Shown here: positions 1 to 59,721 of the stretch, in pieces
How positions within the stretch are numbered: position 1 is the first letter of the stretch
How the letters are laid out: the number at the start of each line of letters is the position of its first letter
Assembly: GCA_024636585.1 (NCBI GenBank)
Contig: JAGXGS010000021.1
Span: 1 to 59,721 of the forward strand
Source of the DNA: Thiogranum sp.
GTDB taxonomy: Bacteria > Pseudomonadota > Gammaproteobacteria > DSM-19610
DNA: 59,721 bases
Direction: 5' to 3'
Program-made: the position numbers and the translations under genes
Notes under the pieces: generated by a model
What the model was told of the DNA's origin: nothing
Seen by the model: only the letters and a program-made list of their open reading frames with translations
The model's database searches: none

Positions 1-163
1 CGGATAGTTCAAAAGAAGCGCGCGCACCGCTGTTGGCCAGATCCACCGCCAGCACTACCGCCACCCCCAGCGCGATACCTGATATCGCCAGCAAGCCCTG
101 CCAGTGATGGCGCAACATGTAGCGCAGTCCGGCGCGCAGCAGCAAAGGTGAGAAAAACGTCAT
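1..163 (-). CDS. FtsX/MacB-type ABC transporter permease, N-terminal part (cut by window edge)
   Basis: Only the first 54 codons are in the window. The ATG at 163 starts with a short cytoplasmic stretch rich in Leu and Arg (LLLRAGLRYMLRHHWQ), followed by a strongly hydrophobic helix (LLAISGIALGVAVVLAVDLA) and then NSGARASFELS. This is the normal beginning of FtsX-like permeases, in which the first transmembrane helix leads into a periplasmic domain. It lies 18 bp downstream of an ABC ATPase of the LolD/MacB type on the same strand, so the two should form one transporter. The substrate cannot be told. The family assignment rests on the N-terminal pattern and on the neighbour. Confidence 0.75.
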   Translation of the reverse strand, partial: MTFFSPLLLRAGLRYMLRHHWQGLLAISGIALGVAVVLAVDLANSGARASFELS

Positions 164-181
164 GGGGTCAGCGAGCTCCTG

Positions 182-865
182 TCACAGTCCCGCGCCATGA
201 CGAACTCCGCCGCGCCCGTGAGTCAATTGCACCACCCGGTCGGCTGCCTGTGCGACATTATTGCTGTGCGTGACCAGCAACATGGTGGTGCCCTGCTGCC
301 GGGCGAGACGGGTGAGTGAATCGATGATGCGGTCGCCAGTATCTTCATCCAGATTGCCGGTCGGCTCATCGGCCAGCAACACCGCCGGCCGGTGTGCCAG
401 CGCTCGGGCAATGGCGGCGCGTTGCTGCTCGCCGCCCGAAAGCGTTTCGGGATAACGGTTCTGCAGGCCGCCGAGCCCGACCTCTTCCAGCAACTCGGCG
501 GCGCGATGTTGCGCCGTCCGGTCATTTTCGCCGAGCAGTTCCAGCGGCAACGCGACATTTTCACCGACTTTCAGCGTCGGGATCAGATTGAAAAACTGGA
601 ATACGAATCCAATGCTGCGACGTCGCAGCAGCGTGCGTTCCGGTTCCATCAGCGCGTGCACGTCGACCCCGTCCAGCAGAACTCTGCCGCTGTCCGGACT
701 GTCGATCCCGCTGATCAGGTTGAGCAGCGTCGTCTTGCCGCTGCCGCTGGCGCCCAGCAGCGCAACCGTTTCACCTTTTTTCACACTGAATGTCAGCCCG
801 TCGAACACCACCTGGCGGGTGCTGCCGGCGCCATATATCCTGGTCAGATTTTCTACTTTGATCAT
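182..865 (-). CDS. ABC transporter ATP-binding protein, LolD/MacB type
   Basis: The start is set at the ATG at 865 ([12 protein letters not shown]). An upstream in-frame ATG at 940 would overlap the tldE-like gene by 67 bp and adds residues unlike the family. The 227-residue product has a Walker A ([12 protein letters not shown]), a Q-loop ([12 protein letters not shown]), the signature [16 protein letters not shown], a Walker B with catalytic Glu ([12 protein letters not shown]) and the H-loop His (LLVTHS). 'DEPTGNLD' and the short length are typical of the ATPases that partner FtsX-type permeases (LolD, MacB, FtsE). It is 8 bp after the tldE-like gene and 18 bp before the permease, so it is probably translated from the same transcript. 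Such transporters move lipoproteins, peptides or small molecules out of the inner membrane. The cargo here is unknown. Confidence 0.93.
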
Positions 866-873
866 ACGCACCG

Positions 874-2190
874 CTATAAGGTAAACGTGAATTCCTTCAC
901 CAGAGCGCCCGGCAATCGCGCACTCGCATTCGATCGCCATTCGTAACTGCTGCTATCCAGTATCTGTTCCTGCTCGTGCGTCAGACCTTCCAGGCAGTCG
1001 CCCAGAATCCGGTAGATGCTTTCATCGAAGCGCATGACATCGATCGGCGCCACCGGCCTGCCCTGCTCCACCCACAGGCACGCGAAACGGGTCATACCGG
1101 TAATGCGACAGTGATTGCGATCGGAAAAATTGCAGTACCACAGGTTGCTGATATAGAGGCCGGTGTCCAGCGCGCTGAAGATGTCGTTCTGATGCAGCTG
1201 ACCGCCGTTGATTTCCAGCGATTGGGGGGATTCGCTGGCACAGTTGACCTCGGCACCGTATTCCCTGGCGCTGCGGGCATTGGCCAGACAGCCGCGATAC
1301 TGTCCTGCTGTGATCAGTTCCACCTGGTCCGGCTTGATGAACCCTGCGCGGGTGAATCGCGGCGTGAAACCGTCGGCGTGATTCTCGCTGATGGTTACCG
1401 TGTCATGCAGCCTGCCTTCTTCGCGCACCATCTTGAGCAGCGGCGTCTGCGCGGTCCGGTGGCTCTTCAGCCCGAAGCCGCCCCAGCTGACCATGTCCAT
1501 CAGTTCATTCAGTGCGCTGGGGGTAAGGAATACGCGGTATTTTCCTGGCTTGAGTTGCCTTGGCTTCTCTCCGAGCAGCGCCAGTGTTTCGCGCGCGCAG
1601 GCGATCTTCTGCGCAAGAAATTCATCATTCCACTCGAAACCCGCATAGTTCTGTTTTACCGCCTGATCGCCCTCGCGGTAGATGCTCCAGTCGAGATTGA
1701 AGTTGTGACCACGGTGCCAGTTGAACTGGCCCAGCGAGTTCGCGAAACCGCGGCTCATTTCGCCGCCGGCCCAGGATCCGACCAGGTCGAGGCCCTGAGC
1801 TGCAGTCATGAGTTGTTCGAGTGCCTGCTCCGGCGCGGGTAACTGATCTTCGCCGTGATAGATGCTGTTGTGAACCTCGGCAGCATAGTTGAGGTGCGGA
1901 TCCTCGGGCAGCAGCGGCAGCTGCTCGCGCAACCGGCCCAGCGCATGTTGCGCCTGTGCGCTGTCTTCGTCGAGGCGTCCTGACAGTTGCAGCGTAGCCG
2001 AGGTCTCGCGGTTCCTGTGGATCAGGTCCAGCTGCAGGCTCTGCTGCCGCACGTGTCCGACCTGGCGGATCCTGTTGTGGTTGAGACGCACGAAATCGGA
2101 GTCTTCGCCCTGGTAATTGAGCAACAGGATTTCGCCTGCCGCCAGACCGGTGAAAAGCGTGCTGCTGAGTTCGCGGAAATACTGTTCCAA
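874..2190 (-). CDS. TldE/PmbA-family protein (non-catalytic partner of a TldD-like metalloprotease)
   Basis: The 438-residue product matches the general build of the TldD/PmbA (U62) family: an N-terminal domain (about 1-220) followed by a C-terminal half with [23 protein letters not shown] and a C-terminal [19 protein letters not shown]. It has no HExxxH motif, as expected for the TldE subunit, which forms a heterodimer with TldD. In known systems the dimer is an intracellular unfolded-peptide protease needed, for example, for maturation of microcin B17 and degradation of CcdA. The tldD-like gene is 42 bp upstream and an ABC transporter follows 8 bp downstream. The sequence is divergent from the housekeeping TldE, so I give no symbol. 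A specialised paralogue working on one peptide class is plausible but not shown. Confidence 0.82.
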
Positions 2191-2232
2191 GGTTACCCCT
2201 CGTTCATTGATATCATGACGAGGTAGACATGA

Positions 2233-3675
2233 CTATTCACCACCGAAGATCTCCACGTCGCGGAACACACAGGCCGGCGATGCATGACCGACATGAATCA
2301 TCTGGTTGGGTTCGCCTTTCCCGCAGTTGGGCGTGCCCCACACCTCGAAAGTGCCGGCATCGCCGACCCCAGCGAGGTTGCGCCAGAAGGTCGCACTGAT
2401 GCCGCGGTAGTTGGGATTGCGCACCAGGCCTTTCAGTTCGCCATTCTCGATCAGGCGTCCGAATTCGCAACCGAACTGGAACTTGTTGCGGCTGTCATCG
2501 ATGGACCAGGAACGGTTGGTGTCCATCAGCACGCCATACTCGATGGAGCCGATCAGTTCCTTCAGACTACTGTTGCCGGGCTCGAGATTGAGGTTGGCCA
2601 TGCGATCGATAGTCGGGCGATTCCAGTCGCAGGCGCGTGCAGTGGCTACCCCGTTCATGCCGGCGCGCGCCTGCGACTGGACACCGCCCAGCGGACGCAA
2701 CAGGACGCCATCGCGAATGACGTGGGTGCGTTCCGCCGGCGTACCGTCATCATCGAAGCCGTAACTGGCCATCTCCGGCGCCAGGCCGGGATCGAAGGTG
2801 ACATTGAGCAGATCGGAACCGTAGCGATAGCTGCCGAACATATCGGGTGTGACAAAACTGGTGCCCGCGTAATTGCGTTCATCACCGAGGATGCGATCGA
2901 GTTCCAGCGGGTGGCCGATGCTTTCGTGAATCTGCAGCATCATCTGGGTCGGCATCAGCAACACATCGGCGCTGGCGACCGGGCACTCGGGCGCATCCAC
3001 CAACGCTATCGCCTCCTCGGCTACCTGCCGGGCGCCGTCAGGAAAATTAAACCCGGCCAGCTGCTCGAGTCCACCCTGGCGCGATGAACCCCAGCCGCCG
3101 CCGCTGCGCTCCTGGGTCTGTGCGCCTTTATTGGCCACTGCCGCATAGCCCGGGATGATGTAATGAAACTGCTGATCGATATGCACGCCATCGCTGGTAA
3201 CCAGCCTGATGTCAGTGCGCCGGCGCGCCAGATGCGCCTGCCAGTCGACGATGGCCGGACTGATTCTGAGGCTGCGATTGATGTCCTGAAGCAGTTCGAG
3301 CTTGTCCCTGAGACTCCAGTTATCCCAGGAGGTGGCAACGTCTGTCGCATAATGCCCCGAAAGCTCCGGTCGCGGCACCTGCGTGGCATCGATCAGCCCG
3401 TGCCGGCGACTCGCCTCCAGCCACCGCTGCGCCTGTTCGCAGGCCGCCGCAAGTCCCTCGCGCGTCAGGGCGCTGGTGGCCGCATAACTCATGCCGCCGC
3501 GATCGATAAAGCTGATGTGCGCACCGCGACTCTGCGCCAGGTTCGGCGGTTGCACGACATCCTCGCGTACACTGAGCATTTCGGTTTCATCATGCACCAG
3601 CCGCAGCGACCAGAACTCCACGCCCGGAACTACATTCTTGAAATCATCGATAATGGATTGCCAGTCGGTCAGCAT
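2233..3675 (-). CDS. TldD-family zinc metalloprotease
   Basis: The 480-residue product carries the TldD zinc motif HESIGH (residues about 250-255) within MLQIHESIGHPLELDRILG, and a C-terminal NCGKGEPNQMIHVGH whose Cys and His fit the third zinc-ligand region of TldD. The length is the usual one for the family. It should be the catalytic half of a heterodimer with the next gene. It starts 42 bp after the lexA stop codon on the same strand, with no clear terminator between them, so read-through from the lexA promoter is possible. Together with the ABC genes this would link peptide processing, export and DNA damage, but that link is inference only. Confidence 0.86.
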   Translation of the reverse strand: MLTDWQSIIDDFKNVVPGVEFWSLRLVHDETEMLSVREDVVQPPNLAQSRGAHISFIDRGGMSYAATSALTREGLAAACEQAQRWLEASRRHGLIDATQVPRPELSGHYATDVATSWDNWSLRDKLELLQDINRSLRISPAIVDWQAHLARRRTDIRLVTSDGVHIDQQFHYIIPGYAAVANKGAQTQERSGGGWGSSRQGGLEQLAGFNFPDGARQVAEEAIALVDAPECPVASADVLLMPTQMMLQIHESIGHPLELDRILGDERNYAGTSFVTPDMFGSYRYGSDLLNVTFDPGLAPEMASYGFDDDGTPAERTHVIRDGVLLRPLGGVQSQARAGMNGVATARACDWNRPTIDRMANLNLEPGNSSLKELIGSIEYGVLMDTNRSWSIDDSRNKFQFGCEFGRLIENGELKGLVRNPNYRGISATFWRNLAGVGDAGTFEVWGTPNCGKGEPNQMIHVGHASPACVFRDVEIFGGE

Positions 3676-3717
3676 GGGATAAGCCGTATACAGAAGGAAG
3701 ACGTGTAGTAAAACCTG

Positions 3718-4323
3718 TCACGGATACTTGCGCAACAGACCTTTCAGGACTCCCTGTATCTGCACCTGGTCCGGCAGATAGCGCTGCGCTGTCATACTGG
3801 CGTTGGCAGGATGCAGAATCACTTGCCCCGGAGTCTGCTCGATGCGCTTCAGCGTTGCGGCTTCGCCATCGACAAGCGCCACCACAATGTCGCCGTTGTC
3901 GGCACGATCGCATTGTTCGATCACCACCCGGTCGCCATCCAGTATGCCGTCTTCGATCATGGAATCGCCGCACACCTGTAATACGTAGCAGGGTTTGCTG
4001 CCCAGCAGTTCGTCGGGAACCTGCATGTATTCCGGTTGCGGCACGGCTTCGATCGGGCGTCCGGCGGCAATCCGCCCGAGGAATGGAATGCCCGCTTCCG
4101 GTTCCACTGGTGATGCCGCCAGGCGGATACCGCGCTGACCACGCGCCATCGGTTCGACCAGGCCTGCCGAAATGAGCGCCTGAACATGTTTGTGCAGCGA
4201 ACCGCGCGAGGCCAGGCCCAGGGCCCGGCAGAGTTCGTCATGCGTCGGCGGGTGATCAAAGTCGTCCGCATGGTCGCGCAGGTACGCGTAGATTTCCTGC
4301 TGGCGTCGTGTCAGTTGTGACAT
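3718..4323 (-). CDS. lexA: LexA repressor (SOS regulator, S24 self-cleaving)
   Basis: The start is the ATG at 4323 (MSQLTRRQQEIYAYLRDHA). An open frame extends to 4482 but would run through the operator region. The 201-residue protein has an N-terminal winged HTH (residues 1-68; PTHDELCRALGLASRGSLHK), the Ala-Gly cleavage site (RIAAGRPIEA, about residue 84), the nucleophile Ser in CGDSMIEDGILDGD and the catalytic Lys in GEAATLKRIE. The recognition-helix region differs from the E. coli type (SPNAAEEHL). The gene diverges from mrfA. The shared 71 bp contain two direct-repeat sites that probably give autoregulation and control of mrfAB. A tldD-like gene follows 42 bp downstream. A LexA-like S24 repressor of a different regulon is the main alternative. 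Confidence 0.93.
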   Translation of the reverse strand: MSQLTRRQQEIYAYLRDHADDFDHPPTHDELCRALGLASRGSLHKHVQALISAGLVEPMARGQRGIRLAASPVEPEAGIPFLGRIAAGRPIEAVPQPEYMQVPDELLGSKPCYVLQVCGDSMIEDGILDGDRVVIEQCDRADNGDIVVALVDGEAATLKRIEQTPGQVILHPANASMTAQRYLPDQVQIQGVLKGLLRKYP

Positions 4324-4342
4324 GTCATTTTTCCGGTTGCCG

Positions 4343-4357
4343 GTTCTCCATTTGTTC
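4343..4357 (-). promoter_or_regulatory. SOS-box-like operator, direct repeat GTTC-N7-GTTC, lexA side
   Basis: GTTC at 4343-4346 and GTTC at 4354-4357 are separated by exactly 7 bp, and each half reads GTTCTC. This matches the alphaproteobacterial LexA box (GTTC-N7-GTTC) and not the enterobacterial CTG-N10-CAG. It lies 20 bp upstream of the lexA ATG. Confidence 0.7.
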
Positions 4358-4374
4358 TCTATTCTACACAAAGA

Positions 4375-4389
4375 GAACCAAGGGAGAAC
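4375..4389 (+). promoter_or_regulatory. SOS-box-like operator, direct repeat GAAC-N7-GAAC, mrfA side
   Basis: GAAC at 4375-4378 and GAAC at 4386-4389 are again exactly 7 bp apart, and each half reads GAGAAC. It is the mirror image of the site at 4343-4357, so the divergent region as a whole is a dyad. It ends 5 bp before the mrfA ATG, where it would also overlap the ribosome binding site. Confidence 0.7.
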
Positions 4390-4394
4390 ATAGC

Positions 4395-6782
4395 ATGAGC
4401 ACCTCGCCCGAGTACATGGCGCCCGTCGCCAGCGATCCGGCTGCGGCACTGGCGGCGCGCCTGCGCTCCGGGTATGCGGCACGCATCACCGGCGAACTGG
4501 TGGTGCCGGCACAGGCGGGACGCTATGCGGCGCTGCCGGCCGGGCTCGACCCGCGGCTTCGCAAGGCACTCGCGGCGCGCGGTGTCGAGCGGCTCTACAC
4601 CCACCAGGCAGCAGCCTGGGACTCGATTCAGGCGGGCCGTCATACAGTCGTCGTGACGCCGACCGCGTCCGGCAAGACGCTGTGCTACAACCTGCCGGTG
4701 CTGCAGGCAATCCTGCATGACCAGACCCGCGCCCTGTACCTGTTTCCAACCAAGGCGCTGGCACAGGACCAGGTGGCGGAACTGACGGCGCTGAACCAGG
4801 CCGGCGAACTCGGCGTGCGCGCATTCACGTTCGACGGCGATACACCGGGCGACGCGCGCAAGGCGGTTCGCACTCGCGGCGATATCGTGGTCAGCAATCC
4901 GGACATGCTGCACCAGGGTATTCTGCCGCACCATACCAAGTGGGCGCAGTTCTTCGAGAGCCTGCGCTATATAGTGATCGATGAAATGCACAGCTATCGC
5001 GGCGTATTCGGTTCGCACGTCGCCAACGTGTTGAGACGCCTGCAACGCATCTGCCGCTTTTACGGTTCCGACCCGCTGTTCGTCCTCTGCTCGGCAACCA
5101 TCGCCAATCCGGCGGAACTCGCCAGCCAGTTGATCGGTGCAGAGGTGCATGCAATCACCGACAGCGGCGCGCCGCACGGCGCCAAGCACCTGTTGCTGTG
5201 GAATCCGCCGGTGATCAATCCGGATCTGGGCATTCGCGCCTCGGCACGTTCGCAGACCACGCGGATTGCGAAAATGGCAGTAAAAGGCGGACTCAAAAGC
5301 ATCGTGTTTGCCCAGTCCCGGCTGATGGTCGAGGTGCTGACCAAGTACATGAAGGATACCTTCGACAAGGACCCGCGCCACCCGGCCCGGGTAGCGGCCT
5401 ATCGCGGCGGTTACCTGCCGACCGAGCGTCGCGCCATGGAAAAGAAACTGCGCGCGGGTTCGATCGATTGCGTGGTATCCACGTCGGCGCTGGAACTGGG
5501 CGTCGATATCGGTGCCCTGGACGTGTGTGTACTGAACGGCTATCCCGGCACTATCGCCGGCACCTGGCAACGTCTCGGACGGGCCGGACGCCGGCAGCGT
5601 ACGGCGCTCGGGGTGCTGGTGGCGAGCAGTCTGCCGCTCGACCAGTACATTATTCGCAACCCCGAATTTTTTCTCGGTGCGTCACCCGAGCAGGCGCGCA
5701 TCGATCCCGACCAGTTGCTGATACTGCTCGACCACATCCGTTGTGCGGCGTTCGAATTGCCGTTCCGGGACGCTGACCGGTTCGGCAAGGAAGACCTTGC
5801 CGAAATGCTGAAGTACCTGCAGGAACAGAACGTCGTGCATCATGAAGGCGGCCAGTGGCACTGGATGGAAGACAGCTATCCGGCCAACAGCGTCAGTCTG
5901 CGCTCGGTGGCGGAAGGCAATTTCGTGGTCATCGACACCACCGGCGGCGCACAGACGGTGATCGCAGAGGTCGATTACAGCTCCGCGCCGGAGACCCTCT
6001 ACCGGGGCGCCATCTACATGGTGCAATCGGCGCCTTACCAGGTGGAGAAACTCGACTGGGAAGGCCGCAAGGCATTCGTCACACGCACCCGCGCCGACTA
6101 TTACACCGATGCCATCGATTACACGCGCCTGAAAATCCTGGAACAGGAGAAACGTTCTCTCAATGTTTCGCAGGGCGAGGTGCACCTGGTGCGGCGCATT
6201 GCCGGATACAAGAAAATCCGTTATTACACCCACGAAAACATCGGCTACGGCAACATCGATCTGCCTGACCAGGAAATGCATACCACTGCTGTGTGGTGGC
6301 AGGTCGATCCCGACGCGCTGTTCGGCGAAAGCGGTGCGTTCAGATCGCGCCAACAGGCACTCGATGGATTTCTGGGTGCCGGTTATGCGCTGCACATCGT
6401 AGCGGCCATGCGCATGCTCTCGGAACCGCGCGACCTTGGGCGCGCGGTCGGCGACGGTAATGCTGACTGGTTTGCGACCGTCGGCCCTGACGGGCGCGGC
6501 GCGCTGTTAAACAAGGACGGCGAAGCGATTGACCTGACCAGCGTGCAGCGCTTTACGCCGACCCTGTTTCTCTACGACAACTATCCCGGCGGCATCGGAA
6601 TTTCAACACCGCTGTTCCAGAGCCGTGCCGCCGTGGTCAGTGGCGCGCAGACACTGGTGCAGGCCTGCGAGTGCGCTCAGGGGTGTCCGGGTTGCATCGG
6701 GCCGATCCTGGCAAGTGACGAAGTGCGCGGCTATTCCCCGAAAGCTGTAGCACTGCGCGTGCTCGACTTGCTGGTGGAATAA
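4395..6782 (+). CDS. mrfA: DExH helicase with C-terminal zinc/DUF1998 domain, MrfA (YprA) type
   Basis: The ATG at 4395 follows AGGGAGAACATAGC and removes an N-terminal extension that would cross the operators. The product has 795 residues: a Walker A-like TPTASGKT (about 88-95), DEMH (197-200), a second RecA domain with VVSTSALELGVDIGALD and GRAGRRQ, then a C-terminal DUF1998 region with four Cys (CECAQGCPGC, residues 758-767). This set is typical of MrfA of Bacillus subtilis, an ATP-dependent DNA helicase/translocase that acts with the exonuclease MrfB in UvrABC-independent repair of mitomycin C damage. The mrfB-like gene starts 5 bp later. The SOS-type operator at the start codon predicts damage induction. 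Assignment is by motifs and gene pairing. Confidence 0.88.
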   Translation: MSTSPEYMAPVASDPAAALAARLRSGYAARITGELVVPAQAGRYAALPAGLDPRLRKALAARGVERLYTHQAAAWDSIQAGRHTVVVTPTASGKTLCYNLPVLQAILHDQTRALYLFPTKALAQDQVAELTALNQAGELGVRAFTFDGDTPGDARKAVRTRGDIVVSNPDMLHQGILPHHTKWAQFFESLRYIVIDEMHSYRGVFGSHVANVLRRLQRICRFYGSDPLFVLCSATIANPAELASQLIGAEVHAITDSGAPHGAKHLLLWNPPVINPDLGIRASARSQTTRIAKMAVKGGLKSIVFAQSRLMVEVLTKYMKDTFDKDPRHPARVAAYRGGYLPTERRAMEKKLRAGSIDCVVSTSALELGVDIGALDVCVLNGYPGTIAGTWQRLGRAGRRQRTALGVLVASSLPLDQYIIRNPEFFLGASPEQARIDPDQLLILLDHIRCAAFELPFRDADRFGKEDLAEMLKYLQEQNVVHHEGGQWHWMEDSYPANSVSLRSVAEGNFVVIDTTGGAQTVIAEVDYSSAPETLYRGAIYMVQSAPYQVEKLDWEGRKAFVTRTRADYYTDAIDYTRLKILEQEKRSLNVSQGEVHLVRRIAGYKKIRYYTHENIGYGNIDLPDQEMHTTAVWWQVDPDALFGESGAFRSRQQALDGFLGAGYALHIVAAMRMLSEPRDLGRAVGDGNADWFATVGPDGRGALLNKDGEAIDLTSVQRFTPTLFLYDNYPGGIGISTPLFQSRAAVVSGAQTLVQACECAQGCPGCIGPILASDEVRGYSPKAVALRVLDLLVE

Positions 6783-6787
6783 GCGCC

Positions 6788-8020
6788 ATGGACCTTCAAT
6801 CCAGGTTATCCCGGTTGCAGTCCCAGGTCGGAGCCGAAAACCGCGACACGGAACCGAAATCGCAACTGTCGGAACTGCGCGCGCGCATCGCCGAACTCGA
6901 AAAACGCGGACGTGCGCGCAAGCAAAGACATCCCACCACCGCGCCGGCTCTGGTCGCCGGGGCGGAACCGGGAGCCGGGTCTGAACACTGCGGCTTCGGC
7001 GGCGAACAGATCGCTCCGGGCCTAACCCGTATCTGTACACGCTATCCGCTCACCGGCACCCTCGGTTCAATTGAACTGCACAGTCTGCGCGAACCGCCAC
7101 AGCTACCGGGCGAGCCCGGTCTCGCGCACCTGCGTCGCGTCTATCTCGATACCGAAACCACCGGCCTGTCGGGCGGCAGCGGCACCCTCGCCTTTCTGAT
7201 CGGCATTGCGGTGGTGACAGAGACAGCAATCGAACTCACACAATTTCTCATTACGCGTTTCGCCGGCGAAACGGCGATGTTATCGGCGCTCGCCGACAGC
7301 CTCGGTCCGAACGACCAGCTGGTCAGCTACAACGGCAAGAGCTACGACCTGCCGCTGCTGGTTACGCGCTTTCGCATGCAGGCCCGGCGACATCCTTTCG
7401 CGGGGCTTGCGCATCTCGACCTGTTGCACCCGACCCGGCGCCTGTTCAGTAAACGCTGGCCGGACTGCCGGCTGATCACGCTCGAACAGAACCTGCTCGG
7501 ATTTCACCGTATCGATGATCTGCCCGGCAGCGAAGCGCCGGCGGCCTGGTTCAGCTATATCCGCAACGGCGATGACCGGCAACTCAAACGCGTCATCGAA
7601 CATAACGCCCAGGACATCCTGTCACTGGCGGTCGCACATCAGGTGCTGGCGCAGGCAGTCGCGCAGCCGGACGCGTTCGGAGTGGATCTGTATGCGCTCG
7701 GACGCTGGCTTGTTGAACAGGATGAAACCGGGGCGCGTGAACTGCTGCAGTCATATCGGGAGCGGCTGTGCGACGACGCGACGCGATTGCTCGCCCGGCT
7801 GTACAAACGCAGCGGCAACTGGTCGCAGGCTACCGCTCTGTGGGAGCATCTCGCCGCCGCCGGCTGTGTCGAATCAGTCGAATGTCTTGCCAAATATCAT
7901 GAACATATCAGCAAGGATTTTTCGGCAGCACGACGCTGTTGCGAACGCCTGTCGAACAATGCCGCGCATGAACACCGGCGCCGACGCATTGAGGGCAAGA
8001 TTGCAGCGCTGCGCTCATAG
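6788..8020 (+). CDS. mrfB: DEDD-type exonuclease with TPR-like tail, MrfB (YprB) type
   Basis: The 410-residue product has an N-terminal helical, charged stretch (1-60), then an RNase H-like exonuclease fold: VYLDTETTGLSGG (first D and E), VSYNGKSYDLPLL (second D) and HNAQDILSLAVAH (His and last D, DEDDh). A C-terminal helical repeat region (about 300-400; RLYKRSGNWSQATALWEHL) looks like TPRs, as described for B. subtilis MrfB. It is 5 bp downstream of mrfA and clearly in the same operon. The expected role is metal-dependent 3'-5' DNA degradation at lesions opened by MrfA. Confidence 0.85.
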   Translation: MDLQSRLSRLQSQVGAENRDTEPKSQLSELRARIAELEKRGRARKQRHPTTAPALVAGAEPGAGSEHCGFGGEQIAPGLTRICTRYPLTGTLGSIELHSLREPPQLPGEPGLAHLRRVYLDTETTGLSGGSGTLAFLIGIAVVTETAIELTQFLITRFAGETAMLSALADSLGPNDQLVSYNGKSYDLPLLVTRFRMQARRHPFAGLAHLDLLHPTRRLFSKRWPDCRLITLEQNLLGFHRIDDLPGSEAPAAWFSYIRNGDDRQLKRVIEHNAQDILSLAVAHQVLAQAVAQPDAFGVDLYALGRWLVEQDETGARELLQSYRERLCDDATRLLARLYKRSGNWSQATALWEHLAAAGCVESVECLAKYHEHISKDFSAARRCCERLSNNAAHEHRRRRIEGKIAALRS

Positions 8021-8078
8021 AACCCCTTCGGGGTTCGTCATGAGTACCTTACCCTCCGGGTCAAGGCATCGTAATGAC
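8021..8078 (+). repeat. Palindromic intergenic repeat, copy A (two small hairpins inside an inverted repeat)
   Basis: AACCCCTTCGGGGTT forms a tight hairpin at 8021-8035, followed by a second short hairpin around ACCCTCCGGGT and an outer GTCAT...ATGAC arm. The same ~58-bp unit occurs inverted near 15571-15634 and at 49558-49617. It begins directly after the mrfB stop codon and may also act as a terminator, but it lacks a T-run. Confidence 0.8.
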
Positions 8079-8091
8079 ATCGGCTTTTCAG

Positions 8092-8445
8092 CTAATCGTA
8101 TTCGGTATATTTTTTCGCGCTGCCCCGGACCTTGTCAGCTGGATACTTCTGCTCATTGAGTTCGATTTTCGCATCCGCCGCATCCAGCAGATCCACGCCC
8201 AGCTTGTCGGAGATGCGTAGCAGATAGATAAAGATATCCGCCAGTTCGGCTTCCACTTCCTTGAGTTTTTCCGGGGCCAGGGTGCTGCTTTGGTCCTCGG
8301 TGAGCCATTGAAAGTGCTCCACCAGTTCCGCGGCTTCGGCGATCAGGGCCATGGAAAGATTCTTCGGCGAGTGGAACTGGTCCCAGTCGCGTTCTTCGGC
8401 GAATCGGTGTATGCGTTGTTTCAGCGTATCGAGGTTTTCAGACAT
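8092..8445 (-). CDS. MazG-like nucleotide pyrophosphohydrolase
   Basis: The 117-residue protein has the all-alpha NTP pyrophosphatase pattern: SMALIAEAAELVEHFQW supplies the ExxE metal ligands and EVEAELADIFIYLLR the ExxD pair. The length fits the single-domain MazG-like / dCTPase (RS21-C6) group, which hydrolyses (d)NTPs to (d)NMP and PPi to clean the nucleotide pool. It is convergent with mrfB, with only a repeat element between them. Confidence 0.88.
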   Translation of the reverse strand: MSENLDTLKQRIHRFAEERDWDQFHSPKNLSMALIAEAAELVEHFQWLTEDQSSTLAPEKLKEVEAELADIFIYLLRISDKLGVDLLDAADAKIELNEQKYPADKVRGSAKKYTEYD

Positions 8446-8558
8446 GCCCGCTACTCTGTCACAGTCGGACGTACCCTCGCAAGCCGGCGGTTGCCTGGCT
8501 TACCGGCGCGCCCTGATTCGCGTATCATTCAACGCCCACGAAGTCTTCAGGCACATAC

Positions 8559-9320
8559 ATGGTCGCGCGTAGAAAAGTCGTTCCGCCCGTCACCCCCAGA
8601 ATCGTGCAGGATCGCCCCCGGCTGCGGCTGCTCCGCTACCTGCTGCTGATCGGCGCACTGTTGCTGTCAGCCTGGCTCGGCTATGACTACGGTCTTCGAA
8701 CGGCAGCGGTGAACGACGGGGCACCGGTGATGCAGGCAGACGACTCCGCGCAACACAACGTGGAGCTGGAACAGCAACGCGATGCCCTGCAACAACAGGT
8801 TGGACAGCTGGAACAGCGCGCCGAACAGCTTGACCAGGCGCTGCAGACAGAGCGCGCGCGCAGTGAAAGCCTGCAAGCGGCGCAATCGTCAGCGCCACAG
8901 GCACCCGCACCTGCCGCAACACCCGAGCCAAAACCGGAAGCACCGCGCGCTGCCGTGGAACCCGGCCGCAACAGCCTCAAGCTGGAAAACCTGCGCATCA
9001 CGAAAACCGAGTCAGAAAACGCCTTTCGGCTCGGCTTTTCAGTCATGCACGATGGCGACAGTAACGAGCGCGTGAGCGGCACCCTGTGGATCGCGGTCAA
9101 TGGCTTTACTGATGGCGAGCCGCGGCGCATATCGTTCAAGACGCTGTCACCGCAACGGAGTCCGTTCGTGAAAATGGGATTCAGCCTGCAACAGGACATC
9201 GCAGAAGAACTCGTATTGCCCGAGAATTTCCGTCCCCGCAACATCCTCATCGAGGCCAAACCCTACGGCGATAACTATACCGGCACCACCGCAACCTTCG
9301 CCTGGAGTCCGGATCCCTAG
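8559..9320 (+). CDS. Membrane-anchored coiled-coil protein, function unknown
   Basis: The 253-residue product starts with a basic cytoplasmic tail (residues 1-25), one transmembrane helix (YLLLIGALLLSAWLGYDYGL, about 27-46), a coiled coil rich in Gln/Glu (about 67-110), a Pro/Ala-rich linker (about 112-135) and a C-terminal beta-rich domain (LKLENLRITKTES to the end). The layout is a single-span inner-membrane protein with a periplasmic domain. It resembles small uncharacterised gammaproteobacterial families (possibly DUF6776), but I do not recognise a function. The gene stands alone between mazG-like and glutamate dehydrogenase. Confidence 0.75.
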   Translation: MVARRKVVPPVTPRIVQDRPRLRLLRYLLLIGALLLSAWLGYDYGLRTAAVNDGAPVMQADDSAQHNVELEQQRDALQQQVGQLEQRAEQLDQALQTERARSESLQAAQSSAPQAPAPAATPEPKPEAPRAAVEPGRNSLKLENLRITKTESENAFRLGFSVMHDGDSNERVSGTLWIAVNGFTDGEPRRISFKTLSPQRSPFVKMGFSLQQDIAEELVLPENFRPRNILIEAKPYGDNYTGTTATFAWSPDP

Positions 9321-9413
9321 AAGCTCAGGCACAAGAACCTTGTAGCCGGCCTGCAATTTGTTACTCTTCGCGCGTCGCAATGGCGAACCGCCGCAGGTCA
9401 ACCTGGAGAAACC

Positions 9414-10826
9414 ATGGATCACGAACCTTCTTTCCGCGAAAGTGTTGACCTCATGGTGGATCGAGCCATGAACGCCATCGGTCTGGACCAGGGCACGGCT
9501 TCAGCGATCAAGTCCTGCAATTCGGTACTGCAGGTGCGGTTCCCGGTGCGCATTCGCAACAAGATCGAAGTGTTCACCGGCTGGCGCGCTGTGCATAGCG
9601 ATCACCGCCTGCCGGCCAAGGGCGGCATCCGTTATGCGCCGTATGCCGATCAGGATGAAGTCGAGGCACTGGCAGCGTTGATGACCTACAAATGTGCCAT
9701 TGTGAATGTGCCATTCGGCGGTTCCAAGGGCGCACTGCTCATCGATCCGGCACAGTACGAGCGCGATGAACTGGAACTGATCACGCGCCGCTTCACGCTC
9801 GAACTGGTGCGCAAGGGTTTTCTGAGTCCGGCCACCAATGTGCCGGCACCGGATATCGGCACCGGACAGCGCGAGATGGCCTGGATGGCCGACACCTACA
9901 AGCAATTACAACCCACCGACATTAACTATATCGCCTGCGTCACCGGCAAGCCGGTGCACCACGGCGGCATCAACGGTCGGGTCGAAGCAACCGGACGCGG
10001 CGTACAGTACGCACTACAGGAGTTTTTCCGGCACCCGCAGGATGTCGCCGCCGCCAATATGCAGGGGACGCTGGAAGGCAAGCGGATCGTGGTCCAGGGA
10101 CTGGGTAACGTCGGCTACCATGCGGCGAAGTTCCTCTCGGAAGAGGATGGCGCGAAGATTACCGCCATCATCGAGCGCGATGGCGCGCTGATCAATGAAG
10201 AAGGGTTGAACGTCGAAGACGTCTACCAGCACATCATCCAGCACCACAGCGTGAAGAACTTCCCCGGCGCGCGTTTCGAGGAAAACGGGAAAAGCGTCCT
10301 GGAGATGGAATGCGACATCCTGATTCCGGCGGCACTGGAGAGCCAGATCACGCTGGAGAATGCCGATCGCATCAAGGCCCGGCTGATCGCCGAGGCCGCC
10401 AATGGACCGCTGACCTACGGCGCGGATGAAATCCTCCACAAGCGCGGCGTAACCATCCTGCCGGATGCCTACGTGAATGCCGGCGGCGTGACGGTGTCGT
10501 ACTTCGAGTGGATTCGTAACATCTCGCATATTCGCTTCGGACGCATGCAGCGCCGCCATGATGAAATGCGCGGCCATCAGGTGGCTTCGATGCTGGAGAC
10601 CATCACCGGCACCAAGGTCGCCGGCCACCATCGCGACAGCCTCGCCCGCGGTGCTGATGAACTCGACCTGGTGCGATCGGGCCTCGATGACACCATGCGC
10701 ACCGCCTATCAGGAAATCCGCGAAGCTTTCCTCGAAGGCGATGGGATCCAGGACCTGCGCACCGCCAGCTATGTGGTGGCCATCCGCAAGATTGCGCGCA
10801 CCTATCTGGATGTCGGCGTGTATTGA
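9414..10826 (+). CDS. Glutamate dehydrogenase (Glu/Leu/Phe/Val family), subtype 1
   Basis: The ATG at 9414 is preceded by CCTGGAGAAACC. The 470-residue product has the substrate-binding segment KGGIRYAPYADQDEVEALA, the catalytic-Lys loop NVPFGGSKGAL, PAPDIGTGQREMAWMADTY and a Rossmann GxGxxG (VVQGLGNVGYHAAKF). 'STGxREM'-like and 'GGSKGA' resemble the hexameric mitochondrial-type enzymes more than the second copy at 17722. It catalyses reversible oxidative deamination of glutamate to 2-oxoglutarate. Amino acid preference cannot be fixed by eye: leucine and valine dehydrogenases share the fold but are shorter. Confidence 0.9.
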   Translation: MDHEPSFRESVDLMVDRAMNAIGLDQGTASAIKSCNSVLQVRFPVRIRNKIEVFTGWRAVHSDHRLPAKGGIRYAPYADQDEVEALAALMTYKCAIVNVPFGGSKGALLIDPAQYERDELELITRRFTLELVRKGFLSPATNVPAPDIGTGQREMAWMADTYKQLQPTDINYIACVTGKPVHHGGINGRVEATGRGVQYALQEFFRHPQDVAAANMQGTLEGKRIVVQGLGNVGYHAAKFLSEEDGAKITAIIERDGALINEEGLNVEDVYQHIIQHHSVKNFPGARFEENGKSVLEMECDILIPAALESQITLENADRIKARLIAEAANGPLTYGADEILHKRGVTILPDAYVNAGGVTVSYFEWIRNISHIRFGRMQRRHDEMRGHQVASMLETITGTKVAGHHRDSLARGADELDLVRSGLDDTMRTAYQEIREAFLEGDGIQDLRTASYVVAIRKIARTYLDVGVY

Positions 10827-10833
10827 TGGCTGA

Positions 10834-11085
10834 ATGAAATGTCTGTTACTGCTCCTGTTACTGCTGGTTATCAGCGTTCCGGTCGCAATCAATTTCATCC
10901 CCGCCGGAACCTCGGAAGGTCGTGCTAACTTCGAACGCATCATGCCGATGTTCAGAGCTATCCGAATCTGTATGCGGATATTTGTAGTTTCACCCTGGTT
11001 TCATATCGAGCCTATCGGACTGAGCGAAGCCGTATTCACCCGCAGTGCGCGGCTGTTGACGTTGAAACTGTTCGACGCGAAATAG
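10834..11085 (+). CDS. Possible small membrane or secreted protein, 83 residues
   Basis: It starts 7 bp after the glutamate dehydrogenase stop with MKCLLLLLLLLVISVPVAI, a good signal peptide or membrane anchor. The rest has no motif that I recognise. The ribosome binding site is weak, the codon pattern after residue 50 is not convincing, and there is no homology evidence. It could be a chance frame. Confidence 0.3.
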   Translation: MKCLLLLLLLLVISVPVAINFIPAGTSEGRANFERIMPMFRAIRICMRIFVVSPWFHIEPIGLSEAVFTRSARLLTLKLFDAK

Positions 11086-11194
11086 ATATTTAACATTAGA
11101 AATGCGTCTTATGTTATTTAATTTTCATACATTTAATCGTTTTTGTCGTGCCAGATGACGCTGCGCTCCCGCGGCCGTTGGCTATGGTAAACAG

Positions 11195-12082
11195 ATGCCA
11201 TCCCGATTGACCCGTGCCCAACTCGTGTTGCGTAACCCGCTGGGTTTCGTGGTCAGGGTTCTATCCGGGTTTCGCGCCAACCAGGGTTTCCTGCTGGCCG
11301 GCGCCGTCGCCTACTACACCTTGCTCTCGATCGTGCCTATGTTCGCGCTGATCCTGGTGGTGCTTTCACAGGTGAGCGAGACGGAGCAGCTGCTGGTCAT
11401 TACCCGGGATTATCTGGCACTGGTTGCGCCCGGAGCCACGCGCGCGCTGATGACCCAGATAGAAGCCTTCGTCGATGACTGGAAGCTGGTCGGAGTGGTG
11501 GGACTGGTGGTGATGCTGTTTTTCAGCTCGCTTGCATTCACGGTTCTGGAGAATGCCATGTCGGTGATCTTCCGGCACCGCGTGTCCATCCGTCGCCGCC
11601 ACTTCATGGTCTCGGCGATCCTGCCCTATTGCTACATCCTGCTGCTGGGTCTCGGCCTGCTGGTGGTCAGCGTGGTGAGTGGCGCGCTCGAGACGCTGGA
11701 GCAAAGCCACGTATCGGCGTTCGGCCTGCACTGGCTGCTGGAAGGTCACCTGACTTTTTTTATCTATGCGCTGGGGGTGCTCGGTGAAGTGCTGCTACTG
11801 ACTTCCCTGTACCTGGTGATGCCGGTCGGCCGCCTCGAATGGCGTCATGCACTGGTGGGCGGCATCACGGCCGCCGTGCTCTGGGAGCTGACGCGGCGCC
11901 TGCTGGTCTGGTACTTCTCGACACTGTCATTCGTGAACGTCATCTACGGCACGCTGGCCACGGCAGTCGTGTTTCTGCTCAGCCTGGAAGCCGCCGCCAT
12001 TATTCTGCTGCTCGGCGCCCAGGTGATTGCCAGCTATGAACGCCTCGATATCGACACTGCCGACACGGGTTTGCATACCTGA
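11195..12082 (+). CDS. YihY/BrkB-family inner-membrane protein
   Basis: The 295-residue polytopic protein has about six hydrophobic helices. It carries family hallmarks: FLLAGAVAYYTLLSIVPMFALIL near the N-terminus, LVVMLFFSSLAFTVLENAMSVIFRHR in the middle, and a final FVNVIYGTLATAVVFLLSLEAAAIILLLGAQV. The family was once called RNase BN in error and is now regarded as a putative transporter of unknown substrate. It ends directly against the convergent CNNM gene (stops at 12082 and 12083). Confidence 0.9.
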   Translation: MPSRLTRAQLVLRNPLGFVVRVLSGFRANQGFLLAGAVAYYTLLSIVPMFALILVVLSQVSETEQLLVITRDYLALVAPGATRALMTQIEAFVDDWKLVGVVGLVVMLFFSSLAFTVLENAMSVIFRHRVSIRRRHFMVSAILPYCYILLLGLGLLVVSVVSGALETLEQSHVSAFGLHWLLEGHLTFFIYALGVLGEVLLLTSLYLVMPVGRLEWRHALVGGITAAVLWELTRRLLVWYFSTLSFVNVIYGTLATAVVFLLSLEAAAIILLLGAQVIASYERLDIDTADTGLHT

Positions 12083-13342
12083 TCAGACACGCTCTACCTT
12101 GACGCGAATAATCGCACGATCGGTTGTCTGCTCCACGATGAATCGCCAGCCCGACTCCACTACCGATTCGCCGACGCTCGGGATCCGCCGCAGCCGCGAC
12201 TCGATGAATCCGCCCACGGTATGAAAGTCTGTCGCCGGAAGCTGGGTATCCAGCAGTTCATTGATTTCGGCTACCGACACCCGTGAATCCACCAGGTACA
12301 CGTCTTCCGCGATCTGCCGGCTGGAGCGCCGGCGGCGCGGCTGTATTTCATCGAAGTCGTAGCCAACCTTGATTTCGCCGACCACCTCTTCGAGGATGTC
12401 TTCCATCCGAATCATGCCGATGGCCGAACCGAACTCATCCACCACGATCGCCATGTGATCCTCACGCTCGCGCAGCAGTGGCAATACTTCGTCGACGTTC
12501 TGGAGCGGCGATACGTACAGTGCGGGCTTGATCAGCTCTTCCAGCGGACGCTCTTCCGGCTCCCGGTCCATCAGGTCCCACACCGTCAGTGTCACCATGC
12601 CGACCACATTCGCGGTATTGATTTCATATACCGGCAGCCGGTTGTAACCGTGGCGGCGAACCAGAGCGACGGCAGCGCGGGTGTCGAGCCTTCGATCGAT
12701 GGCGATAACTTCGGCGAGCGGCACCATGGCTTCGCCGACAGTCGTTTCGGCAAAGCGCGCAGCGCGCCGGATTCGCGCCTGATCAAATACATTCATATCC
12801 GCACCGCGGTCGGCCATCTCGACCACAGTGCGGATCTGCTGGCGGGTGATGAACAGGTTATGGGCGGTGCCACGTCCGCCGGCCATGCGGGCCGCGAGTC
12901 TGGCAACGAGCGAGAAGAACAGAATGATCGGGTACAGCAACAGTCTGAACCAGCGCAGCGGGTGAATCACTACCGGTGCCAGACGGTTTGCGTTCTGCTG
13001 GTAGATACTCTTCGGCACCACCTCGCCCAGCGTCAGCAGCAGCGGCGTGAACAGCAGGAAGGCGTACAGATCGCCGTACTCGCCAAACAGTCGAATCATC
13101 ATCATGGTGCCCAGAGTGGTCAGCATCACCACGGAAATATTTGTACCCACCAGAGTGATGGTCAGCAGTACATCCGGACGTTCGAGCATCTGCAGCACCA
13201 GCCGAGCGCCCTTGTGCCCCTGATTGGCGCGCGCGTGGAGGCGGATCCTGTCAGCATTGACCAGCGCCATTTCGGAACCGGAAAAGAAACCCTCCAGCAA
13301 CAGCAGCACCACAATGGCAATCAGTGTCAGTACGATGTCCAT
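12083..13342 (-). CDS. CNNM/CorC-type membrane protein with CBS pair (second of tandem)
   Basis: The 419-residue protein has an N-terminal CNNM transmembrane domain (1-190; LLLEGFFSGSEMALVNADRIR, LTLGEVVPKSIYQ), two CBS motifs (about 205-330; MVPLAEVIAIDRRLDT, HMAIVVDEFGSAIGMI) and a C-terminal CorC_HlyC domain (about 345-415). Members are implicated in Mg2+/Co2+ homeostasis and salt tolerance; the old label 'hemolysin' is misleading. It lies 3 bp downstream of a paralogue, so the pair may form heteromers. Confidence 0.9.
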   Translation of the reverse strand: MDIVLTLIAIVVLLLLEGFFSGSEMALVNADRIRLHARANQGHKGARLVLQMLERPDVLLTITLVGTNISVVMLTTLGTMMMIRLFGEYGDLYAFLLFTPLLLTLGEVVPKSIYQQNANRLAPVVIHPLRWFRLLLYPIILFFSLVARLAARMAGGRGTAHNLFITRQQIRTVVEMADRGADMNVFDQARIRRAARFAETTVGEAMVPLAEVIAIDRRLDTRAAVALVRRHGYNRLPVYEINTANVVGMVTLTVWDLMDREPEERPLEELIKPALYVSPLQNVDEVLPLLREREDHMAIVVDEFGSAIGMIRMEDILEEVVGEIKVGYDFDEIQPRRRRSSRQIAEDVYLVDSRVSVAEINELLDTQLPATDFHTVGGFIESRLRRIPSVGESVVESGWRFIVEQTTDRAIIRVKVERV

Positions 13343-13345
13343 CGA

Positions 13346-14785
13346 CTATTCCTCCCGCGTCTGGCTGCCGGTTGCGCTGCCGTCGCCGGCCGGCGCCTGT
13401 ACTTCATCCGGATTCGCACTCACCGCTTCATGTTCGCGCCAGGGTTCGCCGCGCGCTACCCGCACCCGGGTAATCCGCTGACGCTCCACGCCCAGCACCG
13501 TCATCCAGAAATCCTCGACCCTCACTTCGTCGCCGGTCTGCGGCAGACGATCGAGATGCCGGAACAGTACGCCGCCGATGGTGGTCATGCGCGGGTCTTC
13601 GATGCGGAAGTTGGTGAGATTGTTGAAGTCGACGAGCTTCATTTCGCCCGGCACCTCGTAGACGTTTTCATCGCGCTCCTCGTACAGCGACTGGCCCTTC
13701 ACCTCGCCGGACAGCGTCCCGAAAATGAAGGTGAGCACATCGCGCATGGTGATCAGTCCCTCGACACCACCGAATTCATTCAGCACCAGTGCCGCGCGTG
13801 CATTGGTGCTCTTGAAAAAGTCGAACATCTCGTCGACCTTCTTGGTCAGTGGCACGACCACCGGCGGCGACAGAATGTCGGACGACGCCAGAACCGACAG
13901 GTCGACCTTGTCCAGGACCAGGGGCAGGACTTTTTCGATGTGCAGAAAACCGACGATGTTGTCGTGCTGGCCATGGAATACCGGCACCCGGCTGTGCTTC
14001 AGGGTGCGAAATTGCGCGATGATATCGGGCACGCTCTGTTCGATATCGATAAAGTCGGTGCGGGTGCGCGGCGTCATGATGTGCACTACCTCGATGGCAC
14101 CGGCTTCCAGCAGCTGATGGATCAGCGAGCGTTCCGTAGCATGCAGCTCGCCCTCCTTGGCGATCTGGTCGACGATGCCGAGGAACTCATCGTGCTGCAG
14201 AATATTTTCCGGCGCCCGCTCCGGCCCCACGATCCAGGTCGTAAGCTGGTCGGCGACTATCCGCACCGCCCAGCGCAGCGGTGTAATGAACTTCACCCAC
14301 AGATTCAACGGCACTGCCACCAGCGAGGCGCTGACGCGTACCGGATTGGAGACAGCGATGGTCTTGGGGGTGATTTCGCCGAACAGCAGGAGCATTGGCA
14401 CCATCACCAGCACACTGATGACGCCGGCGCGTTCCGCACCGTACAGCGAAACCAGGATGCCCGTGGCATTGGCGACCGCAGCGACGTTGACTACCTGGTT
14501 GCCGCACAGAATGGAGATGATCAGTCGGCGCGGCGAATCGAGCAGCGCATGCAGGGTTGCCGAATGCGGGTGATGCTCGCGTCGCAGCTGTTGAAGATCC
14601 ATTCGCGAGAGTGAAAAAAGCGCAGTTTCGGAACCTGCAAAAAACGCCGAGCCGAACAACAGCACGACCTGCACTCCCAGTCTGGCCAGCATGTCGGGCT
14701 CGAGCAGCAGACCTGGATCGAAACGGAAAAAGTCGCCGGCCAATTGCAGGTACTGAAACAGGAGCTGTGGGAGTGATTCCAGCAA
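13346..14785 (-). CDS. CNNM/CorC-type membrane protein with CBS pair (first of tandem)
   Basis: The 479-residue protein has the same order as its neighbour: CNNM (about 30-225; FAGSETALFSLSRMDLQQL, LLFGEITPKTIAV), CBS pair (about 240-365; ARAALVLNEFGGVEGLITM) and CorC_HlyC (about 375-450). A charged, low-complexity tail ends in GSQTREE. The two proteins are clearly paralogous but far apart in sequence, so the duplication is old. A truncated RNase Z-like gene lies 12 bp upstream on the same strand. Confidence 0.9.
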   Translation of the reverse strand: MLESLPQLLFQYLQLAGDFFRFDPGLLLEPDMLARLGVQVVLLFGSAFFAGSETALFSLSRMDLQQLRREHHPHSATLHALLDSPRRLIISILCGNQVVNVAAVANATGILVSLYGAERAGVISVLVMVPMLLLFGEITPKTIAVSNPVRVSASLVAVPLNLWVKFITPLRWAVRIVADQLTTWIVGPERAPENILQHDEFLGIVDQIAKEGELHATERSLIHQLLEAGAIEVVHIMTPRTRTDFIDIEQSVPDIIAQFRTLKHSRVPVFHGQHDNIVGFLHIEKVLPLVLDKVDLSVLASSDILSPPVVVPLTKKVDEMFDFFKSTNARAALVLNEFGGVEGLITMRDVLTFIFGTLSGEVKGQSLYEERDENVYEVPGEMKLVDFNNLTNFRIEDPRMTTIGGVLFRHLDRLPQTGDEVRVEDFWMTVLGVERQRITRVRVARGEPWREHEAVSANPDEVQAPAGDGSATGSQTREE

Positions 14786-14797
14786 CAGGTTAATCCT

Positions 14798-15373
14798 TTA
14801 ATCGGGGCCTTCCACGGGACATTCGCAATATAGCCGGATTTCATCGTAGAGGCGCGCCGGCTCATGCTCGTAACGTCGCGAAAAATGGAATGGCACCAGT
14901 CGCGCGACACCCGCAGCGGTGGCAATTTCAGCGCAGGCACGCGTCGTAAGATGGCCGGTACGCCGGGCCTGTTCGACATCGGCCTCCGCAAAGGTCGATT
15001 CGCAAAACAGGATGTGCGCCTGCTGAGCCAGCTCGATCAGGCGCCGTCTGTTTGAATCAGTATCAGCAAAATCAGTGGCATATACCATATTCTTACCGCT
15101 AGTTGTAAGGATGATCTCGGCCCCGAGATCACCCGCAGTGGCAGTACCGCCATCCGGCAGACTCACCGGCGCGCCAGTCTCATTGCTCAACAGGTGCTGC
15201 TTCAGGCGATTCAACCAGGGTCCGGGTTCCAGGCCGCGTTGCGTGAGCCGGTCTTTGCGCACGTTGAGTTGGGCGACCGGTTCATAGCTGAATGCCAGCA
15301 CCGGGGTATGCCGGTGATCGCGCACGACGTTTGCGGGCACCGGAGGGTCGCCTTGCACTGAGGGGACACTCAT
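14798..15373 (-). pseudogene. RNase Z-like metallo-beta-lactamase protein lacking its N-terminal catalytic half
   Basis: From the ATG at 15373 the 191-residue frame matches only the C-terminal half of RNase Z/ElaC-like proteins: substrate-lid region (QLNVRKDRLTQRGLEPGPW), the TDFADTDSNRRR segment in place of the GDT metal-binding loop, ILFCESTF and the terminal His in LVPFHFSRRYE. The N-terminal HxHxDH zinc motif and about 100 residues are missing. The upstream DNA is occupied by palindromic repeats starting near 15423, and the open frame continues into that repeat up to 15439. A deletion or repeat-mediated rearrangement is the simplest explanation. A short functional variant is possible but would lack the metal site. 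Confidence 0.7.
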
Positions 15374-15422
15374 AACTTTAAATATGGTCTCGCGACGGTG
15401 GATTGGCAATGACAGCCGGGAT

Positions 15423-15521
15423 GTCATTGCGAGGAGCACAGCGACGCGGCAATCTCTGGCGGTCGCGGACTCGTTACAAGATTGCCGCGCTGCGCTCGCA
15501 ATGACGGTCGGTGCGGTGCGT
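15423..15521. repeat. Palindromic intergenic repeat, unit 1 (GTCATTGCGAG...CTCGCAATGAC)
   Basis: The left arm at 15423-15455 and right arm at 15480-15505 are imperfect reverse complements (GTCATTGCGAG ... GCGGCAATC / GATTGCCGCG ... CTCGCAATGAC), giving a stem of about 25 bp. A short tail GGTGCGGTGCG follows and is also present after unit 2. No coding frame is supported. The stretch 15374-15785 without a gene consists of units 1 and 2 plus a 49-bp spacer and the promoter of the next gene. Confidence 0.85.
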
Positions 15522-15570
15522 CTGGAATAACCGCCAGTGTGGTGCCAGTCGATGCGTGCCCGGCCGTGAC

Positions 15571-15722
15571 GTCATTGCGAGGATGTCTTGACCCGAAGGG
15601 TAAGGTACCCGCAATGAACCCCGAAGGGGTTCTATGGGCAAAGCGACACGGCAATCTCTGGCAGTCGCGGCCTCGTTACGAGATTGCCGTGCTGCGCTCG
15701 CAATGGCGGCCGGTGCGGTGCG
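15571..15722. repeat. Palindromic intergenic repeat, unit 2, with the ~58-bp hairpin element (copy B) inside it
   Basis: Outer parts equal unit 1 (GTCATTGCGAGGA at 15571, CGGCAATCTC near 15649, GAGATTGCCG ... CTCGCAATGGC to about 15708, then GGTGCGGTGCG). Between GTCATTGCGAGGA and the CAAAGCGAC segment lies the element with GACCCGAAGGGT and AACCCCGAAGGGGTT that is also found at 8021 and 49558. The arrangement looks like one repeat inserted in, or recombined with, another. Confidence 0.85.
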
Positions 15723-15785
15723 CGCTATTTGGGTCCGATCGCGCTAGAATCTTTTTCCTTGTCCGCTCATGGAGGATACACATTC

Positions 15786-16160
15786 ATGCATCAGCTACGA
15801 CTGTACGCCCTGCCCCTGCTGACACTGTCGTTCGCTGCCCCGGTCACACTGTTCGCTGCATCGCCGGAAGCAGACGATGCCACGCTCTGGGAACGCACCG
15901 TGGAAGAATCCACCGAGGCCTGGGAAAAAACCAAAGATGGCACCTCGAAGGGCGCGGAATGGACCCGCGAAAAATCCGGCGAGGCCCTGGATGCGACACG
16001 CGAAGGCGCCGGTAAAGGCGCCGCCTGGACGCGCGACACTTCTGGCAAAGCCTGGGATGCAACCAGGGAAGGCGCCAGCAAGGGTGCGGCCTGGATGCGT
16101 GAAACAACCGGGGTGGAAAAAATCCAGCCTGAAACTGAAGAGTCTGAAGTAACACCGTAA
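15786..16160 (+). CDS. Secreted protein with 22-residue amphipathic repeats
   Basis: The ATG at 15786 follows GGAGGATACACATTC, a good ribosome binding site. The 124-residue product has a signal peptide (residues 1-25, cut near LFAASPE) and then repeats of about 22 residues built on WTRE(K/D)xSG(E/K)A(L/W)DATREGA(G/S)KGAA. The repeats are charged, Trp-containing and strongly helical, resembling LEA- or apolipoprotein-like 11-mers. The DNA repeats too (66-bp period), pointing to recent tandem duplication. A role in binding membranes or stress protection is a guess. It lies between a repeat cluster and a RAYT gene. Confidence 0.75.
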   Translation: MHQLRLYALPLLTLSFAAPVTLFAASPEADDATLWERTVEESTEAWEKTKDGTSKGAEWTREKSGEALDATREGAGKGAAWTRDTSGKAWDATREGASKGAAWMRETTGVEKIQPETEESEVTP

Positions 16161-16170
16161 AACAGATCCG

Positions 16171-16195
16171 GGCTGCCTGGTCCAGCCGGGCAGCC
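16171..16195 (+). terminator. Strong hairpin after the 22-residue-repeat gene
   Basis: GGCTGCCTGG and CCGGGCAGCC pair over 10 bp (one G-T pair) around a TCCAG loop, 10 bp after the stop codon. No T-run follows, so it may instead be a REP-like palindrome recognised by the RAYT protein encoded next to it. Confidence 0.5.
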
Positions 16196-16233
16196 TAAGA
16201 CAGTAATTCAAAAAAGCGTCACAAGGAGGTGAC

Positions 16234-16692
16234 ATGAACAACCCGACAGCGCATGCCGCGCATCTTCGCCATGCCCGCGTTTCGGAACCCGGACGCATCT
16301 ATCTCATTACTTGCGTGACACAGCAACGCCAGCCGCTGTTCGGCGACTGGCATTGCGGCCGTCTGCTGGCACAGGTGCTGAATGAGGAGAACAAACGCGC
16401 CAGCACCCTGGCCTATGTCATCATGCCCGATCACCTGCACTGGCTGATCCAGCTGCAGGACAACGCGACGCTCGGCGGCCTGATGCGCTCTGTCAAAAGC
16501 GTCAGCAGCTGGCGGATCAATCGGCATCTGCAACGCCGCGGATCAATCTGGCAAACCGGCTATCAGGATCGTGCGCTATCTGAGGAAGACGATCTGGTGG
16601 CGACCGCGCGCCATGTGGTTGCTAAGCCGTTACGCGTCGGACTGGTAAAGCGCATCGGCGATTATCCGTTATGGGATGCCGCCTGGTTGTAA
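16234..16692 (+). CDS. REP-associated tyrosine transposase (RAYT, Y1/IS200-like)
   Basis: The ATG at 16234 follows AAGGAGGTGAC, a near-perfect Shine-Dalgarno. The 152-residue protein has the RAYT hallmarks: GRIYLITCVTQQRQPLF, the HUH motif in VIMPDHLHWLIQL, and a C-terminal WQTGYQDRAL with the presumed nucleophile Tyr followed by HVVAKPLRVGLV. RAYTs are single-copy domesticated relatives of IS200/IS605 transposases that cut and spread REP palindromes. The repeat cluster at 15423-15722 and the hairpin at 16171 are natural candidates for its substrate. Confidence 0.92.
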   Translation: MNNPTAHAAHLRHARVSEPGRIYLITCVTQQRQPLFGDWHCGRLLAQVLNEENKRASTLAYVIMPDHLHWLIQLQDNATLGGLMRSVKSVSSWRINRHLQRRGSIWQTGYQDRALSEEDDLVATARHVVAKPLRVGLVKRIGDYPLWDAAWL

Positions 16693-16717
16693 AAAGCTGT
16701 CGCGGGATTCCGCAGAC

Positions 16718-17068
16718 CTACATCTCGCGCCGCGGCGGCTTGCCCGGCTCATCCGCGTCGCTGAGTTCATAGGCATCAGCCACATAGGCGGGTCCTTTCA
16801 TGACGACTACGACAATGCAGCCGACCAGCAAAGGGAAACACAGCGTCCACAACGTCACTACACTGGCGATCGCAAAATAGGTGATCGTCTTCACGTGACG
16901 GGCAACTTCCAGCGCTTCGCCGGCCGGCGGCCACAAATGGCTGCCGACAACGACAAGCAACGGGATCATCGTGCCGCCGAGCAACAGCATCGGCAACTTG
17001 CGCAACAGTTTGCGCTCCAGGCCTGGAGCGGCACGTCGGGAATTGGGCAGTTTTTTCAGGTAGCGCAT
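16718..17068 (-). CDS. Small two-span membrane protein, function unknown
   Basis: Starting at the ATG at 17068 (MRYLKKLPNSRR), the product has 116 residues: a basic N-terminus, two hydrophobic helices (LPMLLLGGTMIPLLVVVG at about 28-45 and a second at about 64-92) and a charged cytoplasmic tail ending in DADEPGKPPRREM. No family recognised. It diverges from the short gene at 17122, sharing a 53-bp promoter region. Confidence 0.6.
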   Translation of the reverse strand: MRYLKKLPNSRRAAPGLERKLLRKLPMLLLGGTMIPLLVVVGSHLWPPAGEALEVARHVKTITYFAIASVVTLWTLCFPLLVGCIVVVVMKGPAYVADAYELSDADEPGKPPRREM

Positions 17069-17121
17069 GAAGTATAGTGTTGACCAGATACAGGCAATCG
17101 ACAAGGCAGGTACTAACCACC

Positions 17122-17319
17122 GTGGAACGCAGATTCGTTATTCTCGCCACCTTGCTGCTGGCTGTTTTTACGCTGGTGTTCTACCGCTATCAGTCCGGCC
17201 AGCCGCCTGATGCCGCGCAAATCGAACGCTGTAACGAACAGGTAAAGGAGATGCCGGAAAGCACTGCCGAAGAAATCAACCGGAGTCTTCACGCGTTTCA
17301 TGAATGCCTGGAAAATTAG
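17122..17319 (+). CDS. Small single-span membrane protein, function unknown
   Basis: A GTG at 17122 gives a 65-residue protein with a short basic start (MERRF), one transmembrane helix (about 6-22) and a charged tail with two Cys (ERCNEQVKEMP and FHECLEN). An ATG at 17077 is possible but would begin inside the divergent promoter. Paired Cys in an exported tail could form a disulfide. No family recognised. Confidence 0.5.
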   Translation: MERRFVILATLLLAVFTLVFYRYQSGQPPDAAQIERCNEQVKEMPESTAEEINRSLHAFHECLEN

Positions 17320-17379
17320 GCGATATCTAACTTTAACTTTTATACTTAACTAGTTGTTAATAAATGTTATTCTTTAATA

Positions 17380-17640
17380 TCACTTCGACAGCGGGTGATC
17401 TTCAGGTAGCTGCTTCGACGCCCAGATGGCCAGCCGATGGCGCATCGTCTGCTGTGAGATTTGATCTTCCGGCAATGGCTGGATCAGCTTATCATGCACC
17501 AGCAGTCGATAGATGTATTCGAGCTTCTCGCTGGCCGAGTCGGTAGGCTCGAACTCGACCACGCCGCGCGCTTCCCCGTACTCGACCCCCATACGTATCG
17601 CTTCCCGAACCAGTTCGGCTTCATGTTTGAGTTTTTTCAT
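17380..17640 (-). CDS. Small conserved cytoplasmic protein (DUF5062-like)
   Basis: The start at 17640 (MKKLKHEAELVREAIRMG) gives 86 residues. The sequence, with GVEYGEARGVVEFEP, LEYIYRLLVHDKLIQPLPED and a C-terminal HRLAIWASKQLPEDHPL, resembles from memory the DUF5062 family of gammaproteobacteria. It is soluble and mostly helical. Function is unknown. It is the last gene before an AT-rich convergent gap at 17320-17379. Confidence 0.7.
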   Translation of the reverse strand: MKKLKHEAELVREAIRMGVEYGEARGVVEFEPTDSASEKLEYIYRLLVHDKLIQPLPEDQISQQTMRHRLAIWASKQLPEDHPLSK

Positions 17641-17721
17641 GGTCGCTATCCTAGCGCGTTTCACCGATGACGGTAATACCTCACCCTCGTCGCTGTGCGA
17701 CTCGCAATCACCAGCGCAAAC

Positions 17722-19089
17722 CTAGGGCCAGATGCCACGCATCAAAGTCGCCTCGGCAACGCGTTCAATGGCGATAATCAGAGCCACAGTGCGAAAATCC
17801 AGCGGCCGCTCATGATTGGCCGCCGTTGCATCGCGCTCGCCCGCGACTTCATCGCCGACCACGAAACCCTGCCAGCGGCTGAATACGGCATCCACGGCCC
17901 GATACATCTTGCTCTGCAGTTTTGCATCGATTTCCTCGGCATCCCATTGCTCGTTGGCCTGGTTCTGCACCCACTCGTAGTAGCTGACAGTCACGCCGCC
18001 GGCATTCGCGAGAATGTCCGGCAATACATAAATGCCACGGCTGTTGAGGATGCTGTCGGCGGCCGGTGTGGTGGGATTATTGGCACCTTCCACGATCAGG
18101 CGCGCCTTGATCCTGCCGGCGTTGCCGGAATGAATCTGATTCCCGAGTGCGGCCGGCATCAGGATTTCGCAATCGAGTTCCAGTAACTCTTCGTTGGTGA
18201 CAGTGAGCGTTTTGGGCGTACCGACCACGGTACCATGCTCAGCCTTGAATGCAGTCACCTCATCGAGATCCAGTCCATCTTCGCGGAACACGCCGCCCTG
18301 GCTGTCACTCACCGCGACAACCTTTGCACCCTGGCGACAAAAATCAGTGGCCGCCACCGCACCGACGTCGCCAAATCCCTGGATCACCACCCGCGCACCG
18401 CCCAGGTCCTGCTGATTCGGCAACAGCGCCTTCGAGAGAAAGCGCCGGGCCGCATACACGCACCCACGCCCGGTAGCCTCATGACGACCGAGTGACCCGC
18501 CCATACTGACCGGCTTGCCGGTGACCACCGACCGGTTATTTGCTCCGGAATGGAGAACGTCATAGGTATCGAAAATCCACGCCATAGTCTGTTCGCTGGT
18601 GTAGAGATCAGGCGCCGGGATGTCAGTGAACGGGCCGAACACATCAGCCATCTCTGCGGTAAAACGCCGCGTCAGGCGTCGCAACTCGCTTTCACTGAGT
18701 TGTTTGGTATTGCATACCACGCCGCCCTTGGCGCCGCCGAATGGAATGTTCACCAGCGCGCATTTCCAGGTCATCAGCTTGGCAAGCGAGACAACTTCCT
18801 CCAGCGTGACATCGGGATGGTAACGAATACCGCCCTTGCCGGGGCCGAAGACGCGGTTATGAAGCACCCGATGGCCCTGAAAACTCTGCACCGTCCCGTC
18901 GTCGAGTTCGACAGGAAAATTCACGGTGTAGATCCGCTTCGGCTGCTTGAGAAAAGCGACCAGGCCCTTCCGGAAGTCTTTTATATGAACCAGCGCGCGA
19001 TTGAACTGCTGTTCGCTGATATAGACAGGATCGAAATTCTCCGCTTCCGGTACGCTATCGGTTTTGCTTGTTTTAAGCTTGTTTGTCAC
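17722..19089 (-). CDS. Glutamate dehydrogenase (Glu/Leu/Phe/Val family), subtype 2
   Basis: The 455-residue product has KGGIRYHPDVTLEEVVSLA, the catalytic-Lys loop NIPFGGAKGGVV, PAPDLYTSEQTMAWIFDTY and the Rossmann motif VIQGFGDVGAVAA. It is the more usual bacterial type (GGAKGG). The N-terminus carries an extra ~30 residues. It differs in key loops from the enzyme at 9414, so the window encodes two non-equivalent enzymes 7 kb apart on opposite strands. They may serve opposite directions or different cofactors. Confidence 0.9.
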   Translation of the reverse strand: MTNKLKTSKTDSVPEAENFDPVYISEQQFNRALVHIKDFRKGLVAFLKQPKRIYTVNFPVELDDGTVQSFQGHRVLHNRVFGPGKGGIRYHPDVTLEEVVSLAKLMTWKCALVNIPFGGAKGGVVCNTKQLSESELRRLTRRFTAEMADVFGPFTDIPAPDLYTSEQTMAWIFDTYDVLHSGANNRSVVTGKPVSMGGSLGRHEATGRGCVYAARRFLSKALLPNQQDLGGARVVIQGFGDVGAVAATDFCRQGAKVVAVSDSQGGVFREDGLDLDEVTAFKAEHGTVVGTPKTLTVTNEELLELDCEILMPAALGNQIHSGNAGRIKARLIVEGANNPTTPAADSILNSRGIYVLPDILANAGGVTVSYYEWVQNQANEQWDAEEIDAKLQSKMYRAVDAVFSRWQGFVVGDEVAGERDATAANHERPLDFRTVALIIAIERVAEATLMRGIWP

Positions 19090-19114
19090 ACCTGAAGTAT
19101 AGCGCGAATGTCGA

Positions 19115-21544
19115 TCAGGCTGTCAGCTTGAACGGGGTTTCCTGTAACAGGCCTTCTACCGGAACCGGGCGACCAACCGCATATCCCTGCGCGTAGTCGA
19201 CGCCCACCTGCTTGAGAAGATCGATAACGGCAGCATCCTCGACACACTCGGCAATCGTTTCCATGCCCATCAGGCGTCCGATCTGGCTGATCGATTCGAC
19301 CATAGCCAGATCGATGGGATTGATTACCATGTCGCGCACGAAACAGCCGTCCATCTTGAGAAAATTCACCGGCAGGTTTTTCAGATAGGCGAAAGAACTG
19401 AGACCACTGCCAAAATCATCAAGCGCAAACTGACAGCCGGTTCGGGTTATGGCACCAATGAACTCCATGGCATTACTCAGATTGGCGATAGCCGCTGTTT
19501 CTGTGATCTCGAAACACACATCGGCGGCCGGTAATCTGGAGTGCTTCAGTTCGGCAAGCACGAACGGCAGAAATTCATCGTCGCAGATAGACTGCGCCGA
19601 CAGATTGATGCAGACGCAACAGTCGTGGTCGAAATCGGCACCGATTGCTTGAGAGAACTGGCGCAAGGTGTTGCTCACGACCCAGCGATCGATGCGCGGC
19701 ATCAGGTTGTAACGTTCCGCTGCCGGAATGAATGCGCCAGGCAGGATCGGTGTACCTTCATCGCCCAGCATACGCAGGAGGATCTCGATGTGCAGCCGGC
19801 CATTCCCGTCGGTGAGGGGTTTGATCCGCTGGCCGTACAATGCGAAGCCGTCTCGTTCCAGGGCGCCGTTCAGCTTGTGCACCATCTGCATTTCCCCGGT
19901 GCGCCGTTCGATGTGCACATCATTCTGGTCATAGACATGCAGGCGATTGCGCCCGTTTTCCTTGGACACATAGCAGGCGGCATCGGCGGCACTCAGCAGA
20001 TCGATGGGATTGCCGCTGCAGGGCGTCACCGGCGTCATACCGATGCTGGCTGTCGGGGAGTACGTTTTACCTTCCCAGGAAAAATGCTGCACTTCGATGG
20101 CATAACGGATACTTTCCACGACACCGATTGCGGTTTCCCTGCTGCAATCGCTGATCAACCAGGCGAACTCGTCGCCGCCAATCCTGCTGACCAGATCGAC
20201 CTCGCGCAGACGCAGGGTCAGGATGCCGGCAATCTGTTTCAGCAATTCATCGCCGGCCGCATGACCGCAGGTGTCGTTTATCAGCTTGAACTGATCCATA
20301 TCCATGAAACATAACCAGGATATCTTGTCAGGATAACGCCGCACTTCCGCCAGCTCGCGTTCCAGGCAGGCTTCCATCTCGCGGCGGTTGAACAGACCGG
20401 TCAGTTCATCGTGGCGCGCCTGATGCTCCAGCTGGTGCGCCAGATCACGCATGTCCGTAACGTCGCGGAACACTAGGATAGCGCCAGTGACTGCACCGTT
20501 CGGATCATGAATCGGCGCTGCGGTGTACTGGATTGCCAATCTGCTGTTGTTCGGCTGCACCAGCATTGCATCACCATCCGACCTGGCGACCTCTCCCCTG
20601 TTCAAGGCACCTGCCAACGGCGTGGGCTGTGGCAAACCTGGCGTTTCGTGCACGAGGTCGAGCACTTCATCATTGGGGCGTCCACGGATCTGCTTTAGCG
20701 TAAAGCCGGTCAGCTGTTCGGCCACCGTGTTCATTTGTTCTACCCGCCCCACATGATCGACCGTGATAACTGCGTCGCCAATGGAATGCAAAGTGATTTG
20801 CGCGCGCTCGCGCTCCTTCTGGAGACGTTGCTCGGTCACTGCAATGTGGCGGATCACGAACACAGCAATAGTGGCCGCCAGCAGGATCACCAGCCCGGCC
20901 AGCAGGCTCATCAGGTACAACGCCTGTGCGTAGGCACCGCGTGTATCGGCCACGGCGTCAGTAGCCATCTGTCCCTGGTAATTCAAAAAACTACTGAGCA
21001 TTTCGGAAATAGTTTCCTGCCGAGGTATGGCGACACTGCGCAGTGCCTGCCACGCACCATCTGCCTGGCCAGAAAGTATCTGGTCGAGCAATTCAAGCTG
21101 GAATGGCGCATTCACCGAAACCCGGTCGAGAATCATCTGAAAGCGATGCTCCTCATCTGCAGTCAACGGCAGTGCTCTCAAACCATCACGCGCAGCGATG
21201 AACTGTGCGCCAGATGAGCGAAATACCTGCGCCTCTTCATCACGCGCAAAGGGATCCTCCATAATCAGCATTTTCTGCAGACTGACGGTGCGCTCGCGAC
21301 TGGCGCGAAGCATCTCCGCAATCAGGGAGATCTTTTCCTTTTTCTCCAGCAATACACTATCGATGCGGCTGACATTGCTGTTGAGAATGGACAGACCGAT
21401 CACCAGCAACAATGTCATCAACAGCATGACGGTGGTGAATGCCGCGATCAACAATGACCGCGAGTTTAACTGGAGCAGGGAAATGACATCCTCCCGGGCG
21501 GTGTATTTTCGATTTTGCCCCGGCAAATCACTCGCCAGTGCCAA
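19115..21544 (-). CDS. Membrane sensor with PAS, GGDEF and EAL domains (c-di-GMP turnover)
   Basis: The 809-residue protein has two transmembrane helices (about 30-53 and 208-231) around a helical periplasmic four-helix-type domain, then PAS (about 245-365), GGDEF (about 372-535) and EAL (about 550-800). GGDEF is intact at 456-460 (RIGGDEF), with an RxxD inhibitory site five residues before it (REVD, 447-450), so diguanylate cyclase activity is likely. The EAL motif reads EIL at 587-589. The later phosphodiesterase motifs are largely kept (ALDDFGSGLSSFAYL, NFLKMDG). Substitution of Ala by Ile is tolerated in some active enzymes, so phosphodiesterase activity is uncertain. Confidence 0.9.
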   Translation of the reverse strand: MALASDLPGQNRKYTAREDVISLLQLNSRSLLIAAFTTVMLLMTLLLVIGLSILNSNVSRIDSVLLEKKEKISLIAEMLRASRERTVSLQKMLIMEDPFARDEEAQVFRSSGAQFIAARDGLRALPLTADEEHRFQMILDRVSVNAPFQLELLDQILSGQADGAWQALRSVAIPRQETISEMLSSFLNYQGQMATDAVADTRGAYAQALYLMSLLAGLVILLAATIAVFVIRHIAVTEQRLQKERERAQITLHSIGDAVITVDHVGRVEQMNTVAEQLTGFTLKQIRGRPNDEVLDLVHETPGLPQPTPLAGALNRGEVARSDGDAMLVQPNNSRLAIQYTAAPIHDPNGAVTGAILVFRDVTDMRDLAHQLEHQARHDELTGLFNRREMEACLERELAEVRRYPDKISWLCFMDMDQFKLINDTCGHAAGDELLKQIAGILTLRLREVDLVSRIGGDEFAWLISDCSRETAIGVVESIRYAIEVQHFSWEGKTYSPTASIGMTPVTPCSGNPIDLLSAADAACYVSKENGRNRLHVYDQNDVHIERRTGEMQMVHKLNGALERDGFALYGQRIKPLTDGNGRLHIEILLRMLGDEGTPILPGAFIPAAERYNLMPRIDRWVVSNTLRQFSQAIGADFDHDCCVCINLSAQSICDDEFLPFVLAELKHSRLPAADVCFEITETAAIANLSNAMEFIGAITRTGCQFALDDFGSGLSSFAYLKNLPVNFLKMDGCFVRDMVINPIDLAMVESISQIGRLMGMETIAECVEDAAVIDLLKQVGVDYAQGYAVGRPVPVEGLLQETPFKLTA

Positions 21545-21641
21545 AATGGCACAACATCTACTCAGGATACGACTAAAGACAATTTATGCAATCCGTATGA
21601 CAGAAATAATTCAGATGATGCCGCGCCATGACGCGTGGCTG

Positions 21642-22067
21642 TCAGGCGACTTCATCCCCCGTGGGGGTGGGAAAATGTTCGCGCAGGTATTCGCCGAAGG
21701 ACCGGCAGGCATCGACGCTGGTGAACATGCCGGAGAGCTTGCCACCCCTGGTCACTATCGCCGAACCGATATGCCGTTCCGCCATGGTGAGCAACACCGC
21801 ATCCAGCGGCTCGTCGAGACTGACAATATAGGGATGATCCACATACATATCCCTGACCCGCAGATCACTGTCGCTGCTTTCGCGGTGCAATGCGACATGG
21901 ATGTCGCGCTCCGCAAGCACACCCACCACCTCGTGTCCGACAGTGACAGGCAGATGCCGCACCTTGTGTTCTTCCATCAGCGCCAGCGCCTCTGCCAGCG
22001 GAGCATCACGCTCAATGGAATAGGGAAATGGCGTCATGACGGCGGCCAGATGCGGAATCTTGTGCAT
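21642..22067 (-). CDS. Stand-alone CBS-pair protein
   Basis: The 141-residue soluble protein consists of two CBS motifs (about 8-65: AEALALMEEHKVRHLPVT; and about 75-130: PLDAVLLTMAERHIGSAIV). CBS pairs bind adenine nucleotides. It lies between pqqE and the GGDEF/EAL gene on the same strand, 131 bp after pqqE. It might sense energy charge. No target protein can be named. Confidence 0.88.
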   Translation of the reverse strand: MHKIPHLAAVMTPFPYSIERDAPLAEALALMEEHKVRHLPVTVGHEVVGVLAERDIHVALHRESSDSDLRVRDMYVDHPYIVSLDEPLDAVLLTMAERHIGSAIVTRGGKLSGMFTSVDACRSFGEYLREHFPTPTGDEVA

Positions 22068-22198
22068 TGCTATGGTCCTTCGATCCTGTTGATAGCTGCC
22101 ATTTTAGCAATGAATCGGGCACTGCTGGCAAACCGTAGCAAGATCCGTCGATATAGCACGCGCCGCGCAGGCGCAGCACCCGGGGTCGGCACACGCGG

Positions 22199-23344
22199 CT
22201 ATCCTGTCTCCTTTTGCAGATCGCCTGTCCGGTTTTGCAGTTGCGCTGAATTACGCGTGTTGCGCATCAGCGGATGCGGCTCTACCCGCGACGCCGCTGC
22301 ACGCTGCACCGCCTGCACCACCACTTCGTGGGCCGGCGACCTGCTGCACACCGGGTCCGCCGCGCATGCGTCTCCGCTCAGCAGCCAGGCCTGGCAGTGA
22401 CAGCCGCCGAAGCAACCTGCGCGTTCCTCGCAGTCCGCGCACGGCGCCTGCATCCAGTCTTCGCCGCGAAACCGGTTGAATGCCGGCGACTCATGCCAGA
22501 TCCAGTCGATACCGTGCTCGCGAACGTTCGGCAGTTCGAGTCCAGGCAGACTGGCCGCGGCGTGGCAGGGCAAGGCGCTGCCGTCCGGTGCGATACCGAG
22601 AAACACCCGACCCCAGCCATCCATGCACGGCTTGGGGCGATTTTCGAAATAATCCGGCACCACGAAATAAATTTTCATGCGCTCGCCGAGGCGACGACGG
22701 TAGTCCTGCACCAGCGCCTCGGCGTCTTCCAACTGTTCGCGGGTCGGCAACAGGTAGTCCCGATTCAGCAGCGCCCATCCGTAGTACTGGGTGTTGGCGA
22801 GTTCCAGGTAATCGGCTTCCAGCGCCGCGGCCATGTCCAGGATTTCACGCGTGCGATCGAGATTGTGGCGGTGCATCACGACGTTGAGCACCATCGGATA
22901 GTCATACGCTTTCACCAGTCGCGCGACGCGCTGCTTGTGGCGGAAACTGTCGCTGCCGGCGAGGCGATTGTTGAGTTCGGCGGCGTCGGCCTGAAAGCTG
23001 ATCTGGATGTGATCGAGCCCGGCGTCCCTGAGCGCTGCGATACGCGCCTCGTCCATGCCCATGCCCGAGGTCAGCAGATTGGTGTAATAGCCCAGACGCC
23101 TTGCCTCGGCGACGATCACCTCGAGATCCCGGCGCAGCAGCGGTTCGCCGCCGGACAGGCCCAGCTGCGCGGCACCGAGCGCGCGCGCCTCGCCCAGCAC
23201 CCGCAGCCAGTCGTCGGTGGAAAGTTCCTGTGTGCGCTTGCCCAGCTGCAGCGGATTGGAACAATAGGGACACTGCAGCGGACAGCTGTAGGTAAGTTCA
23301 GCCAACAACCAGAGCGGGCGCTGAATGTCGTGAGTCGAAATCAG
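22199..23344 (-). CDS. pqqE: PqqE, radical SAM enzyme of PQQ synthesis
   Basis: The protein has the radical SAM CxxxCxxC motif (CPLQCPYC), GLSGGEPLLRRD, and C-terminal SPASM-type Cys for auxiliary clusters (CADCEERAGCFGGCHCQAW). PqqE joins Glu and Tyr in PqqA, the first step of PQQ synthesis. No ATG, GTG or TTG lies upstream of the conserved N-terminal PLWLLAEL. A TTG at 23311 or 23308 would cut into it. A GAGG sits 5 nt before a CTG at 23344 (overlapping the pqqA TGA as CTGA) and 8 nt before an ATT at 23341, so a rare start codon with translational coupling is likely. I use 23344. The tail after residue 340 is weakly conserved. Confidence 0.9.
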   Translation of the reverse strand: MISTHDIQRPLWLLAELTYSCPLQCPYCSNPLQLGKRTQELSTDDWLRVLGEARALGAAQLGLSGGEPLLRRDLEVIVAEARRLGYYTNLLTSGMGMDEARIAALRDAGLDHIQISFQADAAELNNRLAGSDSFRHKQRVARLVKAYDYPMVLNVVMHRHNLDRTREILDMAAALEADYLELANTQYYGWALLNRDYLLPTREQLEDAEALVQDYRRRLGERMKIYFVVPDYFENRPKPCMDGWGRVFLGIAPDGSALPCHAAASLPGLELPNVREHGIDWIWHESPAFNRFRGEDWMQAPCADCEERAGCFGGCHCQAWLLSGDACAADPVCSRSPAHEVVVQAVQRAAASRVEPHPLMRNTRNSAQLQNRTGDLQKETG

Positions 23345-23418
23345 CGCACCCTCACGTAGAGAGTGATTTCAAAGCCGTAGCGGAGATTGCGGAATTCAGG
23401 TGTTGACCATTTTTTCAT
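23341..23418 (-). CDS. pqqA: PqqA, PQQ precursor peptide
   Basis: A 25-residue peptide beginning MKKWSTPEFRNLRYGF and ending in LYVRVR. The invariant Glu17 and Tyr21 (E-x3-Y), whose side chains become the PQQ skeleton, are present in GFEITLY. The ATG at 23418 has an AAGGA 10 nt upstream. It lies between pqqD (40 bp upstream) and pqqE (overlapping its 3' end). In most genomes pqqA is the first gene of the operon. Confidence 0.95.
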   Translation of the reverse strand: MKKWSTPEFRNLRYGFEITLYVRVR

Positions 23419-23458
23419 GCTCGTCTCATCCTTGTTTGACGTAATTCGTGGCGGACGG

Positions 23459-23734
23459 TCAGCGACGCCGCAGCCAGCCATCCTGCAGCGCCGCAGCGAT
23501 CAGCGCGCAGACATCGTTTTCAAGTTCGCTGTCCGCATACCGGCTTTGCAGGTCGGCAACAACAGCGTGCAGCGGCGTACGCCCGTCGCAGCACCGCAGC
23601 GTTTCCGCAGCGCTGTCGTTCAGTGCCACCATGCCTTCCGGGTACAGAATCACCCAGCCCTGGCGGGTCTCTTCCCACTGCATGCGGTGACCCGGGGCAA
23701 TGGCGTAGCAGGCCTGCATGTCCACCGCACTCAC
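23459..23734 (-). CDS. pqqD: PqqD, PqqA-binding chaperone
   Basis: A GTG at 23734 overlaps the pqqC stop as GTGA and gives 91 residues ([15 protein letters not shown]). The core has the PqqD fold: [36 protein letters not shown], a wing and two helices to QDGWLRRR. PqqD binds PqqA and presents it to PqqE. An upstream extension to 23875 would lie in pqqC and is not family-like. Confidence 0.9.
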
Positions 23735-24477
23735 GGCACCTGCGCCTCGTTGAAGTAAGGCGGCATGTCCAGCACGTAGGCCAGATACATGGCATCCAGC
23801 ATGGACCACAGCACGTCGAGCTTGAACTGCAGGATCTGCAGCGCCCGTTCCTGCCGTTCGGGAGTGTTGAACCACTCCAGCGTCACCGCCAGACCCTGCT
23901 CAGCCTCGCGACCGGCCTGGCTGGCGCGGCGGCGGAAGTAATCGAGCCCGGCGGACTCGATCCATGGATAATCGCGCGGCCAGTTTTCCAGGCGCTGGCG
24001 ATGAATGGCGGGCGCGAACAGTTCGGTGAGCGAAGCGCAGATGCCTTCGTGCCATTCAGAATCGCGCACGAAATGGCTGTAGGCATCCACGGCGAAGCGC
24101 ACCCCCGGCAGTACGCGTCGCTGCGCCCGGAGTTCTTCGCGCCCCAGGCCACAGGCCTCGCCCAGCCGCAGCCAGGCTTCGATGCCACCACCGTCATCGC
24201 CGCTTCCGTCCTGATCGAGAATCCGCTGGATCCATACCCGGCGCGTGTCCCGGTCGGGGCAGTTGGCCAGCAGTGCCGCGTCCTTGCGCGGAATGCTGAT
24301 CTGGTAGTAAAAGCGGTTGGCGACCCAGTTGCGAATCTGCTCGGCATCGAGGTCACCGCTAGCCATCAGCCGGTGGAACGGATGGTGAATGTGGTAGCGG
24401 CGGCGGCCGAGGTCGTGCAACCGCGCTTCGAAATGTTGCTGGCTGTCGGCTTCGGTAACAGGATGCATGGTCGCCAT
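23731..24477 (-). CDS. pqqC: PqqC, PQQ synthase (final oxidation)
   Basis: The 248-residue protein is of the usual PqqC length, with [30 protein letters not shown] and a helical bundle throughout with [13 protein letters not shown] and [14 protein letters not shown]. PqqC carries out the cofactor-free eight-electron oxidation and ring closure that gives PQQ. Its ATG overlaps the pqqB TGA by one base (TGATG), and its stop overlaps the pqqD GTG, so the genes are translationally coupled. Confidence 0.96.
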
Positions 24478-25391
24478 CAGAGCCGCATCTCCATGCCATC
24501 ATGCGACACCTCGATACCGGCCGCCGTCAATGCAGCGCGCTCCGCGGAGTCTTCGTCCAGAATTGGATTGGTGTTGTTGATATGAATAAGCACCTTGCGC
24601 TGGCGTTCGAAGGGTCGCAGCGCATCGAGCATGCCACCGGGACCGGACTGCGCAAGATGCCCCATGGCTTGGGCGCGGCGCGTGCCAACGCCACAGCCTT
24701 GCATTTCATCGTCTGTCCAGCAGGTGCCGTCCACCAGCAACAGGTCGGCGTCGCGCATCGGCGCTTCCAGGTGCGCATCCAATCGGGCCAGGCCGGGGGC
24801 ATAGAACAGGCTGCGGCCAGTCTGCGCGTCGCGCACCGACAGACCGATGTTGTCGCCCGGATGCGGGTCCGTCCGGTGCGGCGAATATGGCGCCGCCTTG
24901 CTGCTCAGGGGATGCGCGACAAAGCTCAGTCCCGCCACTCCGTCGATCTCGAAGCCGCTACCGTCGAGCGGGATTTCGTGCCATTCGACGCCGCAGTAAT
25001 GTTCCAGCATGCGCAGCACCGGAAAGCCGCTGGTCAGGTCCGCATACACACTGCGCGAACACCAGACCTGCAACGGCGCGGTGTGCTCGCGCAACATCAG
25101 CAGCCCGGTGGTGTGATCGATCTGGCTGTCGATCAGCAGCACCGCGCGCATCGCTGTATCACGCTTCGCCGCGCCCGGCTGCAGCGCCGGAAACTCCATG
25201 AACTGCTGACGGATGTCGGGCGAGGCATTCACCAGCAGCCAGTCGCTGCCGTTGCCGCTCAGTGCGATCGACGACTGGCTGCGTGGCAGCGCATTGAGGC
25301 GCCCCGTGCGCACGCCGGCACAGTTGTCACAGTTACAGTTCCATTGCGGGAAACCACCACCCGCGCCGGAGCCCAGCACTTTGATTGTCAT
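24477..25391 (-). CDS. pqqB: PqqB, metallo-beta-lactamase-fold PQQ biosynthesis protein
   Basis: The start at 25391 ([19 protein letters not shown]) fits the family exactly; the frame extends upstream without homology. The 304-residue product has the N-terminal [15 protein letters not shown] signature, [17 protein letters not shown] in the region of the metal site, and [13 protein letters not shown]. PqqB hydroxylates the Glu-Tyr intermediate before PqqC acts. It is the first gene of this pqq operon. The 216 bp upstream (25392-25607) contain two short hairpins (25450-25466 and 25541-25559) but no gene. Confidence 0.95.
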
Positions 25392-25607
25392 CACCTGTTT
25401 GTCCCGCTCGAGTTTCCTGCGCCGGCACTCCAGCAAGCGAAGCAAACTTCCTGCCATACGAGCAGGCAGCAGCAACAACAGGCTCGGGCGCTACCGCCAG
25501 GATGACAAACCGTCCGCATTGGTTTCCATGCACCGTGAAGCGGTGGATATGCCCCACCGGTACGGCAACAAGTTACATGCCGGAAGACGGGTAATGCGGG
25601 ACAGGCT

Positions 25608-26807
25608 CTAGAAGGTGTGGGGCCGGATATCGGCAGTATGCGAAACGCCCGCCTGCTGATCCTCGCCCGGATCGTGGAACTGATTGCGAATGCGTTCGAA
25701 CTCGTGCTCGCAGTTGAGAAACGCCTGCACGACGTCCGGATCAAAGCAGGTTCCCGCCTGCCCGATGATGATGGCGCGCGACTTTTCATGCGAGAAATTC
25801 TCTTTGTAACAGCGCGCGGATGTCAGGGTGTCATAGACGTCAGCCAATGCGAGAATCCTCGCGACCAATGGAATCTGTTCACCGGCGAGGCCGTGCGGAT
25901 AGCCGCTGCCGTCCCATTTCTCGTGGTGATATTCCGCGAGATCGATGCCAGTGCGGATCAGCGCGTTGCCGGGATACTGATGGTCTATGGCGCGCAGGAT
26001 TTCGCTACCGATCCGCGAGTGGGTTTTCATGACCTCCCATTCGCCTTCGCTGAGTGGTTCTGACTTGAGCAGTACGCTGTCGGGTATGCTGACTTTCCCG
26101 ATGTCGTGCAGAGGGCTGGCGGCGTAAATGTTGTCTTCAAATGTTTTTGTGATGATGGAACGATACTTTGGCAGACGCGCCAGTTCCGGCGCCAGCAGCC
26201 GGCAATATTCAGGCATCCGTGTCAGATGCTCACCGATGCTCCGGTCTTTCAATTCCGCCAGTCTCGACAGCGCAAAGACGGCTGCGAACCGTGCAGCGGA
26301 CGTCTGCTCAAACTGCTGCTGTACCTTTGCTTCCAGCTTGAGATTATGTTGCGTCATGGCATCGCGGTGAATCTGCTGTAAATCGTACAGGCGTTTTTTA
26401 TTCAGACTGGCGCGTACCCGCGAGTGCAGCAGGACTGCATTGAACGGCTTCGCGATGTAATCCTCGGCACCCTGCTCTATACAGCGAACCGCATCGTCGG
26501 TTCCGTCAAAAGCAGTAATAATGATCACAGGTGTGTGACAGAGCTGCGCATCGCTCTTGATTTCCTTGAGTGCCTGGTGACCATCCATGACCGGCATCAT
26601 GATGTCCAGCAGGACCAGGTCGATTGGCGTACTGCGCAACATGTTCAGCGCTTCGAGTCCGTTGACGGCCTGCACGACCTGATGCCCGGCATACTCCAGC
26701 CGTTGAACCAGCAGTTCGCGATTGAGATCGTTATCATCCACCACCAGGATAGTGGCTGTTGCGGCTGCTTCAGCCGATGAGACTGGCTTCCTTGATTCAG
26801 TGTCCAT
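25608..26807 (-). CDS. Response regulator with HD-GYP phosphodiesterase domain
   Basis: The ATG at 26807 follows AGGGCGGAAA. An upstream TTG is possible. The 399-residue protein has a receiver domain (about 18-135; VVDDNDLN, DLVLLDIMMPVMDG with the phospho-Asp, and the IAKPF Lys), a coiled linker and an HD-GYP domain (about 180-370; SPLHDIGKVSIPD with the HD pair, and YHHEKWDGSGYPHGLAGEQIP). HD-GYP domains hydrolyse c-di-GMP to GMP. All metal ligands seem present. It lies between the multicopper oxidase and pqqB, all on the minus strand. Confidence 0.93.
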   Translation of the reverse strand: MDTESRKPVSSAEAAATATILVVDDNDLNRELLVQRLEYAGHQVVQAVNGLEALNMLRSTPIDLVLLDIMMPVMDGHQALKEIKSDAQLCHTPVIIITAFDGTDDAVRCIEQGAEDYIAKPFNAVLLHSRVRASLNKKRLYDLQQIHRDAMTQHNLKLEAKVQQQFEQTSAARFAAVFALSRLAELKDRSIGEHLTRMPEYCRLLAPELARLPKYRSIITKTFEDNIYAASPLHDIGKVSIPDSVLLKSEPLSEGEWEVMKTHSRIGSEILRAIDHQYPGNALIRTGIDLAEYHHEKWDGSGYPHGLAGEQIPLVARILALADVYDTLTSARCYKENFSHEKSRAIIIGQAGTCFDPDVVQAFLNCEHEFERIRNQFHDPGEDQQAGVSHTADIRPHTF

Positions 26808-26895
26808 TTTCCGCCCTGCTTCCAAAGGGTTACTGCAAACGCTCAAAGTATCGGCTGGTCGCCCATGGCCTTGACGCGGGAGGAAATAATCGCAG

Positions 26896-29800
26896 TTACG
26901 GCAACAGGTGCTGACGCAGGATGATCAACAGGTCTGCCACATCGATAATGTTGTCGCCATTCATGTCGCCGTGCGCCAACTGCAGGGGCCCCGCCGCGAC
27001 AACACCCATGGCAATCCGCGTCGCCACCACATAATCACCGAGGTTCACCTGACCATCGATATTGTTCAGCGGTGCCAGATCGGCATCCGCCAGGTGCGGC
27101 CAGCTGGCCGGGTCCATGGGATCCGAACCGTTGGCGACTTCCAGTCCGTCCGCCAGTTGATCGCCATCGCTGTCGACCAGGATCGGACTGGTCCCGAAAT
27201 TCAGCTCCCCATCTGCGAAACCGTCGCCGTTGGCATCCACGCCGCCGGGCACTGCTGTGACTGGAATCAGGCCATCAAGACCATCCACCAGTCCATCGCC
27301 ATCACTGTCGACCCGCAACGGATCTGAACCCGCAGTGGCTTCATCCGCATCGGAGAGACCGTCATTATCGTCATCGGGATCGGCATTGTTACCGATGCCA
27401 TCAGCGTCGCTGTCGAGCCACTCGTTCGCATCGAGCGGGAAAGCGTCGGCAGTGTCGGGCACGCCATCGTTGTCTGCGTCGGAATCAACCACGTCGGGAA
27501 AACCATCCGCGTCGGTATCCAGACAATCGCCGCCGCAGATCGCACTATCTTCGGCACCTTCACAGAGCGCATCACCGCAGCACGCCTGCACCCGCGGCAT
27601 CATGCGGCAGAAGCGTTCGGTGGCGGTATCGATACAACGGGAATCGCCCGCGTCCACACCACAACCGATCGGACCACGCACCGAGCCGTCGTCAAAACCA
27701 CAACAAAACTTGCCGCCACCGGTTTGCTGGCCGGCGCAATCCGCAGCGCAGGTCACGCAGTTCTCGCCGTCGCCCGCCTCGCACAGGCCGTTACCGCAAC
27801 TCGCGCCGCTGACCTGCCCGCAATCGGCAGCGCAGCTCACGCAGTCTTCCCCGGCGTCACAAATGCCATCGTTATTGCAGTCGGCCGGGTCGAAAGTCGC
27901 CTGGAACTGCCGCATCATCTCGTGGTCCTCGTGATCGAGAATGTGGCAGTGATAAGCGAACTTCCCGGGATAGTCCTCGAACTGCATGATCACCCGCACC
28001 TTGCTGTTGCCAGGCACTTTCACGGTATCTTTCCAGGTATTGATTTCCCACGGCTCCAGCGCAATCGGTTGCCCGGCAGTCAGATCCGTCTTGTCGAGCA
28101 CCTGGAACATCACCAGGTGCACATGCATCGGGTGCATTATGGCGCTGGCATTTTCGAACTCCCAGATCTCGGTGCTGCCGAGCACCGGATATTCGGTGAT
28201 GTCATCCCAGTGTTCACCAATGACATTGCCTGCAGCATCCAGCGACTGGACCAGCCATTCACCGCCAGCGCAGGGCTCGGGGACCCGTTCGAGCCGGAAT
28301 CGCCGGGTGCCGGCGGCGGAGTTTTCGGGGATCGGTTCAACCGGACGTAACAGCGTGGGCAAAGCTCCGCTGAAGCCGCTCTCTCCGGCGACAATAAACT
28401 TCATGACATTGGGCAACGCTGGCAAGGCGCCATCGTCATTGCGCAGGAGAATTTCGGTACCGGGTGCAAAGGCCGAGAAATCGACCACCACATCAAAGCG
28501 CTCCGCCGGCGTCATGGATAATGCAGCCAGCGGCAACGGCGCATCGATCAGCCCGCCATCGGTTCCGATCAGATTGAACGGAATCACCTGTGCCGGATCG
28601 GCCTGATTTTCAAGGCGCAATGCATAGCTGCGTGCCTGCGAGCCGTTCAGCAAACGAAACCGGTACTTGCCCTGCTTGACGTTCAGATAAGGCCAGACCT
28701 TGCCATTGACCAGCACTCTGTCGCCGAAAAAGCCATCCTCGAGAGAGGCTGGATAAAACAGCGAACCGTCAGCATTGAACTCACGATCCTGAATGGCCAG
28801 GGGGATTTCAAACTCGCCGTCCGGAAGGCCCAGACTGTTCTCATGGTCGTCACGCAGCAGATAGTAGGCTGCCAGACCCATGTAGACATTCAGCCGGGTA
28901 ATGCCGAGCGCGTGATCGTGGTACCAGAGCGTTGCCGCCTCCTGGTTGTTAGGGTATTCGTAGACATCGAACTCACCGGGCATGAAGTCATATTCGGGCT
29001 GACCGTCAAACCGCGACGGAACATGGCCGCCGTGCAGATGCGTTACGGTGCGCGAGGAATCCGACCAGTAATTGGGGCCATGCGGACAGGTATCGACGGC
29101 CAGCTCATGTCCCCCGACAGGCAGGTTGTTTATGTATTTCACTTCGATCGGCTGACCGCTGACAGCCTCGATAGTCGGACCGGGATAGGTGCCGTTGTAA
29201 GTCCAGACGGTAGTCGCCGGCAGATCGCGGTGCAGTTGTTGCTGCACTTCGCTCATAGTGATTTCATAGCGCGGCACACCGTCGGGCCGGACGCCGACTG
29301 GAGCCACCGGCGCGGGAATCGGCAACGCATCCACGAACGGTTCCAGCCCGCAATTGACGCTCGGGTCTGAACAGGCACTGGTGCCACCCTGGAAGCTCCC
29401 GCCGCCGCTCTCGCAGACATCGCGTGCCAGGCTGTCCGAACAACTGTTGTCGGTGTTGCAGCAGGCGCCAATTGGTTGAGGACAGGGATTGGGACTGCAG
29501 GTACTGCTACCGGGATCGGATATACCGCCCGCTGCGGTGCAACTGGCTGCGCCAGTAATCGAACAGCCTCCGTCGGCAAAGCAACAGCTGAAGACCTCGC
29601 CGGTGGCCGTGAAATCAATCGTCAGCACCGGCGGCAGGGTGCCCTCCCGACTGTTCAGACGCCGGGCCGTCGAGGTCTGACTCTCATCGCCAATCATGAT
29701 CCAGCCAAAGTTCGCAGCCGGATTTTCCAGCCAGTTTTGAAGATCTACCAGCATCCCGGGATTACCGGCACTGCTCCAGATGGCGGCCGCATTATTGGCG

Positions 29801-30336
29801 CTGCTGATCGAAGCCGTAGCGCTGGCAATACCGAAGTCGCCACCGGTGGCGGTCCAGGCAATCTGGTTATGCAACGCCGAAAGCCAGGTGGCGTCGCCGT
29901 CATTGGCCGGTGCGCCCTGCCCGCCCTGGCGCACGGAATCGCAGTTGACTGTCCCTTCACCCCAGGCGCGTGTCAGCGGATGCAGGCTCATGAGCGAAGC
30001 GGCTCCAGCCTGGGTACGGGTGATCGTCAGCGTCAGCGTTGCACTGTCGATGCTGGAACCCGCCGGAACACTGCCGGCGACGTCGAACTGCAGGAGCGCG
30101 CGCCGGGCAAAACCGTCTGCGGTAAGACCGGAAAACACGTTGGGTCCGGCGCCGCAGCTATTGGTCTCGAACCCGGCACCGCCATAGACAGTGTTGTCTT
30201 TCGATGGGCTGATGGTGATGGTGGCAGCCGATGCGGCAAGCGACGCGATACACAGCAGGCCGGCCAGAAGCCCGGGCAACAGGCGCAGACCGCGCCGGAT
30301 CGAATGCACTGCATTTACAGGCATAATAGCGCCCAT
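26896..30336 (-). CDS. Very large secreted multicopper oxidase with DNRLRE, Cys-rich, thrombospondin-3 and dockerin-like regions
   Basis: The 1146-residue protein has a signal peptide (about 1-38), a DNRLRE-type beta domain (about 39-245; RRALLQFDVAGSVPAGSSI), a Cys-rich linker (250-330) and a CotA-like three-cupredoxin oxidase (about 340-815). All four copper motifs are intact: HLHGGH (433-438), WYHDH (471-475), HPMHVH (735-740) and HCHILDHEDHEMM (796-808). Then follow Cys-rich repeats (820-940), Asp-rich thrombospondin type 3 calcium repeats (940-1075) and two dockerin-like EF-hand segments (about 1083-1110 and 1121-1145). The oxidase could act on Mn(II), phenols or metals. Start may be 30336 or 30324. 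A plain CotA is about half this length. Confidence 0.9.
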   Translation of the reverse strand: MGAIMPVNAVHSIRRGLRLLPGLLAGLLCIASLAASAATITISPSKDNTVYGGAGFETNSCGAGPNVFSGLTADGFARRALLQFDVAGSVPAGSSIDSATLTLTITRTQAGAASLMSLHPLTRAWGEGTVNCDSVRQGGQGAPANDGDATWLSALHNQIAWTATGGDFGIASATASISSANNAAAIWSSAGNPGMLVDLQNWLENPAANFGWIMIGDESQTSTARRLNSREGTLPPVLTIDFTATGEVFSCCFADGGCSITGAASCTAAGGISDPGSSTCSPNPCPQPIGACCNTDNSCSDSLARDVCESGGGSFQGGTSACSDPSVNCGLEPFVDALPIPAPVAPVGVRPDGVPRYEITMSEVQQQLHRDLPATTVWTYNGTYPGPTIEAVSGQPIEVKYINNLPVGGHELAVDTCPHGPNYWSDSSRTVTHLHGGHVPSRFDGQPEYDFMPGEFDVYEYPNNQEAATLWYHDHALGITRLNVYMGLAAYYLLRDDHENSLGLPDGEFEIPLAIQDREFNADGSLFYPASLEDGFFGDRVLVNGKVWPYLNVKQGKYRFRLLNGSQARSYALRLENQADPAQVIPFNLIGTDGGLIDAPLPLAALSMTPAERFDVVVDFSAFAPGTEILLRNDDGALPALPNVMKFIVAGESGFSGALPTLLRPVEPIPENSAAGTRRFRLERVPEPCAGGEWLVQSLDAAGNVIGEHWDDITEYPVLGSTEIWEFENASAIMHPMHVHLVMFQVLDKTDLTAGQPIALEPWEINTWKDTVKVPGNSKVRVIMQFEDYPGKFAYHCHILDHEDHEMMRQFQATFDPADCNNDGICDAGEDCVSCAADCGQVSGASCGNGLCEAGDGENCVTCAADCAGQQTGGGKFCCGFDDGSVRGPIGCGVDAGDSRCIDTATERFCRMMPRVQACCGDALCEGAEDSAICGGDCLDTDADGFPDVVDSDADNDGVPDTADAFPLDANEWLDSDADGIGNNADPDDDNDGLSDADEATAGSDPLRVDSDGDGLVDGLDGLIPVTAVPGGVDANGDGFADGELNFGTSPILVDSDGDQLADGLEVANGSDPMDPASWPHLADADLAPLNNIDGQVNLGDYVVATRIAMGVVAAGPLQLAHGDMNGDNIIDVADLLIILRQHLLP

Positions 30337-30352
30337 CCCTGAAAACGTTGAT

Positions 30353-31060
30353 TCAATGCAGACCTTCTCCAGGTCCGGGTAACCGGTATTCGATCGTCAA
30401 TGCAGGACGCAGCGCAGCATTTCCCGCTTCACGACTGTCGAATCGCTTGACCGATTGTGGCAACAGTTCATCCCCCACCAGCATCCACCCGTGGTTACGC
30501 TGTGGAGCATGCAACCAGCGGGTTACGTCAGCGACCAGTTGCGGAGTACTCTGCCAGGTGTAGAAACCAGTGCCTTCGACAGTTGCCGTGGCGCTGGCAC
30601 TGCTCACGAAATGCCCGCCCTGCAGGGTCCAGAACCGGTCGGGATAGCTGCTGTGGATCCAGGTGACATCGCCGGCTTCCGCTGGCGCGCCACCGCCACC
30701 GGCACTGAAAGAGCGGCCCTCGTCCCAGTCTTCCAGCACCGCGTGCAACGCCACCTCTACCGCCGCCGCGTTACTTGGCGACAGGTCCAGACTCGGAAAT
30801 ACCCGAAGAATGATGGCGCGTGGCGGAAGTGCCGCGGCAACGTCGAAGTACACCAGGGCGCGGCGTATGCCATCGGTGGACTGGCCGGTGCGACCTGCAA
30901 ACAGTGCCGGACCGGCGCCATTGGCTCGCTCACCGAGTGCGTTCTCGATCAGCGTCGCATCGCGGCTGGCGGGAATGGTCAGGGTGTCGGCAAAGATCGC
31001 TGGTGCAGTCCCGAACATCAGGGCCGCGCAGACGGTTATTGCGGTTGTTATTATTCTCAC
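30353..31060 (-). CDS. Secreted DNRLRE-domain protein
   Basis: The 235-residue product has a signal peptide (1-24, cut near IFADTLTI) and one DNRLRE-type domain (RRALVYFDVAAALPPRAII, WLHAPQRNHGWMLVGDE, FDSREAGNAALRPALTIEY). These three segments line up with ones in the N-terminal domain of the multicopper oxidase 16 bp downstream. The two are thus homologous domains in one operon. DNRLRE domains occur in secreted and surface proteins; their ligands are mostly unknown. Confidence 0.8.
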   Translation of the reverse strand: MRIITTAITVCAALMFGTAPAIFADTLTIPASRDATLIENALGERANGAGPALFAGRTGQSTDGIRRALVYFDVAAALPPRAIILRVFPSLDLSPSNAAAVEVALHAVLEDWDEGRSFSAGGGGAPAEAGDVTWIHSSYPDRFWTLQGGHFVSSASATATVEGTGFYTWQSTPQLVADVTRWLHAPQRNHGWMLVGDELLPQSVKRFDSREAGNAALRPALTIEYRLPGPGEGLH

Positions 31061-31154
31061 CGCTGACTCCTCTGAACGCTTTTACGTTCTTATTATTTGC
31101 TACGCTACCCGAACAACCCCCGGGTTTCTTTGATCCAGAACAAGATTTCCATGC

Positions 31155-31937
31155 TTATTGCTGCTCCAGCACCCGTTGTATTTCAGCAGCGAATACGGCT
31201 GGCGCCTGGGCACCAATAATCAGATTGCCATGCAGTTCGCCGCGCACTTGCTTACCGATCACGAAAGTCGGCGTGCCAGTGATCCGCAGTTGGTTCGCTG
31301 CGGCGGCATCGGCATCGATACGGGCCAGGTGGCGTTCGCCATCCAGGCACTGTGCAAAGATATCCTGATCAAGACCGAGTTCCGCCGCATAGGCCTTCAA
31401 CTGTTCAATGTCGAGGCTGGCACTGTTGCGAAACAGGCTGTCACGCATCGGCCAGAAGTGTTCCTGATCGCCTGCGCACAGCGCCGCCTGCGCCGCCTTG
31501 CGGGCTTCCTTATGAAATCCCAACGGAAGATCTCTCACCTGCCAGCTCACTTTGCCGGTATCGATGTAGTCGCGCTTGAGCAGGGGAAAAGTCGACTGCA
31601 CAAACCGGCGGCAGTACGGACATTGATAATCGGTGTATTCGATTACCGTGACCGCAGCGGTGTCCGCGCCCAGCCTGTACCGATCGCTTTCGATTTTGAC
31701 AGTCGCCGTCCGAGGTGCCGCGGGACGTCCGGCCACCGGCTGTGCACCAGCCCGTTCCCCCATTTTTTCCAGCAGTTGCCTGATGGCTTTCAGCTCCTGA
31801 AGAATCGCATCGCCCTGCTCCTGGCTGAGCGCAGTCGCAGAACCGGACTCAACGCGCGCATCCGCCAGCACCGGCGCCGTTCCGATCAACAGCATGGCCT
31901 GCATAACCACAAACAGGACCTGTTTCAGGCTAGCCAC
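31155..31937 (-). CDS. Periplasmic DsbA-like thiol:disulfide protein
   Basis: A GTG at 31937 overlaps the preceding stop by 8 bp (GTGGCTAG) and gives 260 residues with a clear signal peptide (MASLKQVLFVVMQAMLLIG, cut after VLA). A short N-terminal helix (about 40-65) is followed by a DsbA/DSBA-like thioredoxin fold with the active site YQCPYCRRF and the cis-Pro loop GTPTFVIG. The N-terminal helix suggests a ScsC- or BdbD-like dimer rather than canonical DsbA. It might help fold the Cys-rich oxidase encoded downstream. This is inference from position. Confidence 0.88.
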   Translation of the reverse strand: MASLKQVLFVVMQAMLLIGTAPVLADARVESGSATALSQEQGDAILQELKAIRQLLEKMGERAGAQPVAGRPAAPRTATVKIESDRYRLGADTAAVTVIEYTDYQCPYCRRFVQSTFPLLKRDYIDTGKVSWQVRDLPLGFHKEARKAAQAALCAGDQEHFWPMRDSLFRNSASLDIEQLKAYAAELGLDQDIFAQCLDGERHLARIDADAAAANQLRITGTPTFVIGKQVRGELHGNLIIGAQAPAVFAAEIQRVLEQQ

Positions 31938-34900
31938 CGCTACCGACCCGCGCACGCTGAAAGCGCGCCTTGAAACGTTCCAGCAACGAAGGAATTTTTT
32001 CTTCACCCAGGGGTTCCGCTTCATTCTCCGCAGTCTTGTCCCTGGTGAACGCGGTGATCATGCGGCTCCAGTGGATGACGTGCTTTTCGGCCATGGCAGG
32101 TGGCGCCAGCGGATCGGCGCCCAGAGTTCCAACCAACGTATCCACATATTCATCGCGCTGGATTTTCAGCAAGCGGGCATTGGCCAGCTCCAGACGCTCC
32201 GCGATACCAAGGCGCTCGGCTTCATCGGCGAAGTGCACATCGTCCATGAACGTCTGGAGGTTGCTGACATGACGCTTCCACAGTTCGATGTCGCGCAACT
32301 GTTTGACCTTGAGGCGCTCCTGATACCAGTCGGACTGCAGCAGGTAATCGCGCGTGAACATGGCGCGGATGTCCGGATCGAGCACATCCCGGCCCTGATA
32401 GAAACCAGTCGCCATGATATGCAGCAACGCCTGTAATGGCGGACAGGCATCCTCGATACTGCCGTCGTCGAGATACCGTTGCGCCACCCATTGCTGGGCT
32501 TCCACGATGTTGTTAATGCCGTCGACAAACACCTCCAGCCCCTGGGTCTCGGGCTTCAGGATCTCCTCGGTGAACACCGCCTGCGGATTATCGAAAATCT
32601 TGCCGATGAAGCCGTGCACGAAGTGCTCGGTGATTCGATAGCCGAGGCGGCTGGCGTAGACCATCTTTCCGGCGTGCTGAAAGTCCTCCAGCGGCTCCAT
32701 GTAGCCATGCTCTATCAGGTAACTGGCATCGCGCTGTTCAGGCTCGATACGCGCCCAGATTTCCGGCACCAGCAGGCTGATATCGTGATCGACCCGCACA
32801 TGCGGCCCGACATAGCCGGCGGAACTCGAAAAGCCCTGGTAACCGGTAAGAATGAACGAGACCAGTGCGTTATTCAGATCGGCGGTTGCGCGCAGCGCAT
32901 TGAATGGACCCTTGGTAAGCGCACCCTCGCTGCCGGCACCGGTAGTGGAAGGCGACTTGCCGGTCAGGCTGCAGATGAACTCCATGAACAGTTCCGGCAA
33001 CTCCTGATAGTGGATGGGATTGTAAACGGCGAGCGGACGCACGCCCGGCTCGGGCGGATTGTTGCGACGACCGGCCAGCACCGCATCGACCGGATGACAG
33101 ACTGTGTTGTGCATATCGAGCTTGCGATACAGGCGCGTACTCATGTTCGCGGTATATTTGCGCACCGGATTCATCAGGTCGGGACGCGTCTGCAGATAGC
33201 GCGGGTTTTTCGATGGCTTGCCATCGACCATGCGCGGATGCGCCGACGACACCACAAAGCCATTGCCATCCTGGTGACGGGACCGAAGGAGTTCCTGCAT
33301 GGGCTGGGTAAAACAACAGAAGGTATGCACGTCGCCAACCAGACCGCTCAGCCGCTCGCCGTTCAACGGTTCATAATTGGCGAAGAAGTTGCCGGGCTGC
33401 GACATATCCAGCTCGGTCTGTTTGTCGAAGCCTGGATGGATGGCGTCATCAGGACGCTGGAACAGCCGGTACTCACAGTTCTTTGTAAGCTTCACGCTGT
33501 GGCGCCCGTCATGGGCAGGTCCGCAACTGGCGATACATTCCGGAGGCACTACCACAGACACGGTAATGTCATCCTCCATCTGTACTTTTTCAGTGGCCAT
33601 GAAATCCTGGCGCAGCTTGAAGGTGCGCCACTTGCCGTCTCGATCGAATCCCACACGCAGGTAAGAGGCGACAATGTTACGGCCATCGAGCTTCAGTTCA
33701 TGTGCGGGCGCACCGTCGATCTCGTCGACCGACAGGTGGTGGCGCCAGTTGTTGCCCCACTCGGTGCGGTAGAAACGCTTGATCAGGAACACCAGTGCCA
33801 GGATGCGCGGCGGAATCGATGCCAGCCACTCGTTATATTCATCCGTATAGGTGCTGGTCGGAGTCAGCAGCTTGATGACAGAACCGAGACTGCGTTCCGG
33901 ATTCAGCGGTTTGCGGCTGGGATCGCGATCATCGTCTTCATGTCCCGGTTTGAAGCGCTGGTGATAATCCTTGTCCAGGATCGCCTGCACGTGATCCAGG
34001 TCCCGGTGCAGATCATCGACGAACAGTGGCCGGTAAATCACGGCATCGATAAGTGATTTGGAAATTTCGGATTTTCCACCGCCCGATACAGTAGACGGTT
34101 TGTGGCAGAAGGTGCCCTCGGAGTTGGTGCCGACCAGCCGCCATGAAGGCGCGCCCGGATGCTTTTCCATTTCGATCTTGTAGCCGCTCGGCTGCATGTA
34201 GATATTGCCGGGCTGCAGCCGTATCGTCTGCGGTTCGCCCTGGCTCTCCCAGCTGATGGTCTGGGCGTTGAGATCCATGCGTACTTTCTGCGGCACGTAA
34301 ATGATCTGGGGATAGTTGCGATCGATGGCATAACCCTGCGGCTGCACATCCATGACGTCGCCATAGCGAGCGACCATATCCTCGAAAGAATAACCGGGTT
34401 TCTGGGTACGGCTGTCGACACCGAACTCCTCTCCGTGATTGCGACGCGGGAAAGCCAGGGCGCCGCCGGCGTGTTCTTCCTCTGCCAGCCCGAACAGATT
34501 GGCGGAAAATCCGATCTGGGTTTTGACTTCCTTCTTGCAGTAGCCGAAGTAGTTGTCGGCCAGCAGTGTCACGATCACGCCCGACTCATCGCGCGCCGTC
34601 AGCTTGAACGCCTGTCCGTCATTGTAGAGCTCATCCGGTTGTTTCCAGCACATGCCGTCGCGGCGCTGCTGATCGGTGGCATGGTCCCAGTGCGGCAGTC
34701 CCAGTTCCTGCCGGGTCAGTCCAACCAGGTGCGGCGCGAGGATTGCGCAACCGGTATGCCCGGTCCAGTGTTCGACGTCCAGGCCGGCGTCGCATTCGGC
34801 CAGATAAGGGTTGCCGGCATTGCCGAATATGCTTTCCACGAAGTCCAGGTTACTGACCAGATTGCCGGGCGCGAAAAAGCGAATCTCCATGCTTTTTTCC

Positions 34901-35553
34901 GGTTCGCGGTCCGGCACTTCGGGACATACCACCGGCCGCAACAGGAGCGAGGTAAACATGCGGGCCGGTTCCGGAAGATCGGCGGTGAAAGGGATCGTCA
35001 ACAGATCGCGCGGCGGATTCAACGCATGGTTGAGCAACAGTGCGAAAGTACGCTTTGGTACTGCCTTCTTGTCACCCGGGATCGGCAGTCCGCCTTCGGC
35101 GATATGAAAAGAACCCTGGGTAGTGCGGCGATCGCTGGCCGGATTATGCAGTACACCCTGCTTGACCCGATAACTCGAAACAATATCGGAATGGAATTCA
35201 TCCTTGCCCATCGGCAGCGACAGTTCGCGCGCGACGCCGTGTCGATCCAGGATGAAACTCTGGGTCGGCAAGACCGGAAAGTCTTCAAGATCCAGATCAT
35301 CAAGATAGCGGCTCAGAAAATTCTGAATCCGCTGGTCTACCCAGCAATGGTAGTCGGACAGCAGGCGGTTCTTTTCGCGATAGCTCTTCAACAGGTCACG
35401 GGAAATCCCGAAGAACCGTTCCACTTCTTCCGGAACGATGGTGGGTTGTCCTGATGACGCCAGCTTGAGGTTGATGTACAGATGAAGCTTCTGGCGTTCG
35501 TCTTCGGGACTCTCGAGGGTCTTATCCAACCCAAGGGCTTGCGCAAAATCCAT
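31930..35553 (-). CDS. Very large enzyme, probable pyrophosphate-dependent PEP carboxykinase
   Basis: The 1207-residue, apparently cytoplasmic protein has no signal or transmembrane segment. Its size and several blocks fit the PPi-type PEP carboxykinases described in Entamoeba and Propionibacterium: NYFGYCKKEVKTQIGFSANL (about 335-354), and a kinase-like loop TVSGGGKSEISKS (about 488-500) where ATP- and GTP-type enzymes have their P-loop. Such enzymes interconvert PEP, CO2 and phosphate with oxaloacetate and PPi. I recognised it by size and motifs, from memory, without alignment. The alternative is an uncharacterised large enzyme. The gene has its own upstream region (35554-35703; TATAAA about 30 bp before the start) and overlaps the DsbA-like gene by 8 bp. 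Confidence 0.6.
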   Translation of the reverse strand: MDFAQALGLDKTLESPEDERQKLHLYINLKLASSGQPTIVPEEVERFFGISRDLLKSYREKNRLLSDYHCWVDQRIQNFLSRYLDDLDLEDFPVLPTQSFILDRHGVARELSLPMGKDEFHSDIVSSYRVKQGVLHNPASDRRTTQGSFHIAEGGLPIPGDKKAVPKRTFALLLNHALNPPRDLLTIPFTADLPEPARMFTSLLLRPVVCPEVPDREPEKSMEIRFFAPGNLVSNLDFVESIFGNAGNPYLAECDAGLDVEHWTGHTGCAILAPHLVGLTRQELGLPHWDHATDQQRRDGMCWKQPDELYNDGQAFKLTARDESGVIVTLLADNYFGYCKKEVKTQIGFSANLFGLAEEEHAGGALAFPRRNHGEEFGVDSRTQKPGYSFEDMVARYGDVMDVQPQGYAIDRNYPQIIYVPQKVRMDLNAQTISWESQGEPQTIRLQPGNIYMQPSGYKIEMEKHPGAPSWRLVGTNSEGTFCHKPSTVSGGGKSEISKSLIDAVIYRPLFVDDLHRDLDHVQAILDKDYHQRFKPGHEDDDRDPSRKPLNPERSLGSVIKLLTPTSTYTDEYNEWLASIPPRILALVFLIKRFYRTEWGNNWRHHLSVDEIDGAPAHELKLDGRNIVASYLRVGFDRDGKWRTFKLRQDFMATEKVQMEDDITVSVVVPPECIASCGPAHDGRHSVKLTKNCEYRLFQRPDDAIHPGFDKQTELDMSQPGNFFANYEPLNGERLSGLVGDVHTFCCFTQPMQELLRSRHQDGNGFVVSSAHPRMVDGKPSKNPRYLQTRPDLMNPVRKYTANMSTRLYRKLDMHNTVCHPVDAVLAGRRNNPPEPGVRPLAVYNPIHYQELPELFMEFICSLTGKSPSTTGAGSEGALTKGPFNALRATADLNNALVSFILTGYQGFSSSAGYVGPHVRVDHDISLLVPEIWARIEPEQRDASYLIEHGYMEPLEDFQHAGKMVYASRLGYRITEHFVHGFIGKIFDNPQAVFTEEILKPETQGLEVFVDGINNIVEAQQWVAQRYLDDGSIEDACPPLQALLHIMATGFYQGRDVLDPDIRAMFTRDYLLQSDWYQERLKVKQLRDIELWKRHVSNLQTFMDDVHFADEAERLGIAERLELANARLLKIQRDEYVDTLVGTLGADPLAPPAMAEKHVIHWSRMITAFTRDKTAENEAEPLGEEKIPSLLERFKARFQRARVGSGG

Positions 35554-35703
35554 GCATCACTCCTGCTCGATTCTGTTTTTTATAATGCGGCGCCTGCGAC
35601 CACGCGGGGCCATCTTAACGAATCTCTGGAGTGAAAGCAGAACAACACAGTCCTGAATCTAATGTGAAAAATCAGGTTCAGTTATTAAGTACTTGTTATT
35701 TTA

Positions 35704-37116
35704 TTATTTTGTTGCACTTTCCGAAGCTGATGACTGCCGGGTTTCGGGGTCATCCCCGCCCCGCTCCATGGCGGCAATCCGGGTTTTTTCGGGAAGAGCG
35801 GGAGTCGCCAGGCGCAACGAATCACCGGCCTTGATCAGGTGTTTGCTACTGAAATTATTCAGCGCCATCAGGTCACGCACACTCTGCTTGTGTCGCTGTG
35901 CAATCCCTGACAGCGTGTCACCAGTCCGGACCGTATAATAATAATCAGGCACCTGTTTCGCGAAGCGCTCAACACCGTTCAGCACCCGCTTCACGGTCGC
36001 ACTTGAGGTCGTAGCCGGCAGGCGTAACGGATAGTCTTGCGGCACATACTTGCTGCCCTCCCACACCGCTTCCTGGAGTGCCGGGTTCAATGACCTGAGG
36101 CTTTTCGCATCCACTTCCAGGTGATCGATCAACTCGCTGATCGCGGTATAAGCCGGCAACCTGACGATCCAGTAATCATCCGGGACATCGCGTTCGAGCG
36201 CCCCGAAATATTTTTCGGAATTGCTGACCACATCGTGCGCAGCAATGAACGCCGCATAGAAATTGCGTGAAGCGAAACCGAAACGCGGCCCCTGGTACTG
36301 CTGAACGATGTCGCCCAGATCGGTGCTGCCAAGTTCGCGCACGGCGCGACGCACGCCTGACAATCCGTGGTTGTAGGCGGTAATCGCGAGCGGCCAGCTG
36401 CCAAGTTTCGAATGATAGCGCTGCAGCAGACGGGCGGCCGCCTGCGTTGATGCCAATGGATCAAGACGTTCATCGACCACATGATCGACGCGCATGTAAT
36501 GCCGCCCGGTAAAGCGCGTGAACTGCCACAGGCCGGCGGCGCCGGCATGCGAATAGACACGGGGGTTATAGGACGATTCGACGTGCGGTAGTACGGCCAG
36601 GGCTTCCGGCAAACCGGCATCGCGCAAGGTCCGGGTAATATGCTGTTCCCAGGCGCCGGCGCGGACTATGCCCTCTCGCAGCCGATCTGCCTGTCCACGC
36701 TGAAAACGCAGGTTATCCGCAGCGGTATTCAACGTCGCCACTTCGACATCGTTTCCCCACAGCGCCAGCACCTTCTGTTCGTCTTGATCAAGGTCCTCGC
36801 GTTTGCCACTGGCCAGCGACTGCAATGCGTTGCGGTAACGCTCTACTGCAACTTCGATCTGCTGTTCCTGGAGCGCCGGACTGTCATACCAGTTGAATCG
36901 CAGTGTCTCGTAGACCTTGCCGAGATCCCGGTTGTCATGCACGTAGCCTGCGAGCGAATCGATTTCGCTGTACACACCGGTCCAGAATGCGATTGCCGGC
37001 TGCAATGCTTCAGGTCTGGCGAACCCATCCTGGTCGACACTTTTAACGGGCGAAGCAAACAGCGCCAGCAGTGCGGCAAGCGATATGGTCAGTCGTGGCA
37101 TGCGAGTGTTACGCAT
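35704..37116 (-). CDS. mltD: Membrane-bound lytic murein transglycosylase D
   Basis: The ATG at 37116 follows GAGGAGAGCACAGC; the longer frame to 37401 is not supported. The 470-residue product has an N-terminal signal (MPRLTISLAALLALFASPV), an N-terminal helical region, an SLT domain with the catalytic Glu in LPHVESSYNP and GAAGLWQFTRFTGRHY, and one LysM domain (YYTVRTGDTLSGIAQRH) near the end. There is no lipobox Cys at the expected site. The enzyme cleaves peptidoglycan to 1,6-anhydroMurNAc. It diverges from lemA across a 257-bp AT-rich region. Confidence 0.93.
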   Translation of the reverse strand: MRNTRMPRLTISLAALLALFASPVKSVDQDGFARPEALQPAIAFWTGVYSEIDSLAGYVHDNRDLGKVYETLRFNWYDSPALQEQQIEVAVERYRNALQSLASGKREDLDQDEQKVLALWGNDVEVATLNTAADNLRFQRGQADRLREGIVRAGAWEQHITRTLRDAGLPEALAVLPHVESSYNPRVYSHAGAAGLWQFTRFTGRHYMRVDHVVDERLDPLASTQAAARLLQRYHSKLGSWPLAITAYNHGLSGVRRAVRELGSTDLGDIVQQYQGPRFGFASRNFYAAFIAAHDVVSNSEKYFGALERDVPDDYWIVRLPAYTAISELIDHLEVDAKSLRSLNPALQEAVWEGSKYVPQDYPLRLPATTSSATVKRVLNGVERFAKQVPDYYYTVRTGDTLSGIAQRHKQSVRDLMALNNFSSKHLIKAGDSLRLATPALPEKTRIAAMERGGDDPETRQSSASESATK

Positions 37117-37373
37117 CTGCTGTGCTCTCCTCCTCTGCTTATTATTCTGGCCACTGTGCTGAAGCCGGTATCCGTTAGTGTAGGGTGTCATCTCTAAACC
37201 TGCCACAGCATAAACTGCTTGCAAATCCTGATTTTTATTTTTTTCAAGGCATTGCAACATGTTGCTGATACATAATAAGGTAACGCGCCTACACGCTGCC
37301 GTTGGTATCCTCCTGCTGGAGGCCCTCAATTGATAGTTGTTACACCGATTACAGTCACGGAGGCTGTCCACAG

Positions 37374-37961
37374 ATGACGACATTCCTGATAATTCTTGCA
37401 ATTGCAGTCGCGGTAGTGGTCTATGGTATTGCGCTCTACAACAACCTGGTGAATCAGCGCAATCGCGTGAAGAACGGATTCGCCCAGATCGACGTACAAC
37501 TCACCCGCCGACATGACCTGATCCCTAATCTCGTGGAATCGGTAAAAGGCTATATGAAGCACGAACGCGCGACGCTTGAAGAAGTGATCCAGGCACGTAA
37601 CGGTGCAGTCAGCGGATTGAAAAATGCCGCAGCGGATCCCGTCGACCCGCAGGCTATACGCGAACTGGGTGCGGCCGAGGGCGCGCTGAACGGTGCGCTT
37701 GGCCGGCTGTTCGCACTCGCAGAGGCTTACCCCGATCTCAAGGCAAATCAGAACATGATGCAGTTCCAGGAAGAACTGTCGAGCACTGAAAACAAAGTGG
37801 CATTCGCGCGCCAGGCTTTCAATGATGCGGTCATGAATTACAACAATGCGCGGGAAAACTTTCCCGGTTCTATCGTCGCCAATACCTTCAACTTCGGACC
37901 CGCAGAGTTTCTCGAGATCGAAGCGCCGGAGAAACGCGAAGTCCCCGCCGTTTCATTCTGA
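37374..37961 (+). CDS. lemA: LemA-family membrane protein
   Basis: The ATG at 37374 has GGAGG 12 nt upstream. The 195-residue protein has one N-terminal transmembrane helix (about 3-22) followed by the LemA core: YNNLVNQRNRVKNGFAQIDVQLTRRHDLIPNLVESVKGY, FALAEAYPDLKANQNM and FNDAVMNYNNARENFPG. LemA is a coiled-coil inner-membrane protein of unclear role. It is followed 3 bp later by an M48 protease, a very common pairing. Confidence 0.97.
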   Translation: MTTFLIILAIAVAVVVYGIALYNNLVNQRNRVKNGFAQIDVQLTRRHDLIPNLVESVKGYMKHERATLEEVIQARNGAVSGLKNAAADPVDPQAIRELGAAEGALNGALGRLFALAEAYPDLKANQNMMQFQEELSSTENKVAFARQAFNDAVMNYNNARENFPGSIVANTFNFGPAEFLEIEAPEKREVPAVSF

Positions 37962-37964
37962 CGC

Positions 37965-39956
37965 ATGGATTTCTTCACGCAGCAGGATCGTGCTCGCCGC
38001 CAGACGCGCACGCTGGTGGTGCTGTTCATCGCCGCGGTCCTCGCAATCATCGTCGCGGTAGACCTTGTCGTGCTGTTTCTGGTTGCCGCCAACAGCGCCG
38101 ACAGCGGCACTGGCGTACCGGCAGCTTTTTCCCTGCAACAACATGCCAGGCTTCTGACTGTAACCAGTCTCGCCACCGCAACATTTATCACACTTGCCAG
38201 CACCTTTCGTATCGCCAGCCTCAGTGCCGGCGGCGGCAAGGTCGCGCGCAGTCTGGGCGGCACGCTGATCACACCGGATACACCTGATCCGCTGCGCAAA
38301 CGCCTGCACAACGTGGTGGAGGAAATCGCTATCGCCTCGGGCGTGCCGGTCCCCGAAGTCTATGTGCTGGAGCAGGAAGCGGGGTTGAATGCATTCGCCG
38401 CGGGCTTCGCGCCCGGTGATGCAGCCATCGCCGTGACCCGCGGCAGTCTGGAGACTTTCAGTCGCGACGAACTGCAGGGCGTGATCGCACACGAATTCAG
38501 CCACGTGTTCAATGGCGACATGCGCCTCAATATGCGGCTGATGGGAATTCTGTTCGGCATTCTGGCAATCAGTGTCATTGGTCGCACGATTCTACGCAGC
38601 ATGCGCTATTCCCGTTTCTCCAGCCGCTCATCCAATAATCGCGGCGGTGGCATGGGAGCGGTCATTGCTGTCGGTGCGGCACTGACGGTGATCGGATATG
38701 TCGGTCTGTTCTTCGCGCGCATGATCAAGGCCGGTGTTTCGCGCAAGCGCGAATATCTCGCCGATGCCTCAGCCGTTCAGTTCACCCGGCAGACCCGGGG
38801 CATTGCGAATGCGTTGAAAAAGATCGGCTACAATTCAACCTCGGCGCTGGAAGAAACCAATGTGGAAGAAGTCAGCCACATGCTGTTCGCCAACGGTCTG
38901 CGCCGGTTCTCCAGTCTGTATGCCACTCATCCGCCCATCGAGCAGCGGATCAGGGCACTGGAGCCGGATTTTGATCCTGATGTGTATGTCGCCGAACTGC
39001 ACCGCCAGGCCGCTGTCGATGAACAGACGTTGGCCCGGCAGGAAACCGATGCCGCCCCGTCCGATGCCCGCTCGCGACTCGACCAGCTACTGCAGTCCCT
39101 GTTGATCATCACGCCCGCTGCAATCAGCGGATCGATCGGCAATGCGGGTGAGGCGCATATTCAACATGCCGCCGATGTACGACGCCTGATCCCGGCGATG
39201 ATCAGAGATGCCGCACACTCACCGTCCGATGCCCTGCTGCTGGTGCCGGCGCTGCTGCTCGATCAGGATGAAGCCATTCGTGAACAGCAGCTCGCACTGC
39301 TGGCATCGACATTCAATCATGAACAGCTGGCGCGGATCCGGGAACTGTATGAAGCGGCGCAACTGCCGGAGGCGCAGTTCCGGCTACCGATACTGGATAT
39401 GGCTTTCCCGGCGCTCAGGCAACGCCCGCGCGAACAGCTCTCGCAGTTGCTGGCGCAGGTGCGGCAGTTGATAGCGGCAAACGATCAGGTGAACACTTTC
39501 GAATACCTGTTATCGCGCGTCCTGATGTCACATCTGCGCGACGCCGAGCATCCGCAACAGGCCGGCAGCAGCAAGCGGAGAGTCCGGCTCAGTAATAGTG
39601 TTGCCGAGCTGCACACGCTGTTTTCGGTTGTCGCCTGGCTGGGTCATCCGGCGGATGAAGCCGCGGCACGGGATGCCTATCAGGCCGGCATGCTGGCGCT
39701 GCTGACCAGCGCTGCCGACTGGCCGCCGTACCAGACGCCCGGCCAGTGGACACGACAGCTGGATCAGGCTTTGAGCCAGCTCGATAACCTGTCGATGATG
39801 CTCAAGGAGGAATTGATCAGGGCGCTTTCCGGAACCATTTCACACGATGGCAGGGTGACGGTCAGCGAGGCGGAATTGTTGCGGGCGATCTGCGCAATCC
39901 TGCATTGTCCGCTGCCACCGCTGCTGCCGGATGCGCAGGCGCCGAAGACGCCCTAG
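37965..39956 (+). CDS. Membrane-embedded M48 metalloprotease, HtpX-like with long C-terminal extension
   Basis: The 663-residue protein has two N-terminal transmembrane helices (about 20-45 and 60-80), the zinc motif in GVIAHEFSHVFNGDMRLN, two more membrane helices, and the third ligand in REYLADASAVQFTR. The last ~300 residues form a soluble helical domain not found in E. coli HtpX. The gene pairs with lemA. Its stop codon shares the palindrome CTAG (39953-39956) with the stop of the convergent EAL gene. It is probably a membrane quality-control protease. Confidence 0.93.
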   Translation: MDFFTQQDRARRQTRTLVVLFIAAVLAIIVAVDLVVLFLVAANSADSGTGVPAAFSLQQHARLLTVTSLATATFITLASTFRIASLSAGGGKVARSLGGTLITPDTPDPLRKRLHNVVEEIAIASGVPVPEVYVLEQEAGLNAFAAGFAPGDAAIAVTRGSLETFSRDELQGVIAHEFSHVFNGDMRLNMRLMGILFGILAISVIGRTILRSMRYSRFSSRSSNNRGGGMGAVIAVGAALTVIGYVGLFFARMIKAGVSRKREYLADASAVQFTRQTRGIANALKKIGYNSTSALEETNVEEVSHMLFANGLRRFSSLYATHPPIEQRIRALEPDFDPDVYVAELHRQAAVDEQTLARQETDAAPSDARSRLDQLLQSLLIITPAAISGSIGNAGEAHIQHAADVRRLIPAMIRDAAHSPSDALLLVPALLLDQDEAIREQQLALLASTFNHEQLARIRELYEAAQLPEAQFRLPILDMAFPALRQRPREQLSQLLAQVRQLIAANDQVNTFEYLLSRVLMSHLRDAEHPQQAGSSKRRVRLSNSVAELHTLFSVVAWLGHPADEAAARDAYQAGMLALLTSAADWPPYQTPGQWTRQLDQALSQLDNLSMMLKEELIRALSGTISHDGRVTVSEAELLRAICAILHCPLPPLLPDAQAPKTP

Positions 39957-41740
39957 AAAACCGAGCGGCTGGACTCCGACTCTTCGTGTTCTTCATCGGC
40001 GAAGTCATAATCAAGCGCCTGTGAAGGATGCTGCAGAAAATATCCCTGCACATAGTCGACGCCGCAGTGCCACAAACGTGAAACGCTGTCGGCTTCCTGT
40101 ACATAACTGGCGATGGTTTTGACACCCGCCGTCGCGGCTATCTCGACAATCATTTTGATCTGTTCGAGATGCGCATCCGAGTGCGCGACTTCCACCACTG
40201 CGCTGCGCTCGAACTTCACGAAGTCGACATTGCAGTCACCGAGCAGTCCCGCAGCGGCGCTTTGCACGCTGAAGTCATCCAGCGCTACACCACAGCCGAT
40301 GTCACGAATCGCGCTGATCGCCGCACATGCCAGCGCCCGGTCCTGAACGACATCACCCCGGGAGATATCCAGCACGATATAGCTGGCGTCGATGCCGGCA
40401 GCGTCGATGGCGTTATTCAGCCAGGCCGGAAATGTCGGGTCCAGCAGCGAATCGCCTGACAGATTGACGAACAGCGTCAGACTTTCAGCATGCTGCGCCT
40501 GCATCACCCTGAGCACGCGCTGTATCACCCAGCGATCGATACGACCCATCAACCCGGCAGATTTCGCGGCCGGCATAAAGCTACCCGGCAGATATTCCCC
40601 GCCCTTGCTGTCGGAAAGCCGCAACAGCGCCTCATACATACCCGACGCGCCACCTGACAGACCCACGATCGGCTGGTAAAGGAGCGAAAACAGCTTCTCG
40701 TCCTGCAGCGCTTTCACCAGGCGTCCATTCCAGACCGACGGTTCATCTTCCGGCGCAGCGGCCGCCGGAGCCGGCGCGGTGACCGCCAGGCCCGGTGCCA
40801 GGCTGCGAGCGATATCCGCCGCGCCCGGCCGGCTCAGAACCGCTTGTCGCTGTGCCGCTGCGATCGAGACAAACACCACCTGAAACTCACCCTCGGCTCC
40901 GGGCAGCCGGGTAATTTCGGCTCTCGCGCGGGTGCCCGATTGCAGTTCCAGATCGATCCTGGTGTTCGCGCACGGCTGCGCCAGTTGCTCCAGTGCGGCG
41001 AGGAACTCCTGCAGCGATTGATCGGTCAGCAGACGAGTGAATGGAACATCCTTCAGCTGTTCCAGGCCCTGGCACCCGGTCAGTCGCAACCACGCCGGAT
41101 TGGCATAGCGATGACCGGAGGCGGTAACGATCCCCACCGCCTCCGGTGACGCCGTGAACGTATTCTGGTAGCACTTGTGCAACTGGCGAATATGCGTCTC
41201 GTAATGCGCAATACGGGCGCGTTGCCTGAACAGCTGGTATTCGCGATCGAGCATTGCCCCGAGCATGCCCAGCGCCCCCGCATCGAGCCACACAGGAGGC
41301 GCTATCAGCGGCTGCTCATCGAGCGGGAGGAACTGGCGAGGGCTTGCCAGCACCACCGCCGGCAGGTCTTTGCCGCTGCGCTGGATCAGATCGAAGGCGC
41401 GTCGCGCCGAAGCATCATCGAGATCGACGACACAGCCCAGCCGTTTCCACGGAAATCGCTCGTCCACGTGCTGCGCGTGGCTATGCGCGGCGAGTGCCGT
41501 GACTGTGACGGTCAGGCGCTCATTATTCAGAATACGGGCGATTTTCGGTATATCGCCGGCGGTGTCGATCACTACCAGCTGCAGGATATTCGCCTCTGCG
41601 GCGGGTTCGGCGGCTTTCATCCAGCGCCGCAGCGTGCTGACACTGAGATTCCGGGCCTCGGCCACCGACGAAAGGCTCTCGCCCGCCGCCAGTGCATCCA
41701 GGGCCTGTTGTTTTTCTTTTCTGGTATAGCGACGCGACAT
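39953..41740 (-). CDS. HTH / receiver-like / PAS / degenerate EAL protein
   Basis: The ATG at 41740 (MSRRYTRKEKQQALDAL) gives 595 residues. Domains: a homeodomain-like HTH (1-45; SSVAEARNLSVSTLRRWMK) of the kind found in transposase helices, a receiver-like domain without a clear phospho-Asp (about 50-165), a PAS domain (about 190-295) and an EAL domain (about 335-580). EAL is present at 370-372 (MYEALLRL), but the later ExxE motif reads DISRGD and the DDFG loop reads DDFSVQSA, so phosphodiesterase activity is doubtful and a c-di-GMP-binding role is more likely. The REC-PAS-EAL order recalls FimX without its GGDEF. It precedes nothing obvious in operon and follows treY. Confidence 0.82.
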   Translation of the reverse strand: MSRRYTRKEKQQALDALAAGESLSSVAEARNLSVSTLRRWMKAAEPAAEANILQLVVIDTAGDIPKIARILNNERLTVTVTALAAHSHAQHVDERFPWKRLGCVVDLDDASARRAFDLIQRSGKDLPAVVLASPRQFLPLDEQPLIAPPVWLDAGALGMLGAMLDREYQLFRQRARIAHYETHIRQLHKCYQNTFTASPEAVGIVTASGHRYANPAWLRLTGCQGLEQLKDVPFTRLLTDQSLQEFLAALEQLAQPCANTRIDLELQSGTRARAEITRLPGAEGEFQVVFVSIAAAQRQAVLSRPGAADIARSLAPGLAVTAPAPAAAAPEDEPSVWNGRLVKALQDEKLFSLLYQPIVGLSGGASGMYEALLRLSDSKGGEYLPGSFMPAAKSAGLMGRIDRWVIQRVLRVMQAQHAESLTLFVNLSGDSLLDPTFPAWLNNAIDAAGIDASYIVLDISRGDVVQDRALACAAISAIRDIGCGVALDDFSVQSAAAGLLGDCNVDFVKFERSAVVEVAHSDAHLEQIKMIVEIAATAGVKTIASYVQEADSVSRLWHCGVDYVQGYFLQHPSQALDYDFADEEHEESESSRSVF

Positions 41741-41804
41741 GCCTTGCGGTTCCTGCAGGGGGGTAACTCCGACGGGCAGCTTAGCGTCCAATACAAGGAT
41801 CGTT

Positions 41805-44753
41805 TTAGGCCGGCGACCGCAGACTGACATCGCCAGCCGGATCCACGCCGCGCAGCAGCATGGCCACCGGAAAATTCTCCAGCAGCTGCGCGAGCGCCAG
41901 GCGTGAGGGGCCGTTGCTGTCGGGGCCGAGCTGGAATCGGCGTCCGGTAAAAAGCTCATGCCATTCGCCTTCCGGAACCGACGCGGCGAGTCCGGAGGAA
42001 GCCTCGGGCATAATGATCGCAGTGTCATCCCAGACCTCATGACCCAGTGGCATCCGCGTGCCCTCTCCGGTCAGGGCACCGAACCGGCAAGGTGCCACGG
42101 TCACCGCACAACTGCCGTCTGGCGCGGTGCGGGCGAAAGCGCAGATCTGTCCGGCGCCCACGCCTTCCGCCTCGATCGCGACGTAATCGCTGTCGGTGAA
42201 CAGCCCTGGCCAGGCGCGGCGCAACCGTAGCAGGCGCGCAGTCAGGTAGAGCTTGACGCGGCTGTCCGCCGGCGTATCGAGCAACTGCCGAACCGCCCCG
42301 GCCTGGTCGCGGGTCTCGGCGAGCAGCGGTTCCAGTTCCTCCAGCAGATTGCGCCGCCGGTCATAGTCCACCGGCCGGCGATTATCGGGATCGACCAGCC
42401 GGAACTCGAACAGTTCGCAGCCCTGGTAGATGTCCGGCACTCCCGGCGCAGTCAACTTGAGCAGCGTCTGCGCCAGACTGTTGTAAACACCAATGCCAGC
42501 GATCTGTTTCTGGAACGGCAGAAAGTTCGCGAGAAAGGCATTGGCTGTCGGGTTGCGCAACAATGCGCGCACGAAATTTTCCACGCCCGCTTCATACTCG
42601 GCATCCGGGTTCAACCAGGCGCTATGCACCTTGGCCTCGCGTACTGCCTTGATCATGTAGCCGATCACCCGCTCGCATAATGATTCCATCCCGGCTTCTG
42701 CAACTTCGCCCAGTGGCCATACCCCGAGCAGCGTCTGGTACACCAGGTATTCGTCATTGCGCGACGGTGCGCGCAGGCCTGCCACCAGATGTTTGCGCGA
42801 TGCATTGATGCGGCTCCAGCGCGCCACGTGCCGACGCCACACGTCGGGCAGTTCCGACAGCACGTTGAGTCGCGCGCGCACGTCCTCGCCGCGTTTGCTG
42901 TCATGCGTGGAAGTCGCCAGCATCGCCCGCGACCAGCGCCGTTGCCGCTCCTGATTGGCGTAGTGAAATGCCGGCACCGAGGTGCCGAAGTGAGACGGAT
43001 CGCCACCGACGTCATTGAGCGATATCAGACGGTTGTAAATATAGAACGTCGTGTCTTCCATACCTTTCGCCATCACCGGCGCAGTGTACTGCTGGAAACG
43101 CATCACGAAATTCAGCGCCAGTCGGCGCAGCTCTTCATCCTGCTCCGCCAGGCCGCCGAGCTGCAGCATATCGCGCAGGAACGCGAACAGGCTGGAATCC
43201 ACATTGCGGCTGCGGCGCTCGGCGTGGATCAGCGCCCAGTCCTGGAAACGAAGATCCTGCTCACTCACTCCTTCCGCGTCCACGTAGCTTCGGTATACCG
43301 GAAAACTGGCTGCCAGCTCGGATAGCGCATCGCGCAATCCGTTCAGCGTGTAATCGCGGGTATGGCGGTTGCGTTGGGCAATGCGGCTTATCTGCGCCGC
43401 AAGCACTGTGAGTTCGCTGGACAATACGCTGCGGATAATGAGTTTCTTGCGTCCGTACAGCAACGCGTCGTAATCGTGCGGTATACCGGTGAAGCGCACG
43501 TACAGACGCGTAAGCGGTCGTTCGCCGGCGGGATCGATAAACACGCCATTGACCAGAGCGGAAAATTCATAGCCGGTAGTTCCATCCACCGGCCAGCTCT
43601 CGGGAAGGTGTTCATGCGGCATCAGGATTTTTTCTACCACCAGGTAAAACTGCTCGCTGGCGCCGACATCTCTCAGCGCGGCGCGCAATCGGTACAGATA
43701 ACCGCGCGGGTCACGCAATCCGTCCGGGTGATCGATGCGCAAACCCTGTAGCTGGCCATTTCCGATCAGCTCCAGCACCAGTCGATGGGTGTCGGCGAAT
43801 ACGCCCGACTGCTCCATGCGCAGGCCCGCCAGATCGTTGATATCGAAAAAACGCCGGTAATTGATTTCATCCGTGGCAACACGCCAGAACGCCAGTCGGT
43901 AGCTCTGCGACTCCAGCAGTCCGTGCAGATAATCGAAGCTTGCCGGGTCGCCGGGCTCGCCGCTGACTGCCTGCACAGTGACATCGATCTGTTCCTGCAG
44001 TGCCGGCCAGTCGCTCGCCAGCGCCTTCAGCTCGCGCTTGAGCCGGGCACTTTCCTCGAGCCGTATCTGCTGCTGATGAGGATCGCGCACATCACGGGCA
44101 GGCAGGCTGCGGAACGCTCCGGACAACGATTGCAACGCCGGCAGCTGCTGTGCAGCATCAGTCTGCACAGCAGCCAATGCGGCGCTGACGCTGTCCAGAA
44201 CCATGGCATAACTGACCGGATCCAGCGGGAAGCGGTGCTCGTGATACCAGACACTGAGGCTGCCTTCTTCAGGCGCGTAACGCAGTTGCAGGTCGCCGCT
44301 TTCCAGAATCGCGCCATAGTGATCGCCCAGCACCGGCAACAGCAGCCGGCCGCGCAGGGTCGGTATGAATGATTGCCAGTCGATGTCGAAATACTCGGCG
44401 TAGACCGACACCTCGCCATGTTCCAGCACATCGAGCCACCAGCCATTGTCATGGCCGCCCACGCCCATGTGGTTCGGCACCAGGTCAAGTATGTGGCCCA
44501 TGTCGTGAGCAGCCATTTCCGCCACCCAGGCGGCGTGGCTGTCACGGTCACCGATCTCCGGATTAAGCGAACCGTGATCGACGATATCGTAACCGTGCAG
44601 ACTGCCCGGGCGTGCCTTGAGGTACGGAGAAACATAGCTGTGGGTAATTCCCAGCGCGTGCAGATAAGGCACCAGCTCACGCGCGGCGTCGAATCCAAAG
44701 TCCTTGTTGAGCTGCAGCCGGTAAGTCGCAGCTGGCGTAACTGGAATCGTCAT
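41805..44753 (-). CDS. treY: Malto-oligosyltrehalose synthase
   Basis: The ATG at 44753 overlaps the treZ stop by one base (TAATG). The 982-residue GH13 protein shows TYRLQLNKDFGFDAARELV, the family's SPYLKARPGSLHGYDIVD and DLVPNHMGVG near the N-terminus, RIDHPDGLRDPRGYL around the catalytic Asp, and TSTHDSKRGEDVRARL. TreY turns the reducing end of malto-oligosaccharides into an alpha,alpha-1,1 trehalose unit, which TreZ then releases. The length is slightly above the usual 700-900 residues. Confidence 0.95.
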   Translation of the reverse strand: MTIPVTPAATYRLQLNKDFGFDAARELVPYLHALGITHSYVSPYLKARPGSLHGYDIVDHGSLNPEIGDRDSHAAWVAEMAAHDMGHILDLVPNHMGVGGHDNGWWLDVLEHGEVSVYAEYFDIDWQSFIPTLRGRLLLPVLGDHYGAILESGDLQLRYAPEEGSLSVWYHEHRFPLDPVSYAMVLDSVSAALAAVQTDAAQQLPALQSLSGAFRSLPARDVRDPHQQQIRLEESARLKRELKALASDWPALQEQIDVTVQAVSGEPGDPASFDYLHGLLESQSYRLAFWRVATDEINYRRFFDINDLAGLRMEQSGVFADTHRLVLELIGNGQLQGLRIDHPDGLRDPRGYLYRLRAALRDVGASEQFYLVVEKILMPHEHLPESWPVDGTTGYEFSALVNGVFIDPAGERPLTRLYVRFTGIPHDYDALLYGRKKLIIRSVLSSELTVLAAQISRIAQRNRHTRDYTLNGLRDALSELAASFPVYRSYVDAEGVSEQDLRFQDWALIHAERRSRNVDSSLFAFLRDMLQLGGLAEQDEELRRLALNFVMRFQQYTAPVMAKGMEDTTFYIYNRLISLNDVGGDPSHFGTSVPAFHYANQERQRRWSRAMLATSTHDSKRGEDVRARLNVLSELPDVWRRHVARWSRINASRKHLVAGLRAPSRNDEYLVYQTLLGVWPLGEVAEAGMESLCERVIGYMIKAVREAKVHSAWLNPDAEYEAGVENFVRALLRNPTANAFLANFLPFQKQIAGIGVYNSLAQTLLKLTAPGVPDIYQGCELFEFRLVDPDNRRPVDYDRRRNLLEELEPLLAETRDQAGAVRQLLDTPADSRVKLYLTARLLRLRRAWPGLFTDSDYVAIEAEGVGAGQICAFARTAPDGSCAVTVAPCRFGALTGEGTRMPLGHEVWDDTAIIMPEASSGLAASVPEGEWHELFTGRRFQLGPDSNGPSRLALAQLLENFPVAMLLRGVDPAGDVSLRSPA

Positions 44754-46582
44754 TATGCCGCCAGGTCCGGAATCCGTTCGGCCTCCAGATACCACGCCAG
44801 CCCCCAGCCCGGGAGCCGCGCGCAGTCATCCTGAAGGACCGTGTGGGTGGCGTAGAGGCAATCGCCAGGCGGCCGCACCGGGCCCGTCGTCTCCATGTCA
44901 CTGAAGTTCGCCAGCAACGTCAGCGTAGCGCCATCCTGCCATTCCCAGCGCACGCTCAGGCTGTCGGCACCCAACCGCTCCCAGTCGGTACGCGCCGGCT
45001 GGGCCAGCAACGGCACCAGGTGATCCCGACGCAGGCCAAGCAGTTCGCGATGCAGTGACAGCCATTCGATTCCCTCTGCGGATTCGGCATCCGCCCAGTC
45101 GAGCACTGCCAGCCTGAATGTTTCCTCGGCCATCGGATCCGGAACTCGCGCCAGTGACTCCGGGTCCTGGAACTCCGGAAATCGGGCAAACTCCTGGCGA
45201 CGGCCTTCAGTGACGGCCTCAGCCAGATCCGCGCCGAAATCACAAAAGAACGGGAACGGCTGACGTGCGTTCCATTCCTGGCCCATGAACAGCAGCGGTG
45301 GTGGCGGCGCCAGCAGCAACAGTGCAGTGGCGGCACGAAACGCCGCCGGTGATGTCAGCGCCGCCAGCCGTTCGCCAAAGGCGCGGTTGCCAACCTGATC
45401 ATGATTCTGCACGAATGCAACGAATGCCGTTACCGGCAGGTCTGCGCTGGGCTCACCGCGCCGCTCGCCGTTTCGATAGGCGGAGGGTTCGCCCTGAAAA
45501 GCAAAGCCTTCGCACAGGCAGCGTGCCAGATGACGCACCGGGTCGTCGGCATAATCGCGGTAGTAGCCCTGCGTCTCTCCGGTGAACAGCACATGGCAGG
45601 CGTGATGTATATCGTCGTTCCACTGCGCCACGTACCACTGCGGTTCACCCTGGTCATCGCGCGCCAGATAATGTGCAGCGTTGTCATCGTTTTCCAGCAC
45701 CAGGTGAATCTGCCGGTCCCGGCCCAGCCCGGCCCGCACTGCGGTCGCCAGTTCCTCGATGATATCCGGCCTTGAATCATCCTGAATAGCGTGTATCGCA
45801 TCGAGACGCAGTCCGTCGATGTTATACTCCTCCAGCCAGTACAGCGCATTGTGTATGAAGAAGTCGCGCACCACGCGATTACCCGGACCGTCGAAATTGA
45901 GACCGGCGCCCCAGGGCGTCTGATGGCGATCGGTGAAAAAGTCCGACGCATAGAGATGCAGATAGTTGCCTTCGGGACCAAAGTGGTTATAGACCACATC
46001 CAGAAATACCATCATGCCCAGCGCATGTGCATCATTGACCAGCGCCTTCAGGTCTTCGGGGCGGCCGTAACAGCTGTCGGGAGCGAATGGCAGCACCCCG
46101 TCATAACCCCAGTTGCGGTTGCCGGGAAAGTCGCTTACCGGCATCAACTCGACGGCTGTGACGCCGAGTTGCGCCAGGTGCGTCAGCTTGTCGCGCACCG
46201 CTGACAAAGTGCCTTCGGGTGTATAAGTACCGACATGCAGTTCATAGATGACCGCCTCCTCCCAGGGTCGGCCGCGCCAGTCGCTATCCGACCAGTCGAA
46301 GGCCGCGGGATCGATCACCTCGCTGGCCCCGTGCACATCGTCCGGCTGAAAACGCGACGCGGGATCAGGGATGCGGGTTCCATCATTCAGAACATAACGA
46401 TAGCGGCTGTCTGCACCGGCCAGATCCGTGCGACAGGAAAACCAGCCATCCGGCTGCGCAGTCAGCGGCACTGCCTGAAACTCCCCCGCGTTTTCCACTT
46501 CAAGCGCCAGATCCTGCGTGCCCGGCGCCCAGATACGAAAATGCACCTGCCCGTCGTCCTGAAATTCGGCGCCGAAAGGCAT
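44753..46582 (-). CDS. treZ: Malto-oligosyltrehalose trehalohydrolase
   Basis: The start at 46582 (MPFGAEFQDDGQVHFRIWAPG) gives 609 residues. An N-terminal CBM48-like domain (1-105) is followed by a GH13 barrel with VIYELHVGTYTPEGTL, MVFLDVVYNHFGPEGNY, GLRLDAIHAIQD (nucleophile Asp), IHLVLENDDNA (acid Glu) and FVQNHDQVGNRA. TreZ cleaves trehalose from the TreY product. No treX or glgX debranching gene is visible in the window. Confidence 0.95.
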   Translation of the reverse strand: MPFGAEFQDDGQVHFRIWAPGTQDLALEVENAGEFQAVPLTAQPDGWFSCRTDLAGADSRYRYVLNDGTRIPDPASRFQPDDVHGASEVIDPAAFDWSDSDWRGRPWEEAVIYELHVGTYTPEGTLSAVRDKLTHLAQLGVTAVELMPVSDFPGNRNWGYDGVLPFAPDSCYGRPEDLKALVNDAHALGMMVFLDVVYNHFGPEGNYLHLYASDFFTDRHQTPWGAGLNFDGPGNRVVRDFFIHNALYWLEEYNIDGLRLDAIHAIQDDSRPDIIEELATAVRAGLGRDRQIHLVLENDDNAAHYLARDDQGEPQWYVAQWNDDIHHACHVLFTGETQGYYRDYADDPVRHLARCLCEGFAFQGEPSAYRNGERRGEPSADLPVTAFVAFVQNHDQVGNRAFGERLAALTSPAAFRAATALLLLAPPPPLLFMGQEWNARQPFPFFCDFGADLAEAVTEGRRQEFARFPEFQDPESLARVPDPMAEETFRLAVLDWADAESAEGIEWLSLHRELLGLRRDHLVPLLAQPARTDWERLGADSLSVRWEWQDGATLTLLANFSDMETTGPVRPPGDCLYATHTVLQDDCARLPGWGLAWYLEAERIPDLAA

Positions 46583-46834
46583 CGGATGATAACGTTTCAA
46601 ATGTTTCGCCCTCCCTGGCGTGTGGCATGAATCGAATGGACGCGCGTATGAGGGATTTTCTGCTCGTGCCTGAGCATTCACCTGTGGTCCTTTGTTTGAG
46701 TATAGCAGGCGCAGCTACGCGGCCTGGCGCCGCACGCTCGAGAAAATGGCTGGAATCAGGGAGATTCAGCGCGAATGAACAGGATGTGGAGCCATATGTT
46801 CGCGTTCAGCTTTTTGCAGTAATCACGAGTGTTG

Positions 46835-47437
46835 TCATGTTACCCGTACCGCCTGCAGGAACAGTATCACCAGCTGCTGCACCAGATCCTCGAGACTGTA
46901 GTTGCGATAGCGGTCCGCCTGATGGACGATCTTCGCGTACAGCGCCTCGCGCACCATGCCCTGGAACAGAAGCGCCGCAACGCGCGCATCCACCGCCGGC
47001 ACCCGTCCCTCCCGGCGCAATTCGCCGAGGCCGTACTCGATATAGTCCGCAAACGGTCGCCAGCGATTCTCGAAGAACTGATATGCAGCCTGGCTGCCGG
47101 CGAGCGCGGCGTGCAGTTCCATGCGCAGATAATCCGGATCGCGCGCCACGCTCTGCACATACATAAGCGTCATGCGCTTCAGCAGACCGGCGAAGTCATC
47201 GGGCCCGCGCACCACGATATCGACGTAGTTCTCGCGCTTGCAGGCGATCGCGCTCAGAACTGATTCGTAGAGATCGAGCTTGGAAGGGAAATGCCGGTAC
47301 AGGACAGCCGGGCTCACGGCGAGGCGCGCGGCGATTTCGTCCACCGAGACCCCGTGATACCCCTTGTCGGCGAACAACACCTTGGCCACCGCCAGGATCG
47401 AGGCGCGACGTTCAGCCGCCTGTAGCCGCTTCGCCAT
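46835..47437 (-). CDS. TetR-family transcriptional regulator
   Basis: The 200-residue protein has an N-terminal TetR HTH (about 10-60; ILAVAKVLFADKGYHGVSVDEIAARLAVSPAVLYRHFPSK split across helices 1-4) and a helical ligand-binding C-terminus. It starts 12 bp after the TusA-like gene, in one operon. A perfect 14-bp palindrome at 47706-47719 upstream of that operon is the likely operator. Inducer unknown. Confidence 0.92.
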   Translation of the reverse strand: MAKRLQAAERRASILAVAKVLFADKGYHGVSVDEIAARLAVSPAVLYRHFPSKLDLYESVLSAIACKRENYVDIVVRGPDDFAGLLKRMTLMYVQSVARDPDYLRMELHAALAGSQAAYQFFENRWRPFADYIEYGLGELRREGRVPAVDARVAALLFQGMVREALYAKIVHQADRYRNYSLEDLVQQLVILFLQAVRVT

Positions 47438-47448
47438 GAGCCCGGCGT

Positions 47449-47682
47449 TCAGCTCGCCTTGCGAATGAGAAATTCGAATGCGCCGTCGTTCTGGCTCGAC
47501 GACAACAGTTCATTCCCGGTCTGACGACAGAAGGCTTCGAAATCCTTCACCGAACCGGGATCGGTGGCCAGGATACGCAGCACCTGTCCGCCCCCCAGGC
47601 CGGTGATGCTCTTTCTGGCCCGCAGGATCGGCAGGGGGCAATTGAGACCGCGGGCATCCAGTTCCTGATCAAAAGTCGCCAT
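47449..47682 (-). CDS. TusA-like sulfur carrier protein
   Basis: The 77-residue protein has the SirA/TusA signature ELDARGLNCPLPILRARKSI with the sulfur-accepting Cys in CPxP, and the DPGSVKDFEAFCRQTG segment. Such proteins carry persulfide sulfur. It is first in an operon with a TetR regulator, not with tusBCD genes, suggesting a regulated sulfur-transfer role rather than tRNA thiolation. Confidence 0.92.
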   Translation of the reverse strand: MATFDQELDARGLNCPLPILRARKSITGLGGGQVLRILATDPGSVKDFEAFCRQTGNELLSSSQNDGAFEFLIRKAS

Positions 47683-47705
47683 GATGTTCTCCTCAGATTA
47701 AGTTA

Positions 47706-47719
47706 GTGAACGTTCACTT
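47706..47719. promoter_or_regulatory. Palindromic operator AGTGAACGTTCACT, probable TetR site
   Basis: A perfect 14-bp dyad lies 24 bp upstream of the TusA-like ATG, with AAGTT/AACTT flanks extending the symmetry with one extra base. The TGAACGTTCA type is common for autoregulated TetR repressors. Confidence 0.75.
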
Positions 47720-47887
47720 AACTTAGGATAGCGTACCGGTGCTGTCAAGCTCTCCGGAATCGAGCCCGACTCAAAAGAGGTATTTCAACAGCTTAATTAC
47801 GTGGCGGAGCCAGCTGCAGCGTTATCGAGGGACAGTTTCCGCTAATCCCGCAATTCGACGCTGTGCCGGAGCGCCGCCCGCTGCGAT

Positions 47888-48226
47888 CTACATTGCGTCG
47901 CAATTGGAGTGTTCCTGCATTCCGGGCAGCATGTGCGATTCGGCCCAGCTTTTCAGCGCATGAAGTACGGGTCGAAGCGAATTGCCGAATTCGGTGATGG
48001 AATACTCGACACGCGGCGGTACTTCGGGATAAATGGTGCGCGTAATCAGCCCGTCTTTTTCCAGCTGCCGGAGTTGATTTGTCAACGTCCTTTGCGTGAC
48101 GTTGGGGATCAGCCTTCGCAGCTCATTGAACCGGCGAGTTTCCTCCATAACACGAAACAGGATGATCGATTTCCATTTTCCGCCGATGATATCGAGCGCA
48201 GCCTCGACCGGACAGCTCGTATACAC
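47888..48226 (-). CDS. HxlR-family winged-helix regulator
   Basis: A GTG at 48226 starts a 112-residue protein with the HxlR signature: CPVEAALDIIGGKWKSIILF, RFNELRRLIPNVTQRTLTNQLRQLE and VEYSITEFGNSLRPVL. Many members sense redox or electrophile stress through the N-terminal Cys, and this one keeps that Cys (CPVEA). It diverges from a glutathione S-transferase gene. Confidence 0.93.
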   Translation of the reverse strand: MYTSCPVEAALDIIGGKWKSIILFRVMEETRRFNELRRLIPNVTQRTLTNQLRQLEKDGLITRTIYPEVPPRVEYSITEFGNSLRPVLHALKSWAESHMLPGMQEHSNCDAM

Positions 48227-48277
48227 CTTGTGTCGTTGTTTACGAATGCAGCCCCCAATGATCTTAATAAATCGTTA

Positions 48278-48310
48278 TTCGTGATGTAAGGTAAACATCA
48301 TCATTACGAA
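48278..48310. promoter_or_regulatory. Imperfect inverted repeat between hxlR-type and GST genes
   Basis: TTCGTGATG and CATCATTACGAA are reverse complements except for three extra bases in one arm, separated by about 12 bp. It lies in the 109-bp divergent region and is a candidate operator for the HxlR protein. Confidence 0.35.
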
Positions 48311-48335
48311 CAAAAATAACCAAAGGTGTCCTGCA

Positions 48336-48941
48336 ATGCAGCTTTTCTACTCGAACACATCTCCGTATGCGCGAAAAGTACGACTGGTAATAATTGAAAA
48401 AGGACTGGGCGAACGAGTGCAGTCCGTCGCCTGCAATCCCTTCCAGGATCTGCCGGCCTTGAGTCGCGCCAATCCCTTGAGAAAGGTACCGACCCTCCTC
48501 ACAGATGAAGGCTTCGCTTTGTACGACAGCCCGGTCATCTGCGAGTACCTGGATTATCAACACGACGAGCCTCGCTTGATTCCGGAATCAGGACGCGCGC
48601 GATGGGACGTGCGTCGTCGGGAAGCCATGGCCGATGGACTTATGGACGCGTCATATAACATGATCATGGAACGTAACCGCGCGACGCTGCAGCAGTCGCC
48701 AGAGTGGATCGGGCACTGGCAGGGCGAAGTCGAACGGGTGGTCCAGCAAGCCGAACACGAAATGAACACCACGCCTTCGATGACCGATCTTGCCAGCCTG
48801 GCGCTCGCTGCAGCATTGGGTTACCTCGACTTCAGATTGCCCGACATACCCTGGCGCGGGAACTGCCCTGGCCTTCGCGAGTGGTATGAGGAGTTTGCAT
48901 TGCGTCCTGCTATGCAAGAGACGCGTCCGGTACCAGCTTGA
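48336..48941 (+). CDS. Glutathione S-transferase
   Basis: The 201-residue protein has an N-terminal thioredoxin-like GST domain (LFYSNTSPYARKVRLV with candidate catalytic Ser, KVPTLLTDEGFALYDSPVI with cis-Pro and the Glu/Asp-Ser glutathione contacts) and an all-helical C-terminal domain. The ATG at 48336 is divergent from the HxlR regulator, which probably controls it. Likely role: conjugation or reduction of electrophiles. Confidence 0.93.
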   Translation: MQLFYSNTSPYARKVRLVIIEKGLGERVQSVACNPFQDLPALSRANPLRKVPTLLTDEGFALYDSPVICEYLDYQHDEPRLIPESGRARWDVRRREAMADGLMDASYNMIMERNRATLQQSPEWIGHWQGEVERVVQQAEHEMNTTPSMTDLASLALAAALGYLDFRLPDIPWRGNCPGLREWYEEFALRPAMQETRPVPA

Positions 48942-49037
48942 CAGGCGTGTGCAGCACGCCGGGCAAGTTAAGCGGTAGTGTTCTATTTGTAACCGGGTAT
49001 CACATTTTTCCCTACTTATAGAGGTCATGTCGGTCGG

Positions 49038-49499
49038 CTATACTCGCAGCCGCTCGGGCCAGCCCGGCCCGGCGTGGAAGCGGGAGAACAGCATGAACCT
49101 GGCTATGACCGAAGAACTCAGATGGCTGATCATCATAACGCTGGTTACCGGATTGATGTGGGTACCATTCAGCTTGCTGCGCCCCGGTATATCCAGCTCT
49201 CTGGCGCGTTCGTACAATTCGGTTTTGGAAAGATCGTCCAGCGCTTCGAACCAGATCGGATCGATCTGATCCAGTGGCACAAAACGTTTGAGATCGATTT
49301 CGCGCGACTTTTCCGGCGCCAACGCTTCCAGTTCTTCGTCCTTCACAATCACGAACTGGTCTTTCTCCACTTCATAACCGCGCACGATGTCGTCGGCTTC
49401 CAGCGGCTCGGCATCCTTGCTGCAGAAATAGCGCCTGCGCAGCGGCGTGCCATCCTGTTCCAGGCGCAGATCGTAGTGCAGCCGTCGCGCCACAGGCAC
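49038..49499 (-). pseudogene. Decayed ku gene with a LigD-like head
   Basis: The 153-residue open frame contains a middle piece of bacterial Ku (RRRYFCSKDAEPLEADDIV, RGYEVEKDQFVIVKDEELE, EALAPEKSREIDLKRFVPL, then DQIDPIWFE) joined directly to a Ku C-terminal tail motif (LSKTELYERARELDIPGRSK). About half of the Ku core between them, and the N-terminal FGLV segment, are missing. The first residues (APVPVARRLHYDLRLEQDG, from about 49508) look like the LigD phosphoesterase motif. The last ~45 residues look like noise. The gene therefore cannot encode a working end-joining protein. It ends upstream against a palindromic repeat at 49558. Confidence 0.72.
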
Positions 49500-49557
49500 C
49501 GGTGCAAATCACCCACTACGGGAGCGCTGTCCACCACGCAATCAAGAGGACCGCCCC

Positions 49558-49639
49558 GTCATTACGATGCCTTGACCCGGTGGGTAAGGTACCCGTAATG
49601 AACACCGAAGGGGTTCTACGGGCGTAGCGCGGCAATCTC
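49558..49639 (-). repeat. Palindromic intergenic repeat, copy C
   Basis: GTCATTACGATGCCTTGACC to ACACCGAAGGGGTTCTACGG matches the ~58-bp element at 8021 and 15571 in inverted orientation to copy A, followed by GCGCGGCAATCTC, the inner arm of the longer units. The last bases include the stop codon of the histidine kinase. Confidence 0.8.
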
Positions 49640-52061
49640 ATGAAGTCGCTGCCACGCTCGCAGGCAAGCGTGGCAGCGGTACACTGAACCAGAAAATACT
49701 CCCCTGATCCGGTCCGGGATCGACACCCATGCGCCCGCCCATCTGCTCGATGATGTGTCTGGAGATAGCCAGCCCGAGCCCGGACCCTTCGTGCAGCCGG
49801 GTATGCGAACCATCACCCTGAACGAAGGCTTCGAAAATGCGCGTCCGCTGTTCCGGCGCAACTCCCATGCCGGTGTCGCGCACGCTGAATCGCAGCACCT
49901 GTGACTCGGTCTCTTCCATAGTCACAACGATGCGGCCGACGGCAGTAAATTTGATCGCATTACTGATCAGGTTCCCGAGCACCTGCCCGAGCCGCATCGG
50001 GTCGCCCAGTCGCAGCACGTCGGAACAATCGTCAGGAATTTCGAGGCGGAGTTCAAGACCTTTGGCGCGAGCACTTCCAGTGTGCAGTTGCAACGCCTCG
50101 TCGGCCACCGCTTTCGGCAGAAACGGAACTTCCTCCGCGCTCAGCCCCTGACTCTCCAGTCGCGAGAAATCCAGAATATTATTGATCAGCGTCAGCAGCG
50201 ATTCGCCGGCCCGGCAGGCCATTTCCACATATTCCTGCTCGCGCGCCGCAAGTCGTGCACCGCGCAATAATCCGAGCAGGCCGAGTATGCCGTGCAATGG
50301 CGTGCGCACTTCATGGCTGACATTAGCGAGAAATTCAGTTTTCAGGCGCAGCGCTTCAAGGGCAGTGTCGCGGGCTCCGGTCAGCGCCTGCTCGGCCTCC
50401 TTGCGGGCAGTGATATCGACCGCCACACCGGAATAGCCGAGCAATAATCCAGTCGCATCGATGAGTGGAATGCCATTGATCAACAGACAAATGGGCCGAC
50501 CATCCCGGTGCTGGTGCCAGATTTCCAGATCGCCCAGGCGTTGCGGCTGTTCGGGGAGTTCGAATTCGGCTGCCGACTGACCCAGCAATTCCTCTGGCGA
50601 GTAACCCAGCACGTGCTCAACGCCCGGAGAACACCAGCTGTACCGGCCTTCAGGATCGGTCTCCCATATCCAGTCGGACAGGCTTTCGGCAATGCCCTTG
50701 AATCGCAGTTCGGAAAGACGCAGCGCACATTCGGCCTCGCGCCGCCGCGCATTGTGCAGCGCCTGAACCGCCATGTCAGCGAGCGAAGCGGCAAACTGTT
50801 CTTCGTCAGCGTGCCACTCGCGGGTCCCGCCACGATGCTCATGGCAGAGCACGCCAATGCTGTTACCCTCGATACGAACCGGGGCATCGAGCATCGCGCC
50901 GATGTCGTGCATCTGAAGATAATCCGTTCCGAACTCCGCGGTGCGCGGATCCGTCGCAGCGTCGGCCGCAGCGATCACCCGATGGGATGCCAGAGATACA
51001 AAGTAATCCGGACAGGCTGTGGCAGCGAGTGTCGCGCCCTGTTCGTGACGATCCTCTTCCGGCAGGTAAAGGTCGTCGCAGCGCAACAGACTATGCCGGC
51101 TATCGAACCACCAGAGGCTGACACGCGCGCAATCGAGCGTGCGGGCCGCAACTTCAGTGATGTATCGGACCGCCGTCTCAAGCTCACCGTCCACCAGCGC
51201 CGGAAAGCACGCCAGGTCCAGCAACGCATGCTGCTGGGCGCGCAGTCGCAGGTGGCGCGACTCCTGCTGATTTTCCAGCATCTTGAGACGCGTGACATCG
51301 GTACGAATGGACACATACTGGTAAGGTTTGTTATTTCCGTCCAGGAACGGCACCACCGTCGTGTCGACCCAGTACAGACCGCCCTGTTTCGAACGATTAC
51401 AGATTTCACCCTGCCAGACCTGACCGCGACCAATGTGCCGCCACATTTCCCGGAAGAAGGCTCGGGGATGAACACCTGAACCGATGATCCGGTGATCCTG
51501 CCCGAGCAGTTCCTCACGCTGATAGCCCGATATCTCACAGAACTTGTCGTTTACATACGTGATACAGCCACCGCGATCGGTGATCGCGACAATCGCATGC
51601 TGGTCGAGCGCGAATTGTTCCAGCTTCAATTGCGCCAGGGTGTTGCGCAGGCTGGTCTCGGCGCCACGCCGATCATGGACCTCCTGGTAAAGCGCGCGAT
51701 TGGCGCATTCCAGCTCCTCGGTCCTGCCGTTCACCTGTTCCTCAAGCAGATCCTGCGCTTCGCGCAAAGCATTTTCCCGCTCCCGCAACGTAGCACGCAA
51801 GTTTGCAAAATCCCGCACCAGGGCGCCGACCTGATCATTGCCAGCTGCAGGCAAGGGTGCATCCGCAGCGCCGGCCACCAGCCCGTTAACGGCCTGTGCG
51901 AGCTGCCGCAATGGCCGCCACACCCGGAACTCGATCAGCAGCAATGTGCTCGCGAGCAACAGGCACGATAGCAGCGCAACACCCGGCATATCGTAAAACA
52001 GGAAGCTTACCGCGAGTGCCATGACTAGCAACGGCAACAGCAGAGATATACGCATCCCCAT
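49638..52061 (-). CDS. Membrane sensor histidine kinase with PAS, GAF and PAS domains
   Basis: Start taken at the ATG at 52061 (MGMRISLLLPLLVMALAVSF); 52085 or 52055 are alternatives. The 807-residue protein has two N-terminal transmembrane helices, a HAMP-like/coiled region, PAS (about 150-270), GAF (about 285-445), PAS (about 455-570), HisKA with the phospho-His in NVSHEVRTPLHGILGL and HATPase (NLISNAIKF, VRDTGMGV, GSGLGLAIS). There is no receiver or HPt. It begins 10 bp after the REC/phosphatase gene, so it is the probable kinase for that receiver. Confidence 0.92.
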   Translation of the reverse strand: MGMRISLLLPLLVMALAVSFLFYDMPGVALLSCLLLASTLLLIEFRVWRPLRQLAQAVNGLVAGAADAPLPAAGNDQVGALVRDFANLRATLRERENALREAQDLLEEQVNGRTEELECANRALYQEVHDRRGAETSLRNTLAQLKLEQFALDQHAIVAITDRGGCITYVNDKFCEISGYQREELLGQDHRIIGSGVHPRAFFREMWRHIGRGQVWQGEICNRSKQGGLYWVDTTVVPFLDGNNKPYQYVSIRTDVTRLKMLENQQESRHLRLRAQQHALLDLACFPALVDGELETAVRYITEVAARTLDCARVSLWWFDSRHSLLRCDDLYLPEEDRHEQGATLAATACPDYFVSLASHRVIAAADAATDPRTAEFGTDYLQMHDIGAMLDAPVRIEGNSIGVLCHEHRGGTREWHADEEQFAASLADMAVQALHNARRREAECALRLSELRFKGIAESLSDWIWETDPEGRYSWCSPGVEHVLGYSPEELLGQSAAEFELPEQPQRLGDLEIWHQHRDGRPICLLINGIPLIDATGLLLGYSGVAVDITARKEAEQALTGARDTALEALRLKTEFLANVSHEVRTPLHGILGLLGLLRGARLAAREQEYVEMACRAGESLLTLINNILDFSRLESQGLSAEEVPFLPKAVADEALQLHTGSARAKGLELRLEIPDDCSDVLRLGDPMRLGQVLGNLISNAIKFTAVGRIVVTMEETESQVLRFSVRDTGMGVAPEQRTRIFEAFVQGDGSHTRLHEGSGLGLAISRHIIEQMGGRMGVDPGPDQGSIFWFSVPLPRLPASVAATS

Positions 52062-52071
52062 TCCCGCAGAC

Positions 52072-53796
52072 TCAGGCGACGGCATCGGGCCAGTGATAGA
52101 CGGCTTCGACCCGGTTTCCGGCACCCTGGAATTCCAGCCGGCTGCACAACGCCCTGGCCAGTGGAAGTCCGCGCCGCGCCAACGCCCCTGCATTCAGTTG
52201 CGATACCTCTGCGGTATAGTCGAAGCCCTGGCCACTATCCTCGATAGTCACTTCGACTGCCCCTGCCGCGCTGTCGCCTGTCAGGCGCAGGGCGATACGG
52301 ATACTGCCCGCACTCAACTGCTGAAGACGCTGCTCGCGCTGCAGGTAATACGCGTCGAAACTGTCAGCGTCGCGCTTGAGCACTGAATCGAGTCGCAGCA
52401 CGCCGTGATCGAGTGCGTTGTTAAACAGTTCAGCCACCACCGTGTAAAGTCGGCCGCGATGCGCGTCCAGTTCGGGAAATGTCTCCAGTAACCGCATCAG
52501 CAGCGTCAGAGTGTCATCCTGCCGCAACCGGTCCGGTCCACACTCGACACTGACCAGAGCGCCATCTTTTTTGCGTGCCTCCGGTGCGCGCCAGGCGACC
52601 ACCGGCGCAGGACACTGAATTTCGATCAGGGTGATATCATCGTGCTGCGATTGACCGGAGCGGAACGCATCGAGTGCCGTGCAGATACCTGCGAACGGCC
52701 TCCCATCGTCTGCCGCTAATGCAGTCTCCAGGCGTGCCTCGCCAAACATCTCTCCCTGCGGATTAATCGCTTCGAGCAATCCGTCCGAATATGCATACAG
52801 ACAATCCCCCGGCTGAATAGCGAGCTCATCCAACTGCGCATCAAATGCAGTGTGATCGAGAATCCCCAACGGCAGGTGGCGCGACTTCAGCCGCGCAAAC
52901 GGCTTCCGGTCACGCCGGCACAGTACGTCGGGAATACCACCGTTCCACAGTTGCATGCGTCCTGCGGATGCATCGATCGCCAACAGACAGGCAGCAAGAA
53001 AAAGGCCCACCGGCAGTTTGGCTTTGAGCTTGGCGTTGATTTCCGTGGCGATGCTGTCTATGCCGAGGCCCTTGCGAGTCATGCTCTGGAATATGTCGGC
53101 CACCGGAATCGCGCCCATGGCGGCGGCCAGACCATGGCCGGTAAAATCTCCCAGCAGAATCTGCTGCACGCCATCCGGCCGGTACTCGGCCAGCAGCAGA
53201 TCGCCACTGGCCAGTCCAACCGGCGCCAGCAGATGTTTCAGGTTGGGCGCATCGAGATCCGCCGCCTGCATCAGCTTGCTGAAGGTGCGTTCGGCTATTT
53301 CGTGCTCGTGGCACAGACGTTCATGATGCGCCTCAAGCTCCTGTTTCTGGCGCTGTACCAGCGCATACAGGTCGCGGGTGCGCTCCAGCGCACGCATCTT
53401 GGCACGCAGGATAACGCGGTTGTAAGGCTTCACCAGAAAGCCGTCGCCACCGCATTCGATGCAGGCTACCAGCGACTGTTCATCGGTCATGGCAGTGACA
53501 AACAGGACCGGACAATACTGATCGCGTTCCGCACAAAGTTCCTTGATGCGTCGCGTTGCCGCATAGCCGTCCATCATCGGCATCATTACATCCATCAGCA
53601 CCAGATCCATGTGCACAGTCGAAAACAGATCGACGGCCTCGGCGCCATCCTCCGCCACATAGACGCGATACCCTTCCAGCCGCAACAATTCCTGCAGCAG
53701 AGTACGATTGAGCAGATTGTCATCTACCACCAGCACCGCATCCGCCGATGGGTCAGCAACCGGCAGGTCTGAACCAGGTGGATTTTTCATAGTCAT
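52072..53796 (-). CDS. Response regulator with SpoIIE-type phosphatase and anti-sigma-type HATPase (HsbR-like)
   Basis: Starting at 53796 (MTMKNPPGSD), 574 residues. Domains: REC (about 20-135; VVDDNLLN, DLVLMDVMMPMMDG, VKPYN), a coiled linker, a PP2C/SpoIIE phosphatase (about 180-390; ASGDLLLAEYR, LLGDFTGHGLAAAMG, YAYSDGLLEA, QHDDITLIEI) and a C-terminal HATPase (about 420-570; VVAELFNNALDHGVL, EDSGQGFDY). This order equals HsbR of Pseudomonas, which phosphorylates or dephosphorylates its STAS partner HsbA. The STAS gene is directly upstream (4 bp). Confidence 0.92.
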   Translation of the reverse strand: MTMKNPPGSDLPVADPSADAVLVVDDNLLNRTLLQELLRLEGYRVYVAEDGAEAVDLFSTVHMDLVLMDVMMPMMDGYAATRRIKELCAERDQYCPVLFVTAMTDEQSLVACIECGGDGFLVKPYNRVILRAKMRALERTRDLYALVQRQKQELEAHHERLCHEHEIAERTFSKLMQAADLDAPNLKHLLAPVGLASGDLLLAEYRPDGVQQILLGDFTGHGLAAAMGAIPVADIFQSMTRKGLGIDSIATEINAKLKAKLPVGLFLAACLLAIDASAGRMQLWNGGIPDVLCRRDRKPFARLKSRHLPLGILDHTAFDAQLDELAIQPGDCLYAYSDGLLEAINPQGEMFGEARLETALAADDGRPFAGICTALDAFRSGQSQHDDITLIEIQCPAPVVAWRAPEARKKDGALVSVECGPDRLRQDDTLTLLMRLLETFPELDAHRGRLYTVVAELFNNALDHGVLRLDSVLKRDADSFDAYYLQREQRLQQLSAGSIRIALRLTGDSAAGAVEVTIEDSGQGFDYTAEVSQLNAGALARRGLPLARALCSRLEFQGAGNRVEAVYHWPDAVA

Positions 53797-53800
53797 TTGT

Positions 53801-54106
53801 TCAGGAAATATCGAACAGCTTGTCGAAGTTGGCAATCTCGAGGATCTTGCGAATCTCCGGATTACAGTTGATTACCTGCACCCGATCCCGGTCGTCCTGC
53901 ACATGCTCACGGAGCAACAGCAGCATCCCGAGGGCGGAGCTGTCCATATAGTCGGTTCGCGACAGATCGATGACGTATGTATTGACTTCCGGTGGAGCCT
54001 TTTCATACAGCTCGCGAAACCGACGGTGCAATTTAAAATCGAACTTGCCGTCGATGTGCAGCGTCCGGGTATTCCCCTCTACCACCATTTCGTCAGTGCC
54101 TGACAT
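53801..54106 (-). CDS. STAS-domain anti-sigma factor antagonist (HsbA-like)
   Basis: The 101-residue protein is a single STAS domain with the phospho-Ser loop TDYMDSSALGMLLLLREH. Such proteins switch partners when that Ser is phosphorylated. Its kinase/phosphatase is encoded 4 bp downstream and a chemoreceptor-like gene upstream. In Pseudomonas HsbA the downstream targets are FlgM and a diguanylate cyclase; the target here is unknown. Confidence 0.93.
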   Translation of the reverse strand: MSGTDEMVVEGNTRTLHIDGKFDFKLHRRFRELYEKAPPEVNTYVIDLSRTDYMDSSALGMLLLLREHVQDDRDRVQVINCNPEIRKILEIANFDKLFDIS

Positions 54107-54126
54107 GATTCTTCTCCTGAATTCTG

Positions 54127-55323
54127 TTAAAACAGCTCCACATCACCTTCATCCATCGAGTCCTGCAACACCACTCGGCCCGGCGCCTGCCGCTGGTGTG
54201 CGCGCGCGCTCGCCAACAAGGCGCTCTGCGTCTCGATTGCCTTATGCAGACAGGCTCCAGGATTTTCCTGCATCTGCTCGGTCGCATCCGACATGCTATT
54301 TACCAGTGCGCGTACCGAGGTGATTTCTCCGCCGATGTACTCGACCAGTTGCCGCGTAAGATCCTCAAACTGCAGACCACGCACTGCCGTGTCGACGCTG
54401 ACCTTTACCTGCTGGCCGATCTGCGCCAGTTCTTCGAGCGTCACAGAGATGCTCTGGTTGACACCCTTCATATGAATGATCATGTCATCCACGTTGCCCT
54501 TGGCCTTGATCGCCACGTTCATATCCTTGGCGGCGACTTCCCCGACCAGCGCACGCGCTTCCTCGATGGTTTGCCGGGTTTGCTGAACACGGATGCGGAT
54601 CTGCGCATTGAAGCTGGCGGAATTCTGGGAAAGCTTGCGCACCTCATCGGCAACCACCGCAAAACCGCGCCCCGCTTCACCGGCACGGGCGGCCTCGATA
54701 GCCGCATTCAGGGCCAGCAGATTGGTCTGGTCTGCAATGGCATTGATGTCCTCCAGCAGGACGAAAATACTGTCCATCTGGACCACCATGTCATCGATTT
54801 TGTGCACCGTCTCAACGCTCTGGCGACTGATGTCGATCACCAGTTTTATGTAGTAGGCCAGCACCTGACTGATCTCGTCGACGAATTGCTGCATGCTGCT
54901 CTTGCCGCCGACGCCACCCATGACGTTATCCGTCATCATTCCCACCAGCGAGCCCTGCTGGTGCACCTGATCGTGCAACTCCTGGAATGAGCCGGACAGA
55001 TTACCGACTGCATCGCCGGTCAGCTCCTGGACCCGCGTCAGCTCATCGTCGAGCAGTTCCATGCGCTTGCTGGCGATTGCCCATAACTCTTTATTGCCGG
55101 CACGCAATTCCGCCTCCCTGGCCGTTCGCGCGATTGCCTCATCGGCAATCCGGGCCTCGGCGCTGCGGATCTGGCGCCGCGTCCAGTACAGCCACAGGGC
55201 AAGGTTGCCGCCCAGCAGCATCGCTGGCCAGTTCGCGCCGAGCATCGCCAGTGCCACCAGGGACAGCGATCCCGCAATCAGGGGCACTGCAATAATCCTT
55301 CTGGATACGATGGTCTTTTTCAT
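54127..55323 (-). CDS. Methyl-accepting chemotaxis-like protein without periplasmic sensor
   Basis: The ATG at 55323 ([20 protein letters not shown]) gives 398 residues. Two closely spaced transmembrane helices (about 10-27 and 31-48) leave almost no periplasmic part. A long coiled coil follows, with the signalling hairpin [20 protein letters not shown] and [13 protein letters not shown]. The C-terminus ends in GDVELF, nearly the same as the end of CheD. It may sense an internal or membrane signal and feed the downstream STAS/HsbR-like genes. Confidence 0.88.
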
Positions 55324-55345
55324 TCTTTTCCTTACTCCGTTTGCA

Positions 55346-56452
55346 CTACGCCGCACCGGCACCGCGATGCCGTAGCGCAATCCGTTCCAGCACTGCAGCA
55401 GCGACGCTCCTGAGCGGCACCAGTGCCTGCGCCGCCCCCAGCTGCCAGGCGCTGCCGGGCATACCCCAGACCACGCTGGTGGCCTCATCCTGCGCGAGCG
55501 TGCTCGCACCGGCTTCCAGCATTTCCTTCAGACCCTGAGCCCCGTCCTGGCCCATGCCGGTCAGCAGCACACCGACAGCGTTGAGACCGGCCGCCTGTGC
55601 AACCGAACGGAACAGCACATCGACGCTCGGGCGATGACGATTGACCGGTGGACCGTCATTGATACTGCAGAGATAGCGCGCACCGCTGCGCCTGACCAGC
55701 AGATGACGACCACCCGGCGCGACATAGGCGTGCCCCGGCAGAATCTGCTGCCCGTCGCACGCCTCGACTACCGACATTGCGCACAGGCTGTCCAGCCGGC
55801 GCGTGAACGGGCCGCTGAATTCCGCCGGTATATGCTGGGTGATGACGATTCCGGGCGCATCGGCGGGCAACATGCACAACACCTCCCGGATCGCTTCGGT
55901 GCCACCCGTGGAAGCACCGATTGCGACTATCTGGTCCGTCGTCTGCAGGTGTGACACTGAACTCACCGGGCGCAGCACTGCATCGGCGTTCAAAGGCGGC
56001 GCCACGTCTGTCCGCATCGGTCGACTGGCACCACGCCGCAGCGCCGCAATCGAAACCCCGGCCGCCATTTTCACCTTTGCGCGTATTTCCTCGCTGTACT
56101 CCTGAATTCCGTGCGCGACATCCAGCCTGGGCTTGGCCAGATAATCCACCGCACCCAATTCGAGCGCCTGCAGAGTCACGTCCGCACCCTTCTCGGTGAG
56201 CGAAGAAATCATAACCACCGGCATCGGTCGCAGGCGCATCAGATTGCCGAGAAACGTAATGCCGTCCATGCGCGGCATCTCTACGTCGAGAGTCAGCACA
56301 TCCGGCGCCAGTGCCTTGATTTTTTCACGCGCTACATAGGGATCGGGCGCGGCACCGACAACTTCGATCTGCGGATCGCCATTCAGGATTTCGGTCAGCA
56401 ACTGCCGGATCAATGCTGAATCGTCGATAATGAGTACGCGGATTCTTTTCAT
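55346..56452 (-). CDS. cheB: CheB, receptor methylesterase/deamidase response regulator
   Basis: The 368-residue protein has an N-terminal receiver ([25 protein letters not shown]) and a C-terminal esterase domain with the triad: Ser in [11 protein letters not shown], His in [11 protein letters not shown] and Asp in [12 protein letters not shown]. Gene order CheR - CheD - CheB with an MCP on each side shows an adaptation module. No cheA or cheW is in the window; they probably lie beyond the right edge. Confidence 0.96.
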
Positions 56453-56460
56453 GTTGTGCT

Positions 56461-57096
56461 CTAGAAAAGCTCAACCTCGCCCTGGACAGGCGCGGCCTCG
56501 ATTTCATGCAGATAACGCGATTCCCGCGCCACGATAGTATCGTTGTGCAGCGAACGGAGTTTCTTCACCAGCATTTTCCCGGTCGTCGGCGTGTAATAAA
56601 CCTTGCGCGGATAAATGTCGCCAAGGTCGCGCGATAGCACCTGCAGCCGTTCCGTGGTGACATACTCCTCGACGAAACTGATGTTCTTGCGCCCGATGTC
56701 GGTCATCTGCGCCAGAATCCGTCCTCCGCCGGTCAGCTTGACCTCGAGGTTGTTGCGGCTACCTCCGTTCTTGAGAATCTCGTTGATCAGTTGTTCCATG
56801 GCATAACTGCCATAGCGCGTGGATGCGCTCAGGCCATTGGCTTCCCAGCTACCGCTGCCCTGGCTGGTCGGCAGCATGAAATGGTTCATGCCACCGATAC
56901 CGAATACCGGATCACGAACGCACGCCGAAACGCAGGAGCCGAGCACCGTCACAATGGTCTCGCGCTGGGCAGTGACATAAAACTCACCCGGCAGGAGCTT
57001 TGCGGCATACATGCCATGAACCCCGTCCCAGTAGCGGTTGATGCCCCCGAATCCGGGCAACGCGCGCGGCAGCGGATGGTCAGTCTCAGGAAGCAT
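56461..57096 (-). CDS. cheD: CheD, chemoreceptor glutamine deamidase
   Basis: The ATG at 57096 overlaps the cheR 3' end by 11 bp and gives 211 residues. The catalytic Cys is in [13 protein letters not shown] and the His in [28 protein letters not shown] is typical. The C-terminal tail ends in GEVELF, echoing the neighbouring MCP. Confidence 0.95.
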
Positions 57097-57961
57097 GCGG
57101 CGTGCCTGTCGCATCTATTTTCTGGTAAACGGTGCCACCGAGCATGCGGAAGTCTTCACTGATCCGGAACAGATTCTCCGAGTGCCCGATGTAGAGATAA
57201 CTCTGCGGAGCAAGGACTTTCGCGTAGCGCGAAAACAGCTTGCGCTGGGTTTCCTTGTCGAAATAGATCACCACGTTGCGGCAGAAAATGACATCAAAAG
57301 GTCCCCGCACAGGCCAGTCACCGAGCAGGTTCAACTGACGGAAAGAAATCATCTCCTGCAGTGCATTCGCGACCCGGACCTTGCCGGAATTGACGCCGCT
57401 GCCACGCTGGAACCAGCGCCGCAGACGCTGTGGCTCGATGCCCTTGACCCGATCCTCGGCGTAGACTCCGGCACTTGCTTTGCCAACTACATTAGTATCG
57501 ATATCGGTCGCGAGAATACGCACATCCCAGCCACGCAATCGATCCGACTCCGCAAGTGTCATGGCAATCGAGTAAGACTCCTCTCCCGTAGAACAACCAG
57601 CCGACCAGATGCGTAAACGGCGTTGTCCGGCATTGCGCTCCATGATCTCCGGCAAGGCTTTTTCAGCCAGGTGCTCGAAATGATGATTTTCCCGGAAGAA
57701 CGACGTGAGGTTAGTGGTAATCGCATTCACCAACTCACCCAGTTCAGCTTCCGGATCGCGTTCGAGCTGCGCGCAGTATTCGCTGAAACTGGCGAGCCCC
57801 AACTGGCGAATCCGTCGTGCCAGACGCCCGTACACCATCTGCCGTTTGTGTTCGCCGAGCATGATTCCGGTATGCTCCTGCGCCAGCTCGCGCAGAAAGG
57901 TGAAATCACTATCGGTGAAGCGGAATTCCGTTTCCTCTGCGCTCATGGTTGCAGCATTCAT
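57086..57961 (-). CDS. cheR: CheR, receptor methyltransferase
   Basis: Start at 57961 (MNAATMSAEETEFRF), 291 residues. CheR N-terminal helices (TDSDFTFLRELAQEHTGI), the SAM-binding site IWSAGCSTGEESYSIAM, DIDTNVVGKASAGVY, FCRNVVIYFD and the C-terminal YIGHSENLF are all present. CheR methylates glutamates on MCPs; it can dock on a C-terminal xWxxF peptide, and the MCP next to it ends in EWEEF. Confidence 0.96.
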   Translation of the reverse strand: MNAATMSAEETEFRFTDSDFTFLRELAQEHTGIMLGEHKRQMVYGRLARRIRQLGLASFSEYCAQLERDPEAELGELVNAITTNLTSFFRENHHFEHLAEKALPEIMERNAGQRRLRIWSAGCSTGEESYSIAMTLAESDRLRGWDVRILATDIDTNVVGKASAGVYAEDRVKGIEPQRLRRWFQRGSGVNSGKVRVANALQEMISFRQLNLLGDWPVRGPFDVIFCRNVVIYFDKETQRKLFSRYAKVLAPQSYLYIGHSENLFRISEDFRMLGGTVYQKIDATGTPHAS

Positions 57962-57972
57962 CGTCACCGCGC

Positions 57973-59721
57973 CTAGAACTCTTCCCACTCATCCCCGCCG
58001 CCGCCACCACTGGCTGCCGCCGGCCGCCGTCCCTGCTGGCGTTGCATTGCAGCGTCGATCCTGGAACGATCCGAGGCCGAAGGCGCAGGCGGTGGCGCAG
58101 CGGCCCGGCGCACCGGCGCCTGGATCGCGCTGTCATCATTGCCGATCCGGAAAAAGCGCATCAACTGGACCAGCTTCTGGCCCTGTTCCTCAGCCGAACG
58201 CGAAGCGGCCGCCGCCTCTTCCACCAGGGCGGCATTCTGCTGCGTCACTTCGTCCATCTGGGTGATCGCTTTGTTGACCTGTTCGATGCCGGTCGACTGC
58301 TCCTGGCTGGCGGCGGCGATTTCGGCGACGATGTCGGTCACTTTCTTTACGCTGTCGACAATTTCCGTAAGTGTCTTGCCCGACTCATCAACCAGAGTGG
58401 AGCCAACCTTTACCTTGTCTACCGAGTCCTCGATCAGACCCTTGATTTCCTTGGCCGCACCAGCCGAGCGCTGTGCCAGGTTACGCACTTCAGCCGCCAC
58501 CACCGCGAAGCCGCGACCCTGTTCACCGGCACGCGCGGCTTCCACTGCCGCATTCAGTGCCAGCAGGTTGGTCTGGAAAGCGATTTCGTCGATGACGCCG
58601 ATGATATCGGCAATCTTGCGGCTCGAGCCATTGATTGCACCCATCGCAGTGACCGCCTGCGAAACCACTTCGCCGCCTTTCTCCGCCTGGCTGCGAGCAC
58701 CTGCAGCCAGCTGATTCGCCTGACGCGCATTGTCAGCGTTCTGCTTCACGGTGGAAGTCATTTCTTCCATCGATGAGGCCGTCTCTTCCAGTGCCGAAGC
58801 CTGCTCCTGGGTGCGCTGGCTCAGGTCGTCGTTGCCGGCCGCGATTTCCTGTGCGGCCTGGGAAATATTGCCCGAACCGCTGCGCACGTCGGCCGTAATC
58901 CCGCGCATGTTGCCACACACATTGCTTACCGCCTGCAACACCCGGCCAATTTCATCATCGGTTTTTACCTCGATGCTGCGCGTCAGATCGCCAGATGATA
59001 CCGCCATAGCAATCTCTTCCACTTCACGCAGCGGACGCAGGATGGCCCGCAGCAGCGAAATACTCAGCAGTGCGCCCAGCACGATGGCACCGAGAATCAG
59101 GCCCAGCGCAGTGGCGCGATACAAGCTGTAGGCTGCATGCGCCTCTTCGAACACCTGCTCGCCCACGTCCATCTGCAGTTGCAGCAGTTGGGCCGCGCCT
59201 GTTTTTACCGGCTCGTAAAGGCCGTCGAGCTGTTCGTATACAATCTTTCGCGCTGTCTCGGTACGACCTTCGGACAATGCGGCCATGGTCGCTGTAAGCC
59301 CTTCCGCAACGAAACGTGTCCGGTCCTCACCCCATTGTTTCGCAAGTACGGTTTCCTCGGGCGTCAGGTTGGTCGCCAGATAGGCTTTCCATATGCTGGT
59401 AATTTCATCCCGGTTCTGCTCGATCATCGCCTTGTTATCGGCAATCAAGGCAGGCGTCGGCCGCGCTATCGCGTCCATCACCAGAATGCGATTGGCCATG
59501 ACCCGCTGCACGATGTCACCAATCTGGCCGGCCGGTATCAACCGGTCATTGTAAACGCTGGCCAGGCCATGTTCGGTATCCTGCATGCCCTTGAGCGTGA
59601 GGCCGGTTGCAATCATCGCGAACAGGACCAGCACCGATACCATGCTCACGATGCGCCCGCGCACCCCCGGTTTACGCACCTTGTCGATCAGGCCCAGCAG
59701 ACCGGTGCGGTAGACGCGGCC
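57973..59721 (-). CDS. Methyl-accepting chemotaxis protein with C-terminal CheR-docking peptide (5' end may lie outside the window)
   Basis: The frame is open to the window edge. A GTG at 59679 (VRKPGVRGRI) is a possible start. From there: TM1 (about 12-31), a periplasmic four-helix-bundle sensor (about 32-185), TM2 (about 188-212), HAMP (about 213-265) and the signalling domain with [23 protein letters not shown] flexible Pro/Ala/Gly tail ends in EWEEF, the pentapeptide that tethers CheR and CheB in some MCPs. CheR is encoded 11 bp downstream. Confidence 0.93.
   Translation of the reverse strand, partial: GRVYRTGLLGLIDKVRKPGVRGRIVSMVSVLVLFAMIATGLTLKGMQDTEHGLASVYNDRLIPAGQIGDIVQRVMANRILVMDAIARPTPALIADNKAMIEQNRDEITSIWKAYLATNLTPEETVLAKQWGEDRTRFVAEGLTATMAALSEGRTETARKIVYEQLDGLYEPVKTGAAQLLQLQMDVGEQVFEEAHAAYSLYRATALGLILGAIVLGALLSISLLRAILRPLREVEEIAMAVSSGDLTRSIEVKTDDEIGRVLQAVSNVCGNMRGITADVRSGSGNISQAAQEIAAGNDDLSQRTQEQASALEETASSMEEMTSTVKQNADNARQANQLAAGARSQAEKGGEVVSQAVTAMGAINGSSRKIADIIGVIDEIAFQTNLLALNAAVEAARAGEQGRGFAVVAAEVRNLAQRSAGAAKEIKGLIEDSVDKVKVGSTLVDESGKTLTEIVDSVKKVTDIVAEIAAASQEQSTGIEQVNKAITQMDEVTQQNAALVEEAAAASRSAEEQGQKLVQLMRFFRIGNDDSAIQAPVRRAAAPPPAPSASDRSRIDAAMQRQQGRRPAAASGGGGGDEWEEF

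Follow-up and report, generated by a model that had tools for sequence, protein, structure and literature searches.

A second LexA repressor in Thiogranum with GTTC-type operator boxes, predicted to control its own gene and mrfAB

The window analysed here is a stretch of 59,721 bp from Thiogranum sp., a member of the Gammaproteobacteria (contig JAGXGS010000021.1, positions 1 to 59,721). Within it, a lexA gene, designated lexA2, and a gene for a YprA/MrfA-type helicase face away from each other across a short gap, in which two operator-like boxes and the elements of two putative promoters are packed. The features of the locus are as follows.

3718-4323, minus strand: lexA2, second LexA repressor of 201 aa, with winged helix-turn-helix (wHTH) and S24 autoprotease, recognition helix S-R-G-S-L-H-K (TIGR00498, PF01726, PF00717)
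4324-4394: gap of 71 bp between lexA2 (minus strand) and mrfA (plus strand)
4337-4342, plus strand: proposed −35 of mrfA, TTGCCG, from the sequence and conserved geometry
4343-4359, plus strand: operator box B, GTTCTCCATTTGTTCTC, predicted, in the 17-bp spacer between the proposed −35 and −10 of mrfA
4360-4365, plus strand: putative −10 of mrfA, TATTCT, directly after box B and overlapping the proposed −10 of lexA2
4361-4366, minus strand: putative −10 of lexA2, TAGAAT
4373-4389, minus strand: operator box A, GTTCTCCCTTGGTTCTC, over the stretch in which mrfA should have its start region and ribosome-binding site, with a presumed role there
4395-6782, plus strand: mrfA, YprA/MrfA-type SF2 helicase of 795 aa with Zn-binding MZB domain (PF00270, PF00271, PF09369, PF22982)
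6788-8020, plus strand: mrfB, DEDDh exonuclease-like, 410 aa, the next gene on the same strand (PF13482 RNase_H_2, 127 bits)

The product of lexA2 scored 169 bits against TIGR00498 (cut-off 111) and contains both LexA domains, PF01726 and PF00717. Its Ala87-Gly88, Ser121 and Lys159 align with the cleavage site and the Ser/Lys dyad of E. coli LexA, and with respect to LexA domains, cleavage site and dyad the protein is thus like the canonical one. Next to the 3′ end of lexA2 and in the same orientation, two tldD/pmbA-like genes were recognized by eye (874-3675, minus strand). The helicase carries DEAD, helicase-C, HRQ1-type winged-helix and MrfA Zn-binding (MZB, DUF1998) domains together with Walker A and DEMH motifs, and the downstream protein shows the motifs D-T-E, D and H-N-A-Q-D of DEDDh-like type. 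The location of an RNase_H_2 exonuclease gene next to the helicase gene indicates that the pair is mrfAB. The same combination, a helicase with MZB domain and a DEDDh exonuclease, is described in passages of PMC11194089 and PMC12458937 for MrfAB/YprAB of Bacillus subtilis, which repair mitomycin C damage.

Boxes A and B, 17 bp each, are arranged in mirror orientation with 13 bp between them, and the half-sites inside each box start 11 bp apart. The preliminary description of this gap had noted GTTC-N7-GTTC at 4343-4357 (plus strand) and its mirror at 4375-4389 (minus strand), with six-base halves, an 11-bp periodicity and nothing like CTG-N10-CAG. Both motifs were present as described, the boxes with their full halves occupy 4343-4359 and 4373-4389, and CTG-N10-CAG was absent from both strands of the 71-bp gap. 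The assignment of the boxes to the alphaproteobacterial LexA kind also held, the motif being the GTTC-N7-GTTC given for Caulobacter and alphaproteobacterial LexA in the relevant passages of PMC12700426 and PMC3323433, and the boxes appear to be so positioned that lexA and mrfA could be controlled jointly, as had been proposed.

The looser motif GTTC-N7-GTTC occurred 4 times in the window against 1.5 expected and is hence not rare; for this reason, the evidence for the boxes derives from their extended half-sites and their conservation. Exact GTTCTC-N5-GTTCTC gave two matches in the entire own genome (2,612,725 bases, 93 contigs, 82.9% complete), both within the lexA2-mrfA gap. When one mismatch was allowed, six matches were obtained and the reversed control gave two; the four additional matches all lie within long open frames that resemble real genes by eye. 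Across 17 loci, the gap between the mirror boxes ranged from 12 to 22 bp, being 13 or 14 bp in 13 of the 17, while the spacing inside the box was fixed by the search pattern used. This variable gap suggests that each 17-bp direct repeat is the likely unit of binding. A single LexA dimer spanning both mirror boxes was judged unlikely, given the variation of the gap and the existence of single boxes.

The mrfA promoter of the window reads TTGCCG - box B - TATTCT. A generic promoter scan of 4250-4450 detected no consensus promoter above threshold, and the promoters are therefore proposed solely from conserved geometry. For lexA2, no convincing −35 was seen; the hexamer located 17 bp upstream of the proposed −10 is GTTCTC, inside box A. 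The geometry was examined for 56 distinct sites (at most one mismatch), which came from 53 regions: 37 located upstream of lexA and 16 of mrfA. At 18 of the 56 sites, TAnnnT immediately adjoins the end of the 17-bp box; at 16 of these 18, a TTG also precedes the box by six or seven bases, and TTG without TAnnnT was found at one further site. Among 15 distinct mrfA-facing boxes, sorted by hand, TAnnnT directly follows the box in 14 (the exception is L046), and 12 of these 14, not L043 or G119, also have TTG before the box. The same geometry was observed beyond the mrfA-facing boxes, at the lexA promoters of G011, G047 and G053 and at the upstream-facing box of G004. In G253, G139 and G071, only the mirror box is present at mrfA, with no mrfA-facing box within one mismatch, indicating that the spacer geometry is not universal.

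The recognition helix reads SRGSLHKHV in lexA2 versus SPNAAEEHL in the canonical LexA of its own genome. Positions 44 and 45 of E. coli LexA contact bases, and the residues aligned to these positions were surveyed in 103 LexA rows. H-K or H-R was found in 42 of the 45 rows with a GTTC-type box upstream, whereas none of the 20 rows with a CTGT-type box had either pair and 17 of the 20 had E-E or E-D. For the other 38 rows, neither box was present at the threshold used or too little upstream sequence was available; 21 of these are H-K or H-R. Residue pair and box type go together in 59 of 65 rows; since the rows are related, the counts of 42/45 and 17/20 are to be taken as a pattern and not as 65 independent tests. 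The contrast between H-K/R and E-E/D at two recognition positions offers a direct way into the study of LexA specificity.

A tree was built from 76 LexA rows, in which relatives were sampled by similarity to the window LexA and other phyla are therefore thin. It placed lexA2 in a 25-row gammaproteobacterial clade (100/99), apart from 16 canonical gammaproteobacterial rows (98/98) and seven alphaproteobacterial rows (100/100). Within 150 bp upstream, GTTCT-N6-GTTCT with at most one mismatch was detected in 22 of 24 scored rows of this clade, 19 of them exact; L014 and L055 are without the box, and L049 was left unscored because of a contig edge. Twelve further gammaproteobacterial rows grouped with the clade (87/95), of which five have the exact box and seven differ by at least two mismatches, a related word being present in some of the seven, for example L022. 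GTTCT-N6-GTTCT was present in 0 of the 16 canonical rows, 14 of which carry CTGT-N8-ACAG with at most one mismatch. By eye, variant direct repeats were seen upstream of L022 (GATCTC-N5-GATCTC) and at 3841-4003 of L193, a Methylophaga plasmid (ATTCTC-N5-ATTCTC); motif drift within the lineage is a possible reading of both. A site scan was also made in 56 relatives: 15 of 20 extra sites inspected lie in an open frame by a simple picker, which also puts some true operators in spurious long frames (for instance, the mrfA operator of G102) and whose labels were not used in high-GC genomes. Among these 20, the only extra site common to more than one genome was that of G018 and G019.

It is quite improbable that lexA2 and its box were acquired recently from an alphaproteobacterium, despite several common traits. 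As in alphaproteobacterial LexA, GTTC-N7-GTTC is located at the repressor's own gene, of the type given for Caulobacter in the passages of PMC12700426, and H-R/K is found in the recognition helix of the alphaproteobacterial rows sampled. The cleavage domains also group: in a tree from which the DNA-binding part was excluded, leaving few columns and many open forks, a group of 59 (97/92) united the seven alphaproteobacterial rows with 52 from the broader lineage of the window LexA, apart from canonical gammaproteobacterial LexA. In AU tests of the full-length set, p was 0.41 for alphaproteobacterial plus 37 gammaproteobacterial rows, 0.22 for alphaproteobacterial rows plus the 25-row clade, a grouping that is thus not rejected, and 0.066 for canonical rows plus the 25-row clade. 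However, the alphaproteobacterial rows form a clade of their own also in the cleavage-domain tree (100/99), and lexA2 lies outside this sampled clade. The nearest relatives of lexA2 are gammaproteobacterial, with up to 78% identity, against at most 42% for the alphaproteobacterial rows. An old common stem fits these data better, and the simplest reading of the trees is that the lexA2 lineage is old and shared with alphaproteobacterial LexA, with no recent import.

mrfA was found in 17 of 369 genomes drawn from the class. Fifteen genomes were compared, leaving out the window genome and G055, in which the 5′ end of mrfA is missing at a contig end. A GTTC-type LexA was found in 12 of the 15, in 10 as the divergent neighbour of mrfA and in two, G102 and G152, elsewhere. 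The exact box was located upstream of mrfA in 11 of these 12 genomes, and that of G152 has two mismatches; for G183, G291 and G383, which have mrfA and no GTTC-type LexA, no box within two mismatches was found upstream of mrfA. The association between box and LexA at mrfA gave Fisher values of 0.009 by strict scoring and 0.002 with G152 counted, for related genomes and cases that are not independent. As the two genes are neighbours in 10 of the 12 genomes, most of this association represents one shared gap, and the cases separating the mrfA box from the lexA2 box are only G001, G102 and, weakly, G152. In G102, lexA2 is not beside mrfA, yet both boxes are upstream of mrfA. In G001, a member of the own genus, mrfAB is located beside another gene and a lexA2 fragment on another contig, and again both boxes are upstream of mrfA. 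These two genomes indicate that the boxes follow mrfA and not just the repressor's own promoter. Among 17 genomes of the genus, both genes were found in five, lexA2 only in none, mrfA only in one and neither in 11 (p 0.001, with the genomes related). In G004, lexA2 and mrfAB are apart, the 5′ end of mrfA is missing and the one box is at lexA2; in G006, a genome 79% complete, pieces of mrfA are present and lexA2 was not detected.

If the boxes served only autoregulation of lexA2, mrfA would be a bystander or otherwise controlled. Such an arrangement would agree with G045, G053 and G047, in which the search pattern detected a single box and mrfA is absent, with the varied neighbours of lexA, which may be UmuD-like, Y-family polymerase, imuA-imuB-dnaE2-like or no clear repair gene, and with the mirror box standing alone at mrfA in G253, G139 and G071. 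It is nevertheless very unlikely: both boxes are retained at mrfA in G001 and G102, where lexA2 is elsewhere, 14 of 15 mrfA-facing boxes occupy the mrfA spacer, and no box within two mismatches precedes mrfA in the three genomes without lexA2.

A second lexA is present in the own genome at G000:C82 (L151, L008). It is 41% identical to lexA2; the box CTGTATATAATTACAG stands immediately upstream of it, and the gene that follows it closely is imuA-like by eye. Both canonical features, the CTGT-N8-ACAG box and the E-E/D recognition residues, were found for L008 and neither for lexA2. The order of CTGT box, canonical lexA and imuA-like gene suggests that the canonical repressor probably also controls the mutagenesis cassette. 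For recA, no match above cut-off was obtained in the own assembly (82.9% complete), and relatives of the genus were used instead. recA was found in seven of eight same-genus genomes searched, with CTGT-N8-ACAG (CTGTTTATTTYTACAG) upstream in 7/7; GTTC-N7-GTTC was absent upstream of recA in all seven. In two same-family genomes recA carries CTGTATATTTACCCAG, and in five genomes of other families it has neither box type. Sixteen further genomes were searched and 15 gave recA, with a GTTC-type box in two (G253 exact, G139 one mismatch), an exact CTGT box in one (G071), a one-mismatch CTGT word in one (G383) and neither in 11. Neither box type was detected at recA in 8 of the 12 genomes having both mrfA and GTTC-type LexA.

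The preliminary description had proposed a LexA of other specificity in this lineage, either kept or acquired, which in its strong form would mean a lineage-wide switch of the SOS code, and had named beforehand the motif upstream of recA as the point to be checked. The proposal as such agrees with the non-canonical recognition helix and GTTC boxes of lexA2; the strong form was not borne out, as the motif is absent upstream of recA in the genus, where recA is canonical (7/7), and the own genome keeps a canonical LexA with CTGT box, the presence of two LexAs having been overlooked. No exchange of the SOS code has taken place in the genus, and the earlier inference was half right. As judged from the upstream sequences, lexA2 is not in control of recA or the global SOS regulon in the window's genus. 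Use of the alphaproteobacterial code by the entire SOS system of the lineage looks true of G139 and G253, which have GTTC-type LexAs only and recA with a GTTC-type box, but is extremely unlikely here, in view of the canonical LexA and recA boxes and of the own genome holding no further exact or one-mismatch GTTCTC site outside long open frames.

lexA2 encodes an additional LexA, with a recognition helix of H-K type, which most likely represses itself and mrfAB, and the locus is very probably a self-contained damage-response switch, in which lexA2 with its own box governs lexA2 and mrfAB. LexA2 would read GTTCTC-N5-GTTCTC in place of CTGT-N8-ACAG. Box B lies in the 17-bp spacer of mrfA, and box A covers both the putative promoter of lexA2 and the region in which mrfA starts; occupied boxes would shut both divergent promoters, of which the proposed −10 elements overlap. 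DNA damage would then lead to RecA filaments and self-cleavage of LexA2, by which mrfAB and lexA2 would be freed together, and the induced MrfAB may participate in repair. The release of LexA2 would run parallel to, but separate from, the canonical LexA regulon.

This apparent regulon, consisting of only lexA2 and mrfAB, is unlike that of alphaproteobacterial LexA, from which lexA2 also differs in its position outside the sampled alphaproteobacterial clade, its predicted lack of recA control in the genus and its coexistence with a canonical LexA. From canonical gammaproteobacterial LexA it differs by other recognition residues, another box and a separate clade. Two LexAs per cell, the second with a diverged motif, are present in Pseudomonas putida and Xanthomonas, and reportedly also in Leptospira. 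The LexA motifs of P. putida and Xanthomonas are palindromic, and the second LexA of P. putida targets the imuA-imuB-dnaE2 cassette. In contrast to these systems, lexA2 is associated with a direct-repeat motif, and with mrfAB in place of the imuA-imuB-dnaE2 cassette of P. putida. The locus is likely a dedicated LexA switch for mrfAB, a repair pair described in PMC11194089 and PMC12458937 with 0 occurrences of the terms LexA and SOS in their main text; unlike the B. subtilis account in these papers, mrfAB here has LexA-type boxes and an adjacent LexA. A search of open-licence literature gave, among the matches listed, no account of LexA controlling mrfAB and no description of GTTC-N7-GTTC boxes in Gammaproteobacteria.

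A model of LexA replacement is outlined in passages of PMC8565304: lexA is duplicated, the motif diverges, the primary LexA is lost and the regulon is taken up again. The example given there, a repressor of Bacteroidetes whose DNA-binding domain is of another kind, is unlike lexA2, and these passages do not deal with the lineage of the window; as to the model, the window genus and G139/G253 resemble its successive stages. G139 and G253 belong to one genus, are both 99% complete and have two GTTC-type LexAs each; no canonical LexA was found in either at E 1e-10. The recA boxes are GTTTTGGGTTTGTTCT in G139 and GTTCTCGGAAAGTTCT in G253. The GTTC-type box at recA and the lack of a canonical LexA match suggest that takeover of recA has apparently happened elsewhere in the class. 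GTTCT-N6-GTTCT sites versus the reversed control numbered 12 versus 1 in G139 and 11 versus 3 in G253, several of them being repeated copies before a transposase-like gene. Sites were also above control in G102 (9 versus 0) and, less clearly, in G281 (7 versus 2). The counts for G366 (6 versus 9), G074 (4 versus 3), G080 (2 versus 0) and G152 (2 versus 1) are not clearly above control, which fits small regulons. From the window genus to G139/G253, a natural series of SOS rewiring is possible.

The GTTC-type lexA genes are associated with other cassettes as well. At six Chromatiaceae-type loci (L045, L050-L054), the gene is divergent to a UmuD-like S24 gene, and on a Methylobacter plasmid (L192) lexA with its box is divergent to annotated umuD and a Y-family polymerase. 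More distant members precede, by eye from translations, a Y-family-polymerase-like gene (G011, G053) or imuA-imuB-dnaE2-like genes (G047). On balance, we lean toward the view that gammaproteobacterial GTTC-type LexAs represent an old accessory lineage of SOS repressors, sister to alphaproteobacterial LexA and carried on chromosomes and at least one plasmid, which may attach to single damage-tolerance cassettes (mrfAB, umuDC, Y-family polymerase, imuA-imuB-dnaE2), add others such as integrases, and take over recA where canonical LexA was lost. If this is true, living lineages hold consecutive stages of SOS rewiring, and these related bacteria would form a set for stage-by-stage study of the takeover postulated in the passages of PMC8565304, from tiny regulon to SOS capture.

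Several minor observations were made on the contigs of the relatives. A gene judged transposase-like by eye occurs in copies in G253 and G139 (L272, L286 and L287), each of them preceded by a GTTCTCAATATGTTCT-type box, as if the mobile element were under damage control. In G102 (L263, L222), which is 99% complete, the only LexA found is of GTTC type, and recA has neither box in the stretch examined. Small open frames of 56-87 aa are located behind a GTTC-type box at L152 2601 (plus strand), L153 2690 (minus strand), L265 2805 (minus strand) and L295 2977 (plus strand). They come from G018, G019, G102 and G152, which belong to three families, and begin with a common word like MRDQVRNRV..IMA, the similarity between families being weak (E 0.03-0.08); no frame of this type was matched in the window or the other loci compared. 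A damage-induced small protein is a candidate interpretation of these frames. Finally, two tyrosine recombinases with Phage_integrase and SAM_4 domains, L263 1966-2637 (G102) and L292 596-2025 (G366), have a GTTC-type box at their start; by eye they are integron-integrase-like, and that of G102 is located on the same contig end as lexA2.
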